The notes under the pieces: generated by a model
What the model saw: only the letters and a program-made list of their open reading frames with translations
What the model was told of the DNA's origin: nothing
The model's database searches: none
Position numbers and translations under genes: made by a program
Part shown: piece by piece, positions 1 through 64,000 of the stretch
Position numbering within the stretch: the first letter of the stretch is position 1
How the letters are laid out: each line of letters begins with the position of its first letter
From: Euzebya tangerina
GTDB lineage: Bacteria > Actinomycetota > Nitriliruptoria > Euzebyales > Euzebyaceae
DNA length: 64,000 nt
Direction: 5' to 3'
Assembly (NCBI RefSeq): GCF_003074135.1
Contig: NZ_PPDK01000001.1
Coordinates: 1,426,001 to 1,490,000, forward strand

Positions 1-681
1 TACCCGCCGCCGGCCGGGCTCGCCGTGGATCCCGATGCCGATCTCCATCTCGTCCTCGGGGAGATCGAAGGTCGGCTCGCCTGCTGCGGGGACGACGCAC
101 GAGGTCAGGGCCATCCCCATGGACCGGCCCGCCGCGTTGACACGCCGTGCCAGGTCGGCAACCGACTGGAGGTCCTGTCCCTCCTCTGCCGCGGCGCCGA
201 CGATCTTCTCGAGCAGGACGGTCACCCCCACCCCGCGACGACCCGCGGTGTAGAGGCTGTCCTGGACGGCGACGTCGTCATCGGTCACCACCGCCACGAC
301 CTCGATGTCCCCGTCCGCGGCCGCGAGTTCGGCGGCCATCTCGAAGTTCATGACGTCGCCGGTGTAGTTCTTGACGATGTGGAGCACGCCGGCGCCGCCG
401 TCGACCAGCTTGGTGGCGGCGACCATCTGGTCCGGCGTCGGGGAGGTGAAGACCTCTCCGGCGCAGGCGGCGTCGAGCATGCCCGGTCCGACGAAGCCGC
501 CGTGGAGCGGCTCGTGGCCGGAGCCGCCGCCGGAGACCAGTCCCACCTTCCCCTCACGGGGTGCGTCGGCTCGGTGGATCACCTTGTGCTCGTGATCGAC
601 GGCCAGATCGGGATGCGCGGCCTCCACACCCTTGAGGGCGTCGGCTACGACCTGCTCGGGGTCGTTGATGAGCTTCTTCAT
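1..681 (-). CDS. dhaK: Dihydroxyacetone kinase subunit DhaK (3' end outside window)
   Basis: The gene runs off the left edge; the 227 visible codons are the N-terminal part. DhaK binds dihydroxyacetone and, with DhaL and a phosphoryl donor, makes dihydroxyacetone phosphate in the cytosol. The visible product begins [12 protein letters not shown] and carries the [15 protein letters not shown] motif (about residues 51-65) containing the substrate-contacting His, then [13 protein letters not shown] (about 104-116), both typical of DhaK. The His that forms the hemiaminal bond lies beyond the edge. The ATG overlaps the TGA of the upstream aquaporin gene (ATGA), so the two are translationally coupled and glycerol or dihydroxyacetone uptake and phosphorylation are probably co-expressed. 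DhaL is expected just outside the window but cannot be seen. Confidence 0.93.
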
Positions 682-1430
682 GCTGCCTGCTCCTTCGCGT
701 CGGTCATGGCCTCGGAGGCGGTGTCGGCGGATGTGGTCGAGATCGCCACGTAGATGATTCCAGCCATGACGCCGGCCAAGCACTCGGCCGCCACGTAGAC
801 GGGCCACTGCTCCCACATCACCCCATCACCGAAGAGGCTCTGGATGATCATCGGGCCGGTGGTCCGTGCCGGGTTGATCGCGGCACCGGTGGCCGGCGCC
901 ACCGGGATGATGGCCGCGAACACGACCAACCCGATCGCGAGGCCTGCGAACCCAGCAGGTGCCTTGGCGTGGATGGCGCCGAACACGACCAGGACGAGGA
1001 TGAAGGTGCCGACGAACTCCGCGGTGAAGGCCTGGATGGCGGGGATGTCGCCATAGCTGGCGACGCCGAGGCCGAGATCGACCGCCTCCATCCCCAGCAC
1101 GCCGATGATGGCCAACGAGCCGATGACCGCGCCCAGCACCTGTGCGCCGAGGTAGCTGGGGACACTCCGCCACGGGAACTTGCCCGTGATCGCCAGGCCC
1201 AGGGTGACGGCCGGGTTGATGTGGTTGCCGGAGATGTGCCCGAAGGCGTACACGGTGGCGACCACGATGGTGCCGAACGCCAAGGAGATCATGCCGAGCT
1301 CGGACATCGTGAAGGCCGCGTCACCCCCCACGATCAGGGTTGCCGGCACCGATCCGACCCCCACGAAGACCAGGAAGGCGGTGCCCAACACCTCCGCTGT
1401 CAGCTTCTGCCACAGTCGGTACTCGTCCAT
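678..1430 (-). CDS. MIP family channel (aquaporin / glycerol facilitator)
   Basis: A 250-residue six-helix inner-membrane channel with both NPA boxes, HINPAVTLG and [11 protein letters not shown], so a member of the major intrinsic protein family. Linkage to dhaK and an IclR regulator suggests passage of glycerol or dihydroxyacetone. One point against a classical GlpF: the residue after the second NPAR is Thr, whereas glycerol facilitators usually have Asp there and water channels do not. The start is set at 1430 (MDEYRLW) because AGAAAGGAG lies 8 nt upstream; the longer in-frame ATG at 1466 has no ribosome binding site and would put the candidate operator at 1459-1473 across its start codon. 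The stop overlaps the dhaK start. Confidence 0.92.
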
Positions 1431-1458
1431 TGCTTCGACTCCTTCTTTCTGAACAACT

Positions 1459-1473
1459 TTCGACATTATCGAA
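1459..1473. promoter_or_regulatory. Candidate IclR-type operator between channel gene and regulator
   Basis: A perfect inverted repeat TTCGA-CATTA-TCGAA sits in the 126-bp divergent region between the channel gene (start 1430) and the IclR gene (start 1557). Its A/T content stands out from the surrounding GC-rich DNA. IclR proteins commonly bind short dyads of this size between divergent genes and often repress themselves. The link to this regulator is inferred from position and symmetry only. Confidence 0.5.
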
Positions 1474-1556
1474 TGGCAATCGTGAATCTAGGATGTCATG
1501 CTGTGGTTCGTCAAGAGGAAACTTGGCTTGGCGTCCCGACCCGGCAGGAGCGCGCA

Positions 1557-2354
1557 GTGATCCAGTCCATCGACCGCGCGGCGCAGGTGCTGCAGTCCCT
1601 GGCCGGTGCGCGTCGGCTGGGCATCACCGAGATCGGTGAGCGGTTGAATCTGCCGCCATCCACCGTGCACGGGATCGTCAAGTCACTGGCGATGCACGGG
1701 TTGGTGGCCAAGGAGCCGGGGGGATCGTGGTACATGCTGGGCCCGGCCCTGCTGCGACTGTCGAACGTGTTCCTGGACACCCACGAGGTCCGGCTCCGAT
1801 CGCTCCGCTGGGTCGATGAGTTGTCACGCCGTACCGGTCATGCCATCCGGGTCGGGGTCGAGTTGTTCGACGATGTGATGGTGGTCCACCACGCGACACG
1901 CTCCGACGGCAGCCAGCAGATGGCCGAGACGGGGATCTCGATTCCGGCCCACGCCTGCGCCATGGGCAAGGTGCTGATGGCCTATGACGTGGCGCGGGTC
2001 GAGGCGGACCCTGCGGACCCTGGGCGGGAGGCCGAACCCCTTCGGCGCTTGACCAACACCACGGTCACCGACCCGGGCGAGCTGCGCGCCGAGCTGGACA
2101 AGGTGCAGCAGACGGGCCTGGCCTTCGAGCGTGAGGAGTCCGTCATCGGCGACTCCGGCATGGCGGTCCCGCTGGTCGATCGCCGCGACCAGGTCGTGGC
2201 GGCGCTGGCCGTCGTGATCCCGGAGAGCCAGTGGCCTGATCGGCCCCAGCTCGACGAGGTGATCGATGACCTCCGCGAGGCGGCGCGGGGCATCTCCCGC
2301 GAGTTGGGCGCCAGTCGGTGGCCACCGCCCGTGGACGACGGTGCGTCAGGGTGA
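1557..2354 (+). CDS. IclR family transcriptional regulator (GylR-like by context)
   Basis: A 265-residue protein with an N-terminal winged helix (VIQSIDRAAQVLQSLAG, then a helix-turn-helix ITEIGERLNLPPSTVHGIVK) and a C-terminal IclR effector domain (GVELFDDVMVVHHA through PLVDRRDQVVAALAVV). The GTG start at 1557 has AGGAG at 1546-1550, 6 nt away; in-frame sequence upstream lacks family similarity. It is divergent from the channel-dhaK operon. Streptomyces GylR, an IclR protein, controls glycerol catabolic genes from the same position, so a role as local repressor responding to a glycerol or triose metabolite is a reasonable inference. Confidence 0.9.
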   Translation: MIQSIDRAAQVLQSLAGARRLGITEIGERLNLPPSTVHGIVKSLAMHGLVAKEPGGSWYMLGPALLRLSNVFLDTHEVRLRSLRWVDELSRRTGHAIRVGVELFDDVMVVHHATRSDGSQQMAETGISIPAHACAMGKVLMAYDVARVEADPADPGREAEPLRRLTNTTVTDPGELRAELDKVQQTGLAFEREESVIGDSGMAVPLVDRRDQVVAALAVVIPESQWPDRPQLDEVIDDLREAARGISRELGASRWPPPVDDGASG

Positions 2355-2375
2355 GTGCGCAGCTCGATCTGGGCG

Positions 2376-3659
2376 TCACAGACCCCCGAGTTGAAGGTAG
2401 ATGCCACCCAACAGCAGGAGCGCAACGACGGCCCGGGCGAAGAAGGTGGCCGGCCCCAGCTGGCGGACGTCGGTGACCACCCGGGCGGCGCGACGCTGGA
2501 TCACGACGACGGCACCGAGGTGCCCGAGCGCGAACGGGATCGACTGGATGGCCGCCAGCAGATCGAGTGGGATCGGTTCGGGGTCGACCCGCTCCCCGGC
2601 CAGGCCGAGGTAGTTCGCGCCGGTGGCCAGCGGATCGGACAACCAGATGAACAGTCCTTGGCCGTCGATCAGCAGGATCGAGAGGTAGTGGGCCACGACC
2701 CACCCGCCGGCCACAGCGACGAAGGCAGGCCCGACGCTGACCCTGCTGCTGGTCCCCACGATCAGCCCGTAGAGGGCGGCGATGGTGACGATGAGCAGCA
2801 TCAGGCCGAGCGAGGTGGCGAACCCGCCGACGATCGCCAGCTCGTGCCACCACTCGGTCTCGAGCACCAGGTCGGTGAGGGACCAGCCGATCAGCACGGC
2901 GCAGACCAGCCGCACTCGGGTGGTGTCCGCCAGCGCCGTCAGTCGGGACACCGGACCCCCGTCGCGGGGCCGCAGCAGCCCCATCGTGGTGGAGAGGACC
3001 GTGAGGCTCTCGGTGCGGGTCAGCCAGATCGGTCCGAATCGGGAGGTCCCTGCGACGTGGACCACCACGTAGGCGATCAGGATCAGCTGGAAGACGAAGA
3101 CGGAGGCGTTGACCAGCAGTTGGATCCCGGCCCAGGCGACGAGGAGGGCGACGGCCGCTCCGTCGGCGACTCGCTCGGACAGCGCCGGCCGCGCCACGTC
3201 GTCGTCCACCGCCAGCGCCAGGTCCGCCCCGCGACCGAGCAGCCGCATCGGGTCCGCCCGGTGCCACCACGGTCCGACCACGATGCTGGTGATCGCGACG
3301 AACCCCCAGAGCAGGGTCATCGCGACCAGGTCGGTCAGGTTCTCGGCCGGGTCCGCCGAGCCGAACGTGGTGAGGACCGCGAGCAGGATGAGCCCGGCCA
3401 GGCCCAGCACCTGCCCCACGGTTCCCGCTTCCGTGCGCAGGACGGGGCGGGAGGCCGGGTCGGTGGTGCTGGCGGCGGGTGTCGAGGCCCGGGCGGCCGA
3501 GCCCTCGGCGCCGAGGGATGCGGTCACTCGCCGGGTGCTGGCCGCGCTGGCAGCCAGGAACAGCCCCGTCAACACCGTCAGGACGACGGTGAGGGGCACC
3601 GCGCCGATGCTCTGCGGCAGGGCATGGGCGAGTGTCACCGACGGGTTGGGTGTCGGCAT
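2376..3659 (-). CDS. Multi-pass membrane protein of unknown function
   Basis: A 427-residue protein with about ten hydrophobic segments and no enzyme motif I can identify. The central segment GPWWHRADPMRLL followed later by RTESLTVLSTTMGLLRP is reminiscent of an actinobacterial membrane family often labelled fenitrothion hydrolase in databases, a label that rests on weak evidence; I would call it an uncharacterised integral membrane protein. A short Ala/Ser/Thr-rich loop (about residues 45-70) follows the first helix. Its ATG lies one base after the stop of the DUF389 gene upstream (TGA-C-ATG), so it is the second gene of a tightly coupled pair. It converges with the IclR gene. Confidence 0.85.
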   Translation of the reverse strand: MPTPNPSVTLAHALPQSIGAVPLTVVLTVLTGLFLAASAASTRRVTASLGAEGSAARASTPAASTTDPASRPVLRTEAGTVGQVLGLAGLILLAVLTTFGSADPAENLTDLVAMTLLWGFVAITSIVVGPWWHRADPMRLLGRGADLALAVDDDVARPALSERVADGAAVALLVAWAGIQLLVNASVFVFQLILIAYVVVHVAGTSRFGPIWLTRTESLTVLSTTMGLLRPRDGGPVSRLTALADTTRVRLVCAVLIGWSLTDLVLETEWWHELAIVGGFATSLGLMLLIVTIAALYGLIVGTSSRVSVGPAFVAVAGGWVVAHYLSILLIDGQGLFIWLSDPLATGANYLGLAGERVDPEPIPLDLLAAIQSIPFALGHLGAVVVIQRRAARVVTDVRQLGPATFFARAVVALLLLGGIYLQLGGL

Positions 3660-3660
3660 G

Positions 3661-5460
3661 TCACTCCCCGTCGGGCGTCACGACCGGCAGCACGATCAGC
3701 CGGAGGTCGACCGGTGACCCGATCGCCTCGGCGACGGCCCCTTCGATCACGGTCGCATCCGCAGGCGTCGGGTCGCTGTCGGCTGTCACCGTGGCGGTCA
3801 CCTCGACGGGAGAGATCCCGCTGGTCTCCACCTGCTGGACGCTGATGCCCGGGATGGTCTCCTCGATGGAGCTGATGATGCGACGGCGGTCGAAGCCCGT
3901 CTGGTCGGCGTTGAGGACGACGATGGCGACCAGCAGCCCGGCGACGGCCGCGATCATGCCGACCGCCCAGCCGCTGCGCGACTCCACCCGTCGGTGGCGC
4001 TGGATCCGCAGCCCCAGCCAGGCGAACACCAGGCAGCTGACAGCTGCGATGCAGACGATGTTGGTGGTGAACAGCAGCAGGGCACCCAGGGCCAGCTGCG
4101 CCTGGCCGATCCCGGCGGCCAGGCCGACGACGCACAGCGGCGGGACGAGGGCTGCGGCGATGGCAACCCCCGCCAAGGCGGCCGGGATGTCTCGGCGGGC
4201 GGTGGCGTACCCACCGGCGATGCCCGATGCCAGGGCGATGCCGGCATCGAGCAGGGTCGGGGCACTGCGTGACGTCATCTCGGAGGTGGGGGCATCCGGC
4301 TGGATGAGCAGACCGAGCACGAAGGAGGCAACCAGGATCATGCCGGTGCCGTTGAGGACGGTGGCCAGACTCTGACGGGCGATGCCGACCCGCCCAGCCG
4401 TCACACCGACGCCGAGGGCGACGAGCGGCGTCATCAGCGGGGCGACCAGCATGGCGCCGATGATCACGGCGGTGGAGTTGAGGAGCAGGCCGAGTGAGGC
4501 GATCAGCGCGGACACCAGCGAGAGCACCAGGTAGTCGGGTGAGGTCTTGGCCAGACGCTCGGCCTGCCACACCAGCTCATCCTGCTCGGGTTCGGTCAGG
4601 CGCGGTCGGATCCGACGGAATCGGCCATCGAAGACCCCGCGGTCGCGCGCGTGCGGTGCGTTGATCAGCAGCGGTCCGTCGAAGCCGTCGAGAACGGTCC
4701 TGATCGTCTCCTCGTGGACCTGGCCCTTGGTGCGGGCGCTGCCCAGGACCAGCAGCTCGGTGTCGGCTGCTTGCCGGAGCAGGGCCTGCGCCGGTTGATT
4801 GCCGTGCACCAGCCGACGGTCGCAGTCGTCGCCTCCGGGCAGACCGTCGAGTTGTTGCCCGAGGCGGACGCTGGCCTGGGCGATGGTGTGCTCGTAGTCG
4901 ACCACGGTCACGGCCCGCGTCTCCACGCCCAGTGCGCCCGCCACCAGCAGCGCGAGGTGAGCGGTGCGGCGGTCCCGATCATGGGGGCTGACGGCCGCGA
5001 CCACGCGCTTGGACTTGCGCAGGGGCGTGGTCTGACCGGTGCGGTAGAGCAGGACGTCGCACGGTGCGGCATCCAGGATGCTGGTGGTGATCTCTCCGAG
5101 CCCCGTCTCGTCGGTCACGCGGCCGATGCCGAGGACCACGGCGTCCGCCCCCTCCTCCGCCACGGTGTCGAGGACACCACGGGTGACGGTGGCGGCACGC
5201 GCGACCACGAGGTCGACCTCGACGTCCGGGCGCATGTTGGAGGCGGCAGCGCAGGCCTTCTCCAACCGCTCCATCCGCTCGTGTTCGGCATCCCGGCCCT
5301 TGTCCTCCAGCAGGATCGACAGACCGAGGACACGACCCCTCTCGCGGGTGACGGCGGCGGCCAGGCGCAGCAGACCGGGTGCGGTGTCCGGGTTCGCCAG
5401 GGGGACGACGACGGTCGCCGGCACGGGCACGTCTGCTGGCGTCCGCTCCATCGGGTTCAT
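3661..5460 (-). CDS. Two universal-stress-like domains fused to a DUF389 membrane domain
   Basis: About 599 residues. The N-terminal half holds two tandem Usp-like alpha/beta domains; each ends near a conserved VVLGIG or LLVLGSA stretch typical of UspA folds. The C-terminal half (from about residue 290) is a DUF389 domain: helix motif SLVSALIASLGLLLNSTAVI, IIGAMLVAPLMTPLVALG, GIAGGYATARRD and ALVPPLCVVG, with at least six membrane segments, then a soluble tail. DUF389 proteins have no established activity; a stress-sensing membrane protein is a guess from the Usp fusion. Neither possible start (ATG 5460, GTG 5508, same frame) has a clear ribosome binding site; the ATG is preferred. The downstream membrane gene is coupled to it. 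Confidence 0.88.
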   Translation of the reverse strand: MNPMERTPADVPVPATVVVPLANPDTAPGLLRLAAAVTRERGRVLGLSILLEDKGRDAEHERMERLEKACAAASNMRPDVEVDLVVARAATVTRGVLDTVAEEGADAVVLGIGRVTDETGLGEITTSILDAAPCDVLLYRTGQTTPLRKSKRVVAAVSPHDRDRRTAHLALLVAGALGVETRAVTVVDYEHTIAQASVRLGQQLDGLPGGDDCDRRLVHGNQPAQALLRQAADTELLVLGSARTKGQVHEETIRTVLDGFDGPLLINAPHARDRGVFDGRFRRIRPRLTEPEQDELVWQAERLAKTSPDYLVLSLVSALIASLGLLLNSTAVIIGAMLVAPLMTPLVALGVGVTAGRVGIARQSLATVLNGTGMILVASFVLGLLIQPDAPTSEMTSRSAPTLLDAGIALASGIAGGYATARRDIPAALAGVAIAAALVPPLCVVGLAAGIGQAQLALGALLLFTTNIVCIAAVSCLVFAWLGLRIQRHRRVESRSGWAVGMIAAVAGLLVAIVVLNADQTGFDRRRIISSIEETIPGISVQQVETSGISPVEVTATVTADSDPTPADATVIEGAVAEAIGSPVDLRLIVLPVVTPDGE

Positions 5461-5555
5461 GCTACGTGGGTTGGGGGGTTGGGCCGTTGTGGGTGCCCGG
5501 TTGGTCACGATCGGGGCCTGACCCGCACATTCGTGGGTTTCGGCACGATCGTGCC

Positions 5556-6146
5556 CTACTCCGGCAGCCCATCGATCCAGCAGGTCGCCCAGAGCCCGAC
5601 CTGGCTGCTGCGCGCCCGCTCGAAGGCGTCGGCCAGGTCGGCGGCGTACGGCGGGTTCTCGACGGCGAAGGCGTCCAGGAACCGGTCGTCGGCCAGACCC
5701 CGCTCCGCCAGGATCACGCCGAGGTCACCACTGGGGGTGAGGATCTGACTGACCGCGCGCTCGAACCGGTCGCGCGTGTAGGTCTCCGCGCGGAAGCCCT
5801 CGGCCAGGAGGGCGTTGGTGGCCGCTGCGGCCTCGACCCCGCCGCACTCGTCGGCCTCCGGCGTGTTGATCATCCCGACGCGGTACTCGACGTCGTCCGA
5901 GCCGACGAACGAGTCGCCGTCGATCCGGCGCTGCACCACGAGCGGGAACGTGGTGTCGAGCTCCGGTGGTGCGGGGGTCTCGGCCTGTGGCACGGGCTCG
6001 GGCCGGGGAATCGTCGGCGGTGGCGAGACCGAGTCGGTGCGGCCCACGGTCGGGTCGTCCGATGGTCCTCCGAAGAGGGTGCAGCCGCCGAGCAGCAGCA
6101 CTGCGCAGAACAGCGCTGCGGTCCGCACACGTGTCGTCGTCCTCAT
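5556..6146 (-). CDS. Secreted lipoprotein with SNase-like (thermonuclease) domain
   Basis: A 196-residue protein. It begins with a lipoprotein signal (VRTAALFCAVLLLGGC) whose Cys should be lipidated, followed by a Pro/Ser/Thr-rich linker and then a staphylococcal-nuclease-homologous fold. Candidate catalytic residues are all present: RIDGDSF (metal Asp region), YRVGMINTPEADECGG (Arg and the general-base Glu of the TPE motif) and RDRFERAV (second Arg). It would act outside the membrane, perhaps cleaving nucleic acid for nutrients. The ATG at 6146 is the only start that keeps the signal peptide intact; reading further upstream gives a long unrelated N-terminus that is the shadow of the divergent gene. 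Confidence 0.85.
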   Translation of the reverse strand: MRTTTRVRTAALFCAVLLLGGCTLFGGPSDDPTVGRTDSVSPPPTIPRPEPVPQAETPAPPELDTTFPLVVQRRIDGDSFVGSDDVEYRVGMINTPEADECGGVEAAAATNALLAEGFRAETYTRDRFERAVSQILTPSGDLGVILAERGLADDRFLDAFAVENPPYAADLADAFERARSSQVGLWATCWIDGLPE

Positions 6147-6215
6147 TGCACTGCCGCCGTCATCCCGCCGCCCAAGTCTGCCCCGAAGCGGGCCCTGTGG
6201 GGCTATCGTGCCGCC

Positions 6216-7280
6216 ATGGCTCCTGGACGCATGGCTTCTGGACACACGGCTGCTGGACGTGACCTGACCGCCGACCCGATCCGCTGGGGGGTGATCGGAC
6301 CCGGCAACATCGCCGACGGGGTGATCGGCGACCTCGCCCTGCTGGAGGAGGGGACATTGCACGCGGCCGCCTCCCGCAGCCTGGACCGGGCGAAGGACTT
6401 CGCAGCCCGGCATGGCGCGCAGGTGGCCTACGGGTCCTACGCCGACCTGTTGGCCGACGACGACGTCGAGGTCGTGTACATCGCGACGCCGCACCGGCAG
6501 CACCACGGGATCGCGCTGGCGGCCATCGAGGCGGGCAAGCACCTGCTGGTCGAGAAGGCCTTCACCTGCACCCTCGCTGGCACCATCGAAGTGGCGGAAG
6601 CCGCCCGGGAGCGTGGTGTCTTCGTGATGGAGGCCATGTGGACCCGGTTCCAACCCGCCGTGGTCCGGCTGCGGGAACTGATCGCCGACGGCGCCATCGG
6701 CGAGGTCCGCAACGTGCAGGCCGATCTTGGCCTGCAGGTCGACTTCGACCCCACCCACCGGCTGTGGGATCCCGCCCAGGGCGGCGGGACGCTCCTCGAC
6801 CTCGGCGTCTACCCCGTGGCGTGGGTGCAGATGATCCTGGGTGGCCGCCCGGCACGACTGGAGACCTCCGGCACGCTGGGGCCGAACGACCTGGACGCCG
6901 AGGCCACGCTCCTGTGGGAGGCGCCGGACGGCCGGCAGGGGACCGCCACCACCTCGCTGCTCTCACCGCTGCCCGGCCGTGCGGCGATCTTCGGGACCCT
7001 CGGCTGGCTCGAGGTGCCGCCGCGCTTCCACCACCCCGACCGCATCCTGCTGCACCGGGCGACCGAGGGGTGGTCGACGGATGAGACGGAGGAGATCGTC
7101 CTGCCCGCGACCGGGACGGGGTACAGCCACGAGTTGGACGAGGTGCACCGCTGCCTGGCCGAAGGCCGAACCCAGAGCCCGGTCATGCCGCTACAGGACA
7201 CCGTCGCGGTCATGGGGGTGCTGGAGCAGGCGCTGCACTCGCTCGGCGTGTACCACGACGAGGACCCCTCGCCCATCTGA
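6216..7280 (+). CDS. Gfo/Idh/MocA family NAD(P)-dependent oxidoreductase
   Basis: A 354-residue cytosolic dehydrogenase. Rossmann motif WGVIGPGNIADGV (about residues 24-36), the family EK pair in LLVEKAFTC, and the substrate-domain signatures EAMWTRFQPAV and GGGTLLDLGVYPV, which resemble the dihydrodiol-dehydrogenase branch (NADP-dependent diol or sugar oxidation). The substrate is not predictable. The ATG at 6216 has no ribosome binding site; instead TATCGT (6204-6209) lies 6 nt upstream, the pattern of a leaderless transcript. A second in-frame ATG follows at 6231. It is divergent from the SNase-like gene and converges on the RND pump gene. Confidence 0.92.
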   Translation: MAPGRMASGHTAAGRDLTADPIRWGVIGPGNIADGVIGDLALLEEGTLHAAASRSLDRAKDFAARHGAQVAYGSYADLLADDDVEVVYIATPHRQHHGIALAAIEAGKHLLVEKAFTCTLAGTIEVAEAARERGVFVMEAMWTRFQPAVVRLRELIADGAIGEVRNVQADLGLQVDFDPTHRLWDPAQGGGTLLDLGVYPVAWVQMILGGRPARLETSGTLGPNDLDAEATLLWEAPDGRQGTATTSLLSPLPGRAAIFGTLGWLEVPPRFHHPDRILLHRATEGWSTDETEEIVLPATGTGYSHELDEVHRCLAEGRTQSPVMPLQDTVAVMGVLEQALHSLGVYHDEDPSPI

Positions 7281-7291
7281 GCGGCCCGTAC

Positions 7292-7306
7292 CCCCAGTTT
7301 CTGGGG
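7292..7306. terminator. Candidate bidirectional terminator hairpin
   Basis: CCCCAG-TTT-CTGGGG forms a 6-bp stem with a 3-nt loop in the 40-bp gap between the convergent oxidoreductase and RND genes. No T-tract follows on either strand, as is common for actinobacterial terminators. Confidence 0.5.
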
Positions 7307-7320
7307 ATCAGCCCCGCCGA

Positions 7321-10077
7321 CTAGGTCAGCAGCGGACGGCCGCGCTTGCGGCGCCACCAGTTCCGCACTGGAGTCCGCATCGCCTCCAGCGCCAGGTAGA
7401 ACACCGGGAAGCTGACCAGCACCAGCAGGGTCGAGCTGATCAGACCGCCGATCAGCGTGAAGCCCAGCGACTCCCAGAAGGGGTCCGACAGCGACAGCGG
7501 CAGCAGCCCCACGACGGTGGTGATCGTCGTGGCGATCAGCGGGCGGAAGCGCCGCTCGACGGCCTCGCGAATGGCCTCACCTGCCGTGGCGCCACCACGG
7601 CGAGCCCGGTTGGCCGCCTCCACCAGCAGGATCGTGTTGTTCACCGCCACACCGATCAGCGCGATGAACCCAACCGTCACCAGGAACGAGAGGGGGTTGT
7701 CAGTGATCGTCAGCAGGCTGAACACACCCAGGAAGCTGAACGGGATGGCCAGGAAGATCAGGAGCGACTGCGCGATCGAGCGGAACTGCGCGGCGATCAG
7801 CACCAGCATCAGCACCAGCGCGATCTGACCGGCCAGGGCCAGCCCCGCGAAGTCCTCCTGGTTGTCGGACTCCAGACCGAAGTCGAACCCCAGCGCCTCC
7901 TGGGGCAGTCCGCGGTCGGCCAGCTCGGACCCGAAGCGGTCCTCCACCAGCTCCTGGGTGTCGGTCACCAGGGCCGTGAGCGAACTCGGGTCGTCGTAGG
8001 CCGCCCGCACCTCCACGTACCGCTCCCCATCGGCCCGGAACACCTGCCCGTCGGTCGAGACGATCGCGTCGGTGATCGTGACGGTCTCCTCGCCGACCGC
8101 GAACTCGGTCCCGACGAGGTCGTCGCGGATGTCCTGGACCAGCTCCTGTCCGGCCTCGGCCGTCTCGCTGGTGACCTCGATCTGGGCGGCGAACGGGAAC
8201 TCCTCCAGCGGCGGGCCGTTCTCGGTCTGCGCGACCGTGATCCGGGCGCCCTGGATGTCGGCGATCCCCTCCTCGATCTCGGCGACGTACTCCGGAGCCG
8301 TGGTCTCCCGGCTGCCGATCGGCGTCAGGTCGATGAACGTCTCGATCACGCGCTCGTTGCCACGGACGTACTGCGAGCGCACCAGCTCCGCACCCAGCGT
8401 GTCGACGACGACGCCGTCGATCTGGTCGGCGATCGTCTGTGACTGCTCGATGGTCGTGCCGGGCGGGAACTCGGCGTTGATCGTGAGCCCGACCGAGTCC
8501 TTGCCCGTCGGGAAGATCGAGAATCCCAGGTTCCCCGCAAGGGCCCCACCGGCGCCGATGGCGATGAACGCGAAGCCGGCCAGCCCGAGGCCGACCAGCC
8601 AGCCCTTCCAGCCGTTGCCGGAGGGGTAGGCGGCCAGCCGACCCGCCGCCTTGGCCATGGCCCGCAGCGCCAGCACGATCGGGTTGCGGCCTGCCGTGCC
8701 ACGAAGCAGGAACGCACGGGCCGCGACGGGGATGAACAGGATGGAGAAGAGGAAGGACGCCAGCAGCGTCATGATCACCGTGGTCGGGATCGGGCTGACG
8801 AACTCGCCGATGATCCCGCTGACGAAGAGCAGGGGTGAGAACACCACGACGGTCGTGAGGGTGCCGGCCAGCGACGCGGAGCCGACGCGGGCCAGGGCGG
8901 TGCGGATGACGCCCAGCCGCTCGTCGTCCTCGCGCGGGTCGGGTTCCTCCCGGTTCGCGTCGATCGACTCGGAGATGACGATGGCGTCGTCGACCAGCAG
9001 CCCCAACGTCAGGATCAGGCCGAACAGGGTGATGGTGTTGAGCGAGAAGCCGATGGACCACAGCAGTGCCAGCGCCGCGATCATGACGGTGGCCATGAAG
9101 CCGGCAGTCATGACCGCGGCACGCCAGCCGATCAGCAGCAGGCTGACCAGTGCGACGGCGATCAGACCGGTCCGGAGGTTGGAGGAGAGGGAGTCCAGCT
9201 GCTGCCGGACGCTGATCGCGAAGTCGGCGGTGATCGCGGCCTCGTAGCCCTCGTCCAACGCGGTGTCGTCGAGCTGCGCCTGGACCGCGTTGGAGAACTC
9301 CAGCACGTCCAGGTCAGAGTCCTCGGCCTGCGTCAGCCCGACGGCGATGGCCGCCTGATAGCCCGCATCATCCAGCGCAACACGCGTGTAGCGCGTCAGC
9401 CGCTCGACCTGCTCGCCCGTGGCCGGATCGACCACCTCGCTGATCAGGTCCCGGACCTCGGCGGCGTCGACGGCGTCGATCGAGGCCAAGGCGTCGGCCA
9501 GACCCTCCGCCCGGGCCTGCAGGTCCTCCGGGCTCACGCCGTCGGGCCCGACCAGTGAGACCAGCAGGTCGTACTCACCGACGAAGCTCGCAGCAGAGAC
9601 CGACCGGTACTCGACCTGTGCGGCGTCGGGGACCTCCGCCCCCGCCGCGATCAGGCGCTCAGTGCCCTCCTCGGAGGACACGCCGTCCTCGAACTCGACG
9701 ATGACGGCGAAGGTGTTGGGCTGGGACTGCGTGGTCGTGCTCGACACCCCGTCGACCTCGCCCAGGACCTCCTCGAGTGGGGCAGCCACGTCAGCATCGA
9801 CCTGCTCCGGGTCACCGACGAAGTAGGCGCCGGTGACGAACGAGATGGGCGTGTCGACCGGCGGGAAGCCCTGCCGGTCCAGGCCCACGAAGAAGGCGTA
9901 GAGGCCCGACGCCAGGACCGCGACCAGCAGCGCGACGGTGAGCGCCCATCGTCGGCTGGCCCCGGTCGCGATGTCGGCGATGGTCGACCGGCCGGAGTCC
10001 GGGGGCGGTGCCGCCGACGGTGCCTCCTCCTCGGCCGGGGATGGACGATCGGCGTCTGGAGGGGTTTGGATGCTCAC
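7321..10077 (-). CDS. RND (AcrB/HAE1-type) efflux permease
   Basis: A 918-residue inner-membrane proton-driven pump, somewhat shorter than typical AcrB proteins (about 1030). Topology matches the family: first helix at about residues 44-66, a large extracytoplasmic loop, a helix bundle around 300-470 containing the proton-relay pair in LLVDDAIVISESID, a second loop, and a final bundle with GVAVNNTILLVEAANRARRGG-type sequence. The Lys common in that last segment of Gram-negative pumps is Asn here. N-terminal 40 residues are a Pro/Ala/Glu-rich cytosolic tail. No membrane-fusion or outer-membrane partner is next to it, as expected in a monoderm. The GTG start abuts a perfect 26-nt palindrome and has no ribosome binding site. 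Confidence 0.9.
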   Translation of the reverse strand: MSIQTPPDADRPSPAEEEAPSAAPPPDSGRSTIADIATGASRRWALTVALLVAVLASGLYAFFVGLDRQGFPPVDTPISFVTGAYFVGDPEQVDADVAAPLEEVLGEVDGVSSTTTQSQPNTFAVIVEFEDGVSSEEGTERLIAAGAEVPDAAQVEYRSVSAASFVGEYDLLVSLVGPDGVSPEDLQARAEGLADALASIDAVDAAEVRDLISEVVDPATGEQVERLTRYTRVALDDAGYQAAIAVGLTQAEDSDLDVLEFSNAVQAQLDDTALDEGYEAAITADFAISVRQQLDSLSSNLRTGLIAVALVSLLLIGWRAAVMTAGFMATVMIAALALLWSIGFSLNTITLFGLILTLGLLVDDAIVISESIDANREEPDPREDDERLGVIRTALARVGSASLAGTLTTVVVFSPLLFVSGIIGEFVSPIPTTVIMTLLASFLFSILFIPVAARAFLLRGTAGRNPIVLALRAMAKAAGRLAAYPSGNGWKGWLVGLGLAGFAFIAIGAGGALAGNLGFSIFPTGKDSVGLTINAEFPPGTTIEQSQTIADQIDGVVVDTLGAELVRSQYVRGNERVIETFIDLTPIGSRETTAPEYVAEIEEGIADIQGARITVAQTENGPPLEEFPFAAQIEVTSETAEAGQELVQDIRDDLVGTEFAVGEETVTITDAIVSTDGQVFRADGERYVEVRAAYDDPSSLTALVTDTQELVEDRFGSELADRGLPQEALGFDFGLESDNQEDFAGLALAGQIALVLMLVLIAAQFRSIAQSLLIFLAIPFSFLGVFSLLTITDNPLSFLVTVGFIALIGVAVNNTILLVEAANRARRGGATAGEAIREAVERRFRPLIATTITTVVGLLPLSLSDPFWESLGFTLIGGLISSTLLVLVSFPVFYLALEAMRTPVRNWWRRKRGRPLLT

Positions 10078-10103
10078 CCGGCGATGGTCGCTGCCATCGC
10101 CGG
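10078..10103. promoter_or_regulatory. Perfect palindrome abutting the RND start codon
   Basis: CCGGCGATGG-tcgctg-CCATCGCCGG is a perfect 10-bp inverted repeat with a 6-nt centre. Its edge touches the GTG of the RND gene, and it lies in the 54-bp gap after the acyl-CoA synthetase gene. It could be an operator, an RNA hairpin controlling pump translation, or the terminator of the upstream gene. Confidence 0.5.
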
Positions 10104-10131
10104 ATCCTGCATCCGGGGAATCCCCTAGGTC

Positions 10132-11703
10132 TCAGGAGATCGGCTCGGCCTCGTCGCGGAGGACCCGCCGCAGGATCTTGCCGGACGCCGACTTCGGGAT
10201 CTCGTCCATGAACGTGATCCGGTGCAGCTGCTTGTAGGTGGCGACCTCCTCGGCGACGAAGGCCTTGATGTCGTCTTCGCTCGCCTCCTCGCCGTCCTTC
10301 AGCACGACGTAGCCGACCGGCAGCTCACCGGCCTCGTCGTCCTGCAGGCCGATCACCGCAGCGTCGGCGACGGCCGGGTGGGTCAGCAACAGCGCCTCCA
10401 GCTCCGCCGGCGGGACCTGGAAGCCCTTGTACTTGATCAGCTCCTTCAGCCGGTCGACGATGTAGACGTGCCCGTCGGAGTCGATCACGGCGACGTCGCC
10501 GGTGTGCAGCCAGCCGTCGGCGTCGATGGTGCTGGCGGTCGCGGACTCGTTGCCGAAGTACCCCTTCATCACCAGGGGGCCCCGGACCCACAGCTCGCCA
10601 CGCTCGTCGACGCCGAGGGACTCGCCCGATGAGGGGTCGACGATCATCGACTCGGCGTTCGGCACGGTCACGCCGACGGAGCCCGGCTTGTAGTCCCCGG
10701 GCACGGTCGTGTGGCTGACGGGGGAGAGCTCGGTCATGCCGTAGCCCTGGACGACCTCGCAGCCCAGGCGGCCACCCGCCTCCTCGCCGACCTCGGCGGA
10801 CAGCGGGGCGGCGCCCGAGAAGATCTGCTGCAGGTTGGTCAGGTCGAACTGGTCGACGAGCGGGTGCTTGGCCAGGGCGACGACGATGGGCGGGGCGACG
10901 TAGGCACGCGTGCACTCGTACTGGTCGTTCAGCGAGAGGAACTGCTCGAGGTCGAAGCGCGGCATCGTCACGATCGTCGCGCCGACGTTGAGGCCGGCGT
11001 TCATGAGGACCTGCATGCCGTAGATGTGGAAGAACGGCAGGACCGCGACGAACGCCTCGTCCTCGGTGAAGCCCTGTGGCTCGGAGAACTGCACGACGTT
11101 GGCGACCAGGTTCTGATGGGTGAGCATCACGCCCTTGGACAGGCCGGTCGTGCCGGAGGAGTAGGGCATCACCACGACGTCTTCCTCCGGGGTGACCTCG
11201 ACCTGCTCCTCCAGCGGCTCGCCCATGAGCTCCGACAGGGACGGGTAGTCCTCGGTCTGGTCGAGCGTGTAGACGTCGGTGATCCCGGCCTGTGCCGCGG
11301 CAGCCGCGGCCGTCTCGGCGACCATGCCGACCGTGACCATGATCGAGGCACCGGAGTTCTGCAGCTGGTGGCCGACCTCATCGGCGGTGTACGTCGGGTT
11401 GATCGTGGTGATGGCCCCGCCGGTCATCGCAACGCCGTGGAACACGACGGCGTACTCGGGGACGTTGGGGGCCATGATCGCCAGCACGTCGCCCGTGCCG
11501 AACCCGCGGGCGACCAGTCCGCCGGCGAGTGACTTGATCTGGCTGGCCAGCTGGCTGTAGCTGACCTCCCGGCCGGTGGGTCCGTCGACCAGCGCGGTCT
11601 TGTCACCGAGCTCGTCGGCCCGGGCGAGGATGAAGGGGGTCAACGCGGTGACGGGGATCTCGACGTCGGGAAGTGGGCTCTTGTGGATGATCTGGCTGCT
11701 CAT
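10132..11703 (-). CDS. Acyl-CoA synthetase, 4-coumarate-CoA ligase-like (AMP-binding)
   Basis: A 523-residue member of the ANL superfamily that activates a carboxylic acid with ATP and transfers it to CoA. Core motifs in order: YSSGTTGLSKGVMLTH (P-loop, about residues 175-190), GYGMTELSPV, GELWVRGPLVMKGYFG, GWLHTGDVAVID, the hinge DRLKELIKYKGFQVPPAELE, and the catalytic Lys in PKSASGKILRR near the C-terminus. This arrangement fits the 4-coumarate/medium-chain ligase branch; the substrate is unknown. GGAGAG lies 5 nt upstream of the ATG. The gene is followed closely by the RND pump on the same strand, but a palindrome separates them. Confidence 0.92.
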   Translation of the reverse strand: MSSQIIHKSPLPDVEIPVTALTPFILARADELGDKTALVDGPTGREVSYSQLASQIKSLAGGLVARGFGTGDVLAIMAPNVPEYAVVFHGVAMTGGAITTINPTYTADEVGHQLQNSGASIMVTVGMVAETAAAAAAQAGITDVYTLDQTEDYPSLSELMGEPLEEQVEVTPEEDVVVMPYSSGTTGLSKGVMLTHQNLVANVVQFSEPQGFTEDEAFVAVLPFFHIYGMQVLMNAGLNVGATIVTMPRFDLEQFLSLNDQYECTRAYVAPPIVVALAKHPLVDQFDLTNLQQIFSGAAPLSAEVGEEAGGRLGCEVVQGYGMTELSPVSHTTVPGDYKPGSVGVTVPNAESMIVDPSSGESLGVDERGELWVRGPLVMKGYFGNESATASTIDADGWLHTGDVAVIDSDGHVYIVDRLKELIKYKGFQVPPAELEALLLTHPAVADAAVIGLQDDEAGELPVGYVVLKDGEEASEDDIKAFVAEEVATYKQLHRITFMDEIPKSASGKILRRVLRDEAEPIS

Positions 11704-11788
11704 GGTCTCTCCGGCACGTGGGGGAGCGGTGCGGGTGGAGGCACCGCGGGCTCGTCGGCTGGTCTACCCGAGAAACCCAGGTTGCAAG

Positions 11789-11881
11789 CGGAGGCGGACG
11801 GGAATCGAACCCGCCAGGACGACCATGTCGCCCTCGTCGGTGTTGAAGACCGCGGGGACCACCAGGAACCCAGACGCCTCC
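11789..11881 (-). tRNA. selC: tRNA-Sec (anticodon TCA)
   Basis: Read on the minus strand, the segment starts GGAGGCGT and ends CCGCCTCC plus discriminator G, giving a long acceptor stem (7 pairs, the eighth is T opposite C). The anticodon loop is CTTCAAC, which places TCA at positions 34-36, reading UGA. A seven-pair variable arm (GGGCGAC-ATG-GTCGTCC) and a T-arm GCGGG-TTCGATT-CCCGT complete a class II tRNA of about 93 nt without encoded CCA. Long variable arm, long acceptor, G73 and TCA together fit selenocysteine tRNA. TAGGCT on the minus strand (11895-11900) is a good -10 box. Neighbouring genes are not selenium-related; selA, selB and selD are not in the window. Confidence 0.87.
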
Positions 11882-11970
11882 CAGAGAGGGCCCGAGCCTA
11901 GCCCGCCGGGCGTGGTCAGCGCGAGGTCGCTGACGTTTGCTCGATGGCGGACGGGACTACCCTGGCTGAT

Positions 11971-12837
11971 ATGGCTCACTCGCTGATCCACTACTCCGCA
12001 GACATCCCGACGCTTCGACGTCCCGTCATGATCGTCTCCCTCGACGGGTTCATCGACGCCGGGGATGCCGGGTCCAGCGCGGCCATGTTCCTGCGCCACC
12101 GCTGGGCCGCCAAGCCGATCGCGACCTTCGACCACGATGCCTTCATCGACTACCGGGCCCGCCGGCCCACGACCGTGATCGACAGCGGCCTGCTCAAGCG
12201 CGTCGAGTTCGACGAGTTGCGGGTCCTGGCCGCCCCGGTCGAGGCGGCAGAACACGATGCGGTCTTCCTCCTCGGTCCCGAGCCGGACATGAAGTGGGAG
12301 GCCTTCTGCGACACCGTCATCCGCCTCTCCCGCGACCTCGGCGTCGAGACCGTGATCAGCGTCGGTGCCTACCCGGCCGCCGCCCCGCACACCCGCCCCA
12401 CCCAGATCGTCTCGGCCCGCAACATCGCAGCCGGCGACATCGTGCCCACCGCCCAGAAGGTCCCTGGCTACACCGGTCCGGTCGGCGCGCAGGTCATGCT
12501 CCTCCACCGCCTCGGCGCGGCCGAGATCCCCGCCATCGGACTCTGGGCCGAGGTGCCGCACTACATCTCCGCCAACCCCCACCCGGCCTCGGCCCTCGCT
12601 CTGGTCGAGATGGTCCAGGACACCTTCGGCACCACCGTCGACACCGAGGAGCTCGAGCTGGCCGCCGCCGCACACAACGTCCAGGTCGACGAGGCCGTCG
12701 CCGAGCACTCCGACGCCGCGGAGATGGTCGAACGCCTGGAAGCCCACCTGGACGGCGGCGGCGACACCGAACAGGTTCCCTCCGGTGACGACCTGGCCGC
12801 AGAGATCGAGCGCTTCCTCTCCGACCGCCAGGAGTAG
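11971..12837 (+). CDS. PAC2 family protein
   Basis: A 288-residue cytosolic protein of the PAC2 (proteasome assembly chaperone 2-like) family, widespread in archaea and actinobacteria, with an alpha/beta fold related to purine nucleoside phosphorylases. Characteristic stretches: VSLDGFIDAGDAGSSAAMFL, FDHDAFIDYRARRP, LLGPEPDMKWEAFCD, GAYPAAAPHTRP and GLWAEVPHYISANPHP. No biochemical role is established in bacteria. Bpa, a proteasome activator, is encoded 1.5 kb away, but linkage does not prove a shared pathway. The ATG has TACCCT (11958-11963) 7 nt upstream and no ribosome binding site, so the message is probably leaderless. It is divergent from selC. Confidence 0.9.
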   Translation: MAHSLIHYSADIPTLRRPVMIVSLDGFIDAGDAGSSAAMFLRHRWAAKPIATFDHDAFIDYRARRPTTVIDSGLLKRVEFDELRVLAAPVEAAEHDAVFLLGPEPDMKWEAFCDTVIRLSRDLGVETVISVGAYPAAAPHTRPTQIVSARNIAAGDIVPTAQKVPGYTGPVGAQVMLLHRLGAAEIPAIGLWAEVPHYISANPHPASALALVEMVQDTFGTTVDTEELELAAAAHNVQVDEAVAEHSDAAEMVERLEAHLDGGGDTEQVPSGDDLAAEIERFLSDRQE

Positions 12838-12959
12838 TTCGGTTCCTCGCCCCGCTGCGGGTGACTCCGGTCACGCCAGCGCGACCTGGTCAACACACAG
12901 GCCGGCTCGAGCCAGCTACAGCAGCAGCCGGCACGCCGAGAGCACCGGGACCCGTCGCG

Positions 12960-13424
12960 TCAGGAGCCGTCCAGGCGCCCCACGCCGACGTTGAAGAGGC
13001 GGACCTTCGACTGGGCGACCAGCTGACCCTCCTCGTCGGCCATGTCGACGTTCCACAGCTGGACGGACCGGCCGAGGTGGACCGGCGTGGCCGTCGCGGT
13101 CACCGTTCCCGACCGGGTGGCCCGCAGGAAGTCGGTGTGGTTGCTCTGCCCCACCGCTCCAGCATCGGGTCCGCCCAGCTCTCGCGCGGCGAGGGCCCCG
13201 CCGATGCTGGCCACGGTCTCGGCGATGGCGCAGTACACGCCGCCGTGCACGATCCCGTAGGGCTGGTGGTGGGCCTCGGTGATCTCGAGTTGGGCGACGC
13301 ACTTGAGCCGGGTCGCCAGCGTGAACGCCATCCCCATCGCCTCGACGAACCCGCCACGGCTGGCGTTCATCTCGGGGGCGTAGTTGCGCAGCGGGTTGCC
13401 GTCCTCGTCGGTGATGTCGCTCAT
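12960..13424 (-). CDS. PaaI-type hot-dog fold thioesterase
   Basis: A 154-residue single hot-dog domain protein. The HHQPYGIVHGGVYCAIAETV stretch (about residues 47-66) is the PaaI-family helix with the HGG motif and downstream Glu used for acyl-CoA hydrolysis; the second half ends with LGRSVQLWNVDMAD and a final strand. Likely hydrolyses a cytosolic acyl-CoA of unknown identity. The start MSDITDEDGN at 13424 is chosen because TAGCCT (minus strand, 13432-13437) lies 7 nt upstream, a leaderless arrangement; longer in-frame extensions antisense to the thioredoxin gene look spurious. The 122-bp gap between it and the convergent PAC2 gene holds no gene or clear hairpin. Confidence 0.9.
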   Translation of the reverse strand: MSDITDEDGNPLRNYAPEMNASRGGFVEAMGMAFTLATRLKCVAQLEITEAHHQPYGIVHGGVYCAIAETVASIGGALAARELGGPDAGAVGQSNHTDFLRATRSGTVTATATPVHLGRSVQLWNVDMADEEGQLVAQSKVRLFNVGVGRLDGS

Positions 13425-13471
13425 GACCGGCAGGCTAACCGACGCTGACACGCGGAATACCCTGGCAAGCG

Positions 13472-14278
13472 ATGAGCACCGTGCGCGACGTAGACAGCCA
13501 GACCTTCCAGACCGAGGTGATCGAGGCCTCGAAGAGCCGTCCGGTCGTCGTCGACTTCTGGGCTGCCTGGTGTGGCCCCTGTCGGCAACTCTCCCCACTG
13601 CTCGAGACCATGGCCGAGCGGTTCGCCGGCACCGTCGACGTGGTCAAGGTCGACGTCGACAGCAACCAGGCGCTCGCGCAGCAGTACCGGGTCCAGGGCA
13701 TCCCCGCCGTCAAGGCCTTCGTCGACGGTCGGCTGGCCAGCGAGTTCACCGGCGTCCAACCCGAGCCGGTCATCGAGAACTTCTTCGCCTCCCTCGGCCC
13801 CTCGCCCGCAGACCAGCTCGTGACCAGCGCCCCGACCGCCGCCGACCCCGCAGCCGTCTACCAGGAGGCCCTCGACCTCGAGGCCGACCACCCCGCGGCC
13901 GCGATCGGCCTGGCGGGGATCCTGGCCGCTGACGGCAACGCCGACGAGGCCCGGGCCGTCCTCGCCCGCGCCCGCCCGACGCCGGAGGTGGCGCAGGCCA
14001 TCGCGGAGCTCGACCTGGGCGCCGGAGGGACCGCCGACGTCGATGCCCTCCAAGCCGCAGTCGACGCCGGCGACGATGACGCCCGGGTTCCCCTCGGTCG
14101 TGCCCTTGCCGCTGGCGGCCAGCACCAGGACGCCATCGCGGTGCTGCTGGACGGGGTTCGGACGCCGGCCACGAAGGACGACGCCCGAACGGCGCTGCTG
14201 GACGTCTTCACGGTCCTCGGCAACGACCACGACCTGGTCAAGTCGGCCCGCCCACGGCTCGCGGCCGCGCTGTTCTAG
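13472..14278 (+). CDS. Thioredoxin-TPR protein (CnoX/YbbN-like)
   Basis: 268 residues: an N-terminal thioredoxin domain (residues 1-110) with intact active site FWAAWCGPCRQL and the cis-Pro in GIPAVKAF, followed by helical TPR-like repeats rich in Ala to the C-terminus. This two-part layout matches the CnoX/YbbN family, which acts as a holdase and protects thiols of client proteins during oxidative stress; unlike E. coli YbbN, both active-site Cys are present, so disulfide reductase activity is expected. TACCCT (13458-13463) sits 8 nt before the ATG, indicating a leaderless message. It is divergent from the thioesterase. Confidence 0.9.
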   Translation: MSTVRDVDSQTFQTEVIEASKSRPVVVDFWAAWCGPCRQLSPLLETMAERFAGTVDVVKVDVDSNQALAQQYRVQGIPAVKAFVDGRLASEFTGVQPEPVIENFFASLGPSPADQLVTSAPTAADPAAVYQEALDLEADHPAAAIGLAGILAADGNADEARAVLARARPTPEVAQAIAELDLGAGGTADVDALQAAVDAGDDDARVPLGRALAAGGQHQDAIAVLLDGVRTPATKDDARTALLDVFTVLGNDHDLVKSARPRLAAALF

Positions 14279-14302
14279 CCTGGACCGTTATCGTGTGGCC
14301 CC

Positions 14303-14800
14303 ATGGTCGAACAGGTTGAAGTAGTCGAGGACGACGAGCCCGAGGCAGCAGCGGAGGGCGAGGACAGCCCGGAGCCGATGATCACCGAGCCCGGCAAGCT
14401 CATGCGCATCGCGGTGATGTTGCGCGAGGTGCAGGGCGAGGCGAGGCGCGCGGACGCCGACGAGGGCGGCCGGTCGATGCTCCGGCAGGTCCACGAGCGG
14501 GCCATGGCGGAGCTGTGCGACGTCCTGTCCAGCGATCTGCAGGACGAGCTGTCGCAGTTCTCCTTCGAGTTCGACTCCGATGCGCCGTCACAGAGCGAGA
14601 TCCTGATCGCTCAGGCGCAGCTCATCGGATGGCTGGAAGGCCTGTTCCAGGGCATCCAGGCCGCGATCTTCAACCAGCAGGCCGCGGCCCAGAAGCAGCT
14701 GGAGGCCATGCGGCAGCGCGGCCTGCCCCAGGGTCGCCCGGCCGGGCCGGGTCAGGATCAGCGCTCGGGCGGGGACTCCTCGCCGGGCAACTACCTCTGA
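14303..14800 (+). CDS. bpa: Bacterial proteasome activator (Bpa / PafE, DUF2587)
   Basis: A 165-residue protein of the DUF2587 family. Bpa forms a dodecameric ring that docks on the 20S proteasome and lets it degrade partly unfolded proteins without ATP. Visible: an acidic disordered N-terminus, a helical core starting at EPGKLMRIAVMLREVQGEA and continuing through QVHERAMAELCDVLSSDL and AQLIGWLEGLFQGIQAAIF, then a Gly/Gln/Arg-rich flexible tail ending GNYL. The tail tip is the proteasome-docking motif; the mycobacterial form is GQYL, so Asn replaces Gln here. A 20S proteasome is therefore expected elsewhere in the genome. TATCGT (14289-14294) lies 8 nt before the ATG, with no ribosome binding site. 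Confidence 0.9.
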   Translation: MVEQVEVVEDDEPEAAAEGEDSPEPMITEPGKLMRIAVMLREVQGEARRADADEGGRSMLRQVHERAMAELCDVLSSDLQDELSQFSFEFDSDAPSQSEILIAQAQLIGWLEGLFQGIQAAIFNQQAAAQKQLEAMRQRGLPQGRPAGPGQDQRSGGDSSPGNYL

Positions 14801-14876
14801 GGACGCCGGACGGCGTAGAGTCACACCCCAGTCACAACCAGCCGTCAGAACCAGCAAGCCAAGGAGTCACCGCAAC

Positions 14877-15224
14877 ATGGGTCGCGCACGCGAACACTGG
14901 GAGCTGCTCCGTGCAGCCCTCGAGAAGACCGACGTCGAGGCCGTCGACGCGATGTACGCACCCGACGCCGTCTGGCTCGAGCCGCACAACCCGCCACACG
15001 AGACCAACAAGCTCATCGCCGCCTACCTGAGCTCGTGGATGCAGGCGCGGGAGAACATCGACGTCACGACCAAGCGGCTGCTCGAGTCCGGCGACGGCAG
15101 CTTCGTCGCCGTCGAGTGGGCCATCTCCTACACCGCCGCTGGCCGGCGCTGGAACTCGCTGCCCCGCTCCTCCTGGATCGAGGTCGGCGACGAGGGCATC
15201 ACCTACCACCGGGACTACCTCTGA
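14877..15224 (+). CDS. SnoaL-like / NTF2-fold protein
   Basis: A 115-residue cystatin-like alpha+beta protein of the SnoaL/NTF2 superfamily: helix HWELLRAALEKTDVEAVDAM, then YAPDAVWLEPHNPPH with the ring of polar residues lining a small pocket, and a final EVGDEGITYHRDYL strand. Members include polyketide cyclases, isomerases and non-catalytic ligand binders, so function is open. AAGGAG (14861-14866) lies 10 nt upstream of the ATG, and TAGAGT (14816-14821) is a possible -10 box, giving this gene its own leadered promoter. It converges with a thioesterase gene 19 bp away. Confidence 0.85.
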   Translation: MGRAREHWELLRAALEKTDVEAVDAMYAPDAVWLEPHNPPHETNKLIAAYLSSWMQARENIDVTTKRLLESGDGSFVAVEWAISYTAAGRRWNSLPRSSWIEVGDEGITYHRDYL

Positions 15225-15243
15225 CGCTCGGTCAGCCTCCCAC

Positions 15244-15789
15244 TCAGCCGGCGGTGGCGATGAACAGGCCCGTCCCCTCCGCCAGCAGCTGCCCGTCCCC
15301 GGACTCGAGCCGGGACAGCAGGTGCAGCTTCCGGCCATCCCGCCGGTCGAGCCACGCCCGCGCCTCGAGTTCGGTCTGCACCGGTGTGGCGGCGGCGTAG
15401 CGCACCGTGAGCGTGCCGGTGAAGGCCGCCGTCCGCTCCAGCAGCAGGACGTAGCCCATGATGTCGTCGAGGATCGCGGCGATGATGCCGCCGTGGGCGC
15501 GCTCGGGGGCGCCCTCGAAGGCTGCGCCCAGGTTGATCCGGCCGACCGCCACGCCGCCATCGCGATGGACCCGCATCATGATGCCCATCGGGTTGATCCG
15601 GCCACTGACCACACACTCCTCGAAGTGCCGCATCGGCTGGCCGTCGTCGGGTGGGTCCAGCCACAGCTCCTTCTTGAGGACGGAGACGTCGCGGTGACGC
15701 CGGGGCGAGGCCTCGACCAGCTCTGACGTGGCATCGGCCTGACGGGCGATTCGCTCCAAGAGCTCCTCGTCGGCGTCGAAGGCCACCAT
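15244..15789 (-). CDS. Hot-dog fold thioesterase (4HBT/PaaI superfamily)
   Basis: A 181-residue protein whose C-terminal two thirds form a hot-dog domain: GRINLGAAFEGAPERAHGGI carries the HGG motif, followed by the central helix AAILDDIMGYVLLLE with the catalytic Asp, and closing strands LTVRYAAATPVQTELEARAW. The N-terminal 50 residues are helical and charged. Probably hydrolyses an acyl-CoA; substrate unknown. This is the second thioesterase within 3 kb but the two are not close paralogues by eye. The ATG at 15789 has no clear ribosome binding site or TANNNT box. Confidence 0.87.
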   Translation of the reverse strand: MVAFDADEELLERIARQADATSELVEASPRRHRDVSVLKKELWLDPPDDGQPMRHFEECVVSGRINPMGIMMRVHRDGGVAVGRINLGAAFEGAPERAHGGIIAAILDDIMGYVLLLERTAAFTGTLTVRYAAATPVQTELEARAWLDRRDGRKLHLLSRLESGDGQLLAEGTGLFIATAG

Positions 15790-15894
15790 CGCGTGGTTCA
15801 GTCGGCGAAGTGCGGCAGCGGCAGCCAGTCGGGGGTCGATGGACGCATCCTACGGCCCGACAGCGCTCAAGTGCGCCGCTCGTTGACCGATCTA

Positions 15895-15930
15895 GGAGGT
15901 GTCCCTCCATACCCCGCAGGCCCGCGGGGT
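15895..15930 (+). promoter_or_regulatory. Two tandem hairpins in the histidine kinase leader
   Basis: GGAGG-tgtc-CCTCC (15895-15908) and ACCCCGC-aggccc-GCGGGGT (15911-15930) form adjacent hairpins upstream of the likely TTG start at 15965. The first stem contains AGGAGGT, a perfect ribosome binding sequence, so folding would hide it. TTGACC (15883-15888) could be a -35 element. Confidence 0.4.
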
Positions 15931-15964
15931 CCAGCAGTCGACCAGAGACAAGGAGCGAGGAGCG

Positions 15965-18163
15965 TTGGTTCAGTCCCGAGGCGGTCTCCGGAACGCGCTG
16001 ATTCCAGCTCTCGTGGTGATCGTGGTCGTCCTGACGATCCTGACCGTCAACACCAGCAGGGCCGAGCAGGAGGAGTTCGACCGGGACATCGAGGCTGCGG
16101 TCGACCTCGTGGCGCAACGAGTCGATGCTCGGCTCCAACGCGGGGTGCTGGAGGCTGAAGCCCTGCGTGGCTTGTTCGCCGCCTCGGAGGAGGTGGAGGC
16201 GGATGAGTTCGCCGCCTACACCTCGTTGCTCTTCGACAGTGAGACGTTGGAGGGCGTCACGGCCCTCGGCTGGTCACCCCGGGTCCTGCGGGAGGACATC
16301 CCGGCGCTCGAAGCCACCGTCCGCACCGACACCAGCATCAACCCGGACGGCAACCCCACGTTCGAGGTGTTCCCGCCCGTGACGGACGTCGACGCCGACC
16401 CGGTGGTGTACGTGGCCCCGAACTCCAACTCGGCGGCCTGGGGCTTCAACCTGGCCTCCAATCCCTCGCGACGGGCCGCACTCGACGCCGCCCGCGACAC
16501 CGGGGAGGTGATCTCGACCGAGCCCCTCGTCCTGGTGCAGGAGGAGGCGGACAGCGCAGCCGTCATCCTCTACGCCGCGGTGTACGAGGGCGGGCGGACG
16601 CCCGCGACCGTTGCCGAACGGCAGGCTGCGTATCGGGGATCGGTCTCGGTGGTGCTCCGGAGCGTTGAGTTCATCGCGCCGGTGATCGCCGACCCGCGGA
16701 TCGAGGTCACGCTGTACGACGTCACGACTGCCGACGTCGCCGAGTCCGCAGCCCAGTCCCAGTCCGCAGCCGCCGATCTGACGCCCCAGGGGGTGGCGCC
16801 GGCGGCCATGCTGCTGCCCGCCTTCGATCCGGCCGGCCGCACCGCGATCGAGCGGGTCGTCGATGCGCCGGGCCGGGAGTGGATGTTGGTCGCCTCAGCG
16901 GTTGAGCCTCGACCGGCGGCCGTGGACGCGGGCATCCTGATGCCACGGCTCCTCCCGCTCCTCGCCGTCGTGGGGCTGTTCCTGATCCTCGGACGGTCGG
17001 AGCGACGGGCCCTGGACGAGGCGCAGGTCGCAGCCGAGGAGGTTCGGGCGTCCGAGCAACGCCTCGGCGCGCTGGTCGCGAGCTCGCCCGACGGGCTGCT
17101 GCTGCTCGACGCCGAGGGCGCGGTGCAGTTCGCCAGCAACGAAGCCGACCGCCTGCTGTCCTACCACGGGCAACCGGTCGTCGATACCAACATCGAAGCG
17201 CTGCTCTCATCCGGTCGGGGACCGGTGTTGGACCGGCTGCGCGACATGACCGACGGCCGGGTCGAGTTCGAGGGTCGTTCCCCGTCTGGCACCGGGATCG
17301 ACGTCACCGCGGTGGCCTTCGACGACGATCAGATCCTGGTGTCGGTGCGCGACGCCACGGCACGAATCCGGGCGTTCGACCTGATGGAACGCGCCGTCGT
17401 CCGGGAGCGGCAGGCAGCCGAGCGCGAGCGGGAGCTGGCGGCCTCCCGGCGGGCGTTGCTGTCGACGGTCTCCCACGAGCTGAAGACGCCGCTCACGGCC
17501 ATCCTGGGCTTCTCGAGCCTCCTCAACCAGCAGACGAAGGACGACAACCCGGTCGTCGGACAAGCCGCCAATCGGATCGTCCGGAACGCCAAGACGTTGG
17601 TCAGCCTGGTCGACGACCTGGTGGCGTTCTCCCGTCTCGAGCGTGATGACTTCGTGCTCGACCTGGCCGATGTCGACGCCTGCGCGCTGGTCGAGGACAT
17701 CGTCGAGTCGATGCGTCCGGTCCTCGACCAGCACCAGCTCACCGTGAGCGGGCAATCGGTGACGGCCGCGCTCGACCCCACCGCGGTCACGCGGATCATG
17801 TCGAACCTGTTGATCAACGCCGCTCGCTACACACCACCGGGGACCCATGTCGAGGTTGCGGTCGTACCGGATCGTGACGGCGTCCGGATCTCGGTGGACG
17901 ACAGTGGTCCGGGGGTTCCCGCCGACGAGCGGCAGCTGATCTTCGAGCGGTATCAGCGTGGCTCCGGTGGTGCTGCCGCCACCAGCGTCGGGACCGGAGT
18001 GGGCCTGTGGGTCGTCCGCGAACTGGCCCACCGGATGGGCGGCGACGTGGTGCTCGAGGACTCCCAACTGGGTGGGGCACGATTCGTCGTGCGGCTGGCG
18101 AGCACCCACGCCGGCATGTCGACCGACGCGCCCGATGGCCAGCCCGGGACGGTGCCGGTGTGA
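15965..18163 (+). CDS. Membrane histidine kinase with CHASE and PAS domains
   Basis: A 732-residue sensor kinase. A first membrane helix (about residues 10-31), an extracytoplasmic CHASE domain (about 50-290; contains LGWSPRVLRED and GFNLASNPSRR), a second helix (about 305-325), a PAS domain starting RLGALVASSPDGLLLLDAEG, a HisKA dimerisation helix with SHELKTPLTAILGF (phosphoacceptor His near residue 504), and a HATPase domain with N box NLLINAARY, G1 DDSGPGVP, and G2 GTGVGLWVV. CHASE domains sense small extracellular ligands. Start: TTG 15965 has AAGGAG 9 nt upstream; an alternative GTG at 15899 overlaps the AGGAGGT. The response regulator overlaps its stop by 4 nt. Confidence 0.9.
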   Translation: MVQSRGGLRNALIPALVVIVVVLTILTVNTSRAEQEEFDRDIEAAVDLVAQRVDARLQRGVLEAEALRGLFAASEEVEADEFAAYTSLLFDSETLEGVTALGWSPRVLREDIPALEATVRTDTSINPDGNPTFEVFPPVTDVDADPVVYVAPNSNSAAWGFNLASNPSRRAALDAARDTGEVISTEPLVLVQEEADSAAVILYAAVYEGGRTPATVAERQAAYRGSVSVVLRSVEFIAPVIADPRIEVTLYDVTTADVAESAAQSQSAAADLTPQGVAPAAMLLPAFDPAGRTAIERVVDAPGREWMLVASAVEPRPAAVDAGILMPRLLPLLAVVGLFLILGRSERRALDEAQVAAEEVRASEQRLGALVASSPDGLLLLDAEGAVQFASNEADRLLSYHGQPVVDTNIEALLSSGRGPVLDRLRDMTDGRVEFEGRSPSGTGIDVTAVAFDDDQILVSVRDATARIRAFDLMERAVVRERQAAERERELAASRRALLSTVSHELKTPLTAILGFSSLLNQQTKDDNPVVGQAANRIVRNAKTLVSLVDDLVAFSRLERDDFVLDLADVDACALVEDIVESMRPVLDQHQLTVSGQSVTAALDPTAVTRIMSNLLINAARYTPPGTHVEVAVVPDRDGVRISVDDSGPGVPADERQLIFERYQRGSGGAAATSVGTGVGLWVVRELAHRMGGDVVLEDSQLGGARFVVRLASTHAGMSTDAPDGQPGTVPV

Positions 18164-18528
18164 GCGACAGGCGCGTCCTCATCGCCGATGACACCGAGGA
18201 CATGCGCGCACTGGTCAGCATCGTCCTGCTCGGCGCCGGCGTGACCATCGTCGGTCAGGGCAAGGATGGCAACGAGGCTCTGGAGCTGTGGCGCACCTCG
18301 CGACCGCCGAGGCTCCACGCCGTCATCCTGGACCAGCGCATGCCCGGCCGCACCGGACTCGAGGTGGCTGAGGAGATCCTGGCCGAGGACCCCGAGCAGC
18401 GCATCATCCTCCTCTCCGCGCACGTCGACCCGGAGATGACCGCGGCCGCCGAGGCCCTCGGCATCACCGCCGTGGTGCCCAAGGAGGACATCCTGGGGCT
18501 GCCGGAGCACCTCGCGTTCCCCGGCTGA
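18160..18528 (+). CDS. Single-domain response regulator (receiver only)
   Basis: A 122-residue stand-alone receiver. The acidic pair is in LIADDTEDMR, the phosphoacceptor Asp in VILDQRMPGRTG, the Ser switch in ILLSAHVD and the conserved Lys in VVPKED. There is no DNA-binding or enzymatic output domain, so it must work through a partner protein, as CheY or SpoIIAA-type phospho-switches do. GTGA overlap with the histidine kinase gene makes the two a cognate pair. The Tad pilus operon starts 78 bp downstream on the same strand behind its own promoter-like box, so control of piliation by this pair is possible but unproven. Confidence 0.92.
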   Translation: MSDRRVLIADDTEDMRALVSIVLLGAGVTIVGQGKDGNEALELWRTSRPPRLHAVILDQRMPGRTGLEVAEEILAEDPEQRIILLSAHVDPEMTAAAEALGITAVVPKEDILGLPEHLAFPG

Positions 18529-18606
18529 CGCGCTCGCACCACGGTTGTCCACAGGGCAGCCGAATTGCCTCTCGGGGGCCGGCCGCCCTTCCGTACTGTC
18601 CCGGTC

Positions 18607-19497
18607 GTGCGTCGCGAAGCCCTCCCCGTTGCCGTCCGCCTGGCCGACCAGGTCCTCCTGGCCGAGGTCACCGCCTACGTCGAGGCCCATCTCGGTTGGC
18701 AGGTCGTCGACCACGGGCCACACCTACCCGCGCGGCTGTGCCTGGCCGACCGGCCGCAGCCAGATCTACCAACCATTGCCGTCGCCGTCCCGGGCACCGA
18801 TCCTCGTCCCCTCCTTCGGGCCGGGGTGCGCGACGTGGTGCTGTGGCCCGACGAACAGGGTCGTCTGGCCGATCTGGTCCCCGATGATCCGGTCGGCCGT
18901 CCCGCCGACCAGGTCGTCGTGGTGGCCGGACTGGCTTCGCGTGTCGGGACCACGACGGTGGCCCTCGCCCTCGGTGCCTGCGCCGCCTGGCGGGGTCGGC
19001 GCGTCGTCGTGGCCACCTCCACACACGGTCGAGCCCTGGTGGGTCCACTGGAGGCCGGGGCGGTGCCCGGTGTCGGGGAGGTGCCAGGCATCCCTGGCCT
19101 GGCCGTGCAGGTCGGCCTGGGCACCCCGCCAGGCCCCAGCAGCCTCTCGGGCACAGGCAGTCCCCCGCGTCCCCACCTCATGGTCGTCGACCGTGGCGTG
19201 TCCACGGGTGCCCACATCGCCGTTGCAGTCCCGGACCGGCTGTGTGCGGAGCAGATCGAGCAGCTGACGCCCAGCTGCACCCTGGTGCTCCGCGGCCGGG
19301 GTGGCTTGCGTGAGGCGGAGATCCGGCGCCTGTTCGACGGCCGCTCGGGCGTGGTGCTGGAGGAGTCCTTCCGCGTCGCCAGAGCGGGCTTCCAGCGGCG
19401 TGTGCCCATCGGGCTGCCCGGCCGGTACGTGGACGGTGTGACCGAGGCGCTCGGGTCGGCCACCGGAGCCATCGCGCCCCGGACGGCGGCGGCGTGA
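18607..19497 (+). CDS. TadZ/CpaE-like pilus localisation ATPase
   Basis: 296 residues: an N-terminal degenerate receiver-like part (about 1-95) and a C-terminal MinD/ParA-like fold with a deviant P-loop, GLASRVGTTTVALALG (about 110-125), where the usual Gly-Lys is replaced by Arg-Val-Gly. TadZ/CpaE proteins place Tad pilus machines in the cell and often have such weakened Walker motifs. Its position as first gene of the pilus operon supports the call. GTG start at 18607 with TACTGT (18594-18599) 7 nt upstream and no ribosome binding site, so the operon message is probably leaderless. The stop overlaps the TadA start (GTGA). Confidence 0.8.
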   Translation: MRREALPVAVRLADQVLLAEVTAYVEAHLGWQVVDHGPHLPARLCLADRPQPDLPTIAVAVPGTDPRPLLRAGVRDVVLWPDEQGRLADLVPDDPVGRPADQVVVVAGLASRVGTTTVALALGACAAWRGRRVVVATSTHGRALVGPLEAGAVPGVGEVPGIPGLAVQVGLGTPPGPSSLSGTGSPPRPHLMVVDRGVSTGAHIAVAVPDRLCAEQIEQLTPSCTLVLRGRGGLREAEIRRLFDGRSGVVLEESFRVARAGFQRRVPIGLPGRYVDGVTEALGSATGAIAPRTAAA

Positions 19498-20618
19498 CCG
19501 ACACGGCAGCCACCGACCCCGCCCTGGTCACCCGGATCCGCAGTCGGCTGTCGATAGCCCGCACGGGCTCAGCGCCTGGTCCGCAGACACCGGCGGGGAC
19601 GCGAGCTGCGGTCGCGGCCGCGCTGGCGGAGGAGGGGGTGACCGATCCAGCGGTGCTGCCCACGTTGGTCCGCGACATCGCCGACCAGGTCGCGGGTCTG
19701 GGACCACTCGAGCGGCTGCTGCGGACGCCGGGCGTCTCCGACGTCATGGTCAACGCCCCGAATGATGTGTGGATCGAGCGGGACGGGCGGCTGGAACGCA
19801 TCGACCTGGGTCTCGCCTCGCGCGCGGACCTGCTCGATGCCGTCAGGCGGGTCATCGCCACACGAGGAGGCCGTCTGGACCGGGCCCACCCGTTCGTCGA
19901 CACCCAACTGGCCGACGGCAGCCGCCTGCACGCGGTCATCGAGCCGATCGTGCCAGCCGGGCCCGTGGTCACCATCCGGCGCTTCGACCGACGGCAGCTG
20001 GGGTGGGCCGATCTGGAGCACTCCGGTGCGGTCCCCGGTCCCGCCGCAGCGATCCTGCGCCAGCTCGTCGCGGAGCGCCGCGGACTCGTCGTCTGCGGGC
20101 GAACCGGTGTCGGCAAGACCACGCTGCTGCAGTTGCTGCTGGGCCAGGTGAGCCACAGCGAACGGGTGGTCCTCATCGAGGACGCCCCCGAACTGCAACC
20201 CGCCACCGCCCATCTCGTCCGGCTGCAGACCCGTCCTGCCAGCGCCGAGGGAGCCGGCGAGATCGACGCCGGCACGCTGGTCCGCCAGGCGCTGCGCATG
20301 CGGCCTGACCGCATCGTCGTGGGAGAGGTACGAGGCCGCGAGATCGCCGACGTCCTGCAGGCGCTGGTGACCGGCCACGAAGGCTGCATGACGACCGTGC
20401 ACGCCAGCTCGGCCGAGGAGGCGCTGGTCCGACTGGAGGGGCTGGCGCTGTTGGCAGGCCTCCCCCTCGCGGCGGCCAGAGCGCAGATCGCGGCGGCCGT
20501 GGACGCGGTGGTGGCACTGGGTCGCGACCAGGAGGGCCGACGCGGTGTGACCCAGATCGCAGCGATTCGGTCCGACGGCGATCGTCCGACCGCGACACCG
20601 CTCTGGGAGCGGCAGTGA
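19494..20618 (+). CDS. tadA: Tad pilus assembly ATPase TadA/CpaF
   Basis: A 374-residue type II/IV secretion ATPase that powers pilin assembly at the cytosolic face. An N-terminal domain (GLGPLERLLRTPGVSDVMVN) precedes the RecA-like core: Walker A CGRTGVGKTTLLQLLL (about residues 200-215), Asp box VLIEDAPEL, Walker B RPDRIVVGEVRGREI, and the His box GHEGCMTTVHASS. All catalytic motifs are intact. The GTG overlaps the TadZ-like stop and the gene's own stop overlaps the next start, so stoichiometry is set by translational coupling. Confidence 0.94.
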   Translation: MTDTAATDPALVTRIRSRLSIARTGSAPGPQTPAGTRAAVAAALAEEGVTDPAVLPTLVRDIADQVAGLGPLERLLRTPGVSDVMVNAPNDVWIERDGRLERIDLGLASRADLLDAVRRVIATRGGRLDRAHPFVDTQLADGSRLHAVIEPIVPAGPVVTIRRFDRRQLGWADLEHSGAVPGPAAAILRQLVAERRGLVVCGRTGVGKTTLLQLLLGQVSHSERVVLIEDAPELQPATAHLVRLQTRPASAEGAGEIDAGTLVRQALRMRPDRIVVGEVRGREIADVLQALVTGHEGCMTTVHASSAEEALVRLEGLALLAGLPLAAARAQIAAAVDAVVALGRDQEGRRGVTQIAAIRSDGDRPTATPLWERQ

Positions 20619-21796
20619 CCACGCTGCTGCGACGCGCAGGTGCAGGAGACGCCGATCTGGCCCAGGCCGACGTCCTGGTGGTGCAGGCCGTCCTGGCCGC
20701 CGGTGCGTCACCACTCGAGGCCCTCCGCGAGGTGGACCATCCCGTCATCCGGGATGCTGTCGCTGCCGTCGATGCCGGTGGCTCCCTCGGCGAGTGGCTG
20801 GCCGCAGACGATGGCGACGCACCGCGAGCCCCGGCGGCCGTGTCGTTGGTCCGGGCTCTCTCGCTCAGCGACAGACTCGGGTCGGCGGCCGGACCGGCGG
20901 CCGACGCGGTCCTCGACGGCCTTGCGGCAGCAGAGCGCGGTCGGCGCCTGACCCGGACGCGGTCGGCCCAGGCGGTGCACAGCGCCCGGTTCCTGATCGG
21001 GCTGCCACCCGTCGCCGGTCTGGGTCTCCTCGTACTCGATCCTGCGGTTCGGCAGTTCTGGCTGGCCGGCTCGGGCCTGCTCATCGTGCTCGTCGCGATC
21101 GTCCTGATCGGCAGCGCCCTGCTCTGGATTCGGCGGCTCCTGGCCCACGTCGCCGACGCCGCCGGGAATGTGGACCCGCTGGCCGACACGACCGCGAAGC
21201 CAGCCCGGGCGGCCGCCACCGTGACCGTCGCCGTGGTCGGAGCGGTGGCCGGCGGCGTTCTGGTCGGGCTGCTCGGTGCCGCGGTGGTGTGGGCAACAGC
21301 ACCACACCTCCGACAGCGCCTGGTCCAGCCGGCGGAGGAGGCATGGCCGACCCTGTCACCCGCCGACGCCCGGCAGTTGCCGACCGTGGAGGCCATCGAG
21401 TTGTTGGCCCTGGCCCTGTCCAGCTCCGCCCCGCTGCCAACGGCCTGTGCCCTGGTCGGAGAAGCCTGCGCGGGCCCAACCGGGCGGGTCTTCGACCGGG
21501 TGGCCGCCGGACTGCACATGGGCGCCGATCCGGATGAGGCATTCCCCGAACCGCTCGCCGAGGTGGCACGCCTCCTGTCACTGACCCGTCGCTGGGGTGC
21601 CCCGAGCGCGAAGGCACTGCGCCTGCTGGCAGCAGATCTTCGAACTCGGGCCGCGTCAGCGGCGGAGGAGGCCGCCGAACGGCTCGCCGTCCGGCTGGTC
21701 TTCCCCACAACCCTGCTGCTCGTACCGGCCTTCGGGCTGCTGGTCGTCGTCCCGCTTGCGGTGTCGATGCTCAGCGGTCTGCAGCTCGGCGGGTAG
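20615..21796 (+). CDS. Fused TadB/TadC-type pilus inner-membrane platform protein
   Basis: 393 residues. Tad systems normally use two T2SSF proteins, TadB and TadC. Here one reading frame holds two half-units: a soluble helical segment (about 15-115) followed by two membrane helices (about 122-165), then another membrane helix (about 196-222), a second soluble T2SSF-like segment (about 245-355, with TVEAIELLALALSSSAPLP), and a final helix pair (about 362-385). This looks like a trimmed TadB joined to TadC. It would form the platform on which TadA turns. The GTG overlaps the tadA stop. Confidence 0.8.
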   Translation: MTTLLRRAGAGDADLAQADVLVVQAVLAAGASPLEALREVDHPVIRDAVAAVDAGGSLGEWLAADDGDAPRAPAAVSLVRALSLSDRLGSAAGPAADAVLDGLAAAERGRRLTRTRSAQAVHSARFLIGLPPVAGLGLLVLDPAVRQFWLAGSGLLIVLVAIVLIGSALLWIRRLLAHVADAAGNVDPLADTTAKPARAAATVTVAVVGAVAGGVLVGLLGAAVVWATAPHLRQRLVQPAEEAWPTLSPADARQLPTVEAIELLALALSSSAPLPTACALVGEACAGPTGRVFDRVAAGLHMGADPDEAFPEPLAEVARLLSLTRRWGAPSAKALRLLAADLRTRAASAAEEAAERLAVRLVFPTTLLLVPAFGLLVVVPLAVSMLSGLQLGG

Positions 21797-21825
21797 CCAC
21801 TCGAACCCAACACGAAGGAGCTCTC

Positions 21826-22080
21826 ATGAACACCACCACCGCCATTCCAACGACCGGCGCCCCGACCGCAAGTGCAGGCGTCGCCGACCGGCTGCGGGCC
21901 GTTCACACCGACGAGACCGGATCCCAGGCCATGGAGTACGGCGCGCTCGCGGCCGGCGGCTGCGGCCTCATCGGGGTGCTGGTCCAGCTGCTGTCATCCG
22001 ACACGGTGCAGGACCGGCTCTCCGGTGTCGTGACCGGCGTCATCGATCAGCTGGGCACCATGCTCGGCGGGATCTTCTGA
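21826..22080 (+). CDS. Flp-type major pilin precursor
   Basis: An 84-residue prepilin: a polar 33-residue leader, then the processing site ETG-SQAMEYGALAAGG with Glu at +5 and Tyr at +6 as in Flp pilins, followed by a hydrophobic helix (GCGLIGVLVQLLSS) and a short C-terminal amphipathic tail. A prepilin peptidase must cut after the Gly, but none is encoded in this window. Unlike the overlapped genes before it, this gene has a 29-nt gap and a strong ribosome binding site (AAGGAG, 21814-21819, 6 nt from ATG), consistent with higher pilin production. Confidence 0.9.
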   Translation: MNTTTAIPTTGAPTASAGVADRLRAVHTDETGSQAMEYGALAAGGCGLIGVLVQLLSSDTVQDRLSGVVTGVIDQLGTMLGGIF

Positions 22081-22097
22081 GCCGGTCTGCATCAGCC

Positions 22098-22493
22098 GTG
22101 GTACCCGCCCCGTCCCGACCGGGTCGTGGGCGGGTGCCCGCGAGTTCTAGCGGGCACGACGAGGGCGCCCAAGCCATCGAGTTCGCGCTGGTGATGCCAC
22201 TCGTCGCCGTGGCGGCGGCCGTGATCATCGGCCTCGGCCAGCTGGTCATGCTGCAACTCGGCTTGCACCAGACCTCGGTGGCGGGTGCCCGCCTCGCCGC
22301 GGTGTCCGACGATGCCACCGTGCTGGCCCAGCTGGACCTGCCAGCGCACACCGTGGTCCAGATCACCCCGCCGTCCGGCGAGCGGGCCGTCGGCGACATG
22401 GTCGTGGTACGGATCGAGCGGACACTCGACCTGCCCGGCGGCTCCCGGACCGTCGGGGCCGCAGCGGCCTTCCGCACCGAGGTGGTCCCGTGA
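22098..22493 (+). CDS. TadE-like minor pseudopilin
   Basis: About 131 residues. After a 30-residue basic leader comes DEGAQAIEFALVMPLVAVAA, the TadE processing and hydrophobic segment with Glu at +5, then a small extracytoplasmic domain (HQTSVAGARLAAVSDD, ending in VGAAAAFRTEVVP). TadE proteins are processed like pilins and help initiate the Flp fibre. The GTG at 22098 is the first usable start after the pilin gene; a second GTG at 22134 is possible. The stop is overlapped by the next gene. Confidence 0.85.
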   Translation: MVPAPSRPGRGRVPASSSGHDEGAQAIEFALVMPLVAVAAAVIIGLGQLVMLQLGLHQTSVAGARLAAVSDDATVLAQLDLPAHTVVQITPPSGERAVGDMVVVRIERTLDLPGGSRTVGAAAAFRTEVVP

Positions 22494-22891
22494 TGCCGAC
22501 GGTGGCCCGGCGCGCGAACCCGGCCGACGGCGGCGCCGCCGGCCTGCTGACGATCCTCACCACGCTGATCAGCGGGACGGTGGTGGTGGCCGTGGTGCTC
22601 AGCCTCGCGACGGCCGCTGCGGCCGCGGGACGGGCCCGTGCAGCCGCCGACGCGGCCGCCTTGGCGATCCTGTCCGGCTCGCCGCTGGCCGGTGGTGACG
22701 GCTCGCCGGCACGTGACGCGGGAGAGATCGTTGCCCGGGCAGCCGACGTCACCATCGTCTCCCTGGACCAGGCAGACTGGCCGCTGGCCGTCCACGTGGT
22801 CACCGAGATCGACGTCCCGCTGATCCCCTGGATGCCGCGCGTGCTGCAGGCCCGCGGATCGGCTGCCCTCGACCCACCTGATCCGCCTTGA
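22490..22891 (+). CDS. TadE/TadG-like helicase-adjacent pseudopilin (Rv3654c-type)
   Basis: A 133-residue small membrane-anchored protein: short leader, GGAAGLLTILTTLISGTVVV hydrophobic segment, an Ala-rich helix (ATAAAAAGRARAAADAAALA) and a short extracytoplasmic tail. It resembles the actinobacterial Rv3654c family found last in TadE clusters. Unlike its neighbours it lacks Glu at +5 after the Gly, so it may not be inserted into the fibre in the same way. GTG at 22490 and ATG at 22493 are adjacent in-frame starts overlapping the preceding TGA. Confidence 0.8.
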   Translation: MMPTVARRANPADGGAAGLLTILTTLISGTVVVAVVLSLATAAAAAGRARAAADAAALAILSGSPLAGGDGSPARDAGEIVARAADVTIVSLDQADWPLAVHVVTEIDVPLIPWMPRVLQARGSAALDPPDPP

Positions 22892-22945
22892 CCGACGCTA
22901 CGCTCGGTGGCTGGACCGTCAGGTGCTCGCGCGGCCCGTTCAACC

Positions 22946-23734
22946 ATGACCCAGCCGACCGGACTTCTGCAACCCGACCCCGTCGGCCGGGACGTCGGCG
23001 GCACGACGCTGATCGGGTACCTGTTGGACGCAGCCCGACTTCGACCCGCCGGCCGCAGGCTGTTGACCCTCTTCAGTCTGGCCCTGTTCATGGTGGGCCT
23101 GAGCGTCTTCGCATTCCCGCTCACCACCGACATCTACACGACCCAGCTGGTCCAACGACCCCTGGCCGACCAGTTCACCTCACCGGAGATCGTCGAGCGG
23201 TACACCACACGCACGATCCAGACCGGGGACCCCCTGACCCAGATGGTCATTCCCGCGCTGGACGTCGATGTCGTGGTGGTGGAGGGCACCTCACCAGCCG
23301 CCCTCCGAGCCGGCGCCGGCCACTACCCGAACACCCCGCTGCCCGGTGAGGAGGGCAACGTGGCCATCGCCGGACACCGGACCACCTACGGCAAGCCGCT
23401 CAACGAACTCGACCTGCTCGACGTCGGCGAGGAGATCCAGCTGGTCACGCCACTGTCGATCCACACCTATCGGGTGGTCGCGGCACCAGCCGACTCCGGG
23501 AGGCGCTGTGCCAACGATGCCTGCTGGATCGTCGACCCCGATCAGTGGGAGGTCGTTGCACCGCTGGACGGCGCGATGCTGACCCTGACCACCTGCCACC
23601 CCAAGAACTCCTTCGCCGAACGGCTCATCCTCCGAGCCGAACTCGTCGGGAGCGAACCCCGGGTCTTCGACGACGAGGGCACCCCGCTGCCCGTGGACCA
23701 GACCGCCGCCGCCGCTGAGGTCAGGCGATCATGA
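22946..23734 (+). CDS. Class E-like sortase
   Basis: A 262-residue membrane transpeptidase. One N-terminal helix (about residues 39-60, LLTLFSLALFMVGLSVFAFPL), then a sortase barrel beginning MVIPALDVDVVVVEGTS. Catalytic residues: His144 in IAGHRTTYG, Cys217 in TLTTCHPKN, Arg226 in AERLIL. The motif GEEGNVAIAGHRTTYGKP is typical of actinobacterial class E sortases, which attach housekeeping proteins to peptidoglycan. It follows the pilus operon by 54 bp on the same strand; TACGCT (22899-22904) may be its own -10 box, with a leader of about 35 nt. Its stop overlaps the next gene, a likely substrate. Confidence 0.9.
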   Translation: MTQPTGLLQPDPVGRDVGGTTLIGYLLDAARLRPAGRRLLTLFSLALFMVGLSVFAFPLTTDIYTTQLVQRPLADQFTSPEIVERYTTRTIQTGDPLTQMVIPALDVDVVVVEGTSPAALRAGAGHYPNTPLPGEEGNVAIAGHRTTYGKPLNELDLLDVGEEIQLVTPLSIHTYRVVAAPADSGRRCANDACWIVDPDQWEVVAPLDGAMLTLTTCHPKNSFAERLILRAELVGSEPRVFDDEGTPLPVDQTAAAAEVRRS

Positions 23735-25038
23735 GCCGCTGGATCATCGGGCGTGGCGTTGCCCTGGGGGCGGTCGTCGCCCTGATCGTGCTCGGCGTGC
23801 TCCTGAGCGTCGCTCCGGTGCAGGCACAGCCCGACCAGCGGGTTGAGGAACCCGCTGCCAGCGCCACCATCGACGACACCTTCGTCGTGGCCGCCATCGT
23901 CCGACCTGACGGCGACAGGGCCATAGCGAGGGTCGAAGCCCGCCTGAGCGGACCCTCCAGCCTGCTGGTCGAGTTGGACCCCATCGACCGCTCCGCCGAC
24001 GGTGGGCAGCGGTGGGCGGCCACAGTCGACCCGCTCGTGCCAGACCGGACGTTGGCCAACGGCAGCTACCGGGTCGAGATCCGCAGCGTCAGCGACGACG
24101 GCGCAGAGCAGGAGTGGGTGGGGCACGACATCGCGGTGGCCGTCCCGCCCGCTCGTCCGACGCTCTCCGCAGCGCCGCTCTCCTCGTCAGCTCGACAGGT
24201 TCGGCTCACCTGGGACCCGGTCAGGCTCCCCGACTTCTTGGGCTACCGGATCGAGCGTCGACCACACGCAGCCGGCGGCGCGTGGACGACCGCGCACCAG
24301 GTCACGCAGGCGGGAACAGGTGCGGTGGTCGACACCGTTCCGGCCGAGGGGGAGTACCGTTACCGACTTGCCGTCCTCCGGCGCAGTGGTGCGGACCAGG
24401 CCGCCGGAGATGAGTCCGCTGTTGATGAGGGAGCGACGCAGGAGTTGCAAGCAACCTCACCCACCATCGGCGTACGAGCCACCACAGCCGACCCCGGGGT
24501 CTTCACACCACCGGCAGAGGGACCTGCCCCGCCCGCAGCGGGCGATCCGGACCCTGGGTCCGGTGACCCGCCCGCCCCGGTCGCGGGGGCGGGCCCGATC
24601 ATCCGCGCCGACACACCCGACCCGGTCGAAGCCCCGGCTCCTCAGCCGGTGGCACCAGGGCAGCCGGCCGGTCAGGCCGCGGCGGTCGGGCAGCCCACGC
24701 CGGTCCCCGAGCCGGCGCAGGCGGTGGTGCCTGAACCGGAACCGCAGGATCCGCCCACGGAGGCCCCAGCCACCCCTCAGGCACCCGACCTCGGCGAGAC
24801 CGTCTTCGAGGACCGTCTGCCGTTCGCCGAAACGGCCTCCGAGCTGACCCTGACCGAGAGCGAGACAGCCTTCATCGATGGAAGTCTCACCCCGGGTGGA
24901 ACCCTGGCGGTCTACACCGAGCAGACCCACGATCAGACCCACGACGTGCTCACCGCCACCGCCGGGGGGCTCGTGATCGTGTTGCTGTCCGCACACGTCC
25001 TCCGCTTCGCGACCGCGGCCAGACGACGAGGCGGTTAG
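23731..25038 (+). CDS. Secreted FN3-like, Pro-rich protein with sorting-signal-like tail
   Basis: 435 residues, no family recognised over the full length. A signal peptide (about 1-32, cleaving after PVQAQ), a beta-rich region (45-140), a fibronectin-III-like domain (about 145-225: LTWDPVRLPDFLGYRIERR), a Pro/Ala/Glu-rich spacer (about 260-355) long enough to cross a cell wall, and a C-terminal block LTATAGG (407-413), a hydrophobic stretch and RRRGG. That tail has the shape of a cell-wall sorting signal, though LTATA is not a standard motif. ATGA overlap with the sortase gene suggests it is that sortase's dedicated substrate. An internal 9-bp hairpin lies at 23837-23858. Confidence 0.82.
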   Translation: MSRWIIGRGVALGAVVALIVLGVLLSVAPVQAQPDQRVEEPAASATIDDTFVVAAIVRPDGDRAIARVEARLSGPSSLLVELDPIDRSADGGQRWAATVDPLVPDRTLANGSYRVEIRSVSDDGAEQEWVGHDIAVAVPPARPTLSAAPLSSSARQVRLTWDPVRLPDFLGYRIERRPHAAGGAWTTAHQVTQAGTGAVVDTVPAEGEYRYRLAVLRRSGADQAAGDESAVDEGATQELQATSPTIGVRATTADPGVFTPPAEGPAPPAAGDPDPGSGDPPAPVAGAGPIIRADTPDPVEAPAPQPVAPGQPAGQAAAVGQPTPVPEPAQAVVPEPEPQDPPTEAPATPQAPDLGETVFEDRLPFAETASELTLTESETAFIDGSLTPGGTLAVYTEQTHDQTHDVLTATAGGLVIVLLSAHVLRFATAARRRGG

Positions 25039-25112
25039 AGCCATCCAACATTGGCAATGGTCCCCGACAGACGTGAGCAGACCGAACACGCCACCATTTT
25101 TGGAGACGACAC

Positions 25113-25448
25113 GTGCAGATGACCATTGACGACCGCGACGATGACCGCTCCGTGGTCGCCGTCTCAGGTGAGGTCGATGTCTACACCGCACCCACGCTTC
25201 GGGAACACCTCAACGGCCGCATCGCTGACGGTGCGACGGATCTGGTGGTCGACCTGAGCGATGTCGGGTTCATGGACTCAACTGGTCTCGGGGTATTGGT
25301 CGGGGCGCTCAAACGGCTCCGCCAAGCCGGAGGAGACATGCAGGTGATCTGCACCTCCGAGCCGGTGCTGAAGATCTTTCGCATCACCGGCCTCGAAGGT
25401 GTGCTCGGCGTCGTCACCTCACCGGAGGAGCTATCCAGCAGTGACTGA
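25113..25448 (+). CDS. Anti-sigma factor antagonist (STAS domain)
   Basis: A 111-residue single STAS domain of the SpoIIAA/RsbV type. The conserved loop is GFMDSTGLGVLVGALK, with Ser56 as the probable phosphorylation site for the kinase encoded immediately downstream. Unphosphorylated antagonist would bind the kinase and free its sigma factor. The GTG at 25113 is favoured over the ATG at 25119 because GGAG (25102-25105) lies 7 nt upstream of it. The 3' end overlaps the kinase gene by 8 nt. No sigma factor gene is present in the window. Confidence 0.93.
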   Translation: MQMTIDDRDDDRSVVAVSGEVDVYTAPTLREHLNGRIADGATDLVVDLSDVGFMDSTGLGVLVGALKRLRQAGGDMQVICTSEPVLKIFRITGLEGVLGVVTSPEELSSSD

Positions 25449-25920
25449 CTGGACCACACTACGCGTCCCGGCTTCCGCCCACGTCGTGGGCATCGCACGC
25501 GCCATGACCGTTGCGTCGGCCAGCGGGTCCGGCTTGGCGCCGGAGCGGGTCGACGACGTTCGCACCTGCACCAGCGAAGCGGTGACCAACGCGCTCCAGG
25601 CGCACCGCCGGGCCGAGGTGACCTTGCCGATCGTGGTCCGCACCCAAGTCGACGGCGACAGCTTCGTCGTCGAGGTGGGGGACTGCGGCAACGGCCTGAG
25701 CGTGACGGAGTCAGACTTGACGGTGACGCCCGCCGACCCTTCCGACATCGCCGAACTGGCGGAGGGTGGGTTCGGCATCCCGGTGATGCGCGAGTTGAGT
25801 GACGGGTTCGACGTCCGGCCCGGCGGCCTGCTCGACCCGGCCATCGGCACGACTATTCGGATGGCCTTCGAACTCACGGCCGACGAGCCAGCCGAGACCG
25901 GCACCTCGCTGAACGTCTGA
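25441..25920 (+). CDS. Anti-sigma factor / serine kinase (RsbW-like HATPase)
   Basis: A 159-residue GHKL-fold protein. N box SEAVTNALQAH, G1 box EVGDCGNGL and a G2-like GGFGIPVMRELSD are all visible, giving an ATP-binding anti-sigma factor that should phosphorylate the STAS protein encoded before it. The 8-nt overlap and order (antagonist then kinase) match rsbV-rsbW type partner-switching modules, but the sigma factor is not next to them. An alternative is control of some other partner, such as the receiver or pilus genes upstream. Confidence 0.9.
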   Translation: MTDWTTLRVPASAHVVGIARAMTVASASGSGLAPERVDDVRTCTSEAVTNALQAHRRAEVTLPIVVRTQVDGDSFVVEVGDCGNGLSVTESDLTVTPADPSDIAELAEGGFGIPVMRELSDGFDVRPGGLLDPAIGTTIRMAFELTADEPAETGTSLNV

Positions 25921-25928
25921 ACCTCTGA

Positions 25929-26022
25929 CGTAGCCGGCTGCGCGGGCGCTGTGCCGTTGGTCGCCCGCGCCGAGGTGCCGGCTTGCGAGCCGGTCGGATT
26001 CTCAGCCGGCTGCGCGGGCTCC
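25929..26022. repeat. REP-like palindromic repeat, one full and one partial copy
   Basis: The gap between the RsbW-like and methyltransferase genes holds a full copy at about 25969-26022, built from CCGGC-ttgcga-GCCGG followed by CTCAGCCGGCTGCGCGGGCT, and a partial copy of its last part (AGCCGGCTGCGCGGGC) at about 25932-25947. Two further copies lie inside the GH16-like gene near 63597-63721. Confidence 0.7.
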
Positions 26023-26038
26023 GTTAGGATCCAGCGAC

Positions 26039-26653
26039 GTGGATGCACTGCTGAGAGCAACGGTCAACACCTACGACGCCTGTGCGGAGGAGTACCTGGC
26101 GGCCTGGAAGGATCGGCGACCGCGGGACAGCGCCCGCACGTTCGCCCGGATGGCCGGGGATGGTGCCCTGGTCCTCGACGTCGCGGGTGGACCCGGTGTG
26201 GATGTCCGGCTGCTGCGGGACGTCGGCTTGAAGGCGGCCTCGGGCGACCTGTCGTCGGAGTGCATGCGGGTGGCCAGGACCTTCTTCCCCAAGGGTCTGC
26301 TGGCGCGCTGGGACTACCGCAGCCTCCCGTTCGCCGACAACCAGTTCTCCGGGATCTGGGCGCCGGCCGCGCTCCAGCATCTGCCCCGGCGGGCGATCCT
26401 CCCGGCTATGCGCGAGTTCCGTCGGGTTCAGGCCACGGGGCCGATCTTCGTCACCTTCCCTGAGGGCGAGAGTGACATGGCACCCATGGAGGACCCGCCA
26501 GCGGGCATGGTCCAGGTGACGAGCGTCACGCCGGAAGAGCTGCAGGCGCTCCTGCTCCGGCTCGGCTACGTCGACGTGGAGGTGGAGTCCCGTCCGGATC
26601 CCCGCGGGATCGCCCAACGCTGGTCCTACGGCGTGGGGATCGCGCCGGTGTAG
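26039..26653 (+). CDS. Class I SAM-dependent methyltransferase
   Basis: A 204-residue Rossmann-fold methyltransferase. Motif I is LVLDVAGGPGVDVRLLRDVG (about residues 44-63), the acidic end of strand 2 is in ASGDLSSE, and motif IV is in GIWAPAALQHLP where the second-substrate site begins. The fold resembles the UbiE/Methyltransf_11 group; the acceptor is unknown. GTG start at 26039 with TAGGAT (26025-26030) 8 nt upstream and no ribosome binding site, so probably leaderless. The region just upstream is filled by the REP-like repeat. Confidence 0.87.
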   Translation: MDALLRATVNTYDACAEEYLAAWKDRRPRDSARTFARMAGDGALVLDVAGGPGVDVRLLRDVGLKAASGDLSSECMRVARTFFPKGLLARWDYRSLPFADNQFSGIWAPAALQHLPRRAILPAMREFRRVQATGPIFVTFPEGESDMAPMEDPPAGMVQVTSVTPEELQALLLRLGYVDVEVESRPDPRGIAQRWSYGVGIAPV

Positions 26654-26672
26654 CCGGCCCTGGCACGTCTGT

Positions 26673-27392
26673 TCAGCCGAGGAGGACCTGCCCGAGGGCG
26701 GCCAACGAGCCACCACCCGCCCAGACCAGCAGGCCAGCGCGGACGGTCTCGTCCGACAGTCGGGTCAGCAACGGCGTGGCCACAACCATGCCAGTGGCGA
26801 CTGCGACGGCGAGCACCAGCCCGGTCTGGACCTGGAGGAGGGTCAGGCTGCCCGTCAGAGCCAGGCCGAGCAGCGCCAACAGGATGCCGGGCACGAAGAT
26901 GCTGGCCAGTGTCGGTCGTACCTCTCCCGGGCTGCGGTGTCGGTACAGCACGGCGAGGGGCGGACCGCCCAGCCCAGTCGCAGTGCCGCTGAAGCCGCTG
27001 ACGAGGCCGGCGAGGCGCTCGTTTGCCGGCGTGACGGAGACGGTCCATCCCAGACCGGTGGAGATGACGGCAACGAGCATCACGACGGCGACGGCGACGC
27101 TGATGCCGTCGGCGCTCAGCACCAGGACTGCGAGGGTCCCAAGTGCGATCCCGGGCACACGAGCCACGGCCACCCTGATGGCCGCGTCGCGATCGATCTG
27201 CTTGCTCTCCCGGAACGCCATCGCGACGGTCATCGGGAGGAAAGCGACGAGCGGGGCACCCGGGATCAACTCCGGCGTGGTCAAGGCCAGGGCAGGGACG
27301 GTCGTGAACGCGACGCCGAAGCCCAGGATGGACTGCGCCGCACCCCCGAGGAGAGCGGCGAGTGCGACGAACACGATCTCGAGGCCGCTCAC
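26673..27392 (-). CDS. TSUP family transporter (TauE/SafE-like)
   Basis: About 239 residues with eight hydrophobic segments. The paired family motifs are visible: GGAAQSILGFGVAFTTVPAL near the N-terminus and GFSGTATGLGGPPLAVLYRH in the second half. TSUP proteins move sulfite, sulfonates or other sulfur-containing anions across the membrane. Start uncertain: GTG at 27392 (VSGLEIVF) gives the usual family N-terminus, while GTG at 27416 or 27449 adds a polar extension; none has a ribosome binding site. The opposed 20-bp repeat arrays begin 59 bp upstream of the chosen start and lie between it and yibE on the same strand. Confidence 0.85.
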   Translation of the reverse strand: MSGLEIVFVALAALLGGAAQSILGFGVAFTTVPALALTTPELIPGAPLVAFLPMTVAMAFRESKQIDRDAAIRVAVARVPGIALGTLAVLVLSADGISVAVAVVMLVAVISTGLGWTVSVTPANERLAGLVSGFSGTATGLGGPPLAVLYRHRSPGEVRPTLASIFVPGILLALLGLALTGSLTLLQVQTGLVLAVAVATGMVVATPLLTRLSDETVRAGLLVWAGGGSLAALGQVLLG

Positions 27393-27450
27393 TGGCGGCC
27401 ATGTTGCCGTCCGCACGCCCTGGCCGCCGCCGTCGGACCTGGTCGGCACG

Positions 27451-27550
27451 GTGGGGAACCTGGCTGCACGGTGGGGAAGGTTGGCGCGACGTGGGGAAGG
27501 TTGGCGCGGCGTGGGGAAGGTTGGCTCGGCGTGGGGAAAGCAAGTTGGTC
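27451..27550 (+). repeat. Left tandem array, five 20-bp units
   Basis: Five head-to-tail units of exactly 20 bp with no spacers; the commonest form is GTGGGGAAGGTTGGCGCGGC. Unit starts are 27451, 27471, 27491, 27511 and 27531. The first unit is GTGGGGAACCTGGCTGCACG, closer to the right-hand array, and the last is degenerate in its second half. All begin GTGGGGAA. Confidence 0.92.
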
Positions 27551-27590
27551 GGGAAGCCGGTCCGTCAGAACGGGGAGATCACCACGGCGA

Positions 27591-27710
27591 GGTCAGGTTC
27601 CCCGCAGCCAGGTCAGTTTCCCCGCAGCGAGGTTAGGTTCCCCGCAGCGAGGTCAGGTTCCCCGCGGCGAGGTTGGGTTCCCCGCAGCGAGGCCAGCTTC
27701 CCCCACGGGC
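27591..27710 (-). repeat. Right tandem array, six 20-bp units in opposite orientation
   Basis: Six abutting 20-bp units, plus-strand form GGTYAGGTTCCCCGCAGCGA, starting at 27591, 27611, 27631, 27651, 27671 and 27691 (last one degenerate). Read on the minus strand each unit contains GCGGGGAACCTGACC, sharing the GNGGGGAA core with the left array, so the two arrays face each other across a 40-bp spacer. The array ends 2 bp before the stop codon of yibE. Confidence 0.92.
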
Positions 27711-27712
27711 CC

Positions 27713-29125
27713 TCAGGGATCCGACCGGATGTTGCCGTCGCTGGAGGTGTCCGGTAAGCCGTAGGCCTGGCGGAGCGAGTTGGTCCACTCCTGCTCGTCG
27801 ACCGGCTCCTCCCGCTGCACCTCCCCCGGGGCTGGCGTCGGTTGTGTCGGGTCCGTCGGCCGGGCGGCCGACACCACAGACGCCGAGGGGCCGCCCCTAG
27901 CACTCGCTGACGGTGAGGCGGCGTCCGTGTCCGAGCCCTCAGCCGCTGTCCCGCTGGACGGCTCGGGACGTTCCTGGCCGTGGCTGTGGGCTGCCACTTC
28001 CGCCGACTCCGGGTCGATCGTCGCCGCCGCCACGGCCGTCGTCAGGGGGACGGCCATGATCAGGCCCAGCGACCCGACGATCGTCCGGACGATCTCCTGG
28101 GCCACGAGTTCGCTGGTAATGGTCTCCCCGATGGCGCCGTCCCCAACGGTGAAGAGGATCAGCAGGGGCAGGGCCGCCCCCGCGTAGGCCAAGAACAAGG
28201 TGTTGACCGTCGCCGCGATGTGGTCACGCCCGACCCGGAGCGCCTCGCCGAACACGGCTCGGTCCGTGATCTCCGGGTTCGCCCGTCGAAGGGCGGCGAC
28301 CGTCGAGGCCTGACTCACCGTCACGTCGTCCAACACCCCGAGCGTCCCGATGATGATGCCGGCCAACAGCAGGCCACGGATGTCGATCTCGGTCCCCACC
28401 GCGAACCGGAGCAGCTGGACGTCCTCACTCGACAGGCCGGTCAGGCTGGTGGCCTCCACGGCAACCAGCGCCAGACCCACGGTGGCCAGCAGCGCGATGC
28501 TGGTCCCGACCATCGCCGCCTGGGTCGTCACCGACCACCCGTGGCTGAGCGGCAGGGTCGCCAGCATCACCGCGACCGCGATCACCAGCGCGACGACCGT
28601 CGGGCTCTGCCCAGCCAGCAGGGCAGGGATCGCCACGACGATGATCAACAGGCCTGAGACGCCCAGGCCGACCAGTGCCCGCAGCCCCTGCCAGCGCCCG
28701 AGTGCGATCACGGCCGCCGCGAAGACCGCCGCCAGCCACGTCAGGGGCATTCCTCGCGGGAAGTCCACGATGGCGAACTGCGGGTCCGTCCCCTCCGCCG
28801 ACACCTGCGCGACCTGTACGGTCCGGCCGGCCTCGAAGAGCCCTCCCTCATCAACAGCGTCGATCGTGAGGACACCGCCGTTCTCCAGCTCCACATCGAC
28901 GGAGACCTCGCGGGACCCCGGCAGGACGAAGTCCGACTGCTCGGGCAGCTCTCGCACCTCGAGGATCTCGGCGTTGAACCGGACTTCAGTCCCCGCGGCG
29001 AAGCCCTGTTGATCCGGCTCGGGCACCCCGCCGTAGGGGTAGATGGCTGCCAGGCCCACGACGGTCGCCACCACGACGCCGATGACGACGTTTCGCAGCA
29101 GACCGCGACGGGAGGCCTTGCTCAT
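27713..29125 (-). CDS. YibE/F family membrane protein
   Basis: A 470-residue protein: an N-terminal helix (about 12-32), an extracytoplasmic beta-rich domain (40-125, EVRFNAEILEVRELPEQ), then seven or so membrane helices (130-385) with the family signatures GTLGVLDDVTVSQASTVAAL and RDHIAATVNTLFLAYAGAAL. YibE/F proteins are conserved in Firmicutes and Actinobacteria with no proven role. The 85-residue C-terminal tail is Ser/Pro/Glu-rich and likely disordered. TACAGT (minus strand, 29132-29137) is 6 nt upstream of the ATG and there is no ribosome binding site. Gene ends at the repeat array. Confidence 0.9.
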   Translation of the reverse strand: MSKASRRGLLRNVVIGVVVATVVGLAAIYPYGGVPEPDQQGFAAGTEVRFNAEILEVRELPEQSDFVLPGSREVSVDVELENGGVLTIDAVDEGGLFEAGRTVQVAQVSAEGTDPQFAIVDFPRGMPLTWLAAVFAAAVIALGRWQGLRALVGLGVSGLLIIVVAIPALLAGQSPTVVALVIAVAVMLATLPLSHGWSVTTQAAMVGTSIALLATVGLALVAVEATSLTGLSSEDVQLLRFAVGTEIDIRGLLLAGIIIGTLGVLDDVTVSQASTVAALRRANPEITDRAVFGEALRVGRDHIAATVNTLFLAYAGAALPLLILFTVGDGAIGETITSELVAQEIVRTIVGSLGLIMAVPLTTAVAAATIDPESAEVAAHSHGQERPEPSSGTAAEGSDTDAASPSASARGGPSASVVSAARPTDPTQPTPAPGEVQREEPVDEQEWTNSLRQAYGLPDTSSDGNIRSDP

Positions 29126-29256
29126 GAGGCGACTGTAACCGTGAGCTCCCAGGCGCGGTCCGACCTACCACAGAGGTGCGTCGGCTTCCGAGTGCTGATG
29201 CGCGATACATGACAGGCGCAGGTGGTCGGTCACGGTGCTCGCCGGGTCCGGCAGGA

Positions 29257-29291
29257 CGACACCCCCGGACCTGGTGGGCCCGGGGGTGTCG
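29257..29291 (-). terminator. Strong terminator hairpin after the pyrophosphatase gene
   Basis: CGACACCCCCGG and CCGGGGGTGTCG form a perfect 12-bp stem with an 11-nt loop, 12 bp beyond the stop codon of the membrane pyrophosphatase gene. There is no T-tract, as in many GC-rich actinobacterial terminators. Confidence 0.8.
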
Positions 29292-29303
29292 GTCGAGCAG
29301 CCG

Positions 29304-31406
29304 TCAGAGGAACGCCGGTGCGAACACCAGGCTGACGATCGTCATCACCTTGATCAGGATGTTCATCGCCGGACCGGAGGTGTCCTTGAACGGGTCACCG
29401 ACGGTGTCACCGGTCACCGCAGCCTTGTGCTGCTCCGAGCCCTTGCCGCCGTGGTTGCCCGCCTCGATGTACTTCTTGGCGTTGTCCCAAGCACCGCCGG
29501 CGTTGGCCATGAAGATGGCCAACATGAAGCCGGTCGACAGCGCGCCGGCCAGCAGGCCGCCCAGCGCCTCCGGTGAGACGAACCCGACGGCGAGGGGGAG
29601 GATGACGGCCAGCGAGCCTGGCACCACCATCTCCCTCAGCGACGCCTGAGTGGAGATGTCGACGCAGCGGGCGGAGTCGGGCTTGACGCCTTCCTTGCCC
29701 TCACGCAGCCCGGGGATCTCGGCGAACTGGCGCCGCACCTCCACGATCATGGCCTGCGCGGCCCGACCGACGGACTTCATCGTCAGTGCCGCGAAGGCGA
29801 ACGTCGACATGGCACCGAGGAACAGACCGCTGATGACCTCCACCGAGGTCAGATCGATCACGTCGAGCCCCACGGCCGCGGTGTAGGAGCGGAACAGCGC
29901 CAGCGCGGTCAGTGCGGCCGACCCGATCGCGAAGCCCTTGGCGACCGCGGCCGTGGTGTTGCCCAGCGCATCCAGTCCGTCGGTGACCTGGCGGACCTCC
30001 GGCGGCAGATGGGCCATCTCGGCGATGCCACCGGCGTTGTCGGAGATCGGACCGTAGGCGTCGACGGCGACGACTGCACCGGTCGTGGCCAGCATGCCGA
30101 TGGCGGCCAGCGCCGCGGCGTACAGACCGCCACCGGCGACGCCGTCGGCGAAGGCCGCCTCTCCCAGCGCGTAGGAGGCCGCCAGACCACCGACGATCAG
30201 GACCACCGACGCGACGGTGGAGATCATGCCGTCGGCGATACCACCGATGATGACGGTCGCGGGGCCGGTCTCGGACTCTCCGGCCAAGCGCTTGACGGGG
30301 CCGTAGTGGTCGGAGGTGTAGTACTCCGAGGTGAACCCGATGGCGTAGCCGACGGCCAGGCCGATGACGATGACGAAGCCGAGCAAGAGGCCGTTGGAGA
30401 TCTCCGCGACGTCACCGAACACGAACGCGGCGGCGCCGAGCGACACCACACCGGTGATGATCATGGCCATGTTGGTCCCGAAGTGCAGCTGGGAGGACAG
30501 TGACCTACCAGGACGCCCGCGGACCAGCAGGGCACCGATGATCGAGGCGACCATCCCGATCGCCGCGATCAGCAGCGGGAAGAGGTAGGCGGCCTCCAGC
30601 AGGGACCCGTCGCCGATCTCGGAGATGTCGCCCGAGATGCCGGCCTGGAACCCGCCGAACAGCAGCGCGGCCAGGACGATCGGGGCGACGATGGACCCGG
30701 CGTAGGACTCGAACAGGTCCGCGCCCATGCCGGCGACGTCACCGACGTTGTCACCGACGTTGTCGGCGATGGTTGCGGGGTTGCGGGGGTCGTCCTCGGG
30801 GATGCCGGCCTCGACCTTGCCGACCAGGTCGGCGCCGACATCAGCGGCCTTCGTATAGATGCCGCCCCCGATGCGGGCGAACAGGGCGATGGAGGAGCCA
30901 CCGAGACCGAACGCCGCGATCACGCTGAAGGCATCCGGGACCCCGAGGCCCTGGACGAAGATGATGTAGCAGAGGCTGACACCGAGCAGCCCCATGCCGG
31001 CGACCGTGAAGCCCATGACGGCTCCGCCCTTGAAGGCCAGCGGCAGGGCCTTCTCGGCGCCCTCGCGGGCGGCGTTGGCCGTCCGGACGTTGGCGGCTGT
31101 GGCGATCTGCATCCCGACGACACCGGCGACGGCGCTGAACAGGGCACCCATCAGGTAGGCCGCAGCGCCGTAGGGCAGGCCGTAGGGCAGCACGATGGCG
31201 ATGACGACCGTCATCACCGCCACGAAGACGCCAACCCAGCGGTACTCCCGCCGCAGGAACGCCTGGGCGCCCTCACGGATGGCCTGGGCCAGCTCCTTCA
31301 TCGTGTCGGTGCCCTCGTCGGCGGCGTTCACCACCTGGTTGAAGTAGAAGGCCAGGCCGAGGCCGGCCACCGCCGTGATGGCGGCGAGGTACGGGATAAA
31401 CGTCAT
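29304..31406 (-). CDS. hppA: Membrane-bound proton (or sodium) pumping pyrophosphatase
   Basis: A 700-residue integral membrane pump with about 16 helices that couples pyrophosphate hydrolysis to cation export. Catalytic loops are intact: [40 protein letters not shown], and near the C-terminus [14 protein letters not shown] and [16 protein letters not shown]. The diagnostic segment [15 protein letters not shown] has Ala where potassium-independent enzymes have Lys, so a potassium-dependent enzyme is predicted; ion specificity (proton or sodium) is not clear by eye. The ATG at 31406 has GAAGG about 10 nt upstream. A minus-strand TACACT (31579-31584) with TTGTCG 19 bp before it may be the promoter. 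Confidence 0.95.
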
Positions 31407-31752
31407 GGTGTGAGTGCCTTCGTTCGTTGGTTCGGCCGCGCACAGTGGGTCGGAGGTCTCGGCCCAGGGCCCCGTGGGGCGGCGCGGCTGGTGGGGTCTT
31501 GTGATGTGGAGGGGCGGCCGGCCTGCTGCGGGGGAGGGTGCAGCACGAACCAGGGCCACCGGTCACGCTCGGGCACGCAGTGTAGGCGCTGGCAGCCGGA
31601 CGGCGACAATCGGCCACGGGAGTCGCGCCCACGGTGGCTCTCCCCGGGGCTGTGGACAACGTGGCGGGTGCCGTCGGCGCCTCTGCTACGGTCCGGTCTG
31701 TGCTGCCAGGCCTGAGACCTGCGGACCAACGGGAACGGGGAGAGAACCATCC
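31407..31752. other. 346-bp divergent intergenic region
   Basis: No gene supported. It contains a possible minus-strand -10 box TACACT (31579-31584) for hppA and a plus-strand TACGGT (31687-31692) for the surface protein, which would give that gene a leader of roughly 55 nt. No convincing riboswitch fold was seen. Confidence 0.5.
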
Positions 31753-33789
31753 ATGTTCGGATTCGGACGACTGACGTGCGGCATCGCGCAGACCGGGGAC
31801 CGTCGCCTCGCTCTGCTCCTCCTCGCTGGTCTGATCGCAGCCGGCATGACGACGCCGGCCACGGGTCAGATCGTCCTCCCGCCGACGCCGCTGACGGCGG
31901 ACCAGGCCATCGTGGACCTTCCTGAGTACTTCGAGCGGGTCGTCGCTGTGGACACCGACCGCGATCGCGTGCTGGTCAGCGGCGAGGACGGGATCGTCGC
32001 CGTATCAGGCCAAGGTCCGGAGGAATCCATCGAGGGCATCGGAGCGATCAGGTCGATGCTGGTGACGGACGTCGATCAGGTTCTGGCGCTGGGATGGGCG
32101 GGACAGCTGGTGGTGCTCGACGCGGCCACGCTCGAGCAGGAGAGCACGATCGACCTCCCGGCAGACGTGTCGTTCTCCGACATGGTGACGGCGGGGGATC
32201 GGCTGTTCGTCGCTGGCCGGACCGAGCAGGCCTCGACGCTTTGGGCGGCCGACCTCGAGGCGCTGCTGTCCGGCGATGCGGAGCTCCAGGAGGTTGCCGG
32301 TCCGGAGTTGCTCGGCCCGACCGGGCTCGCCCCCATATTGCTCCCGCTGTCCGAGCCGGATCGGGTCTACATCGTCGACACCTCGTCGGTGACGACCCTG
32401 GACGTGACCGAGGCCGACGTGGAGTTGGTCGGGCGGGCAGAGGGGTCCGGGCTGCAGGGTGACGTCGCCGTGGACCCCGACGAGCAGGTCGTCTACTTCG
32501 GCGGCGGCGCCGTCTTCGACACGGCCAGACTCACGGTCAGCGAGGGACAGCGATTCTCCAGCGGGGTGTCTGCTGAGTCCGGTTTGGAACTGTTCATCGC
32601 ATCCCGCGCTTCCGACCCGGTGGTGCTCAGCAGGCTCGCGGTCGCATCCGGAGAGACTCCCGTTCACCTTCGCGTGCGCTGTCCCGGTTCACGGGTCCTC
32701 GCGCTTGACCGGCTTGCCGGGGATCGGCTGGTGATCACCACGCCCGAGTCGGTCTGCATCACCGATCCGCCGGTCATCTCGGCAGACCTGAGCGATCGAC
32801 GAGCGGATACCACCGAGCGGATCGCGGTCGGCGACCCCACCGACTTCGCCATCGAAGTCAGCCGACTGCGATTCCCCGACCAGGGTCCTCGGCAGCCCGA
32901 GATGGTCGTTCTCGCACGAGGCGATGTCTTCGCCGACGCCATGGCGGGGACATCGCTGACCGCCGATGCCCCGCTGCTGTACGTCGGCGACGACGGCACC
33001 ATCCCGCCGCGGGTGATGGACGAGATCGACCGGGTCCTCCGCAACGACCCACTGGACGCGGAGCGACCGCTGATCGTCCTGCTCGGGGGCCCGGAGGCGA
33101 TCAAGCGTGTGGAGCCCATGCTCTTTGACTTCGGGTACCAAACGCGTCGGCTGCAGGGCCGCGATCGGATCGAAACGGCCGTCGCCATCGCCCAGTTCGT
33201 CAACCGGCCATACCAACACTTCCTCGCGCGGGCCTACGGCACCGATGCCGACGCGACATCTGCATGGGCGGACGCGGTGGCGATCGGAACGCTGACCGCA
33301 CAGGTGCAGCCCGTCCTCCTGACGACGAGCGACACGCTGCATCCGGCCGTGCAGCAGTACCTCTTCACCAATGAACCCGGCATCAGGGCGGTGCGGCCGA
33401 TCGGCGGGGACGTGGCGCTGGCCGGCGCGATTGACGGACAGCTGACCGAGCTCGGCATCACGCAGGTCGGCCCTCGGTTCCGCGGGCCGAACCGTGCGGG
33501 AACGGCGGCGAGCATATTCCAGGAGTTACAACGGGGATCCCAGAGCGGGCGTTCGCCGGTCCTGGCGTTCAACGGCTACGTCGAGGAGGGTTGGGCCTAC
33601 GCCCTGGTGGGTGCCGGGCTGGCGGGCGATCTCCAGGGCGCCCTGCTGCCGGTCGGCGACACCCTGCCGCCCGAGACCGAGGAGGCGATCGGATGCTCGG
33701 CCACGACGGAGCTGTTCCTCCTCGGCGGCGCCGAGCAGATCTCGTCGGATGTGGCGTTTGAACTCGACAGCATCACCGCGGAGTGCTGA
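31753..33789 (+). CDS. Secreted surface protein with cell wall binding repeat 2-like modules
   Basis: 678 residues. A signal peptide (about 18-40, RLALLLLAGLIAAGM) is followed by a beta-propeller-like region of about 300 residues (repeated strands such as VAVDTDRDRVLVSGEDGIVAV) and then three C-terminal repeats resembling cell wall binding repeat 2: VVLARGDVFADAMAGTSLT, SAWADAVAIGTLTAQVQPVLLT and GWAYALVGAGLAGDLQGALL, each with following LLYVGD-, TTSDTL- or LPVGDTL-type segments. Such repeats hold S-layer and surface proteins to secondary wall polymers. Ligand of the propeller unknown. GGGAGAG lies upstream of the ATG. No other surface genes are adjacent. Confidence 0.82.
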   Translation: MFGFGRLTCGIAQTGDRRLALLLLAGLIAAGMTTPATGQIVLPPTPLTADQAIVDLPEYFERVVAVDTDRDRVLVSGEDGIVAVSGQGPEESIEGIGAIRSMLVTDVDQVLALGWAGQLVVLDAATLEQESTIDLPADVSFSDMVTAGDRLFVAGRTEQASTLWAADLEALLSGDAELQEVAGPELLGPTGLAPILLPLSEPDRVYIVDTSSVTTLDVTEADVELVGRAEGSGLQGDVAVDPDEQVVYFGGGAVFDTARLTVSEGQRFSSGVSAESGLELFIASRASDPVVLSRLAVASGETPVHLRVRCPGSRVLALDRLAGDRLVITTPESVCITDPPVISADLSDRRADTTERIAVGDPTDFAIEVSRLRFPDQGPRQPEMVVLARGDVFADAMAGTSLTADAPLLYVGDDGTIPPRVMDEIDRVLRNDPLDAERPLIVLLGGPEAIKRVEPMLFDFGYQTRRLQGRDRIETAVAIAQFVNRPYQHFLARAYGTDADATSAWADAVAIGTLTAQVQPVLLTTSDTLHPAVQQYLFTNEPGIRAVRPIGGDVALAGAIDGQLTELGITQVGPRFRGPNRAGTAASIFQELQRGSQSGRSPVLAFNGYVEEGWAYALVGAGLAGDLQGALLPVGDTLPPETEEAIGCSATTELFLLGGAEQISSDVAFELDSITAEC

Positions 33790-33847
33790 GCCTCCGCGTC
33801 CACCGTGGAGGCCCCGTCGTGATCGCCGCTGGGTACCGTGAGCGTCC

Positions 33848-34852
33848 ATGAGCAGCCTTGTTCGTCGCCGACGCACCGACCGAGAGACCGAGGAAACTGC
33901 GCTCTCACCCCTCGCCACGAAGTCGATCGAGTCCGCCGGCCGCGCACTGCGTGAACCCGATGACCCGTACCGCACCTGCTTCGAGCGGGATCGGGATCGG
34001 ATCGTCCACTCCAAGGCCTTCCGACGCCTCAAGCACAAGACCCAGGTTTTCATCAACCCGACCGGCGACCACACCGTCACCCGCTTGACCCACACCCTGC
34101 AGGTGGCCCAGGTGGCCCGCTCGATCGCCGCCGCCCTCAGCCTGAACGAGCCACTGGCCGAGGCCATTGCGCTTGGCCACGACGTCGGTCACACCCCGTT
34201 CGGCCACATCGGCGAGGAGGCGTTGGCCACCTTCTTCGAGGACGGCTGGGTCCACTCCGCCCAGTCCGTCCGGATCTTCGACGTCCTCGAGCCGCTCAAC
34301 CTGTGTGAGGAGACGCGAGACGGGATCCTCCGCCATCCCTGGAAGGTCGACCCGGGCCCGCGGACGCCCGAGGCACAGACGGTCCGCTTCGCCGACCGGA
34401 TCGCGTATCTGACCCACGACGTGCTCGACGCCGTCCGGGCGGACCTGCTGAAGCCTGCGGACCTGCCGGCAGTGGTGACCGACACCCTCGGCCAGCCGGG
34501 GAACGACTGGATCGGTCACTTCATCGAGGCCGTCATCGATTACTCCGTCACCGCCGGGGAGGTGGGTATGGACCCCGCGCTACTCCCGGTCATGCACGAA
34601 CTGCGGGCGTTCATGTTCAAGCGCGTCTATCTCGGGCCAGAGCAGCACAGCCAGACGCAGGCCGCCAAGCGGGTCGTCCTGGAACTGGTCACCTACTTGC
34701 TCGAGCACCCCGAGGAGATCACCGACAGCTACGCCGACCCGGAGGCCGACACCTTGACCCGGGTCGCTGATTTCGTGGCCGGCATGACCGATCGGTACGC
34801 ACTGATGCTGCACGACCGCTGGTTTCGGCCGAGGCTCTTCAGCCACCCCTAG
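33848..34852 (+). CDS. dgt: Deoxyguanosinetriphosphate triphosphohydrolase-like protein (HD domain)
   Basis: A 334-residue HD-domain dNTP triphosphohydrolase that cuts dNTPs to deoxynucleoside and tripolyphosphate, controlling dNTP pools. Metal ligands appear in order: His in RLTHTLQVAQVAR, HD in IALGHDVGHTPFGHIGEEAL, and Asp in FADRIAYLTHDVLD. The N-terminal ERDRDRIVHSKAFRRLKHKT segment is the family signature. TACCGT (33834-33839) lies 8 nt before the ATG; no ribosome binding site. The 3' end overlaps the convergent monooxygenase gene by 14 bp. In many actinobacteria dgt lies near dnaG, which is not seen here. Confidence 0.93.
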   Translation: MSSLVRRRRTDRETEETALSPLATKSIESAGRALREPDDPYRTCFERDRDRIVHSKAFRRLKHKTQVFINPTGDHTVTRLTHTLQVAQVARSIAAALSLNEPLAEAIALGHDVGHTPFGHIGEEALATFFEDGWVHSAQSVRIFDVLEPLNLCEETRDGILRHPWKVDPGPRTPEAQTVRFADRIAYLTHDVLDAVRADLLKPADLPAVVTDTLGQPGNDWIGHFIEAVIDYSVTAGEVGMDPALLPVMHELRAFMFKRVYLGPEQHSQTQAAKRVVLELVTYLLEHPEEITDSYADPEADTLTRVADFVAGMTDRYALMLHDRWFRPRLFSHP

Positions 34853-36500
34853 CGAGCTCGGGATCCCTCCGCAGTCGCTGGGCGGGTTTATCGCTCTCCG
34901 CCACGAACGAGGTGAGGGATCGTCGCAGGCCATCGAGATCGCCTGCCGAGCCCGCATGCAACAGGTGCCCGTCGGGTCGGACGACGAGCAGGGCCGGGTC
35001 GGCGCCGACATCTGCCGCCACGCGACCGAGGCCCCCGAGGGCCAGGGTTGTGGTGGGAACGGCAAGGTCGTCCAGGACCGCACCGATCGGTCCGGCGGAT
35101 GCGGCACCGGGCTCCTGGTCTCCGAGGACCAGCGCAACAAGCCCGGCCGGGCGGATCCGATCATGGGTCGAACCGCCACCCGCCACGGCATGGGGAAGTC
35201 GGTCGCCGGCCGCCAGTGGGGTGTCGGTCGCGCCGGTGGTCGTCCAGGCGTTGCGGTAGGTCTGGCCGATCTGGGAGAGCGCGTCGAACGCGGCGCGACG
35301 CCCGCGGTCCGTCAGATTCGCGAGCACCGTCACCAACGGCAGCACGACGATCCGGAGCGCACTCAAGAACGGGTTGGTGCTGGCTTGCAGGGTGAATGTG
35401 CTGTCAGAGATGGCGAGCACGGACTCGGCCACCGGACGGCGCTCGGCCTGGTAGGTGTCCAGGAGTCCGTCGCTGGCCTGCCCATTGACGACGGCAGCGA
35501 GCTTCCAGCCCAGGTTCGTCGCGTCCCCGATCCCGGTGTTCATGCCGAGCCCTCCGGCGGGGGAGTGGATGTGGGCGGCGTCGCCCGCCAGAAAGACGTC
35601 CCCGACGCGGTAGGCGTCCACCAATCGGTGGTGGGAGCGGTACACCGCAGCAGCCTCGACCGCCCTCAGCTCATGGCGGACGTGGAGTCCGGCCAGGATT
35701 CGGCGCATGTCGTCGGGCTCGAGGCCGGACACACCCGTGGGACCGGCGTCCGTGCCGTACCGGCGTTCGAGTGCCGGGGTGAAGTTGGCGACCACGCGCC
35801 ACCGGCCGTCCTGACCCTCAGCCGCAGGAAGGGGCAGGAAGGCATGGGTCTGGCGGTGGCTGAGCATCATGTGCGCACGGTCGTGAGGGAGGTCGATGTC
35901 CATGACCAGGTCCGCTGAGACGAAGCTGCTCTTGTACGTCCCGCCCTCGAGTGCGAGATCGATGCGGTCTCGGACGGTGCTGGAGGCGCCGTCGGCCCCG
36001 ACGACGTAGCGGGCCCTGATCGTGTGGTCGTGGGCATCATCCTCGCGGCGAACCTGTGCGGTCACACCGCCGTCCGCATCGGTGACCAGATCGGTGAGTC
36101 GGGTGTTCCAGCGTGGGCGCAGACCGAGCTCGGCCAGACGGTCGAGGAGCAGCCGTTGGGTCCGGTGCTGCTCCAGCATCAGTCCGAACGGGTAGGCGGT
36201 CCGACCGGAGCCCTCGTAGAGCACCTTGCCGATCTGCTTGCCGTACGGTCGGAGGTCGATCCGCTCGATCGTGATGCCGTCGGCGATCGCTCGGGCGGCG
36301 ACGCCGAGCGTGGCCCACTGCTCCAGCGTTCGCGGATGGACCCAGACGGCACGGGACTGCTGGATGGGGCCGTCGGCCAGGTCGATCAGGACGACGTCCG
36401 CACCCGCCTCGGCAAGGGGGATGGCCGTGGACAGGCCCACCGGGCCCGCCCCGACGACCAGGACTTCGGTGGCCTCAACAGAGTTGCTGCTGTCGGTCAT
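34839..36500 (-). CDS. FAD-dependent aromatic-type monooxygenase (PheA/TetX-like)
   Basis: A 553-residue group A flavoprotein monooxygenase. FAD-binding motifs: EVLVVGAGPVGLSTAIPLAE (GXGXXG), the DG motif RYVVGADGASSTVRDRI, and GDVFLAGDAAHIHSPAGGLG (GD). A C-terminal thioredoxin-like domain, typical of phenol hydroxylases and polyketide hydroxylases, ends with ALLVVRPDGHLLHAGSAGDL. Likely hydroxylates an aromatic or drug-like compound using NAD(P)H and oxygen. The start at 36500 (MTDSSN) is 7 nt after AAGGAG; the ATG at 36506 is only 1 nt away. Transcribed from a promoter containing a perfect TetR-type palindrome, downstream of tetR-like and marR-like genes. Confidence 0.92.
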   Translation of the reverse strand: MTDSSNSVEATEVLVVGAGPVGLSTAIPLAEAGADVVLIDLADGPIQQSRAVWVHPRTLEQWATLGVAARAIADGITIERIDLRPYGKQIGKVLYEGSGRTAYPFGLMLEQHRTQRLLLDRLAELGLRPRWNTRLTDLVTDADGGVTAQVRREDDAHDHTIRARYVVGADGASSTVRDRIDLALEGGTYKSSFVSADLVMDIDLPHDRAHMMLSHRQTHAFLPLPAAEGQDGRWRVVANFTPALERRYGTDAGPTGVSGLEPDDMRRILAGLHVRHELRAVEAAAVYRSHHRLVDAYRVGDVFLAGDAAHIHSPAGGLGMNTGIGDATNLGWKLAAVVNGQASDGLLDTYQAERRPVAESVLAISDSTFTLQASTNPFLSALRIVVLPLVTVLANLTDRGRRAAFDALSQIGQTYRNAWTTTGATDTPLAAGDRLPHAVAGGGSTHDRIRPAGLVALVLGDQEPGAASAGPIGAVLDDLAVPTTTLALGGLGRVAADVGADPALLVVRPDGHLLHAGSAGDLDGLRRSLTSFVAESDKPAQRLRRDPELARGG

Positions 36501-36531
36501 GTCCATGCTCCTTCTCGGCGAATGTATCTAT

Positions 36532-36560
36532 ACGATACTGTTCAGTATCGAATTTATCAA
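36532..36560 (-). promoter_or_regulatory. Monooxygenase promoter with embedded TetR-type operator
   Basis: On the minus strand TTGATA (36555-36560), 17 bp and TATCGT (36532-36537) form a near-ideal promoter. A perfect 18-bp palindrome, CGATACTGTTCAGTATCG (36533-36550), fills the spacer and overlaps the -10 box, so bound repressor would block polymerase. It lies between the TetR-family gene and the monooxygenase gene, so local control is the simplest reading. Confidence 0.8.
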
Positions 36561-36590
36561 CGAGCGGCGAGTAGCACCCTCGGGGCGTGC

Positions 36591-37169
36591 TCAGCGGAGG
36601 CCGTCGAGGAGCTGGTCCACGAGAGCCGCAGGATCGAGTTCGTCCGTCGCTCCGGAGAGGATGACGAACATCACCGGGCCGACCAGACCAGCGACCGCCA
36701 GATTCGGGTTGACGTCGGCCCGGACATCGCCATCGGTGATCGCGCGTGCGATCCGTTCAGCGATCATCTGCTGCCGTGGTCGCAGCACCGAGTTGAGGTA
36801 GGCCGTCCCGAGCGGGGTGCCGGCGCCGAGTTCTCCCGCCAGGTGCGGCAGGGCTGCGCCGATCGATGAGTCGCGGAGCATCGCACCCGCTGCGGTGACC
36901 ATGGCGATCAGATCATCCCGCAGGTCGGCCATCCCAAGCGTCGGCAGCTCGGCGTACACCGCCTCGACAGCGGCCAGCACGAGGTCGTCCTTGCTCGCGT
37001 GCCGTCGGTACACCGTGGCTCGCGCGACCCCGGCTCGTTCCGCCACCGCATCGATGGTCAGCCCGGAGGGGCCGACCTCGGCGAGCACATCACGTGTGGC
37101 CTGCAGGATCGCGGCGTCGGCCGAGGTGTCGCGCGGACGGCCGGGCGGACGATGCGAGGTCTGGCTCAC
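36591..37169 (-). CDS. TetR family transcriptional regulator
   Basis: A 192-residue TetR protein. The N-terminal helix-turn-helix is ILQATRDVLAEVGPSGLTID followed by VAERAGVARATVYRRHASKD; the C-terminal part is an all-helical ligand-binding and dimer domain, with a TetR_C-type HLAGELGAGTPLG region. The GTG start overlaps the stop of the marR-like gene (GTGA). It most likely represses the monooxygenase gene through the 18-bp palindrome downstream, with the substrate as inducer. Confidence 0.92.
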   Translation of the reverse strand: MSQTSHRPPGRPRDTSADAAILQATRDVLAEVGPSGLTIDAVAERAGVARATVYRRHASKDDLVLAAVEAVYAELPTLGMADLRDDLIAMVTAAGAMLRDSSIGAALPHLAGELGAGTPLGTAYLNSVLRPRQQMIAERIARAITDGDVRADVNPNLAVAGLVGPVMFVILSGATDELDPAALVDQLLDGLR

Positions 37170-37663
37170 GCGGCGCCGGGTTGGTCGCCGGCTCCGTCGT
37201 CAGCTGATGCCCTCCGGGTCGTGTGGGTCTCCAGCCGCCTCGTCAGCTGGTGCAGCTCCTCGCGAAGCACGGCCAGCTCCCTGCCGGCCAGGCCCGTCGC
37301 GGCCTCGACCTCACGCTGAACCGCGCCGGCGCGGTCATACAGCGCGTCACCCTCGGCGGTGGTCGACACCTCCACGACCCGCTCGTCGGAGGTCAGACGA
37401 CGGCGGGTCACCAGGCCCTTGCTCTCCAATCGCCTGACCAGCGGCGACACCGTGGCGGAGTCCAGGCCAAGCCGTTGGCAGACCGCGCCGAGCGGGATCG
37501 GTCCGTCCTCCCACAGCACCAGCAGCACCAGGTACTGCGTGTAGGTCAGGCCAAGTGCTGCCAGGCCGGGCCGGTATGCGGCGGACATCGCTCGTGATGC
37601 GGCGTACAGCGCGAAGCACAGCTGCTCGTCGACGACGAAGGCCGTCGGGGGAACCGTGGTCAT
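37166..37663 (-). CDS. MarR family regulator, OhrR-like
   Basis: A 165-residue winged-helix regulator. The N-terminal segment DEQLCFALYAASRAM places a lone Cys where OhrR proteins carry the peroxide-sensing Cys, followed by the Tyr-containing YTQYLVLLVLWEDGP; recognition helix region is LDSATVSPLVRRLESKGLV and the wing TSDERVVEVSTT. This suggests an organic-hydroperoxide sensor, although no ohr peroxidase gene is adjacent. The ATG at 37663 is chosen over the upstream GTG at 37669 because TAGGCT (minus strand, 37670-37675) lies 6 nt before it, a leaderless pattern. First gene of the marR-tetR-monooxygenase operon. Confidence 0.9.
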   Translation of the reverse strand: MTTVPPTAFVVDEQLCFALYAASRAMSAAYRPGLAALGLTYTQYLVLLVLWEDGPIPLGAVCQRLGLDSATVSPLVRRLESKGLVTRRRLTSDERVVEVSTTAEGDALYDRAGAVQREVEAATGLAGRELAVLREELHQLTRRLETHTTRRASADDGAGDQPGAA

Positions 37664-37794
37664 CCACACAGCCTACGGGCTCGTGGACGGGGGCTCGTAC
37701 CGGGCAGCGAGATGTGCTCATCCGGGAACGTGGGCGGTCGAACCCACAACCGCGTCGTGCAACGGCATCGCGGACCTGCTAATCCTCATGGAGC

Positions 37795-40605
37795 ATGTCC
37801 AAGAGCCTCGTCATCGTCGAATCCCCGGCGAAAGCCACCAAGATCGGCAAGATCCTGGGGAACGACTACGTCGTGGAGTCAAGCGTCGGCCACATCCGCG
37901 ACCTGCCCGCCAACGCCGCCGAGGTCCCGGCCGAGCACAAGGGCAAGCCGTGGGCCTCGATGGGTGTGGACACCGAACACGACTTCGAGCCGGTCTACGT
38001 CGTCAACGCCGGCAAGAAGAAGACGGTCGCCAACCTGCGCAAGCTGCTGAAGGACGCCGACGAGCTCGTCCTCGCGACGGACAAGGACCGGGAGGGCGAG
38101 GCCATCGCCTGGCACCTGCTGCAGGTCCTCAACCCGAAGGTCCCGGTCAAGCGGATGGTCTTCGGGGAGATCACCGACAAGGCCATCCAGGAGGCGATCG
38201 ACAACACCATCGAGCTGGACGAGCGGCTGGTTGACGCCCAGGAGGCCCGCCGGATCCTGGACCGGCTGTACGGCTACGAGCTCTCCCCGGTGCTCTGGAA
38301 GAAGGTCAACCCTGGCCTGTCCGCCGGGCGGGTTCAGTCCGTGGCAACGCGCATCATCGTCGAGCGCGAGCGGGAGCGCATGGCCTTCGTCTCCGCGAAC
38401 TACTGGGACCTCGACGCGCAGCTCTCCAAGGAGGGAACGCCGGCCTTCGAGTCCAAGATGTCGGCGCTCGAGGACCGCCGGCTGGCCAGCGGGAAGGACT
38501 TCGACCAGCGCGGCCAGCTGACTCGGGACGACGTCGAGCGGCTGGACCAGCCACGCGCCGAGGCCATCCAGTCCGGGCTGGCTGACGCCGACTTCACCGT
38601 CACGTCCGTCGAGACCAAGCCGTACCGGCGCAAGCCCCCGGCACCGTTCTCGACCTCGACGCTGCAGCAGGACGCCGGCCGCAAGCTGCGGTTCTCCACC
38701 CAGCGCACCATGCAGGTCGCACAGCGGCTGTACGAGAACGGCTACATCACCTACATGCGGACGGACTCGACGATGCTGTCCGACACCGCCATCGATGCGG
38801 CGCGGACCCAGATCTCGGAGATCTACGGGGCGGACTACCTCCCGGACAAGCCCCGGATCTACGCCAAGCAGTCCAAGAACGCGCAGGAAGCCCACGAGGC
38901 CGTCCGGCCGGCCGGTGAGACCTTCCGGACGCCGGACTCGTTGCGGAACGAGCTCGGCTCGGAGGAGCGCCGGCTCTACGAGCTCATCTGGATGCGGACC
39001 GTCGCCAGCCAGATGGAGGACGCCCGCGGCCAGAGCGTCTCGGTTCGCTTCGAAGCCGAGGTCGGGGAGGCCGGCGGGGCTGAGGCCGGCAAGGCAACGA
39101 CGTGGAACGCCTCCGGTCGCACGATAACCTTCCCGGGCTTCTTCCGCGCCTACGTCGAGGGCTCGGACGACCCCGATGAGGCGCTGGCCAACCGCGAGTC
39201 CTTCCTGCCCGAGATGGCCGAGGGGGATGTGCTGAAGGCCGAGGAGTTGAACGCCGTCGGGCACGACACGACGCCGCCGGCCCGGTACAACGAGCCCAAG
39301 CTGGTCCAGAAGCTCGAGGAGCTCGGCGTCGGCCGTCCCTCGACCTACGCCTCGATCATCTCCACCATCATCGGCCGGGGCTACGTGTGGAAGAAGTCCG
39401 GCGCGCTGGTGCCCTCCTTCACCGCCTTCGCCGTGGTCGGGCTGCTCGAGAAGCACTTCGCCCACCTCGTCGACTACGAGTTCACCGCCAAGATGGAGGA
39501 CGACCTCGACGAGATCGCGGCCGGCACCTTCGACCGGGTGCCCTGGCTGTCGAAGTTCTACTTCGGGGTGAGCGAGGGCGGCTCGGGGGACCCAGAATCC
39601 TCGGGCTCGGACCCTGGTCCCGACGGGCCGGACGATGGCCTCGACGCCGGCGTCGTCGTCAACCCGATGGGTCTGCGCACGATGGTGACCGACCGGTTGG
39701 ACGAGATCGACGCCGCGGCGATCAACTCGATCCCGCTCGGCAAGGACTCCTCCGGCGAGACGATGGTGGCCCGGGTCGGCCGGTACGGGCCGTACCTGCA
39801 GCGCGGCGAGGACACTGCTTCGCTGCCGGACGACATCGCCCCGGACGAGCTGACCCTGCAGCGGGCGGAGGAGCTGCTGGAGGCACCGAACGACGACCGA
39901 CTGCTCGGGACCGACCCGGAGACGGGCAAGCCCGTGATCGCCCGCAACGGACGGTTCGGCCCCTACGTCCAGCTGGGCGACCCGGCGGAGGGCAAGCCGG
40001 AGAAGACCGGCTCGCTGCTCTCGACCATGTCGCTGGACACCATCGAGTTGTCCGACGCGCTGCGCGTGCTCTCACTGCCACGGGATGTCGGACCGCACCC
40101 GGAGGACGGCGAGCCGATCCTCATCCAGAACGGCCGTTACGGGCCGTACCTGAAGTGGGGCAAGGAGACCCGGTCGCTCGGCGGGGAGTCCGAGCTCTTC
40201 ACCACCGACCTGGATGGGGCGCTCAAGCTGCTCGCGCAGGACAAGAAGAGCGCTCGGCAGCGCTCGAACCCGGTGCTCAGGGAGCTGGGCGTCGACCCGA
40301 TCAGCGAGGGCCAGATGTCGGTCCGCAACGGGCGGTTCGGGGCTTACGTGACCGATGGAGAGGTCAACGCCAGCCTCCGCAAGGGCGACACGCCGGAGAA
40401 CATCTCCGACGAGCGCGCCTCGGAGCTCCTGCAGCTGCGGCGGGAGCGGATGGCCGCCAAGGGCACCACGCCCAAGAAGAAGGCCGCCAAGAAGAAGTCG
40501 ACCCGCAAGAAGACGACGAAGAAGAAGACGACGAAGAAGAAGACGGCGAAGAAGAAGACGGCGAAGAAGAAGACGGCGAAGAAGGCCAGCAAGAAGACCT
40601 CCTAG
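37795..40605 (+). CDS. topA: DNA topoisomerase I (type IA)
   Basis: A 936-residue type IA topoisomerase that relaxes negative supercoils. TOPRIM domain at the start (SLVIVESPAKATKIGKIL, ATDKDREGEAIAWHL), catalytic Tyr320 in GYITYMRTDSTM, and GRPSTYASIISTI of the core. After about residue 600 come several topoisomerase C-terminal repeats (RVGRYGPYLQRGEDTA, RNGRFGPYVQLG, QNGRYGPYLKWG, RNGRFGAYVTDG), then a 45-residue Lys/Ala/Thr tail (repeats of KKTAKK) seen in other actinobacterial TopA proteins and thought to bind DNA or RNA polymerase. No ribosome binding site at the ATG; TAATCC at 37780-37785 is a weak -10-like match. Confidence 0.97.
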   Translation: MSKSLVIVESPAKATKIGKILGNDYVVESSVGHIRDLPANAAEVPAEHKGKPWASMGVDTEHDFEPVYVVNAGKKKTVANLRKLLKDADELVLATDKDREGEAIAWHLLQVLNPKVPVKRMVFGEITDKAIQEAIDNTIELDERLVDAQEARRILDRLYGYELSPVLWKKVNPGLSAGRVQSVATRIIVERERERMAFVSANYWDLDAQLSKEGTPAFESKMSALEDRRLASGKDFDQRGQLTRDDVERLDQPRAEAIQSGLADADFTVTSVETKPYRRKPPAPFSTSTLQQDAGRKLRFSTQRTMQVAQRLYENGYITYMRTDSTMLSDTAIDAARTQISEIYGADYLPDKPRIYAKQSKNAQEAHEAVRPAGETFRTPDSLRNELGSEERRLYELIWMRTVASQMEDARGQSVSVRFEAEVGEAGGAEAGKATTWNASGRTITFPGFFRAYVEGSDDPDEALANRESFLPEMAEGDVLKAEELNAVGHDTTPPARYNEPKLVQKLEELGVGRPSTYASIISTIIGRGYVWKKSGALVPSFTAFAVVGLLEKHFAHLVDYEFTAKMEDDLDEIAAGTFDRVPWLSKFYFGVSEGGSGDPESSGSDPGPDGPDDGLDAGVVVNPMGLRTMVTDRLDEIDAAAINSIPLGKDSSGETMVARVGRYGPYLQRGEDTASLPDDIAPDELTLQRAEELLEAPNDDRLLGTDPETGKPVIARNGRFGPYVQLGDPAEGKPEKTGSLLSTMSLDTIELSDALRVLSLPRDVGPHPEDGEPILIQNGRYGPYLKWGKETRSLGGESELFTTDLDGALKLLAQDKKSARQRSNPVLRELGVDPISEGQMSVRNGRFGAYVTDGEVNASLRKGDTPENISDERASELLQLRRERMAAKGTTPKKKAAKKKSTRKKTTKKKTTKKKTAKKKTAKKKTAKKASKKTS

Positions 40606-40618
40606 CGGCGCACGACGG

Positions 40619-42678
<2,060 letters not shown>

Positions 42679-42682
<4 letters not shown>

Positions 42683-43365
42683 GTGTGGCTCCGTGTCAGC
42701 GGGGGGTGCAGCGCGGTTGCGCCACCAGCACGGTAGACGGCCGTCGGACGCCCCGACCCGTTGGCGTTGGCCGGCCGGTGATCACCCGTGGGCACAACGA
42801 AGTCCTCGGTGGCCTGCAGGACCTTCCGTCGGAAGTTGGACGGGTGGACCTCGCGGCCCCAGACCGCCTCGTACACCCGCCGAAGGTCGGGGATCGTGAA
42901 GGTCTCCGGCAGCAGCGCCGTGGCCAGGGTCGTGTACTCGAGCTTCGACCGCGCCCGCTCCACGGCGTCCTCGACGATGCGGGCGTGGTCGAACGCCCAG
43001 GGCTCGTCCGGCACGCTGGTCACCGGCAGCCACTCACCCTCGGTCGGCTCGCCGGGGTCGACGGCAAGGCCGAGGTAGACCACCGAGACCGTCCGCATCC
43101 GGGGGTCGCGGTCGGGCTCGGAGTAGGTGGCCAGCTGCTCCAGGTGCAGGTCGTCGGGGTTCAGGCCGGTCTTGTCCAGCACGGCACGGGCAGCCGCCGC
43201 TCCAGCGACCTCGTCAGGCCCCAGAAAGGTGCCGGGGAGGGCGCGGGAGCCGACGAAGGGCGGACGGTCCCGCCGGATGGTGAGGAGGTGGAGTCGGCCG
43301 CCGCGCAGGATCAGCGCCGCCGCGTCCGCGGTGACGGCGAAGGCTGGGTGGTCGGGCGCGCTCAT
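42679..43365 (-). CDS. NrtR-like NUDIX-fold transcriptional regulator
   Basis: 228 residues: a NUDIX-fold N-terminal domain (residues 8-140) joined to a C-terminal winged helix (TIPDLRRVYEAVWGREVHPSNFRRKVLQA). The NUDIX box is degenerate (ALPGTFLGPDEVAGAAAARAV lacks the EExxE catalytic cluster), as expected of NrtR, which senses ADP-ribose rather than hydrolysing it and represses NAD genes. Its place between nadE and nicotinamidase genes, with ATGA-type overlaps on both sides, strongly supports control of this cluster. Some related proteins keep hydrolase activity, so a dual role is not excluded. Confidence 0.88.
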
Positions 43366-43982
43366 CCGGTCGGGACGGCCTCCGCGATGTGCACACCGGC
43401 CTCCCGTAGACGCGCCTCTGCCGCCTCGCTCAACTCGGGTGAGACGGCGGCGGTGAGGGGGCGGATGATGGTGGTGTCCAGGCCAGCGTCAGCGGCATCG
43501 GTGGCCGTGGAGGCGACACAGACGTCGAAGGCGATGCCGACGATGTGGACGGCGTCGATGTTCCGCGTCGCCAGCCACTTGCGCAGTCCCACACCGGCTT
43601 CGTCGTCCCACGGCGTATCGGCGGCCAGGGTCCCGTCGAACCCGCTGTAGCTGGCCTCGGTCTGTCCCTTGAGGAAGACGGCGGTCCGGCCGGGCAAGAC
43701 CAGCGCCGGGTCGAACTGCGCACCCGGTGTCCCGGCCATGCAGTGCACCGGCCAGATGCCGGCATCGAGGTCGGGTGGGTCGTCCGTCGTGGCCGGGAAG
43801 TGGTCCTGGGTGTCGGGGGTGTGCCAGTCCTTGGTGGCCGCCACCGCGGCGTAGCGCTCACCGGCACGGGTGAGCAGGTCGGTGATGCCTGCGGCGGCGG
43901 CCTTGCCGCCCTCCACGGCCAGGCGGCCACCTTCGGTGAAGTCGACCTGGGTGTCGACGATGAGCAGGGCGGTGGTGGTCAT
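43362..43982 (-). CDS. pncA: Nicotinamidase
   Basis: A 206-residue isochorismatase-fold amidase converting nicotinamide to nicotinate for NAD salvage. Catalytic Asp in LLIVDTQVDF, Lys in VFLKGQTEASYS, and nucleophile Cys in VGIAFDVCVASTA; metal-binding side chains in TKDWHTPDTQDHF. PVHCMAGTPGAQF is the usual substrate-side loop. AGAAGG lies 7 nt before the ATG. Its stop overlaps the NrtR-like start. Directly upstream of it in transcription order is the nicotinate phosphoribosyltransferase gene (84-bp gap), so the two steps nicotinamide to nicotinate to nicotinate mononucleotide are adjacent. Confidence 0.94.
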   Translation of the reverse strand: MTTTALLIVDTQVDFTEGGRLAVEGGKAAAAGITDLLTRAGERYAAVAATKDWHTPDTQDHFPATTDDPPDLDAGIWPVHCMAGTPGAQFDPALVLPGRTAVFLKGQTEASYSGFDGTLAADTPWDDEAGVGLRKWLATRNIDAVHIVGIAFDVCVASTATDAADAGLDTTIIRPLTAAVSPELSEAAEARLREAGVHIAEAVPTG

Positions 43983-44066
43983 GATGGGGCCTTCTGTCGT
44001 TGATGTGGCGCGATGGCTGGTGCGGTTGGGTCGGTCTGGTCGTGGCCGGCCTGGTCACCGTGGATG

Positions 44067-45398
44067 TCAGGGGCCGTGGACCCGGACCGCGGGCTCGCCG
44101 GAGTCGAGGGCTCGCGCGGCGCTCGGCAGATCGGCCATGACGGCGGCGTGGTGGGCGCGCGCCGCGGCGGCGTCACTGCGGTCGACCCGCGCGCCGTCCC
44201 ACACGAGCCGCTGGAGCCCGCGCCAGCCTTCGGGGTCAATGCCATCGGTGGGCCTGCGGAGCCCTGACTCGTCGTCGGTGGGCAGCACGGTGATCTGCTC
44301 CTCCAGCCGGCCGTCTGGCCCGCGGCGTCGGCGTGCCGACTTGCGACCGCCGTCGGAGTGCTTGCCTGATGAGGACTTCTCCACGTCGTGGTGGACCCCG
44401 CCGTACGTGATCTGCACCAGCTTGTAGACGAAGCCGGGGTTGGGCAGGCCGCTGACCAACTTGGTGCCGACGCCATAGCTGTCGATGGGGCTGGTGGCCA
44501 GCTCCGCGATGCGGAACTCGTCCAGATCGCCGGAGACCACGATGCGGGTCGCGGTGGCGCCCAGCTCATCCAGTTGGCGCCGCGCTCGCTTCGCCTCCAG
44601 GGCGAGGTCGCCCGAGTCCAGCCGGATGGCACCCGGCCCGGCGGAGCCGGCCCGGCGGGCTGCTTCGACGGCACGCTCGATCCCGGTGGGGATGTCGTAG
44701 GTGTCGACCAGCAGGGTGGTGTCCACGCCGAGTGCGGCGATCTGGGCGTCGAACGCCGCGGCCTCGTGCTCGTGGGCCAGTGTCCAGGCGTGGGCGGCGG
44801 TGCCCATCGTCGGCACGTCGTACTGGTGACCGGCAGCCAGGTTGGACGTGGCGTCGAACCCGGCGATCCAGGCCGCTCGCGCTGCCGCGACGGCTCCGAC
44901 CTCGTGGGTGCGACGGCTGCCCATCTCCGCCAATGACCGCTCGCGGGCCGCCACTCGGATCCGAGCGGCCTTCGTGGCCACCGCGGTGTCGTGGTTGATG
45001 ATCGACAGCAGGAGCGTCTCGAGGATCATCGCCTCACCCAGCGGCGCCTCGACGGTCAACACCGGCGAGCCGGGGCTGTAGAGCTCACCCTCGGGGTAGG
45101 CGGTGATCCGACCGCTGAAGGTCCGGCCGTCGAGCCACTGGGCGGTGGAGTCGTCGATCACCTCGGTCTCCTGCAGCCAGTCGAGCTCCTCGGCGGTGAA
45201 CCGGAAGTCCTCGATGGCGTCCAGGGCCCTTCCGAGACCGGCGAGGATCCCGAAGCGGTAGGGCTCCGGCAGTCGGCGGCAGAAGCACTCGAAGACCGCC
45301 GGCCGGTCTGCGATTCCCTCGGCTATGGCCGAGGTGAGCATGGTGAGCTCGTAGGCGTCGGTGTACAGAGCGGTCGATCCAGGTGGGGCGATGACCAT
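44067..45398 (-). CDS. pncB: Nicotinate phosphoribosyltransferase
   Basis: A 443-residue enzyme joining nicotinate to PRPP. Family signatures: LYTDAYELTMLTSAIAEG at the N-terminus, VFECFCRRLP, MGSRRTHEVGAVAAARAAWI, GTAAHAWTLAHEHEAAAFDA (with the autophosphorylated His region), DTYDIPTGIERAV and RLDSGDLALEAKRARRQLD. First gene of the NAD salvage cluster. Minus-strand TACACT (45436-45441) is a plausible -10 box giving a leader of about 30 nt; a short dyad ACTC-agacc-GAGT (45426-45438) overlaps it and might be bound by the NrtR-like protein. No strong ribosome binding site. Confidence 0.94.
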   Translation of the reverse strand: MVIAPPGSTALYTDAYELTMLTSAIAEGIADRPAVFECFCRRLPEPYRFGILAGLGRALDAIEDFRFTAEELDWLQETEVIDDSTAQWLDGRTFSGRITAYPEGELYSPGSPVLTVEAPLGEAMILETLLLSIINHDTAVATKAARIRVAARERSLAEMGSRRTHEVGAVAAARAAWIAGFDATSNLAAGHQYDVPTMGTAAHAWTLAHEHEAAAFDAQIAALGVDTTLLVDTYDIPTGIERAVEAARRAGSAGPGAIRLDSGDLALEAKRARRQLDELGATATRIVVSGDLDEFRIAELATSPIDSYGVGTKLVSGLPNPGFVYKLVQITYGGVHHDVEKSSSGKHSDGGRKSARRRRGPDGRLEEQITVLPTDDESGLRRPTDGIDPEGWRGLQRLVWDGARVDRSDAAAARAHHAAVMADLPSAARALDSGEPAVRVHGP

Positions 45399-45544
45399 GT
45401 CGGTTCCAATGACTCGAAATGAGAGACTCAGACCGAGTGTAACACGTCGTGCGATGGGATGAGCTGAGCGGTGCGGACGATCCTGGCTGACCGCCTGGTC
45501 GCCCGGTGCGGTTCACATGTCCCCGCCAGGGGGAGTACGAACGG

Positions 45545-47209
45545 ATGACCGATCAGACCAGCACCGAGCGCGACGACCTCATCCGGACGGTCGCCCGGGC
45601 ACAGCTCGGCTACGAGGAGCTTCGGGAGGGGCAGCTCGAGGCGACGCGCGAGGCGGTGGCCGGCCGCGATGTGCTGGCCGTGATGCCGACGGGGTCGGGG
45701 AAGTCCGCGATCTACCAACTGGCAGGGGCGCTCTCGGGGGGCCCGGTCCTGGTCGTCTCGCCCTTGATCGCCCTGCAGCGCGACCAGATGGAGGGATTGG
45801 GCGAGGCCTTCGGCGGGGCGGTCGCGCTGAACAGCAGCCTCTCGGACAGCGATTTCGAGCAGGCCCTCTCCGACCTAGCCGAGGGCCGGGCGACCTTCGC
45901 CTTCCTCGCTCCTGAGCAGCTGGTCAACGAGACCACCCGCACCCGCCTGAAGGACATGGACATCGCGCTACTGGCGGTCGACGAGGCGCACTGCATCGCG
46001 ACCTGGGGGCACGACTTCCGACCGGCGTACCTCAAGCTCGGCGAGAGCCGGAAGGTCCTCGGTGACCCGCCGGTGCTCGCGCTGACCGCAACCGCGTCCG
46101 CGCCCATCCGCCGTGAGATCATCGCCGAGTTGCGCATGGATGACCCCGTCGTGGTGACCGCGGGCATCGTCCGGCCGAACATCAGCCTGCAGGTGCGAGA
46201 CGTGGCGGAGGTCGATGACGCAGAGGCGGTCGCCATCGAACAGGTCGTGGACCTCGAGGGAACCGGCCTGCTGTACGTTTCCACACGAGCCCGCGCAGAG
46301 GCATTGGCCGAGCGCATCGCCACGCCATCTCGCCCCGCGATGGCCTACCACGCCGGTCTGTCGACGGCCCGCCGGGAGGAGGTCGAGCGGCGCTTCACCG
46401 AGGACGACCCGATCGTCGTCATCGCCACGACCGCCTTCGGGATGGGCATCGACGTGGCGCACGTCCGCTTCGTCATCCACGTCGAGGCGCCGGCCTCGCT
46501 GGACGACTACTACCAGGAGTTCGGACGAGCGGGTCGTGACGGTCGACCGGCGGTGGCGGTGCTCGTGCGCACGCTCGCCACGGCCAGTGGGCGGCGGCTG
46601 GAGGGCGGCAGCACCCAGCTCGAGCGGTCGCAGTTCGACCGAGTCGCCCGAGGACTGTCCTCGGTCGAGGAGACGATCGAGGTTTCGGCGGTCGCTGAGC
46701 AGTTCGAGCTCACCCACACCCGGGTTGCCGTGGTCCTCGAGCACCTCACGCGGGTGGAGGCGGTGGATACGATCGGCCTGGAGCAGCTGGCCTGGTCCGG
46801 AGCACTCGAGCCGGAGGAGGCGGTCGACGCGGCCTTCGCCGACCACGAGCGGGACACCGCGCTGGCGGACAGCCAGGTTCACATGATGGCGGCCTACCTG
46901 GACGCCGACTCCTGTCGCTGGCGGTACATCGGGTCCTACTTCGGCCAGCAGCTGGACGAGCCGTGTGGCAACTGCGACCGCTGCTGGGAGACGGCCGACG
47001 AGATCGGGGACGCCGACGGGCAGACCGCCACGAGGGAGGAGGCCGTCCACGGCTTCTCACCCGGTGACCAGGTGCAGCACACCAGCTTTGGATCCGGGTT
47101 GGTGGAGGGGGTGGAGGGCAACCGGCTGATGATCCTCTTCGACGATGCCGGCTACAAGACGTTGGCGGCGGATGTGCTGGCGGACTCCGAGGTCCCGACC
47201 CGGTCCTGA
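45545..47209 (+). CDS. RecQ-type ATP-dependent DNA helicase
   Basis: A 554-residue helicase. Motif I MPTGSGKSAIYQL, motif II VDEAHCIATWGHDFRP, motif III ALTATAS, motif V IVVIATTAFGMGIDVAHV and motif VI YYQEFGRAGRDGRP are intact. The RecQ zinc knuckle is present in SCRWRYIGSYFGQQLDEPCG followed by NCDRC. There is no HRDC domain; instead the last 55 residues (FSPGDQVQHTSFGSGLVEGV onward, then FDDAGYKTL) resemble the Tudor-like C-terminal domain of UvrD/PcrA helicases. Start MTDQTST at 45545 has GGGAG about 10 nt upstream. Divergent from pncB. Confidence 0.93.
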   Translation: MTDQTSTERDDLIRTVARAQLGYEELREGQLEATREAVAGRDVLAVMPTGSGKSAIYQLAGALSGGPVLVVSPLIALQRDQMEGLGEAFGGAVALNSSLSDSDFEQALSDLAEGRATFAFLAPEQLVNETTRTRLKDMDIALLAVDEAHCIATWGHDFRPAYLKLGESRKVLGDPPVLALTATASAPIRREIIAELRMDDPVVVTAGIVRPNISLQVRDVAEVDDAEAVAIEQVVDLEGTGLLYVSTRARAEALAERIATPSRPAMAYHAGLSTARREEVERRFTEDDPIVVIATTAFGMGIDVAHVRFVIHVEAPASLDDYYQEFGRAGRDGRPAVAVLVRTLATASGRRLEGGSTQLERSQFDRVARGLSSVEETIEVSAVAEQFELTHTRVAVVLEHLTRVEAVDTIGLEQLAWSGALEPEEAVDAAFADHERDTALADSQVHMMAAYLDADSCRWRYIGSYFGQQLDEPCGNCDRCWETADEIGDADGQTATREEAVHGFSPGDQVQHTSFGSGLVEGVEGNRLMILFDDAGYKTLAADVLADSEVPTRS

Positions 47210-47258
47210 GCCCCCCGTGGTTGGCCTGGTCGCGCCTGCCGTGTGCGAGTATCCCCGC

Positions 47259-47678
47259 ATGCCACGCCGCACCGTTCATGACCTGGTCGCCGAGGCCCGG
47301 GCCGAGATCGAGGAGTTGACCCCTGCACAGGTGCAGGCCGAACTCACGGCCGGCCGCGCGACCGTCGTCGACATCCGCGACTTCCGCGAGCGGATCGAGA
47401 AGGGCTCGATCCCGGGCGCGGTGAGCGCCCCTCGCGGCATGCTCGAGTTCTGGTTCGACCCCGAGAGCCCGTACCACAAGGACCGCTACACCCCGGACCA
47501 GCGCTACATCTTCTACTGCGGCAGCGGGTGGCGCTCGGCCCTGGCCACCAAGGTGATCGGCGAGATCGGCTACGACGACGTCGCCCACCTGGAGTCGGGC
47601 TTCTCGGGCTGGGTCGAGGCGGGCATGGTCGTCGAGGATGTGGCCTCGACGTCGCCGTGGGTCCGACGCGGCAGCTGA
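47259..47678 (+). CDS. Rhodanese-like sulfurtransferase
   Basis: A 139-residue single rhodanese domain: TVVDIRDFRERIEKGSIPGA (CH2A-like), active-site loop YCGSGWRSALA with the persulfide Cys, and the terminal LESGFSGWVEAG motif. Likely moves sulfane sulfur or acts in thiol detoxification. The ATG at 47259 has TATCCC (47250-47255) upstream and no ribosome binding site. It lies 49 bp after the helicase gene on the same strand; a MerR regulator gene follows. Confidence 0.9.
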   Translation: MPRRTVHDLVAEARAEIEELTPAQVQAELTAGRATVVDIRDFRERIEKGSIPGAVSAPRGMLEFWFDPESPYHKDRYTPDQRYIFYCGSGWRSALATKVIGEIGYDDVAHLESGFSGWVEAGMVVEDVASTSPWVRRGS

Positions 47679-47706
47679 CCATCAGTCGTCCGGCGTCAGA
47701 ACGCCC

Positions 47707-47737
47707 TTGACCTTCCCCCAAGGGCAGACCGGACGAT
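47707..47737 (+). promoter_or_regulatory. MerR-type promoter with 19-bp spacer
   Basis: TTGACC (47707-47712) and GACGAT (47732-47737) are 19 bp apart, the over-long spacing used by MerR-family activators. The spacer holds the dyad CCTT-ccccc-AAGG (47711-47723), where a MerR dimer would bind and untwist the DNA. It drives the MerR gene itself, suggesting autoregulation. Confidence 0.6.
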
Positions 47738-47754
47738 GGCTCCACAGGAGGTAG

Positions 47755-48585
47755 ATGACGTTGTTGGTCACGATCGGTGAGTTCTCGCGGATGACGCGAC
47801 TGTCGCTCAAGGCGCTGCGCCTGTACGACGAACGCGGGCTGTTGCAGCCCGCGTGGGTCGATCCAGCGACGGGGTACCGGCACTACGACCCGGTGCAAGC
47901 GAACCGGGCCGAAGCCGTCCGGATCCTGCGGTCGGTCGACATGCCGCTGGACGAGATCGCGTCGGTCCTCGAGGCCGACGATCCCGACCTGGTCCACAAG
48001 CACCTGCAGGTGCACCGGGAGCGACTGGTCACACGACTCGCCAACGACCGACGGATGCTCGAGTACCTCGAATCACTGATGAACAGGAGAGATGGAGTCA
48101 TGCCCTACACCGTTGAAACCGAAGAGGTCTCGGTTCGCCTCGTCGCGGCGACGAGGATCCACACGAGCCTGCGCAACGTCGGCGAGGACATCGGCGCCGG
48201 TCTCGGTCGGCTGCTGCCTGCCATGGGGTCTGAGGGCGTGGAGTCCGCCGGTGCACCGCTGGTCGTATACCACGACATCATCGACGAGGCGAACGACGGA
48301 ACCATCGAGGTGTGCATCCCGATCGGTCGAGCGCTCTCCGCGGATGCCGATGTCGACTGCCGAGAGCTCGAAGGGGGACCGGTGGCCACGACCACCCACC
48401 GCGGCCGGTATGCCGAGATCGCGCCGGCCTACCACACGCTGTCCGGCTGGATCGCCGAGCATGGTCACCAGGTCGTCGGGCCGCCGCGGGAGATCTACCT
48501 CAACGATCCGCAGCAGGTGCCCGAGGATGAGCTGTTGACCCGGGTTGAGTTCCCGATCCGGCCGGTCGGTGACGAGGCCATGTGA
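47755..48585 (+). CDS. MerR family regulator with GyrI-like effector domain (BltR/BmrR-like)
   Basis: 276 residues: winged-helix DNA-binding domain (VTIGEFSRMTRLSLKALRLY, then GYRHYDPVQANRAEAVRILR), a coiled-coil dimer helix (about 75-112), and a GyrI-like drug-binding domain (about 115-275) with LAADADVDCREL-like strands and GRYAEIAPAYHTLSGWIAEHG. This layout binds hydrophobic cations or antibiotics and activates efflux genes. AGGAGGT (47746-47751) precedes the ATG at 47755 by only 3 nt; TTG at 47761 or 47764 in the same frame would be better spaced. No efflux gene is immediately downstream. Confidence 0.9.
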   Translation: MTLLVTIGEFSRMTRLSLKALRLYDERGLLQPAWVDPATGYRHYDPVQANRAEAVRILRSVDMPLDEIASVLEADDPDLVHKHLQVHRERLVTRLANDRRMLEYLESLMNRRDGVMPYTVETEEVSVRLVAATRIHTSLRNVGEDIGAGLGRLLPAMGSEGVESAGAPLVVYHDIIDEANDGTIEVCIPIGRALSADADVDCRELEGGPVATTTHRGRYAEIAPAYHTLSGWIAEHGHQVVGPPREIYLNDPQQVPEDELLTRVEFPIRPVGDEAM

Positions 48586-48614
48586 GCGCAGGGCACCGCT
48601 AGGGTTCGGGGGCG

Positions 48615-49850
48615 ATGCACCCGGGCCAGCTGCGTGGATGGACACGCGTCACCGCGTTCGTCGTTGGCGTGCTCATCGGGGTGCTGGCGGGGGCGGCGTG
48701 GTTGAGCTTGCCTGCCGGCTCGTCGAACGAGGCCGCGGCCACCCCGCCAACCCTGGAGACGGCCGATCTGGCCGACGCCGGTCCCGCCGGCCAGCCTCGC
48801 CCGTCGGGGACCGCGGCGTCCGGCACCGTTCGTGCCTCGGGCGACCCCACAGTAGGGCTGGGCGGCACGCCGGATCAGCTCACCCGGCCGGCGGATCAGC
48901 CCTACCGGGCGTTCACGCTGGCCGCGACCGGGGACCTGCTGATCCACTCGCCGGTCCGCAACCGTGCGGCCGTGGCCGATGGGTTCGACTTCGGACCCCA
49001 GTTGGCTGCCGCCCGGGCTGACGTCTCGGCCGCGGACCTGGGTCTGTGCCACCTGGAGGTCCCGCTGGACCCTGATGGCCCCTACTCCTCCTACCCGATC
49101 TTCAACGCGCCGGCCGAGCTTGCCCGGGCGATCGCGGAGACCGGCTGGGACGTCTGCTCGACGGCGTCCAACCACTCCGCCGACAAGGGGATGGAGGGTG
49201 TGGTGGCCACCTTGGACGCGCTGGACGCCGCAGGGGTCGAGCACCGCGGGATGGCCCGGTCGTTCTTCGAGGCGCTGCAGATCCGCCTCACGGAGGTGAA
49301 TGACGTCGACGTCGGGCTGCTCAGCGCGACGTACGGCCTGAACGGCCTGCCGGTGCCGGGCGGGAACGCGTGGTCGGTCCAGCTGATCGAGCCGGAGCGG
49401 CTGCTCGACCAAGCCCGCCGGCTGCGGCTGGGCGGGGCCGACGTGGTGGTCCTCAGCCTGCACTGGGGTGCGGAGTACCAACACACACCGACGGAGGAGC
49501 AGCGGGCCATCGCCACCCAGCTGCTGACCGACGGGGCGATCGACGCGATCATCGGCCACCACGCCCACGTGATTCAGCCCGTCGAGTGGATCGAGGGTCG
49601 GCCGGTGGTGTACGGGCTCGGCAACTTCCTGTCTGCCCAGCAGCAGGCCGTCAGGCGGGACGGCGCCATCGTGAACCTGGCCTTCCAGGAGGGGCCGGAT
49701 GGCTGGGTGGTGGAGGAGGTGCATGCCCGCCCGACCTACGTGGACGGGACCTGGACGGTCAATCTGGCCGAGCCAGGCGGCGCGCTGGCCGACTCGGCGG
49801 AGCGGACCCTGGGCCACCTCGGCGTCCCGCTCTCGCCGCCGGTCCCCTAG
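48615..49850 (+). CDS. CapA/PgsA-like metallophosphatase-fold surface protein
   Basis: A 411-residue membrane-anchored protein: one N-terminal helix (about 12-34), a low-complexity Ala/Gly/Pro linker, then a CapA domain with calcineurin-like motifs: TLAATGDLLIHSPV, CHLEVPLDPDG, CSTASNHSADKGMEGVVATL, VVVLSLHWGAEY and IIGHHAHVIQPVEW, ending YGLGNFLSAQQQ. CapA/PgsA proteins support poly-gamma-glutamate or capsule production in bacilli, but many are encoded alone, as here, with unknown substrates. TAGGGT (48600-48605) lies 9 nt upstream of the ATG without a ribosome binding site, so probably leaderless. Followed by a strong terminator. Confidence 0.9.
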   Translation: MHPGQLRGWTRVTAFVVGVLIGVLAGAAWLSLPAGSSNEAAATPPTLETADLADAGPAGQPRPSGTAASGTVRASGDPTVGLGGTPDQLTRPADQPYRAFTLAATGDLLIHSPVRNRAAVADGFDFGPQLAAARADVSAADLGLCHLEVPLDPDGPYSSYPIFNAPAELARAIAETGWDVCSTASNHSADKGMEGVVATLDALDAAGVEHRGMARSFFEALQIRLTEVNDVDVGLLSATYGLNGLPVPGGNAWSVQLIEPERLLDQARRLRLGGADVVVLSLHWGAEYQHTPTEEQRAIATQLLTDGAIDAIIGHHAHVIQPVEWIEGRPVVYGLGNFLSAQQQAVRRDGAIVNLAFQEGPDGWVVEEVHARPTYVDGTWTVNLAEPGGALADSAERTLGHLGVPLSPPVP

Positions 49851-49884
49851 CAGGGCGGGATCACGGCGTGTCCCCGGTCGGGGT

Positions 49885-49925
49885 TGGGTGGACTTCCCAC
49901 CGGCAGAGCCGGGGAAGTCCACCCA
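49885..49925 (+). terminator. Strong hairpin terminator after the CapA-like gene
   Basis: TGGGTGGACTTCCC (49885-49898) pairs perfectly with GGGAAGTCCACCCA (49912-49925), a 14-bp stem around a 13-nt loop that itself can fold as CGGC-aga-GCCG. It isolates the CapA-like gene from the transporter-kinase gene downstream. Confidence 0.85.
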
Positions 49926-50001
49926 CCTGACCTGGGCCGGACAACGAACCAAGCAGTCGGGTCAGCCACGCAGCGTCCCCGCCCCTCATCCGGTCAGCCG
50001 T

Positions 50002-50035
50002 TACCCTTGAAGGGCTACCCCACAGCCGCGGTAGC
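50002..50035 (+). promoter_or_regulatory. Promoter box and hairpin upstream of the MFS-kinase gene
   Basis: TACCCT (50002-50007) is a likely -10 box, overlapped by the dyad CCCTT-g-AAGGG. About 8 nt before the ATG ends a 6-bp hairpin, GCTACC (50014-50019) with GGTAGC (50030-50035). No ribosome binding site is visible, so initiation may depend on this leader. Confidence 0.4.
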
Positions 50036-50043
50036 GCACGCCA

Positions 50044-52251
50044 ATGCCCAGTGATCCCGCCAGCTTCATCCGCCGGAAGGGCCCGAACGCGCCGGCCAGG
50101 GTCGCCTCCTCGGGGAGGTCGGCCTACTTCGAGTTGCTCCGGAACCGCAACTTCCGGTTCTGGTTCGCCTCCTCCTTCACCTCCTCCGTCGGCGACTGGA
50201 TGGGCTTCGTCGCGCTGACGGCGCTCATGACCCAGCTGTTCGAGAACTCCTCCTCACAGCTGTTCGCCGTCGGCGGTCTGCTGATGATCCGGCTGCTGCC
50301 CTCGGCCATGTTCGGGCCGATCGCCGGTGTGATCGCCGACCGGTACGACCGCCGCAAGGTCCTGGTCTTCACCGACATGGCCCGCGCCGTCGTCTACTTC
50401 ATGATCGTCTTCGCGGGCGACGTGCTAGCGATCTTCGCCCTGACCTTCATCGTCGAGTGCATCTCGCTGCTCTTCCTCGCCGCCAAGGACGCCTCCCTCC
50501 CCCAGGTGGTCCCGGACAAGGAGCACCTGACCGAGGCCAACCAGCTCAACCTGCTGTGCAGCTACGGAACCCTCCCGCTGGGCGCGGTCTCCACCTCGAT
50601 CATGATCGCCGTCGCGGGGGTCGTCGGAGGGTTCGTGTCCTTCGAGGTCGACCCGCTGCGCCTGGCGCTGCTGCTGGACTCGATCTCCTTCGTCCTCTCC
50701 GGCCTGCTGCTGTTCCAGGTCACCCTGCCGGGGGAGGCGGAGCGACGGCAGCGGCGGGAGGACGCCGCCGAGGACGGCCCGGGCATCCTCGACGAACTCC
50801 GCGAGGGTCTTGACTTCATCCGCGGCTTCCCGCTCCTGCGCGCCCTCATCACGGGCATCGTCGGGGTCTTCTTCGGCGCCGGTGTCGTGATCGGCCTGGG
50901 ACCCGTGTTCATGGTCAGCGACCTGGGTCAGCCGTCGGCCAACTGGTCCATCCTCCTCAGCGCCGTCGGCGGCGGGCTGGTCGTCGGCATCGCCGTGCTC
51001 ATTCCGGTCTTCCGACGGTTCGTCCAGGAAGAGGTCTTCCCGATCATGCTGGCGTCGGTCGGCATCCTCGCGGTCGCCACGGCCCTGTCCGTCAACTTCA
51101 CGATGGCGCTGGTCATCGGCAGCCTGCTGGGCGCTGCGGCCGGGGTCGCCGTCGTCCAGGGCTACACGCTGCTGCAGTCCTACACCGAGGATGCCACCCG
51201 CGCCCGCACCTTCTCGCTCTTCTACGTCCTCACGCGGATCAGCCTGTTCGCTGCGCTCGGCATCAGCCCGTTCGTCGCGGGGGCGATCGGCTCGATCGGG
51301 GTGGCCACCGGACTGGGTGTGGTCAGCGTCAGCGGAACCCGCCTGACGTTGGTGGTCGGCGGCCTGATCGGGCTGTACTTCGGGTTGCGGACCCGGACGG
51401 CGATCAAGCAGGCGATGACCCGCGAGGACTCGCCGCTGAAGATCGGCGGCGCCGTCATCGAGAGCGACCCGGCGCTGGCCGAGGGGCTGTTCATCAGCTT
51501 CGAAGGGGGCGAGGGCGCCGGCAAGTCAACCCAGATCCGCAAGCTGGCCGCTGCGCTGGAGGATGAGGGCCGCGACGTGGTGGTCACCCGCGAGCCCGGT
51601 GGTGCGCCGCTGGCCGAGCGGATCCGCGAGCTGGTCCTGGATCCACTCACCACGGACATGAACGATCGGACCGAGGCGCTGCTGATCGCCGCCGCCCGGG
51701 CCGACCACGTCGAGTCGACCATCCGCCCGGCGCTGGAGGAGGGGAAGGTTGTCCTGTGCGACCGCTTCATCGACTCCTCGCTGGCCTACCAGGGGCACGC
51801 GCGCGGCCTCGGCGTCGATGACGTGGGCGAGGTCAATCGCTGGGCCATCGACGGCGTGGCCCCCGACGTGGTGGTCCTGCTGCGGCTGGACCCCGAGGAG
51901 GGCATGGCCCGGGTCGAGCGCCGTGCTGCCGAGCGAGCCGCCGAGGAGGCCGAGGAGCGCGGCGGCAACGTCGTCCCCTTCCGCGAACAGGGCATCGACC
52001 GCCTGGAGCGGGCCGGCCGCGAGTTCCACCGCGAGGTGGCCAAGGGCTACCTGAAGCTGGCTCGGTCGGGTGGGGAGCGCTGGCTGGTCGTCGATGCCAC
52101 GGCCGATGCTGACGTCGTCCACGCTCAGGTGCGCGCCGGGCTCCACCGCTGGCTGCCGCTGCCCGACGAGCCAGCCGTCGCGGTGGCCCCGGAGGACGAG
52201 CCCGATGTGACCGCCGAGGACGTGGCGGCCTCAGACGCCGACGCCGGCTGA
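50044..52251 (+). CDS. tmk: Fusion of MFS transporter and thymidylate kinase
   Basis: 735 residues in one uninterrupted frame. Residues about 30-460 form a twelve-helix MFS transporter with the helix 2-3 loop GVIADRYDRRKVL. Residues about 478-705 form a complete dTMP kinase: P-loop FEGGEGAGKSTQIRKLA, the DR(Y/F) motif VVTREPGGAPLAERIREL, and VLCDRFIDSSLAYQGHARG, LID-type Arg residues in RVERRAAER. The kinase makes dTDP for DNA synthesis. The same fusion is known in other actinobacteria, but whether the transporter handles nucleosides is unproven. A Glu/Asp-rich tail ends the protein. The gene for polymerase delta prime follows, as tmk-holB order usually does. Confidence 0.92.
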   Translation: MPSDPASFIRRKGPNAPARVASSGRSAYFELLRNRNFRFWFASSFTSSVGDWMGFVALTALMTQLFENSSSQLFAVGGLLMIRLLPSAMFGPIAGVIADRYDRRKVLVFTDMARAVVYFMIVFAGDVLAIFALTFIVECISLLFLAAKDASLPQVVPDKEHLTEANQLNLLCSYGTLPLGAVSTSIMIAVAGVVGGFVSFEVDPLRLALLLDSISFVLSGLLLFQVTLPGEAERRQRREDAAEDGPGILDELREGLDFIRGFPLLRALITGIVGVFFGAGVVIGLGPVFMVSDLGQPSANWSILLSAVGGGLVVGIAVLIPVFRRFVQEEVFPIMLASVGILAVATALSVNFTMALVIGSLLGAAAGVAVVQGYTLLQSYTEDATRARTFSLFYVLTRISLFAALGISPFVAGAIGSIGVATGLGVVSVSGTRLTLVVGGLIGLYFGLRTRTAIKQAMTREDSPLKIGGAVIESDPALAEGLFISFEGGEGAGKSTQIRKLAAALEDEGRDVVVTREPGGAPLAERIRELVLDPLTTDMNDRTEALLIAAARADHVESTIRPALEEGKVVLCDRFIDSSLAYQGHARGLGVDDVGEVNRWAIDGVAPDVVVLLRLDPEEGMARVERRAAERAAEEAEERGGNVVPFREQGIDRLERAGREFHREVAKGYLKLARSGGERWLVVDATADADVVHAQVRAGLHRWLPLPDEPAVAVAPEDEPDVTAEDVAASDADAG

Positions 52252-52314
52252 GCCCGACGCAGGGGTTCGGGCTGCCCGCGGGCTGTCGGACCCGGCCGCT
52301 ACCCTTGCGAGCCG

Positions 52315-53427
52315 ATGGACATCTGGGACATCCCGGCGCAGGACCGAGCGGTGGAGGTGCTCCGCGGCGCTGCTCTGCGTGACGACATCGGGCACGCCTG
52401 GGCCTTCGTGGGTCCCCCCGATGTGGGGCAGCAGCAAGCAGCACGGGCGCTGGCGGCCCAGGCCAACGACGCGGTCGGCGATCCCACGCTGACGGGTCGG
52501 TTCATGCGAGCCGCCCACCCGGCCTACCGCGAGTTCACGCCCGTCGGAGTGTTCCACCGCAAGGAGGACGTCCACGGGCTGTGGCTCGAGGCCGCCAACT
52601 CCACCGTCAAGGAGGGCCGCGTCAAGGTCCTGCGGATCGTCGCGGCCGACCGCATGAACGACAACGCCGCGAACGCGTTCCTGAAGGCTCTGGAGGAACC
52701 GCCGCCGGGGACGGTCTGGATCTTGGACCTGACGGACCCGGAGGAGTTGCCCGACACCCTCCTCTCCCGCTGCCGGGTCGTCACCTTCTCCCCGTGGACT
52801 CGCGAGCAGTTGCACGAGCTGGCCACGTCCCTGGGCCTTGCCGGTGACGACGCGGAGCTGGTGGTACGTGCGGCGATGGGCTCACCCTCGACCGTGCGAA
52901 ACCTGGCAGATCCGGACGTCCTGGCCGACTACCGGCTGCATCGGTCCTGGCTGGTCCGGGTGCGAGAGGACGGGCCTGGGTTCGCGCTGCGGGCATCCAA
53001 GGCCCTCAAGGACGAGATCGCCAGGCGGAAGAAGGCCGTGGAGGCACAGGGAGAGGCTGAGCTGGAGGCGCTCACCGAGCTCTACGGCGACACGCCACCG
53101 AAGCCGGTCATCAAGGACCTCGAGGAGCGATACAAGCGGCTCGGACGCGCGGAGCAGACCGAGACGGTGCAGCACGCACTCGACCACGTCGTCAGCTGGT
53201 GCCGGGATGCACTCGTCGTCGGAGGCGGCGGCCAGCCCACGGCGGTGCGCAACGTCGATGCCTGGCCGCAGCTGGTCGAGCAGGCCGAGACCGTCAGCGC
53301 CGGCGCGTTGATGGACATCTGCGACTCGGCGCTGCACACCCGCGAGTCGATCGAGGTCAACGTCTCGTGGAACCTGGCGATCGAGGCGTTCATCCTGGGA
53401 GCGCACGCGCGCTCGCTCCAGGCGTAG
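52315..53427 (+). CDS. holB: DNA polymerase III subunit delta prime
   Basis: A 370-residue clamp-loader subunit. N-terminal AAA+ fold begins DIPAQDRAVEVLRGAALRDD; ERMN-like DRMNDNAANAFLKALEEPP and the SRC motif (TLLSRCRVV) with its Arg finger are conserved. The P-loop is degenerate (GPPDVGQQQAA, no Lys) and the usual zinc-binding Cys cluster is missing, in keeping with delta prime acting as a rigid stator rather than an ATPase. C-terminal 200 residues are helical, with a collar domain. TACCCT (52300-52305) lies 9 nt before the ATG with no ribosome binding site. tmk-like gene immediately upstream supports the assignment. Confidence 0.92.
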   Translation: MDIWDIPAQDRAVEVLRGAALRDDIGHAWAFVGPPDVGQQQAARALAAQANDAVGDPTLTGRFMRAAHPAYREFTPVGVFHRKEDVHGLWLEAANSTVKEGRVKVLRIVAADRMNDNAANAFLKALEEPPPGTVWILDLTDPEELPDTLLSRCRVVTFSPWTREQLHELATSLGLAGDDAELVVRAAMGSPSTVRNLADPDVLADYRLHRSWLVRVREDGPGFALRASKALKDEIARRKKAVEAQGEAELEALTELYGDTPPKPVIKDLEERYKRLGRAEQTETVQHALDHVVSWCRDALVVGGGGQPTAVRNVDAWPQLVEQAETVSAGALMDICDSALHTRESIEVNVSWNLAIEAFILGAHARSLQA

Positions 53428-54009
53428 TCAGGCGAACCGCTCCAGCTGCGTCAGGGTCTCGAACCGGGCCAGGATGAGGTCGGCGAGAGGCGTCTCGGCA
53501 TCCGCCGCCTGCCAGGCCTCGATGGCCAGGTCCAACGCCAGCAGCGCGCAGCCGGCCATCAGATCCGCCGCGGGCCGATCGGCCGTTGGCAGGACGCCAC
53601 GGAGCCCCTCCGCCAGCGCGTGACGGTTCCGCAGGTCCTGCTCCACTGCGGCGCCGTGGACCTGCGGCGTGGCGTAGATGAACTGGATCCGCGCCAGCTG
53701 AAACGCCAGATCCTCGTCGTATCGCCCGGCCAAGGTCTCGACGAACACGTCTCGGATTGCCGAGAGCGGCGGCTGGCGCCCCAGTCGCCCTGCCAGCGCC
53801 TCATCGATCGCGATGTCGTGCTCGTCCCACAGCACGATCTGCTCCTTGGACCCGAAGTGCCGATAGACCGTCGAGGCTGCCGTCCCCACCTCGCTCGCGA
53901 TCTGCTCGACGGTGACGGCATCGAAGCCGTCCGCACGGAACAGCGGCAGCGCGGCACGCTGCACATCGCGCATCGCGCGATGTCGATTGCGTTGGCGTAG
54001 GCCGACCAT
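53428..54009 (-). CDS. TetR family transcriptional regulator
   Basis: A 193-residue TetR protein with helix-turn-helix DAVTVEQIASEVGTAASTVY and following RHFGSKEQIV, and an Ala/Leu-rich ligand-binding half. Start MVGLRQ at 54009 is supported by TACTCT (minus strand, 54018-54023) 8 nt upstream, with no clear ribosome binding site. It is divergent from the DUF418 gene with only 61 bp between starts; GGAGT and ACTCC arms (54039-54043 and 54063-54067) in that gap could form an operator controlling both genes. It abuts the holB stop, convergently. Confidence 0.9.
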   Translation of the reverse strand: MVGLRQRNRHRAMRDVQRAALPLFRADGFDAVTVEQIASEVGTAASTVYRHFGSKEQIVLWDEHDIAIDEALAGRLGRQPPLSAIRDVFVETLAGRYDEDLAFQLARIQFIYATPQVHGAAVEQDLRNRHALAEGLRGVLPTADRPAADLMAGCALLALDLAIEAWQAADAETPLADLILARFETLTQLERFA

Positions 54010-54070
54010 CGCTCCAAAGAGTAGCAAGAGGCAGAATAGGAGTGACTAGCAATTTGCGTTATACTCCGAT

Positions 54071-55261
54071 ATGCTCCGAGGCATGCCCACGATCGCCCAG
54101 TCTCTCCGCGCCTCCGTCCGGCCCCGCCCTGACGGCCGACAGCCGCTGGTGGATGCGCTCCGCGGCTTGGCCCTCCTCGGGATCCTGCTGGTCAACGTCG
54201 AGTACATCCTCCAGAGCGTCGACCTGGGGTGGGCCGGCTTCGACAGTCCCACCGACCAGATCGTGCGTGGCCTGATCGTGGCGCTCGGCCAGACCAAGAT
54301 CTTCCCGATCTTCGCCCTGCTCTTCGGCTACGGCTTCACCATCCAGCAGTCCCGCACGGACGATGCGGTCCTCCGGCAGCGGTATCGCCGCCGCATGCTG
54401 GGTCTGGCCGGACTGGGAGTGGTCCACGGGATCGTGTTCTTCCCCGGCGACATCCTGCTGATCTACGGCCTCATCGGCTGGCTCGCCTTCGCCCTGCGCA
54501 CCTGGTCCGCGGGCCGACTCGTCCGTTGCGCGGCGTGGGTCTACGGCGTCGCCGCGGGCCTCTGGCTGGTGGTGGGACTGGTCGACTTGGTCGCCTACAC
54601 GCCGCTGCCCGCACCGACGCAGCAAGTACTGACAACCCTGGCAGCGGGCACCATCACCCAGGTGGTGGCGCAGCACGCCGCGGTGTGGGCCGAGACGCAA
54701 CTGGTCCTCCTCCTCATCCAGGGCCCAGCCGTGTTCGCCTTCTACCTGATCGGCATGGCCGTCGGACGTGGTGACCTCTTCGCCGCCCCACACCGACACG
54801 TCGTCCTGTTCCGTCAGGTCATCCGGAGTCTGGGCTTGCCAGCTCTGGTCGTTTCGATCGTCGGCGCCACCGCCACCATCATCGGCGGGCGACTGGACGC
54901 GATCGGGTTCGCCCTGGGCTTCCTGGCTGCCCCTGCCATGGCCGGCACCTACCTGGCTCTGGCGGGCCTGATCTGGGTCCGTCGTGTCGGGCGGGTGCTC
55001 GACCTGGCCAGGACGGCCGGGCGCGCCTCCCTGTCGGTCTACCTCGCTGAGTCGGTCGTCGCGACCACCGTGAGCTACGGCTACGGGCTGGGCCGGTTCG
55101 GCGCGGGCCCGGCCGAGGGGGTTCTGTGGGCCATCGGCATCTGGCTGGTGCTGGCCGTCGCGACGCGGTGGTGGCTGGGCCGGTTCCGCAACGGGCCGCT
55201 CGAGTGGGCCCTCCGAACGCTCACCTACGCCACGCCGCAGCCGCTGCGTCGTCCCGGATGA
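54071..55261 (+). CDS. DUF418 family membrane protein
   Basis: A 396-residue protein with about ten membrane helices. Opening motif RQPLVDALRGLALLGILLVN and GLIVALGQTKIFPIFALLFGYGF are typical of DUF418/YeiB proteins; the C-terminal half holds the conserved GRASLSVYLAESVVATT helix. Function unknown; distant relatives are acyltransferase-3-like membrane proteins. TATACT (54060-54065) lies 5 nt before the ATG, an unusually good -10 box for this genome, so the message is leaderless. The divergent TetR gene is the likely controller. Confidence 0.9.
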   Translation: MLRGMPTIAQSLRASVRPRPDGRQPLVDALRGLALLGILLVNVEYILQSVDLGWAGFDSPTDQIVRGLIVALGQTKIFPIFALLFGYGFTIQQSRTDDAVLRQRYRRRMLGLAGLGVVHGIVFFPGDILLIYGLIGWLAFALRTWSAGRLVRCAAWVYGVAAGLWLVVGLVDLVAYTPLPAPTQQVLTTLAAGTITQVVAQHAAVWAETQLVLLLIQGPAVFAFYLIGMAVGRGDLFAAPHRHVVLFRQVIRSLGLPALVVSIVGATATIIGGRLDAIGFALGFLAAPAMAGTYLALAGLIWVRRVGRVLDLARTAGRASLSVYLAESVVATTVSYGYGLGRFGAGPAEGVLWAIGIWLVLAVATRWWLGRFRNGPLEWALRTLTYATPQPLRRPG

Positions 55262-55287
55262 GCCCGCGACGCGTCATACTGTCGCGG

Positions 55288-55719
55288 GTGGGATCATCGG
55301 TCGATCGGATGCTGCACGAGGCGCGGTCGCGCTTGGACCGCGTGACGGCCGTCGAGGCCGTGTCACGCCGCTCGGAGGGCGCCGTGCTGCTCGATGTGCG
55401 GACCGATGACCAGATCGCCCGAGATGGCGAGTTGCCCGGCGCGTACCGCATCACGCTGAACGTGCTGGAGTGGCGGGTCGCGACTGACTCGCCGCACCGG
55501 ATTCCAACCCTCCCGGGCGATCTGGGCGCCGAGCTGATCGTGATCTGTGCCGAGGGGTACTCCTCGTCGCTGGCGGCCGCCCGACTGCAGGACCTGGGCT
55601 TCGACCGGGCCACCGACGTCATCGACGGCGTCGTGGGTTGGCAGATGGCCGGCCTCCCGCTGGAGCGGCCCGTCAGGGACCCTGCCGTCACGGCCAGCCG
55701 CCTCGTCGCCAGCCCCTGA
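55288..55719 (+). CDS. Rhodanese-like protein
   Basis: A 143-residue rhodanese-fold protein: AVLLDVRTDDQIARDGELPGA, then the active-site loop VICAEGYSSSLAAARL with Cys in the right place, and VIDGVVGWQMAGLPL at the end. The GTG at 55288 is chosen because TACTGT (55277-55282) precedes it by 5 nt and homologous N-termini begin near SSVDRMLHEARSRLDRV. An ATG at 55258 overlaps the DUF418 stop (ATGA) and would add ten residues by coupling; both starts may be used. Confidence 0.85.
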   Translation: MGSSVDRMLHEARSRLDRVTAVEAVSRRSEGAVLLDVRTDDQIARDGELPGAYRITLNVLEWRVATDSPHRIPTLPGDLGAELIVICAEGYSSSLAAARLQDLGFDRATDVIDGVVGWQMAGLPLERPVRDPAVTASRLVASP

Positions 55720-55762
55720 AGCCGGGCGCCCGGGCACGAACTCCGTCGGCCCGGTGGCGCGC

Positions 55763-56548
55763 TCACCTGACGAGGAACCGGAGGATCTCGAGGTCCCGGC
55801 GTCGTCGGTCGTCGTAGCCGGGGGTCTCCAGCAGACACGCCTGCGGTGCGGCGCCACGGATGAGGGCTTGGAGGGTGTGCAGACCCATCGTCCCCTCCGC
55901 CAGGTTGGCGTGCCGGTCACGACCGGCCCCGGCCTCCACGGCCGAGTCGTTGACGTGCGCGACGGCCACCTTGCCCGCGGCCGTCCGGAATGCCTCCGCC
56001 CAGCCGAACGGATCCTCGGCACAGGTCGGATCGCCCGCCCAGGCGTGGGCGGTGTCCAGGCATGCCCCGAGCGGCGGGCCCTCCACCGTCCGCAGGGCCG
56101 CGAAGAGACGCGTGATGCTGTCAAGATGCCGGCCGGGCGAGGACGTCCCCGAGGCGGTGTTCTCGATCAGGATCGGCAGGGCCGTGTCGAGCAGCGGCCA
56201 GACATCCAGCCAGCGTTCGATGGCCTGCTCGATGGTGCCCTTCGGCCCGGCTGACCCGGCGTGCACGACAACCCCGCCGGCTCCGCAGCGCGCCGCCTGG
56301 GCGATGGTGGCGTTCATCAGCCCGAGTGAGCGCTCCCGGACAACCGGATCGGGCGACGCCGGGTTGATGAGGTACGGCGCGTGGACCGCCGCGACCCGGT
56401 TGCTGTCGCGCAGCTCCTCGGCGTCGGCGCGAGGCCGCGGGTGCGCCCACACCCGGGGCGAGGTCAGGTGCAGCTGGACGACGTCGACTCCGAGCGAATC
56501 GGCGGTGGTCAGGACGTCACGGGAGGGGAGGTGTCCGCCAAGTCGCAT
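55763..56548 (-). CDS. nfo: Endonuclease IV (deoxyribonuclease IV)-like AP endonuclease
   Basis: A 261-residue TIM-barrel enzyme that cuts DNA 5' to abasic sites during base-excision repair. All metal-ligand positions are recognisable: VAAVHAPYLINPASP, GVVVHAGSAG, ILIENTASG, GACLDTAHAWAGDP, VAVAHVNDS, GRDRHANLAEGTMG, and LLETPGYDD. That complete set argues for a true nuclease over a generic sugar-phosphate isomerase. Start MRLGGHLPS at 56548 follows GGGAG at 3 nt; in-frame extensions upstream have no family similarity. Convergent with the rhodanese gene. Confidence 0.92.
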   Translation of the reverse strand: MRLGGHLPSRDVLTTADSLGVDVVQLHLTSPRVWAHPRPRADAEELRDSNRVAAVHAPYLINPASPDPVVRERSLGLMNATIAQAARCGAGGVVVHAGSAGPKGTIEQAIERWLDVWPLLDTALPILIENTASGTSSPGRHLDSITRLFAALRTVEGPPLGACLDTAHAWAGDPTCAEDPFGWAEAFRTAAGKVAVAHVNDSAVEAGAGRDRHANLAEGTMGLHTLQALIRGAAPQACLLETPGYDDRRRRDLEILRFLVR

Positions 56549-56724
56549 CGGCTCCCAGCGTGCCGTGGGCCCGGCGTTTGACAGCTTCCCTCGCTCTTCC
56601 CCGCGGTGTGCCGAATCGGTACGGTGCGCTGGTCCAGATCGGCCGGACGTCCTCCGATCCCGAGATGATCCCGACCCACGTCCGTCCCAAGTCACCTCCC
56701 TCCACCCCCACGTTCGGAGCGACC

Positions 56725-58290
56725 ATGCCACCCGACGTCACTCGTCTCGTCGCCTCGGCCCGCTCGCATGGCATCGCCCAGTCGATCCGGCGGACCGCGG
56801 AGGTCCACGGCGAGGACGTCGCGATCCGGTTCGCCGAGCGGACCTGGACCTACGCCCAGCTGGTGGCCGCCGTTGACGCCCTCGCAGCCGCGTGGCAGCA
56901 GGCGGGCCTGGAGCCCGGTGACAAGGTCGCCTTCCTGGGCCGCAACTCCGACCGCTACGCCATCGCCTGGCTGGCCACGCAGGCCGCCGGGCTGATCCAC
57001 GTCCCGATCAACTTCATGCTGAGCGCCACCGAGGTCGCCTACGTCCTGGGGCACTCCGGCGCCGCCATTGCCTACGCTGACCTGCAGCTGGCCCACACGC
57101 TGAAAGAGGCGGCACGGCTGACCGACCAGGACGTGGCCCTCGGGCTCATCGACGGGGACGTCGAGTCCGATGGGGTGGTGTCGCTGCCGGCGGCGCTGAC
57201 CGGTGACGGCGTCCCCTGTGCCGTGGATGGCCAGCAGCCCGTGGGGCAGATCGCCTACACCTCCGGCACCGAGTCCCGGCCCAAGGGCGCGATGCTGGCC
57301 GTCGAGGGACAGATGGACCAGTACTGGGCCTGCATCGTCGAGTGCCACTTCGAGCGGACCGACCGGGTCCTGCACGCCCTGCCCCTGTACCACTGCGCCC
57401 AGACCCACTGCTTCCTCACGCCGTACCTGATGCTCGGTGCGACGAACCTGGTCCTCGACGGCGCCGACCCGGGGGTCCTGCTCGACACCATCGAGGCGGA
57501 GGGGATCAGCTCGCTGTTCTGCCCGCCGACCGTCTGGATCGAGTTGCTCCGCCACCCGGACTTCGACCCCTCCCGGATGGCCACCGTGACCAAGGGCTAC
57601 TACGGCGCCTCGATCATGCCGGTCGAGGTGGTGCGGGAGCTCAGCGAGCTGCTTCCCGGCCTTCGGCTGTGGAACCTGTACGGCCAGACCGAGCTCGGTC
57701 CGCTGGCGACGGTGTTGCAGCCCGAGGACCAGCTGCGCAAGGCCGGATCTGCCGGCACGCCGGTCCTGACCGTGCAGACCCGGGTGGTGGATGAGGCCAT
57801 GGCCGATGTGGCAGTCGGGGAGATCGGCGAGATCGTCCACCGCTCCCGGCAGGTCACCCTGGGCTACCTGGATGACCCTGAACGGACGGCGGCGGCCTTC
57901 GAGGGCGGCTGGTTCCACTCCGGCGACCTCGCCACGATGGACGCCGACGGCTACATCACCGTGGTCGACCGGAAGAAGGACATGATCAACTCCGGCGGGG
58001 AGAACGTCAGCTCGCGGGAGGTGGAGGAGGCGCTCTACGCCCACCCCGCCATCGCGGAGGCAGCCGTCATCGGCGTGCCCGACGACAAGTGGATCGAGGC
58101 GGTCACCGCCGTGGTGGTCCCCCGCGACGGCGCGACCGTCGACGTCGAAGAGGTCCTGCGGTTCGTCGGCGAGAACGGCCTCGCCCGGTTCAAGCAGCCG
58201 AAGTCGATCCACGTGGCCGACGAGCTGCCGAAGAATCCCAGCGGCAAGATCCTGAAGCGCGAGCTTCGGGAGCGGATCGGCTCCGGGTGA
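56725..58290 (+). CDS. AMP-binding acyl-CoA synthetase / fatty-acid CoA ligase
   Basis: A 521-residue ANL-superfamily ligase. Motifs in order: QIAYTSGTESRPKGAML (P-loop with Glu in place of the usual Thr-Gly), LPLYHCAQTHCFL, NLYGQTELGPLATVL, GGWFHSGDLATMDADGYITV, DRKKDMINSGGENVSSREVE, and Lys-containing LPKNPSGKILKRELRE. The closing motif fits the long-chain acyl-CoA synthetase branch. The substrate is unknown. Start MPPDVTRL at 56725 follows GGAG by 5 nt; about 165 in-frame bases upstream lack similarity. It is a distinct enzyme from the ligase at 10132-11703. Confidence 0.93.
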   Translation: MPPDVTRLVASARSHGIAQSIRRTAEVHGEDVAIRFAERTWTYAQLVAAVDALAAAWQQAGLEPGDKVAFLGRNSDRYAIAWLATQAAGLIHVPINFMLSATEVAYVLGHSGAAIAYADLQLAHTLKEAARLTDQDVALGLIDGDVESDGVVSLPAALTGDGVPCAVDGQQPVGQIAYTSGTESRPKGAMLAVEGQMDQYWACIVECHFERTDRVLHALPLYHCAQTHCFLTPYLMLGATNLVLDGADPGVLLDTIEAEGISSLFCPPTVWIELLRHPDFDPSRMATVTKGYYGASIMPVEVVRELSELLPGLRLWNLYGQTELGPLATVLQPEDQLRKAGSAGTPVLTVQTRVVDEAMADVAVGEIGEIVHRSRQVTLGYLDDPERTAAAFEGGWFHSGDLATMDADGYITVVDRKKDMINSGGENVSSREVEEALYAHPAIAEAAVIGVPDDKWIEAVTAVVVPRDGATVDVEEVLRFVGENGLARFKQPKSIHVADELPKNPSGKILKRELRERIGSG

Positions 58291-58307
58291 CTCAGCTCCG
58301 AGGTTGC

Positions 58308-58337
58308 TGATCTGTAGTTCAGTGATCTATGGTTCAG
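58308..58337 (+). repeat. Two tandem 15-bp repeats across the ATPase start codon
   Basis: TGATCTGTAGTTCAG (58308-58322) is followed directly by TGATCTATGGTTCAG (58323-58337); they differ at two positions, one of which creates the ATG at 58329. Reading frames are not preserved between the copies. Confidence 0.75.
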
Positions 58338-59729
58338 TACGTGGAGAAACCTGACTGGCTCTTCGATCGCGCCCAGGAGTGGACCGCGCTCACGGCATTT
58401 GCCGACCGTGGCCGACCAGGTCTGGGTGTCGTCCGGGGCCGGCGGCGACAGGGCAAGTCCGTCCTGCTACGCGCGCTCTCGGGACAAGGCGGCTTCTTCT
58501 ACCACCAGGCCCTCCAGGGCGTTGCGGCAGAACAGCGCCGCGACATCGCCGTCAGCTACGCCCGCCACCACGGCGGACCAGTACCGGCCTTCGACCGCTG
58601 GGAGGACGTCATCATGTCACTGCTCTCGGTTCCATCCGGGCTGGCGATCATCGATGAAGTCCCCTACCTCACACAGGCATCATCGGAGCTCGAGTCGGTC
58701 GTGCAGCGGGCGATCGATCAGGCCGGTCCCACTGGGGGCTCGCTGATCCTGTGCGGCTCCGCCGTGACCTTGATGAACGGTCTGCTACGAGGTTCAGCGC
58801 CGCTCCGAGGCCGCGCACAGATGGAGGTCGACGTCTCGTCGTTCGATTTCCGCACCGCTGCTGCGTTCTCGGGTCTCTCGCCGGAGGTGGCCTTCCCCGT
58901 CCACGCCGTGGTCGGCGGTGTCCCTGGCTACGCCGTCGAGTTGCTCGACCAGACCTTTCCGGAGGGTGCTGCGGATGTGGACCGGTGGCTGCTCGAGGTG
59001 GCCGCCTCGCCCACGCGACCGCTCATCCATGAAGCCAGGGCCCTGCTCGAGTTGGAGGCCGGTGTTCGTGACCCGGGGGTCTACCACGCAACGCTCGGCG
59101 CCATTGCTGCGGGCCGGACCAGGACGAGCGAGATCGCCTCGCGGCTGGGCCGGAGCAGCGATCAGGTGTCGCACGCACTACGGACGCTCGCGGACCTCGG
59201 GCTGGTGGAAGCGGTGCAGGACCTGCGTCGCAACGGCCGGCCCAGGTGGCGCATCGCCGACCCGTTGCTGGGTTTCTACAGCGCGGTGCTCCGGCCGAAC
59301 TGGGCTGCGGTGGAGCAGGGTGACACCGACCGGCTGGCAGCTCAGGCACTGAACGCGTGGCGATCGCAGGTGCTCGGGCCGCACTGGGAGTCGCTGGCGC
59401 GCTCGTGGACGACGACCTGGGCAGGGCCGGACACGCTGGGCGGCAGCCCGGACCGGGTCGGCATGACCGTCGTCAACGACCCGCCGAACCGGACCTCCCA
59501 TGAGTTGGACGTCGTCGCCAGCCGGGAGGGGAGGGTGCTTGCCATCGGAGAGGCCAAGCTGCGAACCATGACCGACGAGGACCTGGGCCGACTCCGGGCG
59601 ATCCGTGATCTGCTGCCCGGTGCGGAGCAGGCCAAGCTGCTGCTCTTCTCCGCGTCCGGCTTCGATCGGGGCCTGTCGGCGTCCGAGGCCGAGCTGGTGG
59701 ATCTGCCGCGGCTGTACGGCGGGAGCTGA
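58329..59729 (+). CDS. Archaeal-type ATPase with DUF234 / PD-(D/E)xK-like C-terminus
   Basis: A 466-residue protein: an AAA domain with FDRAQEWTALTAF, Walker A VVRGRRRQGKSVLLRAL (Gln before the Lys, as in this family), Walker B GLAIIDEVPYL, a winged helix (RTRTSEIASRLGRSSDQVSH), and a C-terminal nuclease-like fold with HELDVVASREGRVLAIGEAKL (the D-x-n-E-x-K pattern of PD-(D/E)xK enzymes). Function of the family is unproven; many are scattered, horizontally moved genes suspected to act in defence or mobile DNA control. It stands alone here, preceded by a tandem 15-bp repeat that includes its start. No ribosome binding site. Confidence 0.9.
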   Translation: MVQYVEKPDWLFDRAQEWTALTAFADRGRPGLGVVRGRRRQGKSVLLRALSGQGGFFYHQALQGVAAEQRRDIAVSYARHHGGPVPAFDRWEDVIMSLLSVPSGLAIIDEVPYLTQASSELESVVQRAIDQAGPTGGSLILCGSAVTLMNGLLRGSAPLRGRAQMEVDVSSFDFRTAAAFSGLSPEVAFPVHAVVGGVPGYAVELLDQTFPEGAADVDRWLLEVAASPTRPLIHEARALLELEAGVRDPGVYHATLGAIAAGRTRTSEIASRLGRSSDQVSHALRTLADLGLVEAVQDLRRNGRPRWRIADPLLGFYSAVLRPNWAAVEQGDTDRLAAQALNAWRSQVLGPHWESLARSWTTTWAGPDTLGGSPDRVGMTVVNDPPNRTSHELDVVASREGRVLAIGEAKLRTMTDEDLGRLRAIRDLLPGAEQAKLLLFSASGFDRGLSASEAELVDLPRLYGGS

Positions 59730-59773
59730 TCGCGGGCTGCGATGGCGGCGGTGGGCGGTCGTCGCGTGTGGCG

Positions 59774-60073
59774 TCAGCCGCCGGCGATGGCCCCGAGGAT
59801 CCGGAAGACGTCGCGGCCCTCGGCGACGTCGGCCGGCAGCCGGGTCTCCAGCGGCTCGTGGGAGAGGTCCTCCTCGCAGGCGAACCACCGCATGAACGGT
59901 CGCCGCTTCAGGGTCCCGTGATCCCGGAAGGTCCCGCGCAGTTCCGGGTGAGCGTGCTCGACGGCGCCCAGGACCCCGCCGATGGTCGGCTCCTCCACCT
60001 CCACCGTGATCTCGCGGTCCACGCCGGCAAGGGTGCGGAGGTGATGGGGGAGGACCACCCGGATGGCCGTCAC
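59774..60073 (-). CDS. MoaD/ThiS-like small ubiquitin-fold protein
   Basis: A 99-residue beta-grasp protein: [20 protein letters not shown] forms the first strands, [18 protein letters not shown] the helix, and [13 protein letters not shown] the C-terminal tail ending in Gly-Gly. That tail is what MoaD, ThiS and ubiquitin-like modifiers use to carry sulfur or be conjugated. No E1-like adenylating enzyme is nearby. The GTG start overlaps the stop of the BNR propeller gene (GTGA), so the two are co-translated; this pairing seems to recur in actinobacteria but without assigned function. Confidence 0.85.
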
Positions 60074-61185
60074 GGGATGGACTGGGCCTCGACCGAGAGA
60101 ATCCGGGGAAGGTGCTCCACGATCGGCGCCCAGTGGTCCCCGCCGTCGTCCGAGGCATACACCACCCCGTCCGTCGTCCCGACGTAGATGCCGCAGGGAT
60201 CCTCGGCGTCCAAGCTCATCGCGTCGCGCAGGATGTTGCCGTAGGCGTGGGCCTGCGGGAGGCCCTCGGTGAGCAGCTCCCACTGGTCCCCGCCGGTGCG
60301 GCTGCGGGCGACGCGCATCTTCCCGTCGGGCGGGTAGTGCTCGCTGTCGCTGAGGATGGGAACGACGAAGATGGTCTCGGGGTCATTGGGATCGACCTCG
60401 ATTGGGAAGCCGAAGTCGCTCGGCAGGTTGCCGGAGACCTCCCGCCAGTGGTCACCGGCGTCGTCGGTGCGCAGGACGTCCCAGTGCTTCTGCATGAACA
60501 GGGTGTCGGGACGGTCGGGGTGCTGGGCCAGGTTGTGGACGCAGTGGCCGACCGTGGCGTCCTGGTCGGGCAGATGGCCGCTGTCAAGGCCCGTGTTGAT
60601 CGGCAGCCAGGTGATGCCGCCGTCGTCGGACCGGAAGGCCCCCGCGGCGGAGATGGCGACGAAGATCCGGTCGGGGTTGTCGGGGTTCAGGATGATCGTG
60701 TGCAGGCAGAGGCCTCCGGCGCCCGGCTGCCAGGTGCCGGCGGTGGAGTGGGTGCGCAGACCCTCCAGCTCGGACCAGGTCCGGCCGGCGTCGGTGGAGC
60801 GGAACAGGGCGGCGTCCTCCACCCCGGCGTAGATCGTGTCGACGTCGACGGGGGAGGGTTCCAGGTGCCAGACGCGCGCGAACTCCCAGGGGTGCGGGGT
60901 GCCGTCGTACCACTGGTGGGTCCGGGTCTCGCCGCGGTAGGCGAACTCGTTGCCCATCACCTCCCAGGTCCGGCCGCCATCCTTGGAGTGCTGGATCACC
61001 TGGCCGTGCCAGCCGGTGGAGGGGGCGGCCCAGACCCGGTCGGGGTCGATCGGGGAGCCCTTGAGGTGGTAGACCTCCCAGCCGCCGAAGTGCGGCCCCT
61101 CGACCTGCCACGCGGTACCGGCGGCCGGGCGGGTGGCGACGAACGCGCCCTTGGCGGTTCCGATGAGGACTCGGACCTGGGTCAT
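60070..61185 (-). CDS. BNR/Asp-box beta-propeller protein (sialidase-fold, not proven sialidase)
   Basis: 371 residues, no signal peptide, so probably cytosolic. Six Asp-box-like turns are visible ([54 protein letters not shown]), spaced to form a propeller. The Arg triad and Tyr/Glu pair of true sialidases are not evident to me, so labels such as exo-alpha-sialidase would be misleading. GGAGAGG lies about 6 nt before the ATG. Coupled by a 4-nt overlap to the MoaD-like gene; a protein-binding or sulfur-carrier partner role is more likely than glycan cleavage. Confidence 0.85.
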
Positions 61186-61292
61186 GACGGCCTCTCCTGC
61201 GGTCGGTTGGGTGCGGGTGCAGCGTGGCAAAAAGTGACTGGTGGTGCAATGGCTGGTCCGGCCGGCTCCTGTGAATGGCACCAGCCGGAGGC

Positions 61293-61868
61293 TCAGCGGG
61301 TTCGCTGCTCCAGGAGTTCAACCAGATCACGGTCGCGGTTGTAGCCCCGATCGACCACCAACCGGGCCAGGCCACGAGCAGTGTCGAGATCCTCCGTCGT
61401 GGCGACATTGAACAGGGCCGCGAGATCGACGGTGTCCTGTGGGCGGAGTTCGGACTCGGCCAGCAGCTTCTGGACGATCAGGGCAGCGACCGTTGCGACC
61501 GGAACGGTGACTGCGGGGAAGACCTCGAGCGCCTCCGCTCCTTCGACCACCTCGCGCTCGATCCCGGACGAGGCGAAGAGCAGATCCACCACGGCGTCCC
61601 CCTCCCCAGGGGGGAGGATGCGTGCGGTTGACAGACGTCCAACCGCCTCCTGCTCGACCAGGGCCTCGGTCGACCAACCGCCGGCCATGAATCGTCCAAC
61701 CAGGGCCTCCGCCTCGCTGTCGTGTGCGGTGGCAACGGCGATGTCGACATCGCGGGTGAAGCGCGGTTCGGTTCGCACGGAGACGGCCAGCCCGCCAACG
61801 AGTGCCATCTCCAGGTGGGCTTCCGCCAGTTCAGCTGCGACGGCGGCCAGCATCTCGGCGAGCTTCAC
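61293..61868 (-). CDS. AbiEii/AbiGii-like nucleotidyltransferase (toxin family)
   Basis: A 191-residue protein of the nucleotidyltransferase superfamily. The core signature [21 protein letters not shown] supplies the GG motif and the D-x-D metal site; a third acidic residue is in [11 protein letters not shown] helical C-terminus ([21 protein letters not shown]) completes the AbiEii-like fold. Such proteins are the toxin half of type IV-like toxin-antitoxin or abortive-infection modules that modify tRNA ends or nucleotides. GTG start overlaps the stop of a small upstream gene (GTGA). Confidence 0.85.
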
Positions 61869-62065
61869 GGGTCGTCCGTCACCCGCGGCGTCCCCACCGT
61901 GTCGCCGTACTCGGCGCCGGGCCGGGTGCGGAGCCAGGCTCGCAACCGTGCAGCGATCTGTTCCTCATCCTCGTCGGGATGTCGCCGCCGCAGGTTCTGG
62001 CGCATCAGGGCCACGCCGGCATCGTGCAGCGCCAGCGCGCTGCGGAGCCGCTCGACCTCATCCAC
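61865..62065 (-). CDS. Small helical protein, putative partner of the nucleotidyltransferase
   Basis: A 66-residue charged, helical protein (VERLRSALALHDAGVALMRQ followed by NLRRRHPDEDEEQIAARLRAW). It has no signature I recognise. Its position immediately before, and overlapped with, the AbiEii-like toxin gene makes an antitoxin or accessory role plausible. TATCCT (minus strand, 62075-62080) lies 9 nt before the GTG start, with no ribosome binding site. Could alternatively be a subunit needed for tRNA or nucleotide binding. Confidence 0.75.
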   Translation of the reverse strand: MDEVERLRSALALHDAGVALMRQNLRRRHPDEDEEQIAARLRAWLRTRPGAEYGDTVGTPRVTDDP

Positions 62066-62086
62066 GATGGCTACAGGATACTGCCG

Positions 62087-62854
62087 CTACCGCGCGGTCC
62101 AGCCGCCGTCGACCATCAGGATCGAGCCGTTCACCATGCGGCCGGCGTCGGAGGCGAGGTAGACCACCGCCCCGGCCACGTCGCTGATCGAGCCGACGTG
62201 GCCGACCGGGATCCGGTCCACGACGGAGGCGTTGAAGGCCGGGTCGTCCAGCCGCTCGGCCGTGCCCGGGGTCCGGATGAAGGTCGGGGCGACGCCGTTG
62301 ACGGTCACGCCGTGAGGGCCCCACTCCAGCGCCAGGACCCGGACGAGCTGGTTGACCCCGCCCTTGGAGGCGGCGTACACCGCGTGGTCGGGTATCCCGA
62401 CGACCGAGGCCTGGGAGCTCATCGCGATCACCCGTCCGTGGCCCTGCTGGAGCATCACCCGGCCGGCTGCCTGGCAGGTGAAGAACAGGCCCTTGAGGTT
62501 GACCGCCATCATCCGGTCCCAGTCCTCCGGGGTGACGTCGACCGCCGGGTGGTTGTCGCCCAGACCAGCGTTGGCCACGAGGATGTCGAGCTGCCCGTGG
62601 TCGGCCACGATCTCGTTGACGGTTGCCGTGATCTGGTCGGTGTCGGTGACGTCCAGCGCGTAGGGGAGGATGCCCGGTCCGGCGTCAGCCAGGTCGTCGG
62701 GGTTCCGACATGCGGCGGCCACCGTGGCCCCGGCCTGGGCCAGCGCGTCGATCAGTCCCCGGCCGATCCCACGGCTGGCGCCGGTCACCAGCGCCACACG
62801 ACCGGCGAGGTCGAAGGAGGGGAGGGCGGGATCGGGGGTGTCAGAAGTGGTCAT
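62087..62854 (-). CDS. Short-chain dehydrogenase/reductase (classical SDR)
   Basis: A 255-residue NAD(P)-dependent oxidoreductase. Cofactor motif LVTGASRGIGRGLIDALAQ (about residues 22-40), NAG in LVANAGLGDNH, catalytic Ser in VIAMSSQASVV, and YxxxK in YAASKGGVNQLV. The tail GSILMVDGGWTAR is typical of fatty-acyl or sugar reductases; substrate unknown. The ATG overlaps the stop of the GH16-like gene (ATGA), so the pair is co-translated and may act on the same small molecule or polysaccharide. Confidence 0.93.
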   Translation of the reverse strand: MTTSDTPDPALPSFDLAGRVALVTGASRGIGRGLIDALAQAGATVAAACRNPDDLADAGPGILPYALDVTDTDQITATVNEIVADHGQLDILVANAGLGDNHPAVDVTPEDWDRMMAVNLKGLFFTCQAAGRVMLQQGHGRVIAMSSQASVVGIPDHAVYAASKGGVNQLVRVLALEWGPHGVTVNGVAPTFIRTPGTAERLDDPAFNASVVDRIPVGHVGSISDVAGAVVYLASDAGRMVNGSILMVDGGWTAR

Positions 62855-63792
62855 CGGGTGGGCTCCCAGGCCTGGAAGCGGTCGATGGAGAACCGCTTCG
62901 GGTAGGGGCCGGACCGCGGGGTCTCGGCGGTGTCGAACTGGTACAGCCCCAGCATGAACTGCATCGGATAGTCGGGCGACTGGGCGACCTGGCGCACCGG
63001 CTCGTCGTCGAGGTACCAGGTCAGGTCCTCGGGCGTCCAGCGCAGCCCGTAGGAGTGGTAGGTCGCCACGTCGATTGCGGCGTCCACGGTGGCCTCATCA
63101 TCGGTCAGGGCGGGGTCCCCGAAGGCCTTGACGTTCATCCCGACGGCGGCCCCGTCCGGGGTGACTGCCGTCCCGAAGATCTCCATCACGTCGACCACAC
63201 CCGACCGGTGGGGCTCGTCCTCCACCCCGATCATCCACAGCGCGACCATGCAGCCGGGCTCGAGGTCGGCCTTGGCGCGGAGGCGGAAGACCCCGTAGGT
63301 CGGGGTGTAGAGCCACTGGGTCTCCTGGGCCTCGCGGACCACCGCCTGATCGGAGAACTGGTGCTGCCCGACCGACGAGCCGACCGGCCCGGCGAACACC
63401 CCGGTCTGGATGGAGGAGACCCGGACCTGACCGTCGAACTCCGGGCACCACGGCGCCTGGTGCTCCTCGATCAGCAGCGTCAGCGCGCCGTTGTTCACGT
63501 GGTAGCGGGCCGCGGAGTCCTCGCGGGAGGACCACTGCGGCAGGTGGTGGGGCAGCCACAGCGACGGGTCGAGGTCGGGGTGCTTGGTCGCCCCGCCGGA
63601 CTCGCCGGCTTCTGTGCCGGTGAGATGCTCGGCCGGCTTGCGGGGCTGGGTCTGTCTTGTCGTCCCGTCCGAGGCCCCGGCGTGTGAGCCGGTGGGCTTC
63701 TCAACCGGCTGGCGGGGCTCGGTGCCGTCGAAGTGATCGTCGACGACGAGGGTGTAGGACTCGCGGACGACGTCGAGCAGGGTCTGGGGCAT
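62851..63792 (-). CDS. GH16-like concanavalin-fold protein with inserted repeats and altered active site
   Basis: A 313-residue jelly-roll protein resembling family 16 glycoside hydrolases (YTPTYGVFRLRAKADLEPG, VALWMIGVEDEPHRSGVVDV, RWTPEDLTWYLDDEPVRQVA). The active-site line reads VVDVME at residues 199-204, so the nucleophile Glu of the usual E-x-D-x-x-E is Val, while Asp201 and the acid/base Glu204 remain; hydrolysis may be lost. Between FDG (21-23) and LDPSLWLPHHLPQWS (74-88), which are normally adjacent, about 50 residues are inserted carrying two copies of a PRQPVEKPTGSHAGA-type repeat. No signal peptide. GGAG lies 6 nt before the ATG; coupled to the SDR gene. Confidence 0.85.
   Translation of the reverse strand: MPQTLLDVVRESYTLVVDDHFDGTEPRQPVEKPTGSHAGASDGTTRQTQPRKPAEHLTGTEAGESGGATKHPDLDPSLWLPHHLPQWSSREDSAARYHVNNGALTLLIEEHQAPWCPEFDGQVRVSSIQTGVFAGPVGSSVGQHQFSDQAVVREAQETQWLYTPTYGVFRLRAKADLEPGCMVALWMIGVEDEPHRSGVVDVMEIFGTAVTPDGAAVGMNVKAFGDPALTDDEATVDAAIDVATYHSYGLRWTPEDLTWYLDDEPVRQVAQSPDYPMQFMLGLYQFDTAETPRSGPYPKRFSIDRFQAWEPTR
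63597..63721. repeat. Two in-frame copies of the REP-like element inside the GH16-like gene
   Basis: Copies at about 63597-63652 and 63667-63721 match the intergenic copy at 25969-26022 over about 55 bp, for example GTGAGCCGGTGGGCTTCTCA against GCGAGCCGGTCGGATTCTCA. They encode residues about 26-42 and 50-66 of the GH16-like protein in the same frame. Confidence 0.75.
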
Positions 63793-63864
63793 GCGTGGCT
63801 CCGGGGGTGGAGGAGGTCAAGACCCAAGTGTCGGGGTGCGGCGGCGGAGGCGACACTGGCAGAG

Positions 63865-64000
63865 ATGACAAGTGACCGGAACAAGCTGCCAACCCCGTCG
63901 CGGCTCGTCGTGGCGGTGCTGGTGGAGCCGCCGCTCCTGGCCTTCGAACTCGGGATCGCCTGCCAGCTCTTCGGCCTGGATCGCTCCGACGACGGGCTGC
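63865..64000 (+). CDS. GlxA-type (DJ-1/PfpI-AraC) regulator, 3' end outside window
   Basis: Only 45 codons are visible. The start RLVVAVLVEPPLLAFELGIA and then CQLFGLDR matches the N-terminus of GlxA-family regulators, which have a DJ-1/PfpI-like amidotransferase fold followed by an AraC helix-turn-helix. It is divergent from the GH16-like gene. No strong ribosome binding site precedes the ATG. The DNA-binding domain would lie beyond the window, so the call rests on the short N-terminal match. Confidence 0.7.
   Translation, partial: MTSDRNKLPTPSRLVVAVLVEPPLLAFELGIACQLFGLDRSDDGL

Follow-up and report, generated by a model that had tools for sequence, protein, structure and literature searches.

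The six-gene locus at positions 18607-22891 of the window, the 64,000-nucleotide stretch of the Euzebya tangerina genome analysed here (C1:1426001-1490000; 4.78 Mb genome, 12 contigs, 98.3% complete), is best read as a monoderm operon of minimal size that encodes a Tad/Flp (type IVc) pilus and belongs to the Rv3660c-Rv3654c type known from actinobacteria. The inner-membrane platform would be a single chain derived from adjacent tadB and tadC genes fused in gene order, with loss of the membrane segment that precedes the first bundle (estimated probability about 0.87). The gene set is otherwise an ordinary actinobacterial one for a thin adhesive pilus, and fused TadBC itself is already known from Micrococcus luteus; what the analysis adds is a covalent TadB:TadC platform that occurs class-wide, has apparently evolved repeatedly, and has an N-terminal half that falls below the Pfam cut-off in 11 of 11 members tested. 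The operon consists of six ORFs on the + strand:

18607..19497, + strand: Ssd/TadZ-like (Rv3660c-type) MinD-family protein, GTG start, degenerate P-loop LASRVGTTT (Pfam CbiA E 0.28; NCBIfam BagB E 0.002; iterated profile)
19494..20618, + strand: TadA assembly ATPase (PF00437 E 9.5e-52; TIGR03819 E 4.4e-101)
20615..21796, + strand: predicted fused TadB-TadC platform protein, 393 aa (Pfam, alignment, AlphaFold, hhalign, fold matching, census, TadA tree)
21826..22080, + strand: DUF4244 major pilin (Flp type), site G/SQAMEY with Glu+5 (PF14029 E 6.5e-08)
22098..22493, + strand: TadE minor pilin, site G/AQAIEF (PF07811 E 1.5e-04)
22490..22891, + strand: Rv3654c-type TadE/F-like minor pilin (TadF) without Glu+5 (TIGR03816 E 1.4e-07)

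Together with the Pfam and NCBIfam matches for TadA, the pilin, TadE and TadF, these ORFs bear out the six-gene Tad operon proposed in an initial annotation made from the sequence alone. Assignment to the Rv3660c-Rv3654c type is based on a TadA-type ATPase (TIGR03819 match of 338.5 bits, below the curated cut-off of 373.15), TadB and TadC domains after tadA, both in one chain, a small DUF4244 pilin with a G/XXXXEY site, TadE and Rv3654c-type TadF (the PF07811 match of TadE scoring 22.3 bits, just below the cut-off of 22.9, and the TIGR03816 match of TadF also lying below its curated cut-off), and a prepilin peptidase encoded in the genome, unlinked to the locus. The NCBIfam profile named after Rv3655c matched TadE weakly (E 0.014), and the one named after Rv3654c matched TadF (E 1.4e-07). 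The presence of one ORF encoding a TadB and then a TadC domain also groups the locus with the fused TadBC platforms of the M. luteus type. The secretin, RcpC and TadV-type peptidase that mark the canonical diderm Tad system (Aggregatibacter type) were not found as a set for the window locus, which is not classed as such a system. The genes had been described as a continuous overlapping unit; this applies to three of the five junctions, where the overlaps are 4 nt (19494-19497, 20615-20618 and 22490-22493), whereas the pilin starts 29 nt past the platform stop and tadE 17 nt past the pilin stop. An AAGGAG motif lies 5' of the pilin ATG. A promoter and terminator scan found none, with about zero expected by chance, and is therefore uninformative.

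Profile comparison and modelling both indicate that the 393-residue platform protein is a genuine TadB-TadC fusion, which is divided as follows:

20657..21166, + strand: N-half, residues 15-184, TadB-type cytoplasmic six-helix bundle plus hydrophobic helices (hhalign, AlphaFold, fold matches)
21203..21319, + strand: middle hydrophobic segment, residues 197-235 (hydropathy, B-to-C gap, alignment)
21377..21793, + strand: C-half, residues 255-393, TadC-type cytoplasmic bundle plus C-terminal membrane helix (PF00482, hhalign, fold match)

Pfam identifies one T2SSF domain in the protein (PF00482, residues 261-378, E 1.7e-10) and gives no match to its N-half at E up to 1. Ten more N-halves from relatives were tried, of which three gave T2SSF (E 3e-04 to 4e-04) but never above the cut-off; since the cut-off was reached by 0/11 N-halves of the window's clade as against 5/5 split TadB genes, the single Pfam domain is attributed to a limit of sensitivity. 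Using hhalign (pairwise E-values), the N-half profile matched split TadB at E 2.6e-22 and split TadC at E 3e-09, the C-half profile matched split TadC at E 4.9e-24 and split TadB at E 8.5e-10, and the two halves matched each other at E 2.7e-07. The split TadB and TadC sets were chosen with the half-profiles, yet in those loci TadB adjoins TadA and TadC comes next. The AlphaFold model (10 sequences, pLDDT 83.6) shows a six-helix bundle repeated twice, the last helix being long in each case (93-141 and 332-392), with N-half helices at 17-28, 33-38, 43-53, 58-64, 73-88 and 93-141 and a middle hydrophobic segment of lower confidence. The C-half matched the PilC cytoplasmic domain 2whn with Z 12.2 and rmsd 2.0 over 98 residues, in a full-model list where unrelated helical proteins reached Z 9.6. 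When the N-half was modelled alone (pTM 0.57), the top six fold matches were all GspF/PilC (Z 7.4 to 6.1) and the first unrelated one scored 3.6; Z 7.4 by itself is within the tool's stated chance range for helical bundles, but the ranking is clean. A Foldseek search of the full model against the PDB gave no match at E <= 0.001, the best (1.4e-03) being a PilC model. In each of 15 relatives with 32-47% identity to the platform protein, both halves are kept in one open frame, and the single platform gene is therefore not a chance open frame. The initial annotation had proposed one protein combining a trimmed TadB and TadC, to be abandoned if only one T2SSF domain were detected: Pfam does give one, whereas profile-profile comparison and AlphaFold give two, and the proposal is upheld by hhalign, AlphaFold, fold matching and 43 other fused loci of the class.

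With regard to the trimming, the first bundle helix (residue 17) begins about 15 codons past the tadA stop in the window, whereas in the five split loci run through Pfam some 70 to 270 codons separate this stop from the TadB domain, which suggests that the stretch (membrane segment) before the TadB bundle was lost. The gap between the B and C domains is 54 residues in the window, as against -2, 13 and 13 in L094, L109 and L138, three relatives from the window's own family in which the middle hydrophobic segment is absent. Their plan, with helix counts taken from a hydropathy plot only, comes near to the three-helix topology that PMC10191384 gives for PilC/ComGB.

The distribution of the fusion was assessed by TadA (TIGR03819) searches in 66 genomes of the class (55 with a match), a phylum sample of 396 genomes (315 with a match) and 60 chosen others, followed by a census of 160 stretches plus the window (161 rows) in which the genes after TadA were scored for TadB and TadC halves, using profiles partly built from the very loci scored. 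Within the class, where the census covers 88 of 101 TadA matches, 44 loci in 44 genomes were fused, 34 were split and 10 were without a clear call; the same N-half was detected at the same place in 43 class loci besides the window's. The 70 loci outside the class, a hand-picked spread, comprised nine fused (seven from family f59, one from f27 and one from f6), 55 split and six without a clear call. The remaining three rows were stretches of the same genome, one a further split locus and two (L180 and L181) without tad genes. Five of the 16 loci without a clear call (L092, L103, L108, L124 and L144) show only a window-type TadB half, at a contig end. L218 of f59, likewise without a clear call, has a TadB half that is clear and a C-half that scores 8 bits. 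L111 is counted as fused despite a C-half broken over frames, possibly by an assembly error. The 'fused' call of L182 is an artefact (one TadB domain in two pieces, with TadC in a separate ORF), and this locus is counted, in the tree as well, as split; L179, also split, was omitted from the TadA tree because of its weak ATPase score. Among five additional f27 loci, L269 was clearly fused, L266 weakly so (first half 11 bits) and three were split. For bifidobacteria, in which 16 species are said to be without tadC (PMC13091076), undetected fusions as the cause of this absence found no support: in f39, a family that we guess to be Bifidobacteriaceae, 17/17 genomes (three from the census and 14 from a later check) keep tadB and tadC as separate genes in their main locus; the later check covered 15 f39 loci, all of them split.

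In the TadA tree (142 rows), 43 of the class fusions make up a single group (SH-aLRT 100) with zero split members, and the remaining one, L174, falls beside the f6 fusion; the class fused clade and the f59 fusions stand apart. The fused label requires at least four changes on this tree, three of them forced by well-supported branches, as against about 43 for shuffled labels; both the number and the direction of these changes are soft, since the tree is quick and unrooted and has some long branches. The fused platform is thus common across the class, mainly as one clade, and seems from the TadA tree to have arisen more than once. Two T2SSF stretches (E <= 1) were seen by Pfam in 5/7 f59 proteins and in all three of L236, L244 and L174, in contrast to the one in the window protein. 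As Pfam sees two stretches in most of the other fused proteins tested, only the window's own clade has been shown to hide a half.

Split platforms are also the arrangement in Streptomyces, where tadB and tadC are laid out as separate genes. The same split is found in the system of PMC9531140, which has the gene order of the window locus except for the fusion. The closest precedent is tad-2 of M. luteus, with a fused tadBC gene (Mlut_18180) published in 2015, deletion of which abolishes surface Flp and transformation (PMC4322843). As described in that paper, tad-2 shares with the window locus tadA, a fused tadB/C, flp, TadE/F-like genes and an unlinked peptidase; it is without TadZ, whereas the window locus has a TadZ-like protein. 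Six of the seven f59 genomes carry a second, weaker TadA match, and M. luteus likewise has two tad loci; we infer f59 to be Micrococcaceae. If f59 is indeed the same lineage, the M. luteus fusion would look independent of the class fusion, as judged from the place of f59 in the TadA tree. Among the papers listed by the literature searches, which do not prove absence, there was no report of fused TadB/TadC from this class. The window locus had been called compact even for actinobacterial Tad loci, which holds by one gene only, and a fused tadBC had already been reported from M. luteus. Like PilC, GspF and ComGB, the window platform is a single chain with two cytoplasmic six-helix bundles; it differs from them in that its halves are nearest to TadB and TadC and in its extra hydrophobic middle segment.

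The Pfam result, with its one T2SSF domain, would also fit a locus left with a single platform gene, its N-half being an unrelated stretch of helices and one T2SSF domain doing the work, and according to PMC6668835 TadC has been lost, without fusion, from some Tad systems of actinobacteria. This reading appears very unlikely for the window locus, as the N-half is closest to split TadB in profile comparison, is modelled as a further bundle of six helices with platform proteins as its six top fold matches, and recurs at the same place in the other class loci. It is about as improbable that the single chain is an ancestral two-domain protein of PilC or archaeal type predating the fission into tadB and tadC, with no new fusion. 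Two-domain single-chain platforms are regarded as the ancestral form (PMC6668835), and the middle region is short and PilC-like in some of the fused members. The halves, however, most resemble TadB and TadC from related split loci, where the genes stand in that order, and the fused loci fall into several groups interspersed with split loci, which takes at least four changes, gain and loss being indistinguishable on the tree. When TadB and TadC profiles were compared with the N- and C-halves of the single PilC of the same genome, only canonical TadB matched, to the N-half, with probability 89. This slight signal is opposite to the order given in PMC6668835, where TadC is nearest to the archaeal N-domain and TadB to the C-domain, and no permuted domain order is claimed from it.

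A different kind of alternative concerns the product of the locus, which might be a short pseudopilus or a secretion or DNA-uptake device with no surface pilus. The Tad genes of M. luteus are needed for natural transformation (PMC4322843), which is in line with such a role; surface Flp filaments are also made in that species, so the roles are not exclusive. There is nothing direct against this alternative, which we regard as fairly unlikely, and the fused-platform Flp pilus operon is kept as the preferred reading.

The genome contains three Tad loci; only that of the window lacks RcpC and has a fused platform. Separate tadB/tadC pairs, which the initial annotation had named as grounds against its proposal, exist at C1:2797731-2799055 and C1:676314-677731, but both are inside the two other Tad loci, each with its own ATPase and an RcpC match nearby; these are the two RcpC matches of the genome. 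A two-domain PilC is encoded at 2633521-2634495, and no secretin was found in the genome. The absence of a TadV peptidase and of RcpC from the window locus was correctly noted, and a candidate for the peptidase gene that was to be sought elsewhere has been located: the genome has one Peptidase_A24 match (E <= 0.001), on contig C2, with an A24_N domain, i.e. of PilD type and not TadV type. As the only such gene found, it is probably the peptidase of these systems, provided that no divergent TadV was overlooked. According to PMC4322843, a peptidase gene apart from the locus is typical of actinobacteria.

Two further features flagged as unusual, the deviant P-loop of the TadZ-like protein and the last pseudopilin without Glu+5, are real and are usual for this type of locus. 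No Pfam match of the TadZ-like protein is significant (CbiA, E 0.28), and the protein is read as Ssd/Rv3660c type because an iterated profile recurs in 37/44 fused class loci and 13/14 split loci outside the class. The P-loop lysine is present in 0/47 readable TadZ/Ssd rows (of 50), and Gly-Gly is kept in 44/47, the exceptions being the window, L094 and L129, all of the window's family. Rv3660c was found to be only partly MinD-like in a study of mycobacterial MinD, which also mentions one TadZ in which another lysine replaces that of the P-loop (PMC10482377). Glu+5 is present in 60/60 aligned rows of DUF4244 pilins and 57/57 of TadE, as against 0/55 of TadF, in which glycine is aligned in 46 rows and a gap in one. 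The unclustered peptidase, the missing RcpC, the TadF without Glu+5 and the P-loop without lysine all look typical for the locus type.

The two cytoplasmic bundles of one fused chain may take over the job that falls to a TadB-TadC heterodimer in other systems. A 6:3:3 model of ATPase, TadB and TadC (CpaF:CpaG:CpaH) has been put forward (PMC11300603), and PulF forms a trimer, with a trimer of TadB-TadC heterodimers suggested in the same work (PMC10790770); on this basis three fused chains per TadA hexamer are predicted, which would offer it six bundles. The ATP cycle of TadA would then drive cleaved DUF4244 pilins into a thin pilus, with TadE and TadF as putative minor or tip subunits, and the Ssd/TadZ-like protein may position the machine. 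The pilins are probably cleaved by the single PilD-type prepilin peptidase detected in the genome.

It is tempting to suggest that TadB and TadC were joined again in at least three to four independent events within Actinobacteria, with no reversal seen in the 43-member class clade, recreating a PilC-like single chain, and that some published 'tadC-lost' systems may be fusions with an undetected second domain; we hold this joint reading to be possible and somewhat doubtful. The Pfam T2SSF count misses the TadB half in all tested members of the window's clade, and claims of lost platform proteins therefore merit a recheck with lineage-built profiles. The clade shows how a second domain may be missed; the TadC loss proposed in PMC6668835, where the TadB of TadC-less actinobacterial systems is described as not two-domain, is not thereby shown to be wrong. 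Rotary and gyratory models of the Tad platform are under discussion (PMC11300603), and covalent linkage of TadB with TadC implies that they work in one complex at a 1:1 ratio, a point of relevance to platform stoichiometry. If repeated re-fusion is true, the fixed 1:1 ratio of TadB to TadC would constitute a natural experiment on the Tad motor.

The tadF gene of the operon is followed by two further genes, and two putative signalling genes lie directly upstream of the operon.

Window 15899-18163: CHASE histidine kinase, overlapping the next ORF
Window 18161-18528: receiver-only response regulator by appearance, read by eye
Window 22907-23734: sortase, after tadF (PF04203, 1.4e-27)
Window 23731-25038: secreted-looking 435-aa protein, after the sortase, read by eye

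The CHASE histidine kinase and receiver-like ORF form a pair that is a possible candidate regulator of the tad operon.

The C-terminal half of the fused TadB-TadC platform protein (window 20615-21796) forms a bundle with a weak likeness to the sporulation protein SpoIIIAB, both in sequence (PF09548, E 0.0048, under the cut-off) and in fold (6bs9, Z 9.6).

Other pilus loci and a peptidase gene lie elsewhere in the genome (G000).

G000:C1:676314-680797: Tad locus with RcpC, tadB and tadC split
G000:C1:2625637-2634495: type IV pilus genes, ATPases and two-domain PilC
G000:C1:2793697-2799055: Tad locus with RcpC, tadB and tadC split
G000:C2:325000-331500 (L181), ORF 3217-4023: PilD-type Peptidase_A24 gene with an A24_N domain

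This ORF was the only gene found with Peptidase_A24 matches in the host genome, and its product is apparently the single prepilin peptidase shared by the three Tad loci and the type IV pilus genes.

The sortase contains TLTTC and IAGHRT motifs, and its best NCBIfam match was class E sortase (4.3e-36, under the cut-off). By eye, the 435-aa protein ends in a hydrophobic segment and an RRR tail. Among the 44 fused loci of the class, the sortase profile matched 11, one of these only partly, and the 435-aa protein profile matched eight; neither was matched in 14 split loci from outside the class or in eight loci of f59, a family outside the class with fused platforms, some of the stretches being too short to show the genes. 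The 435-aa protein may be a surface protein linked to the pilus, and the sortase the enzyme that anchors it.
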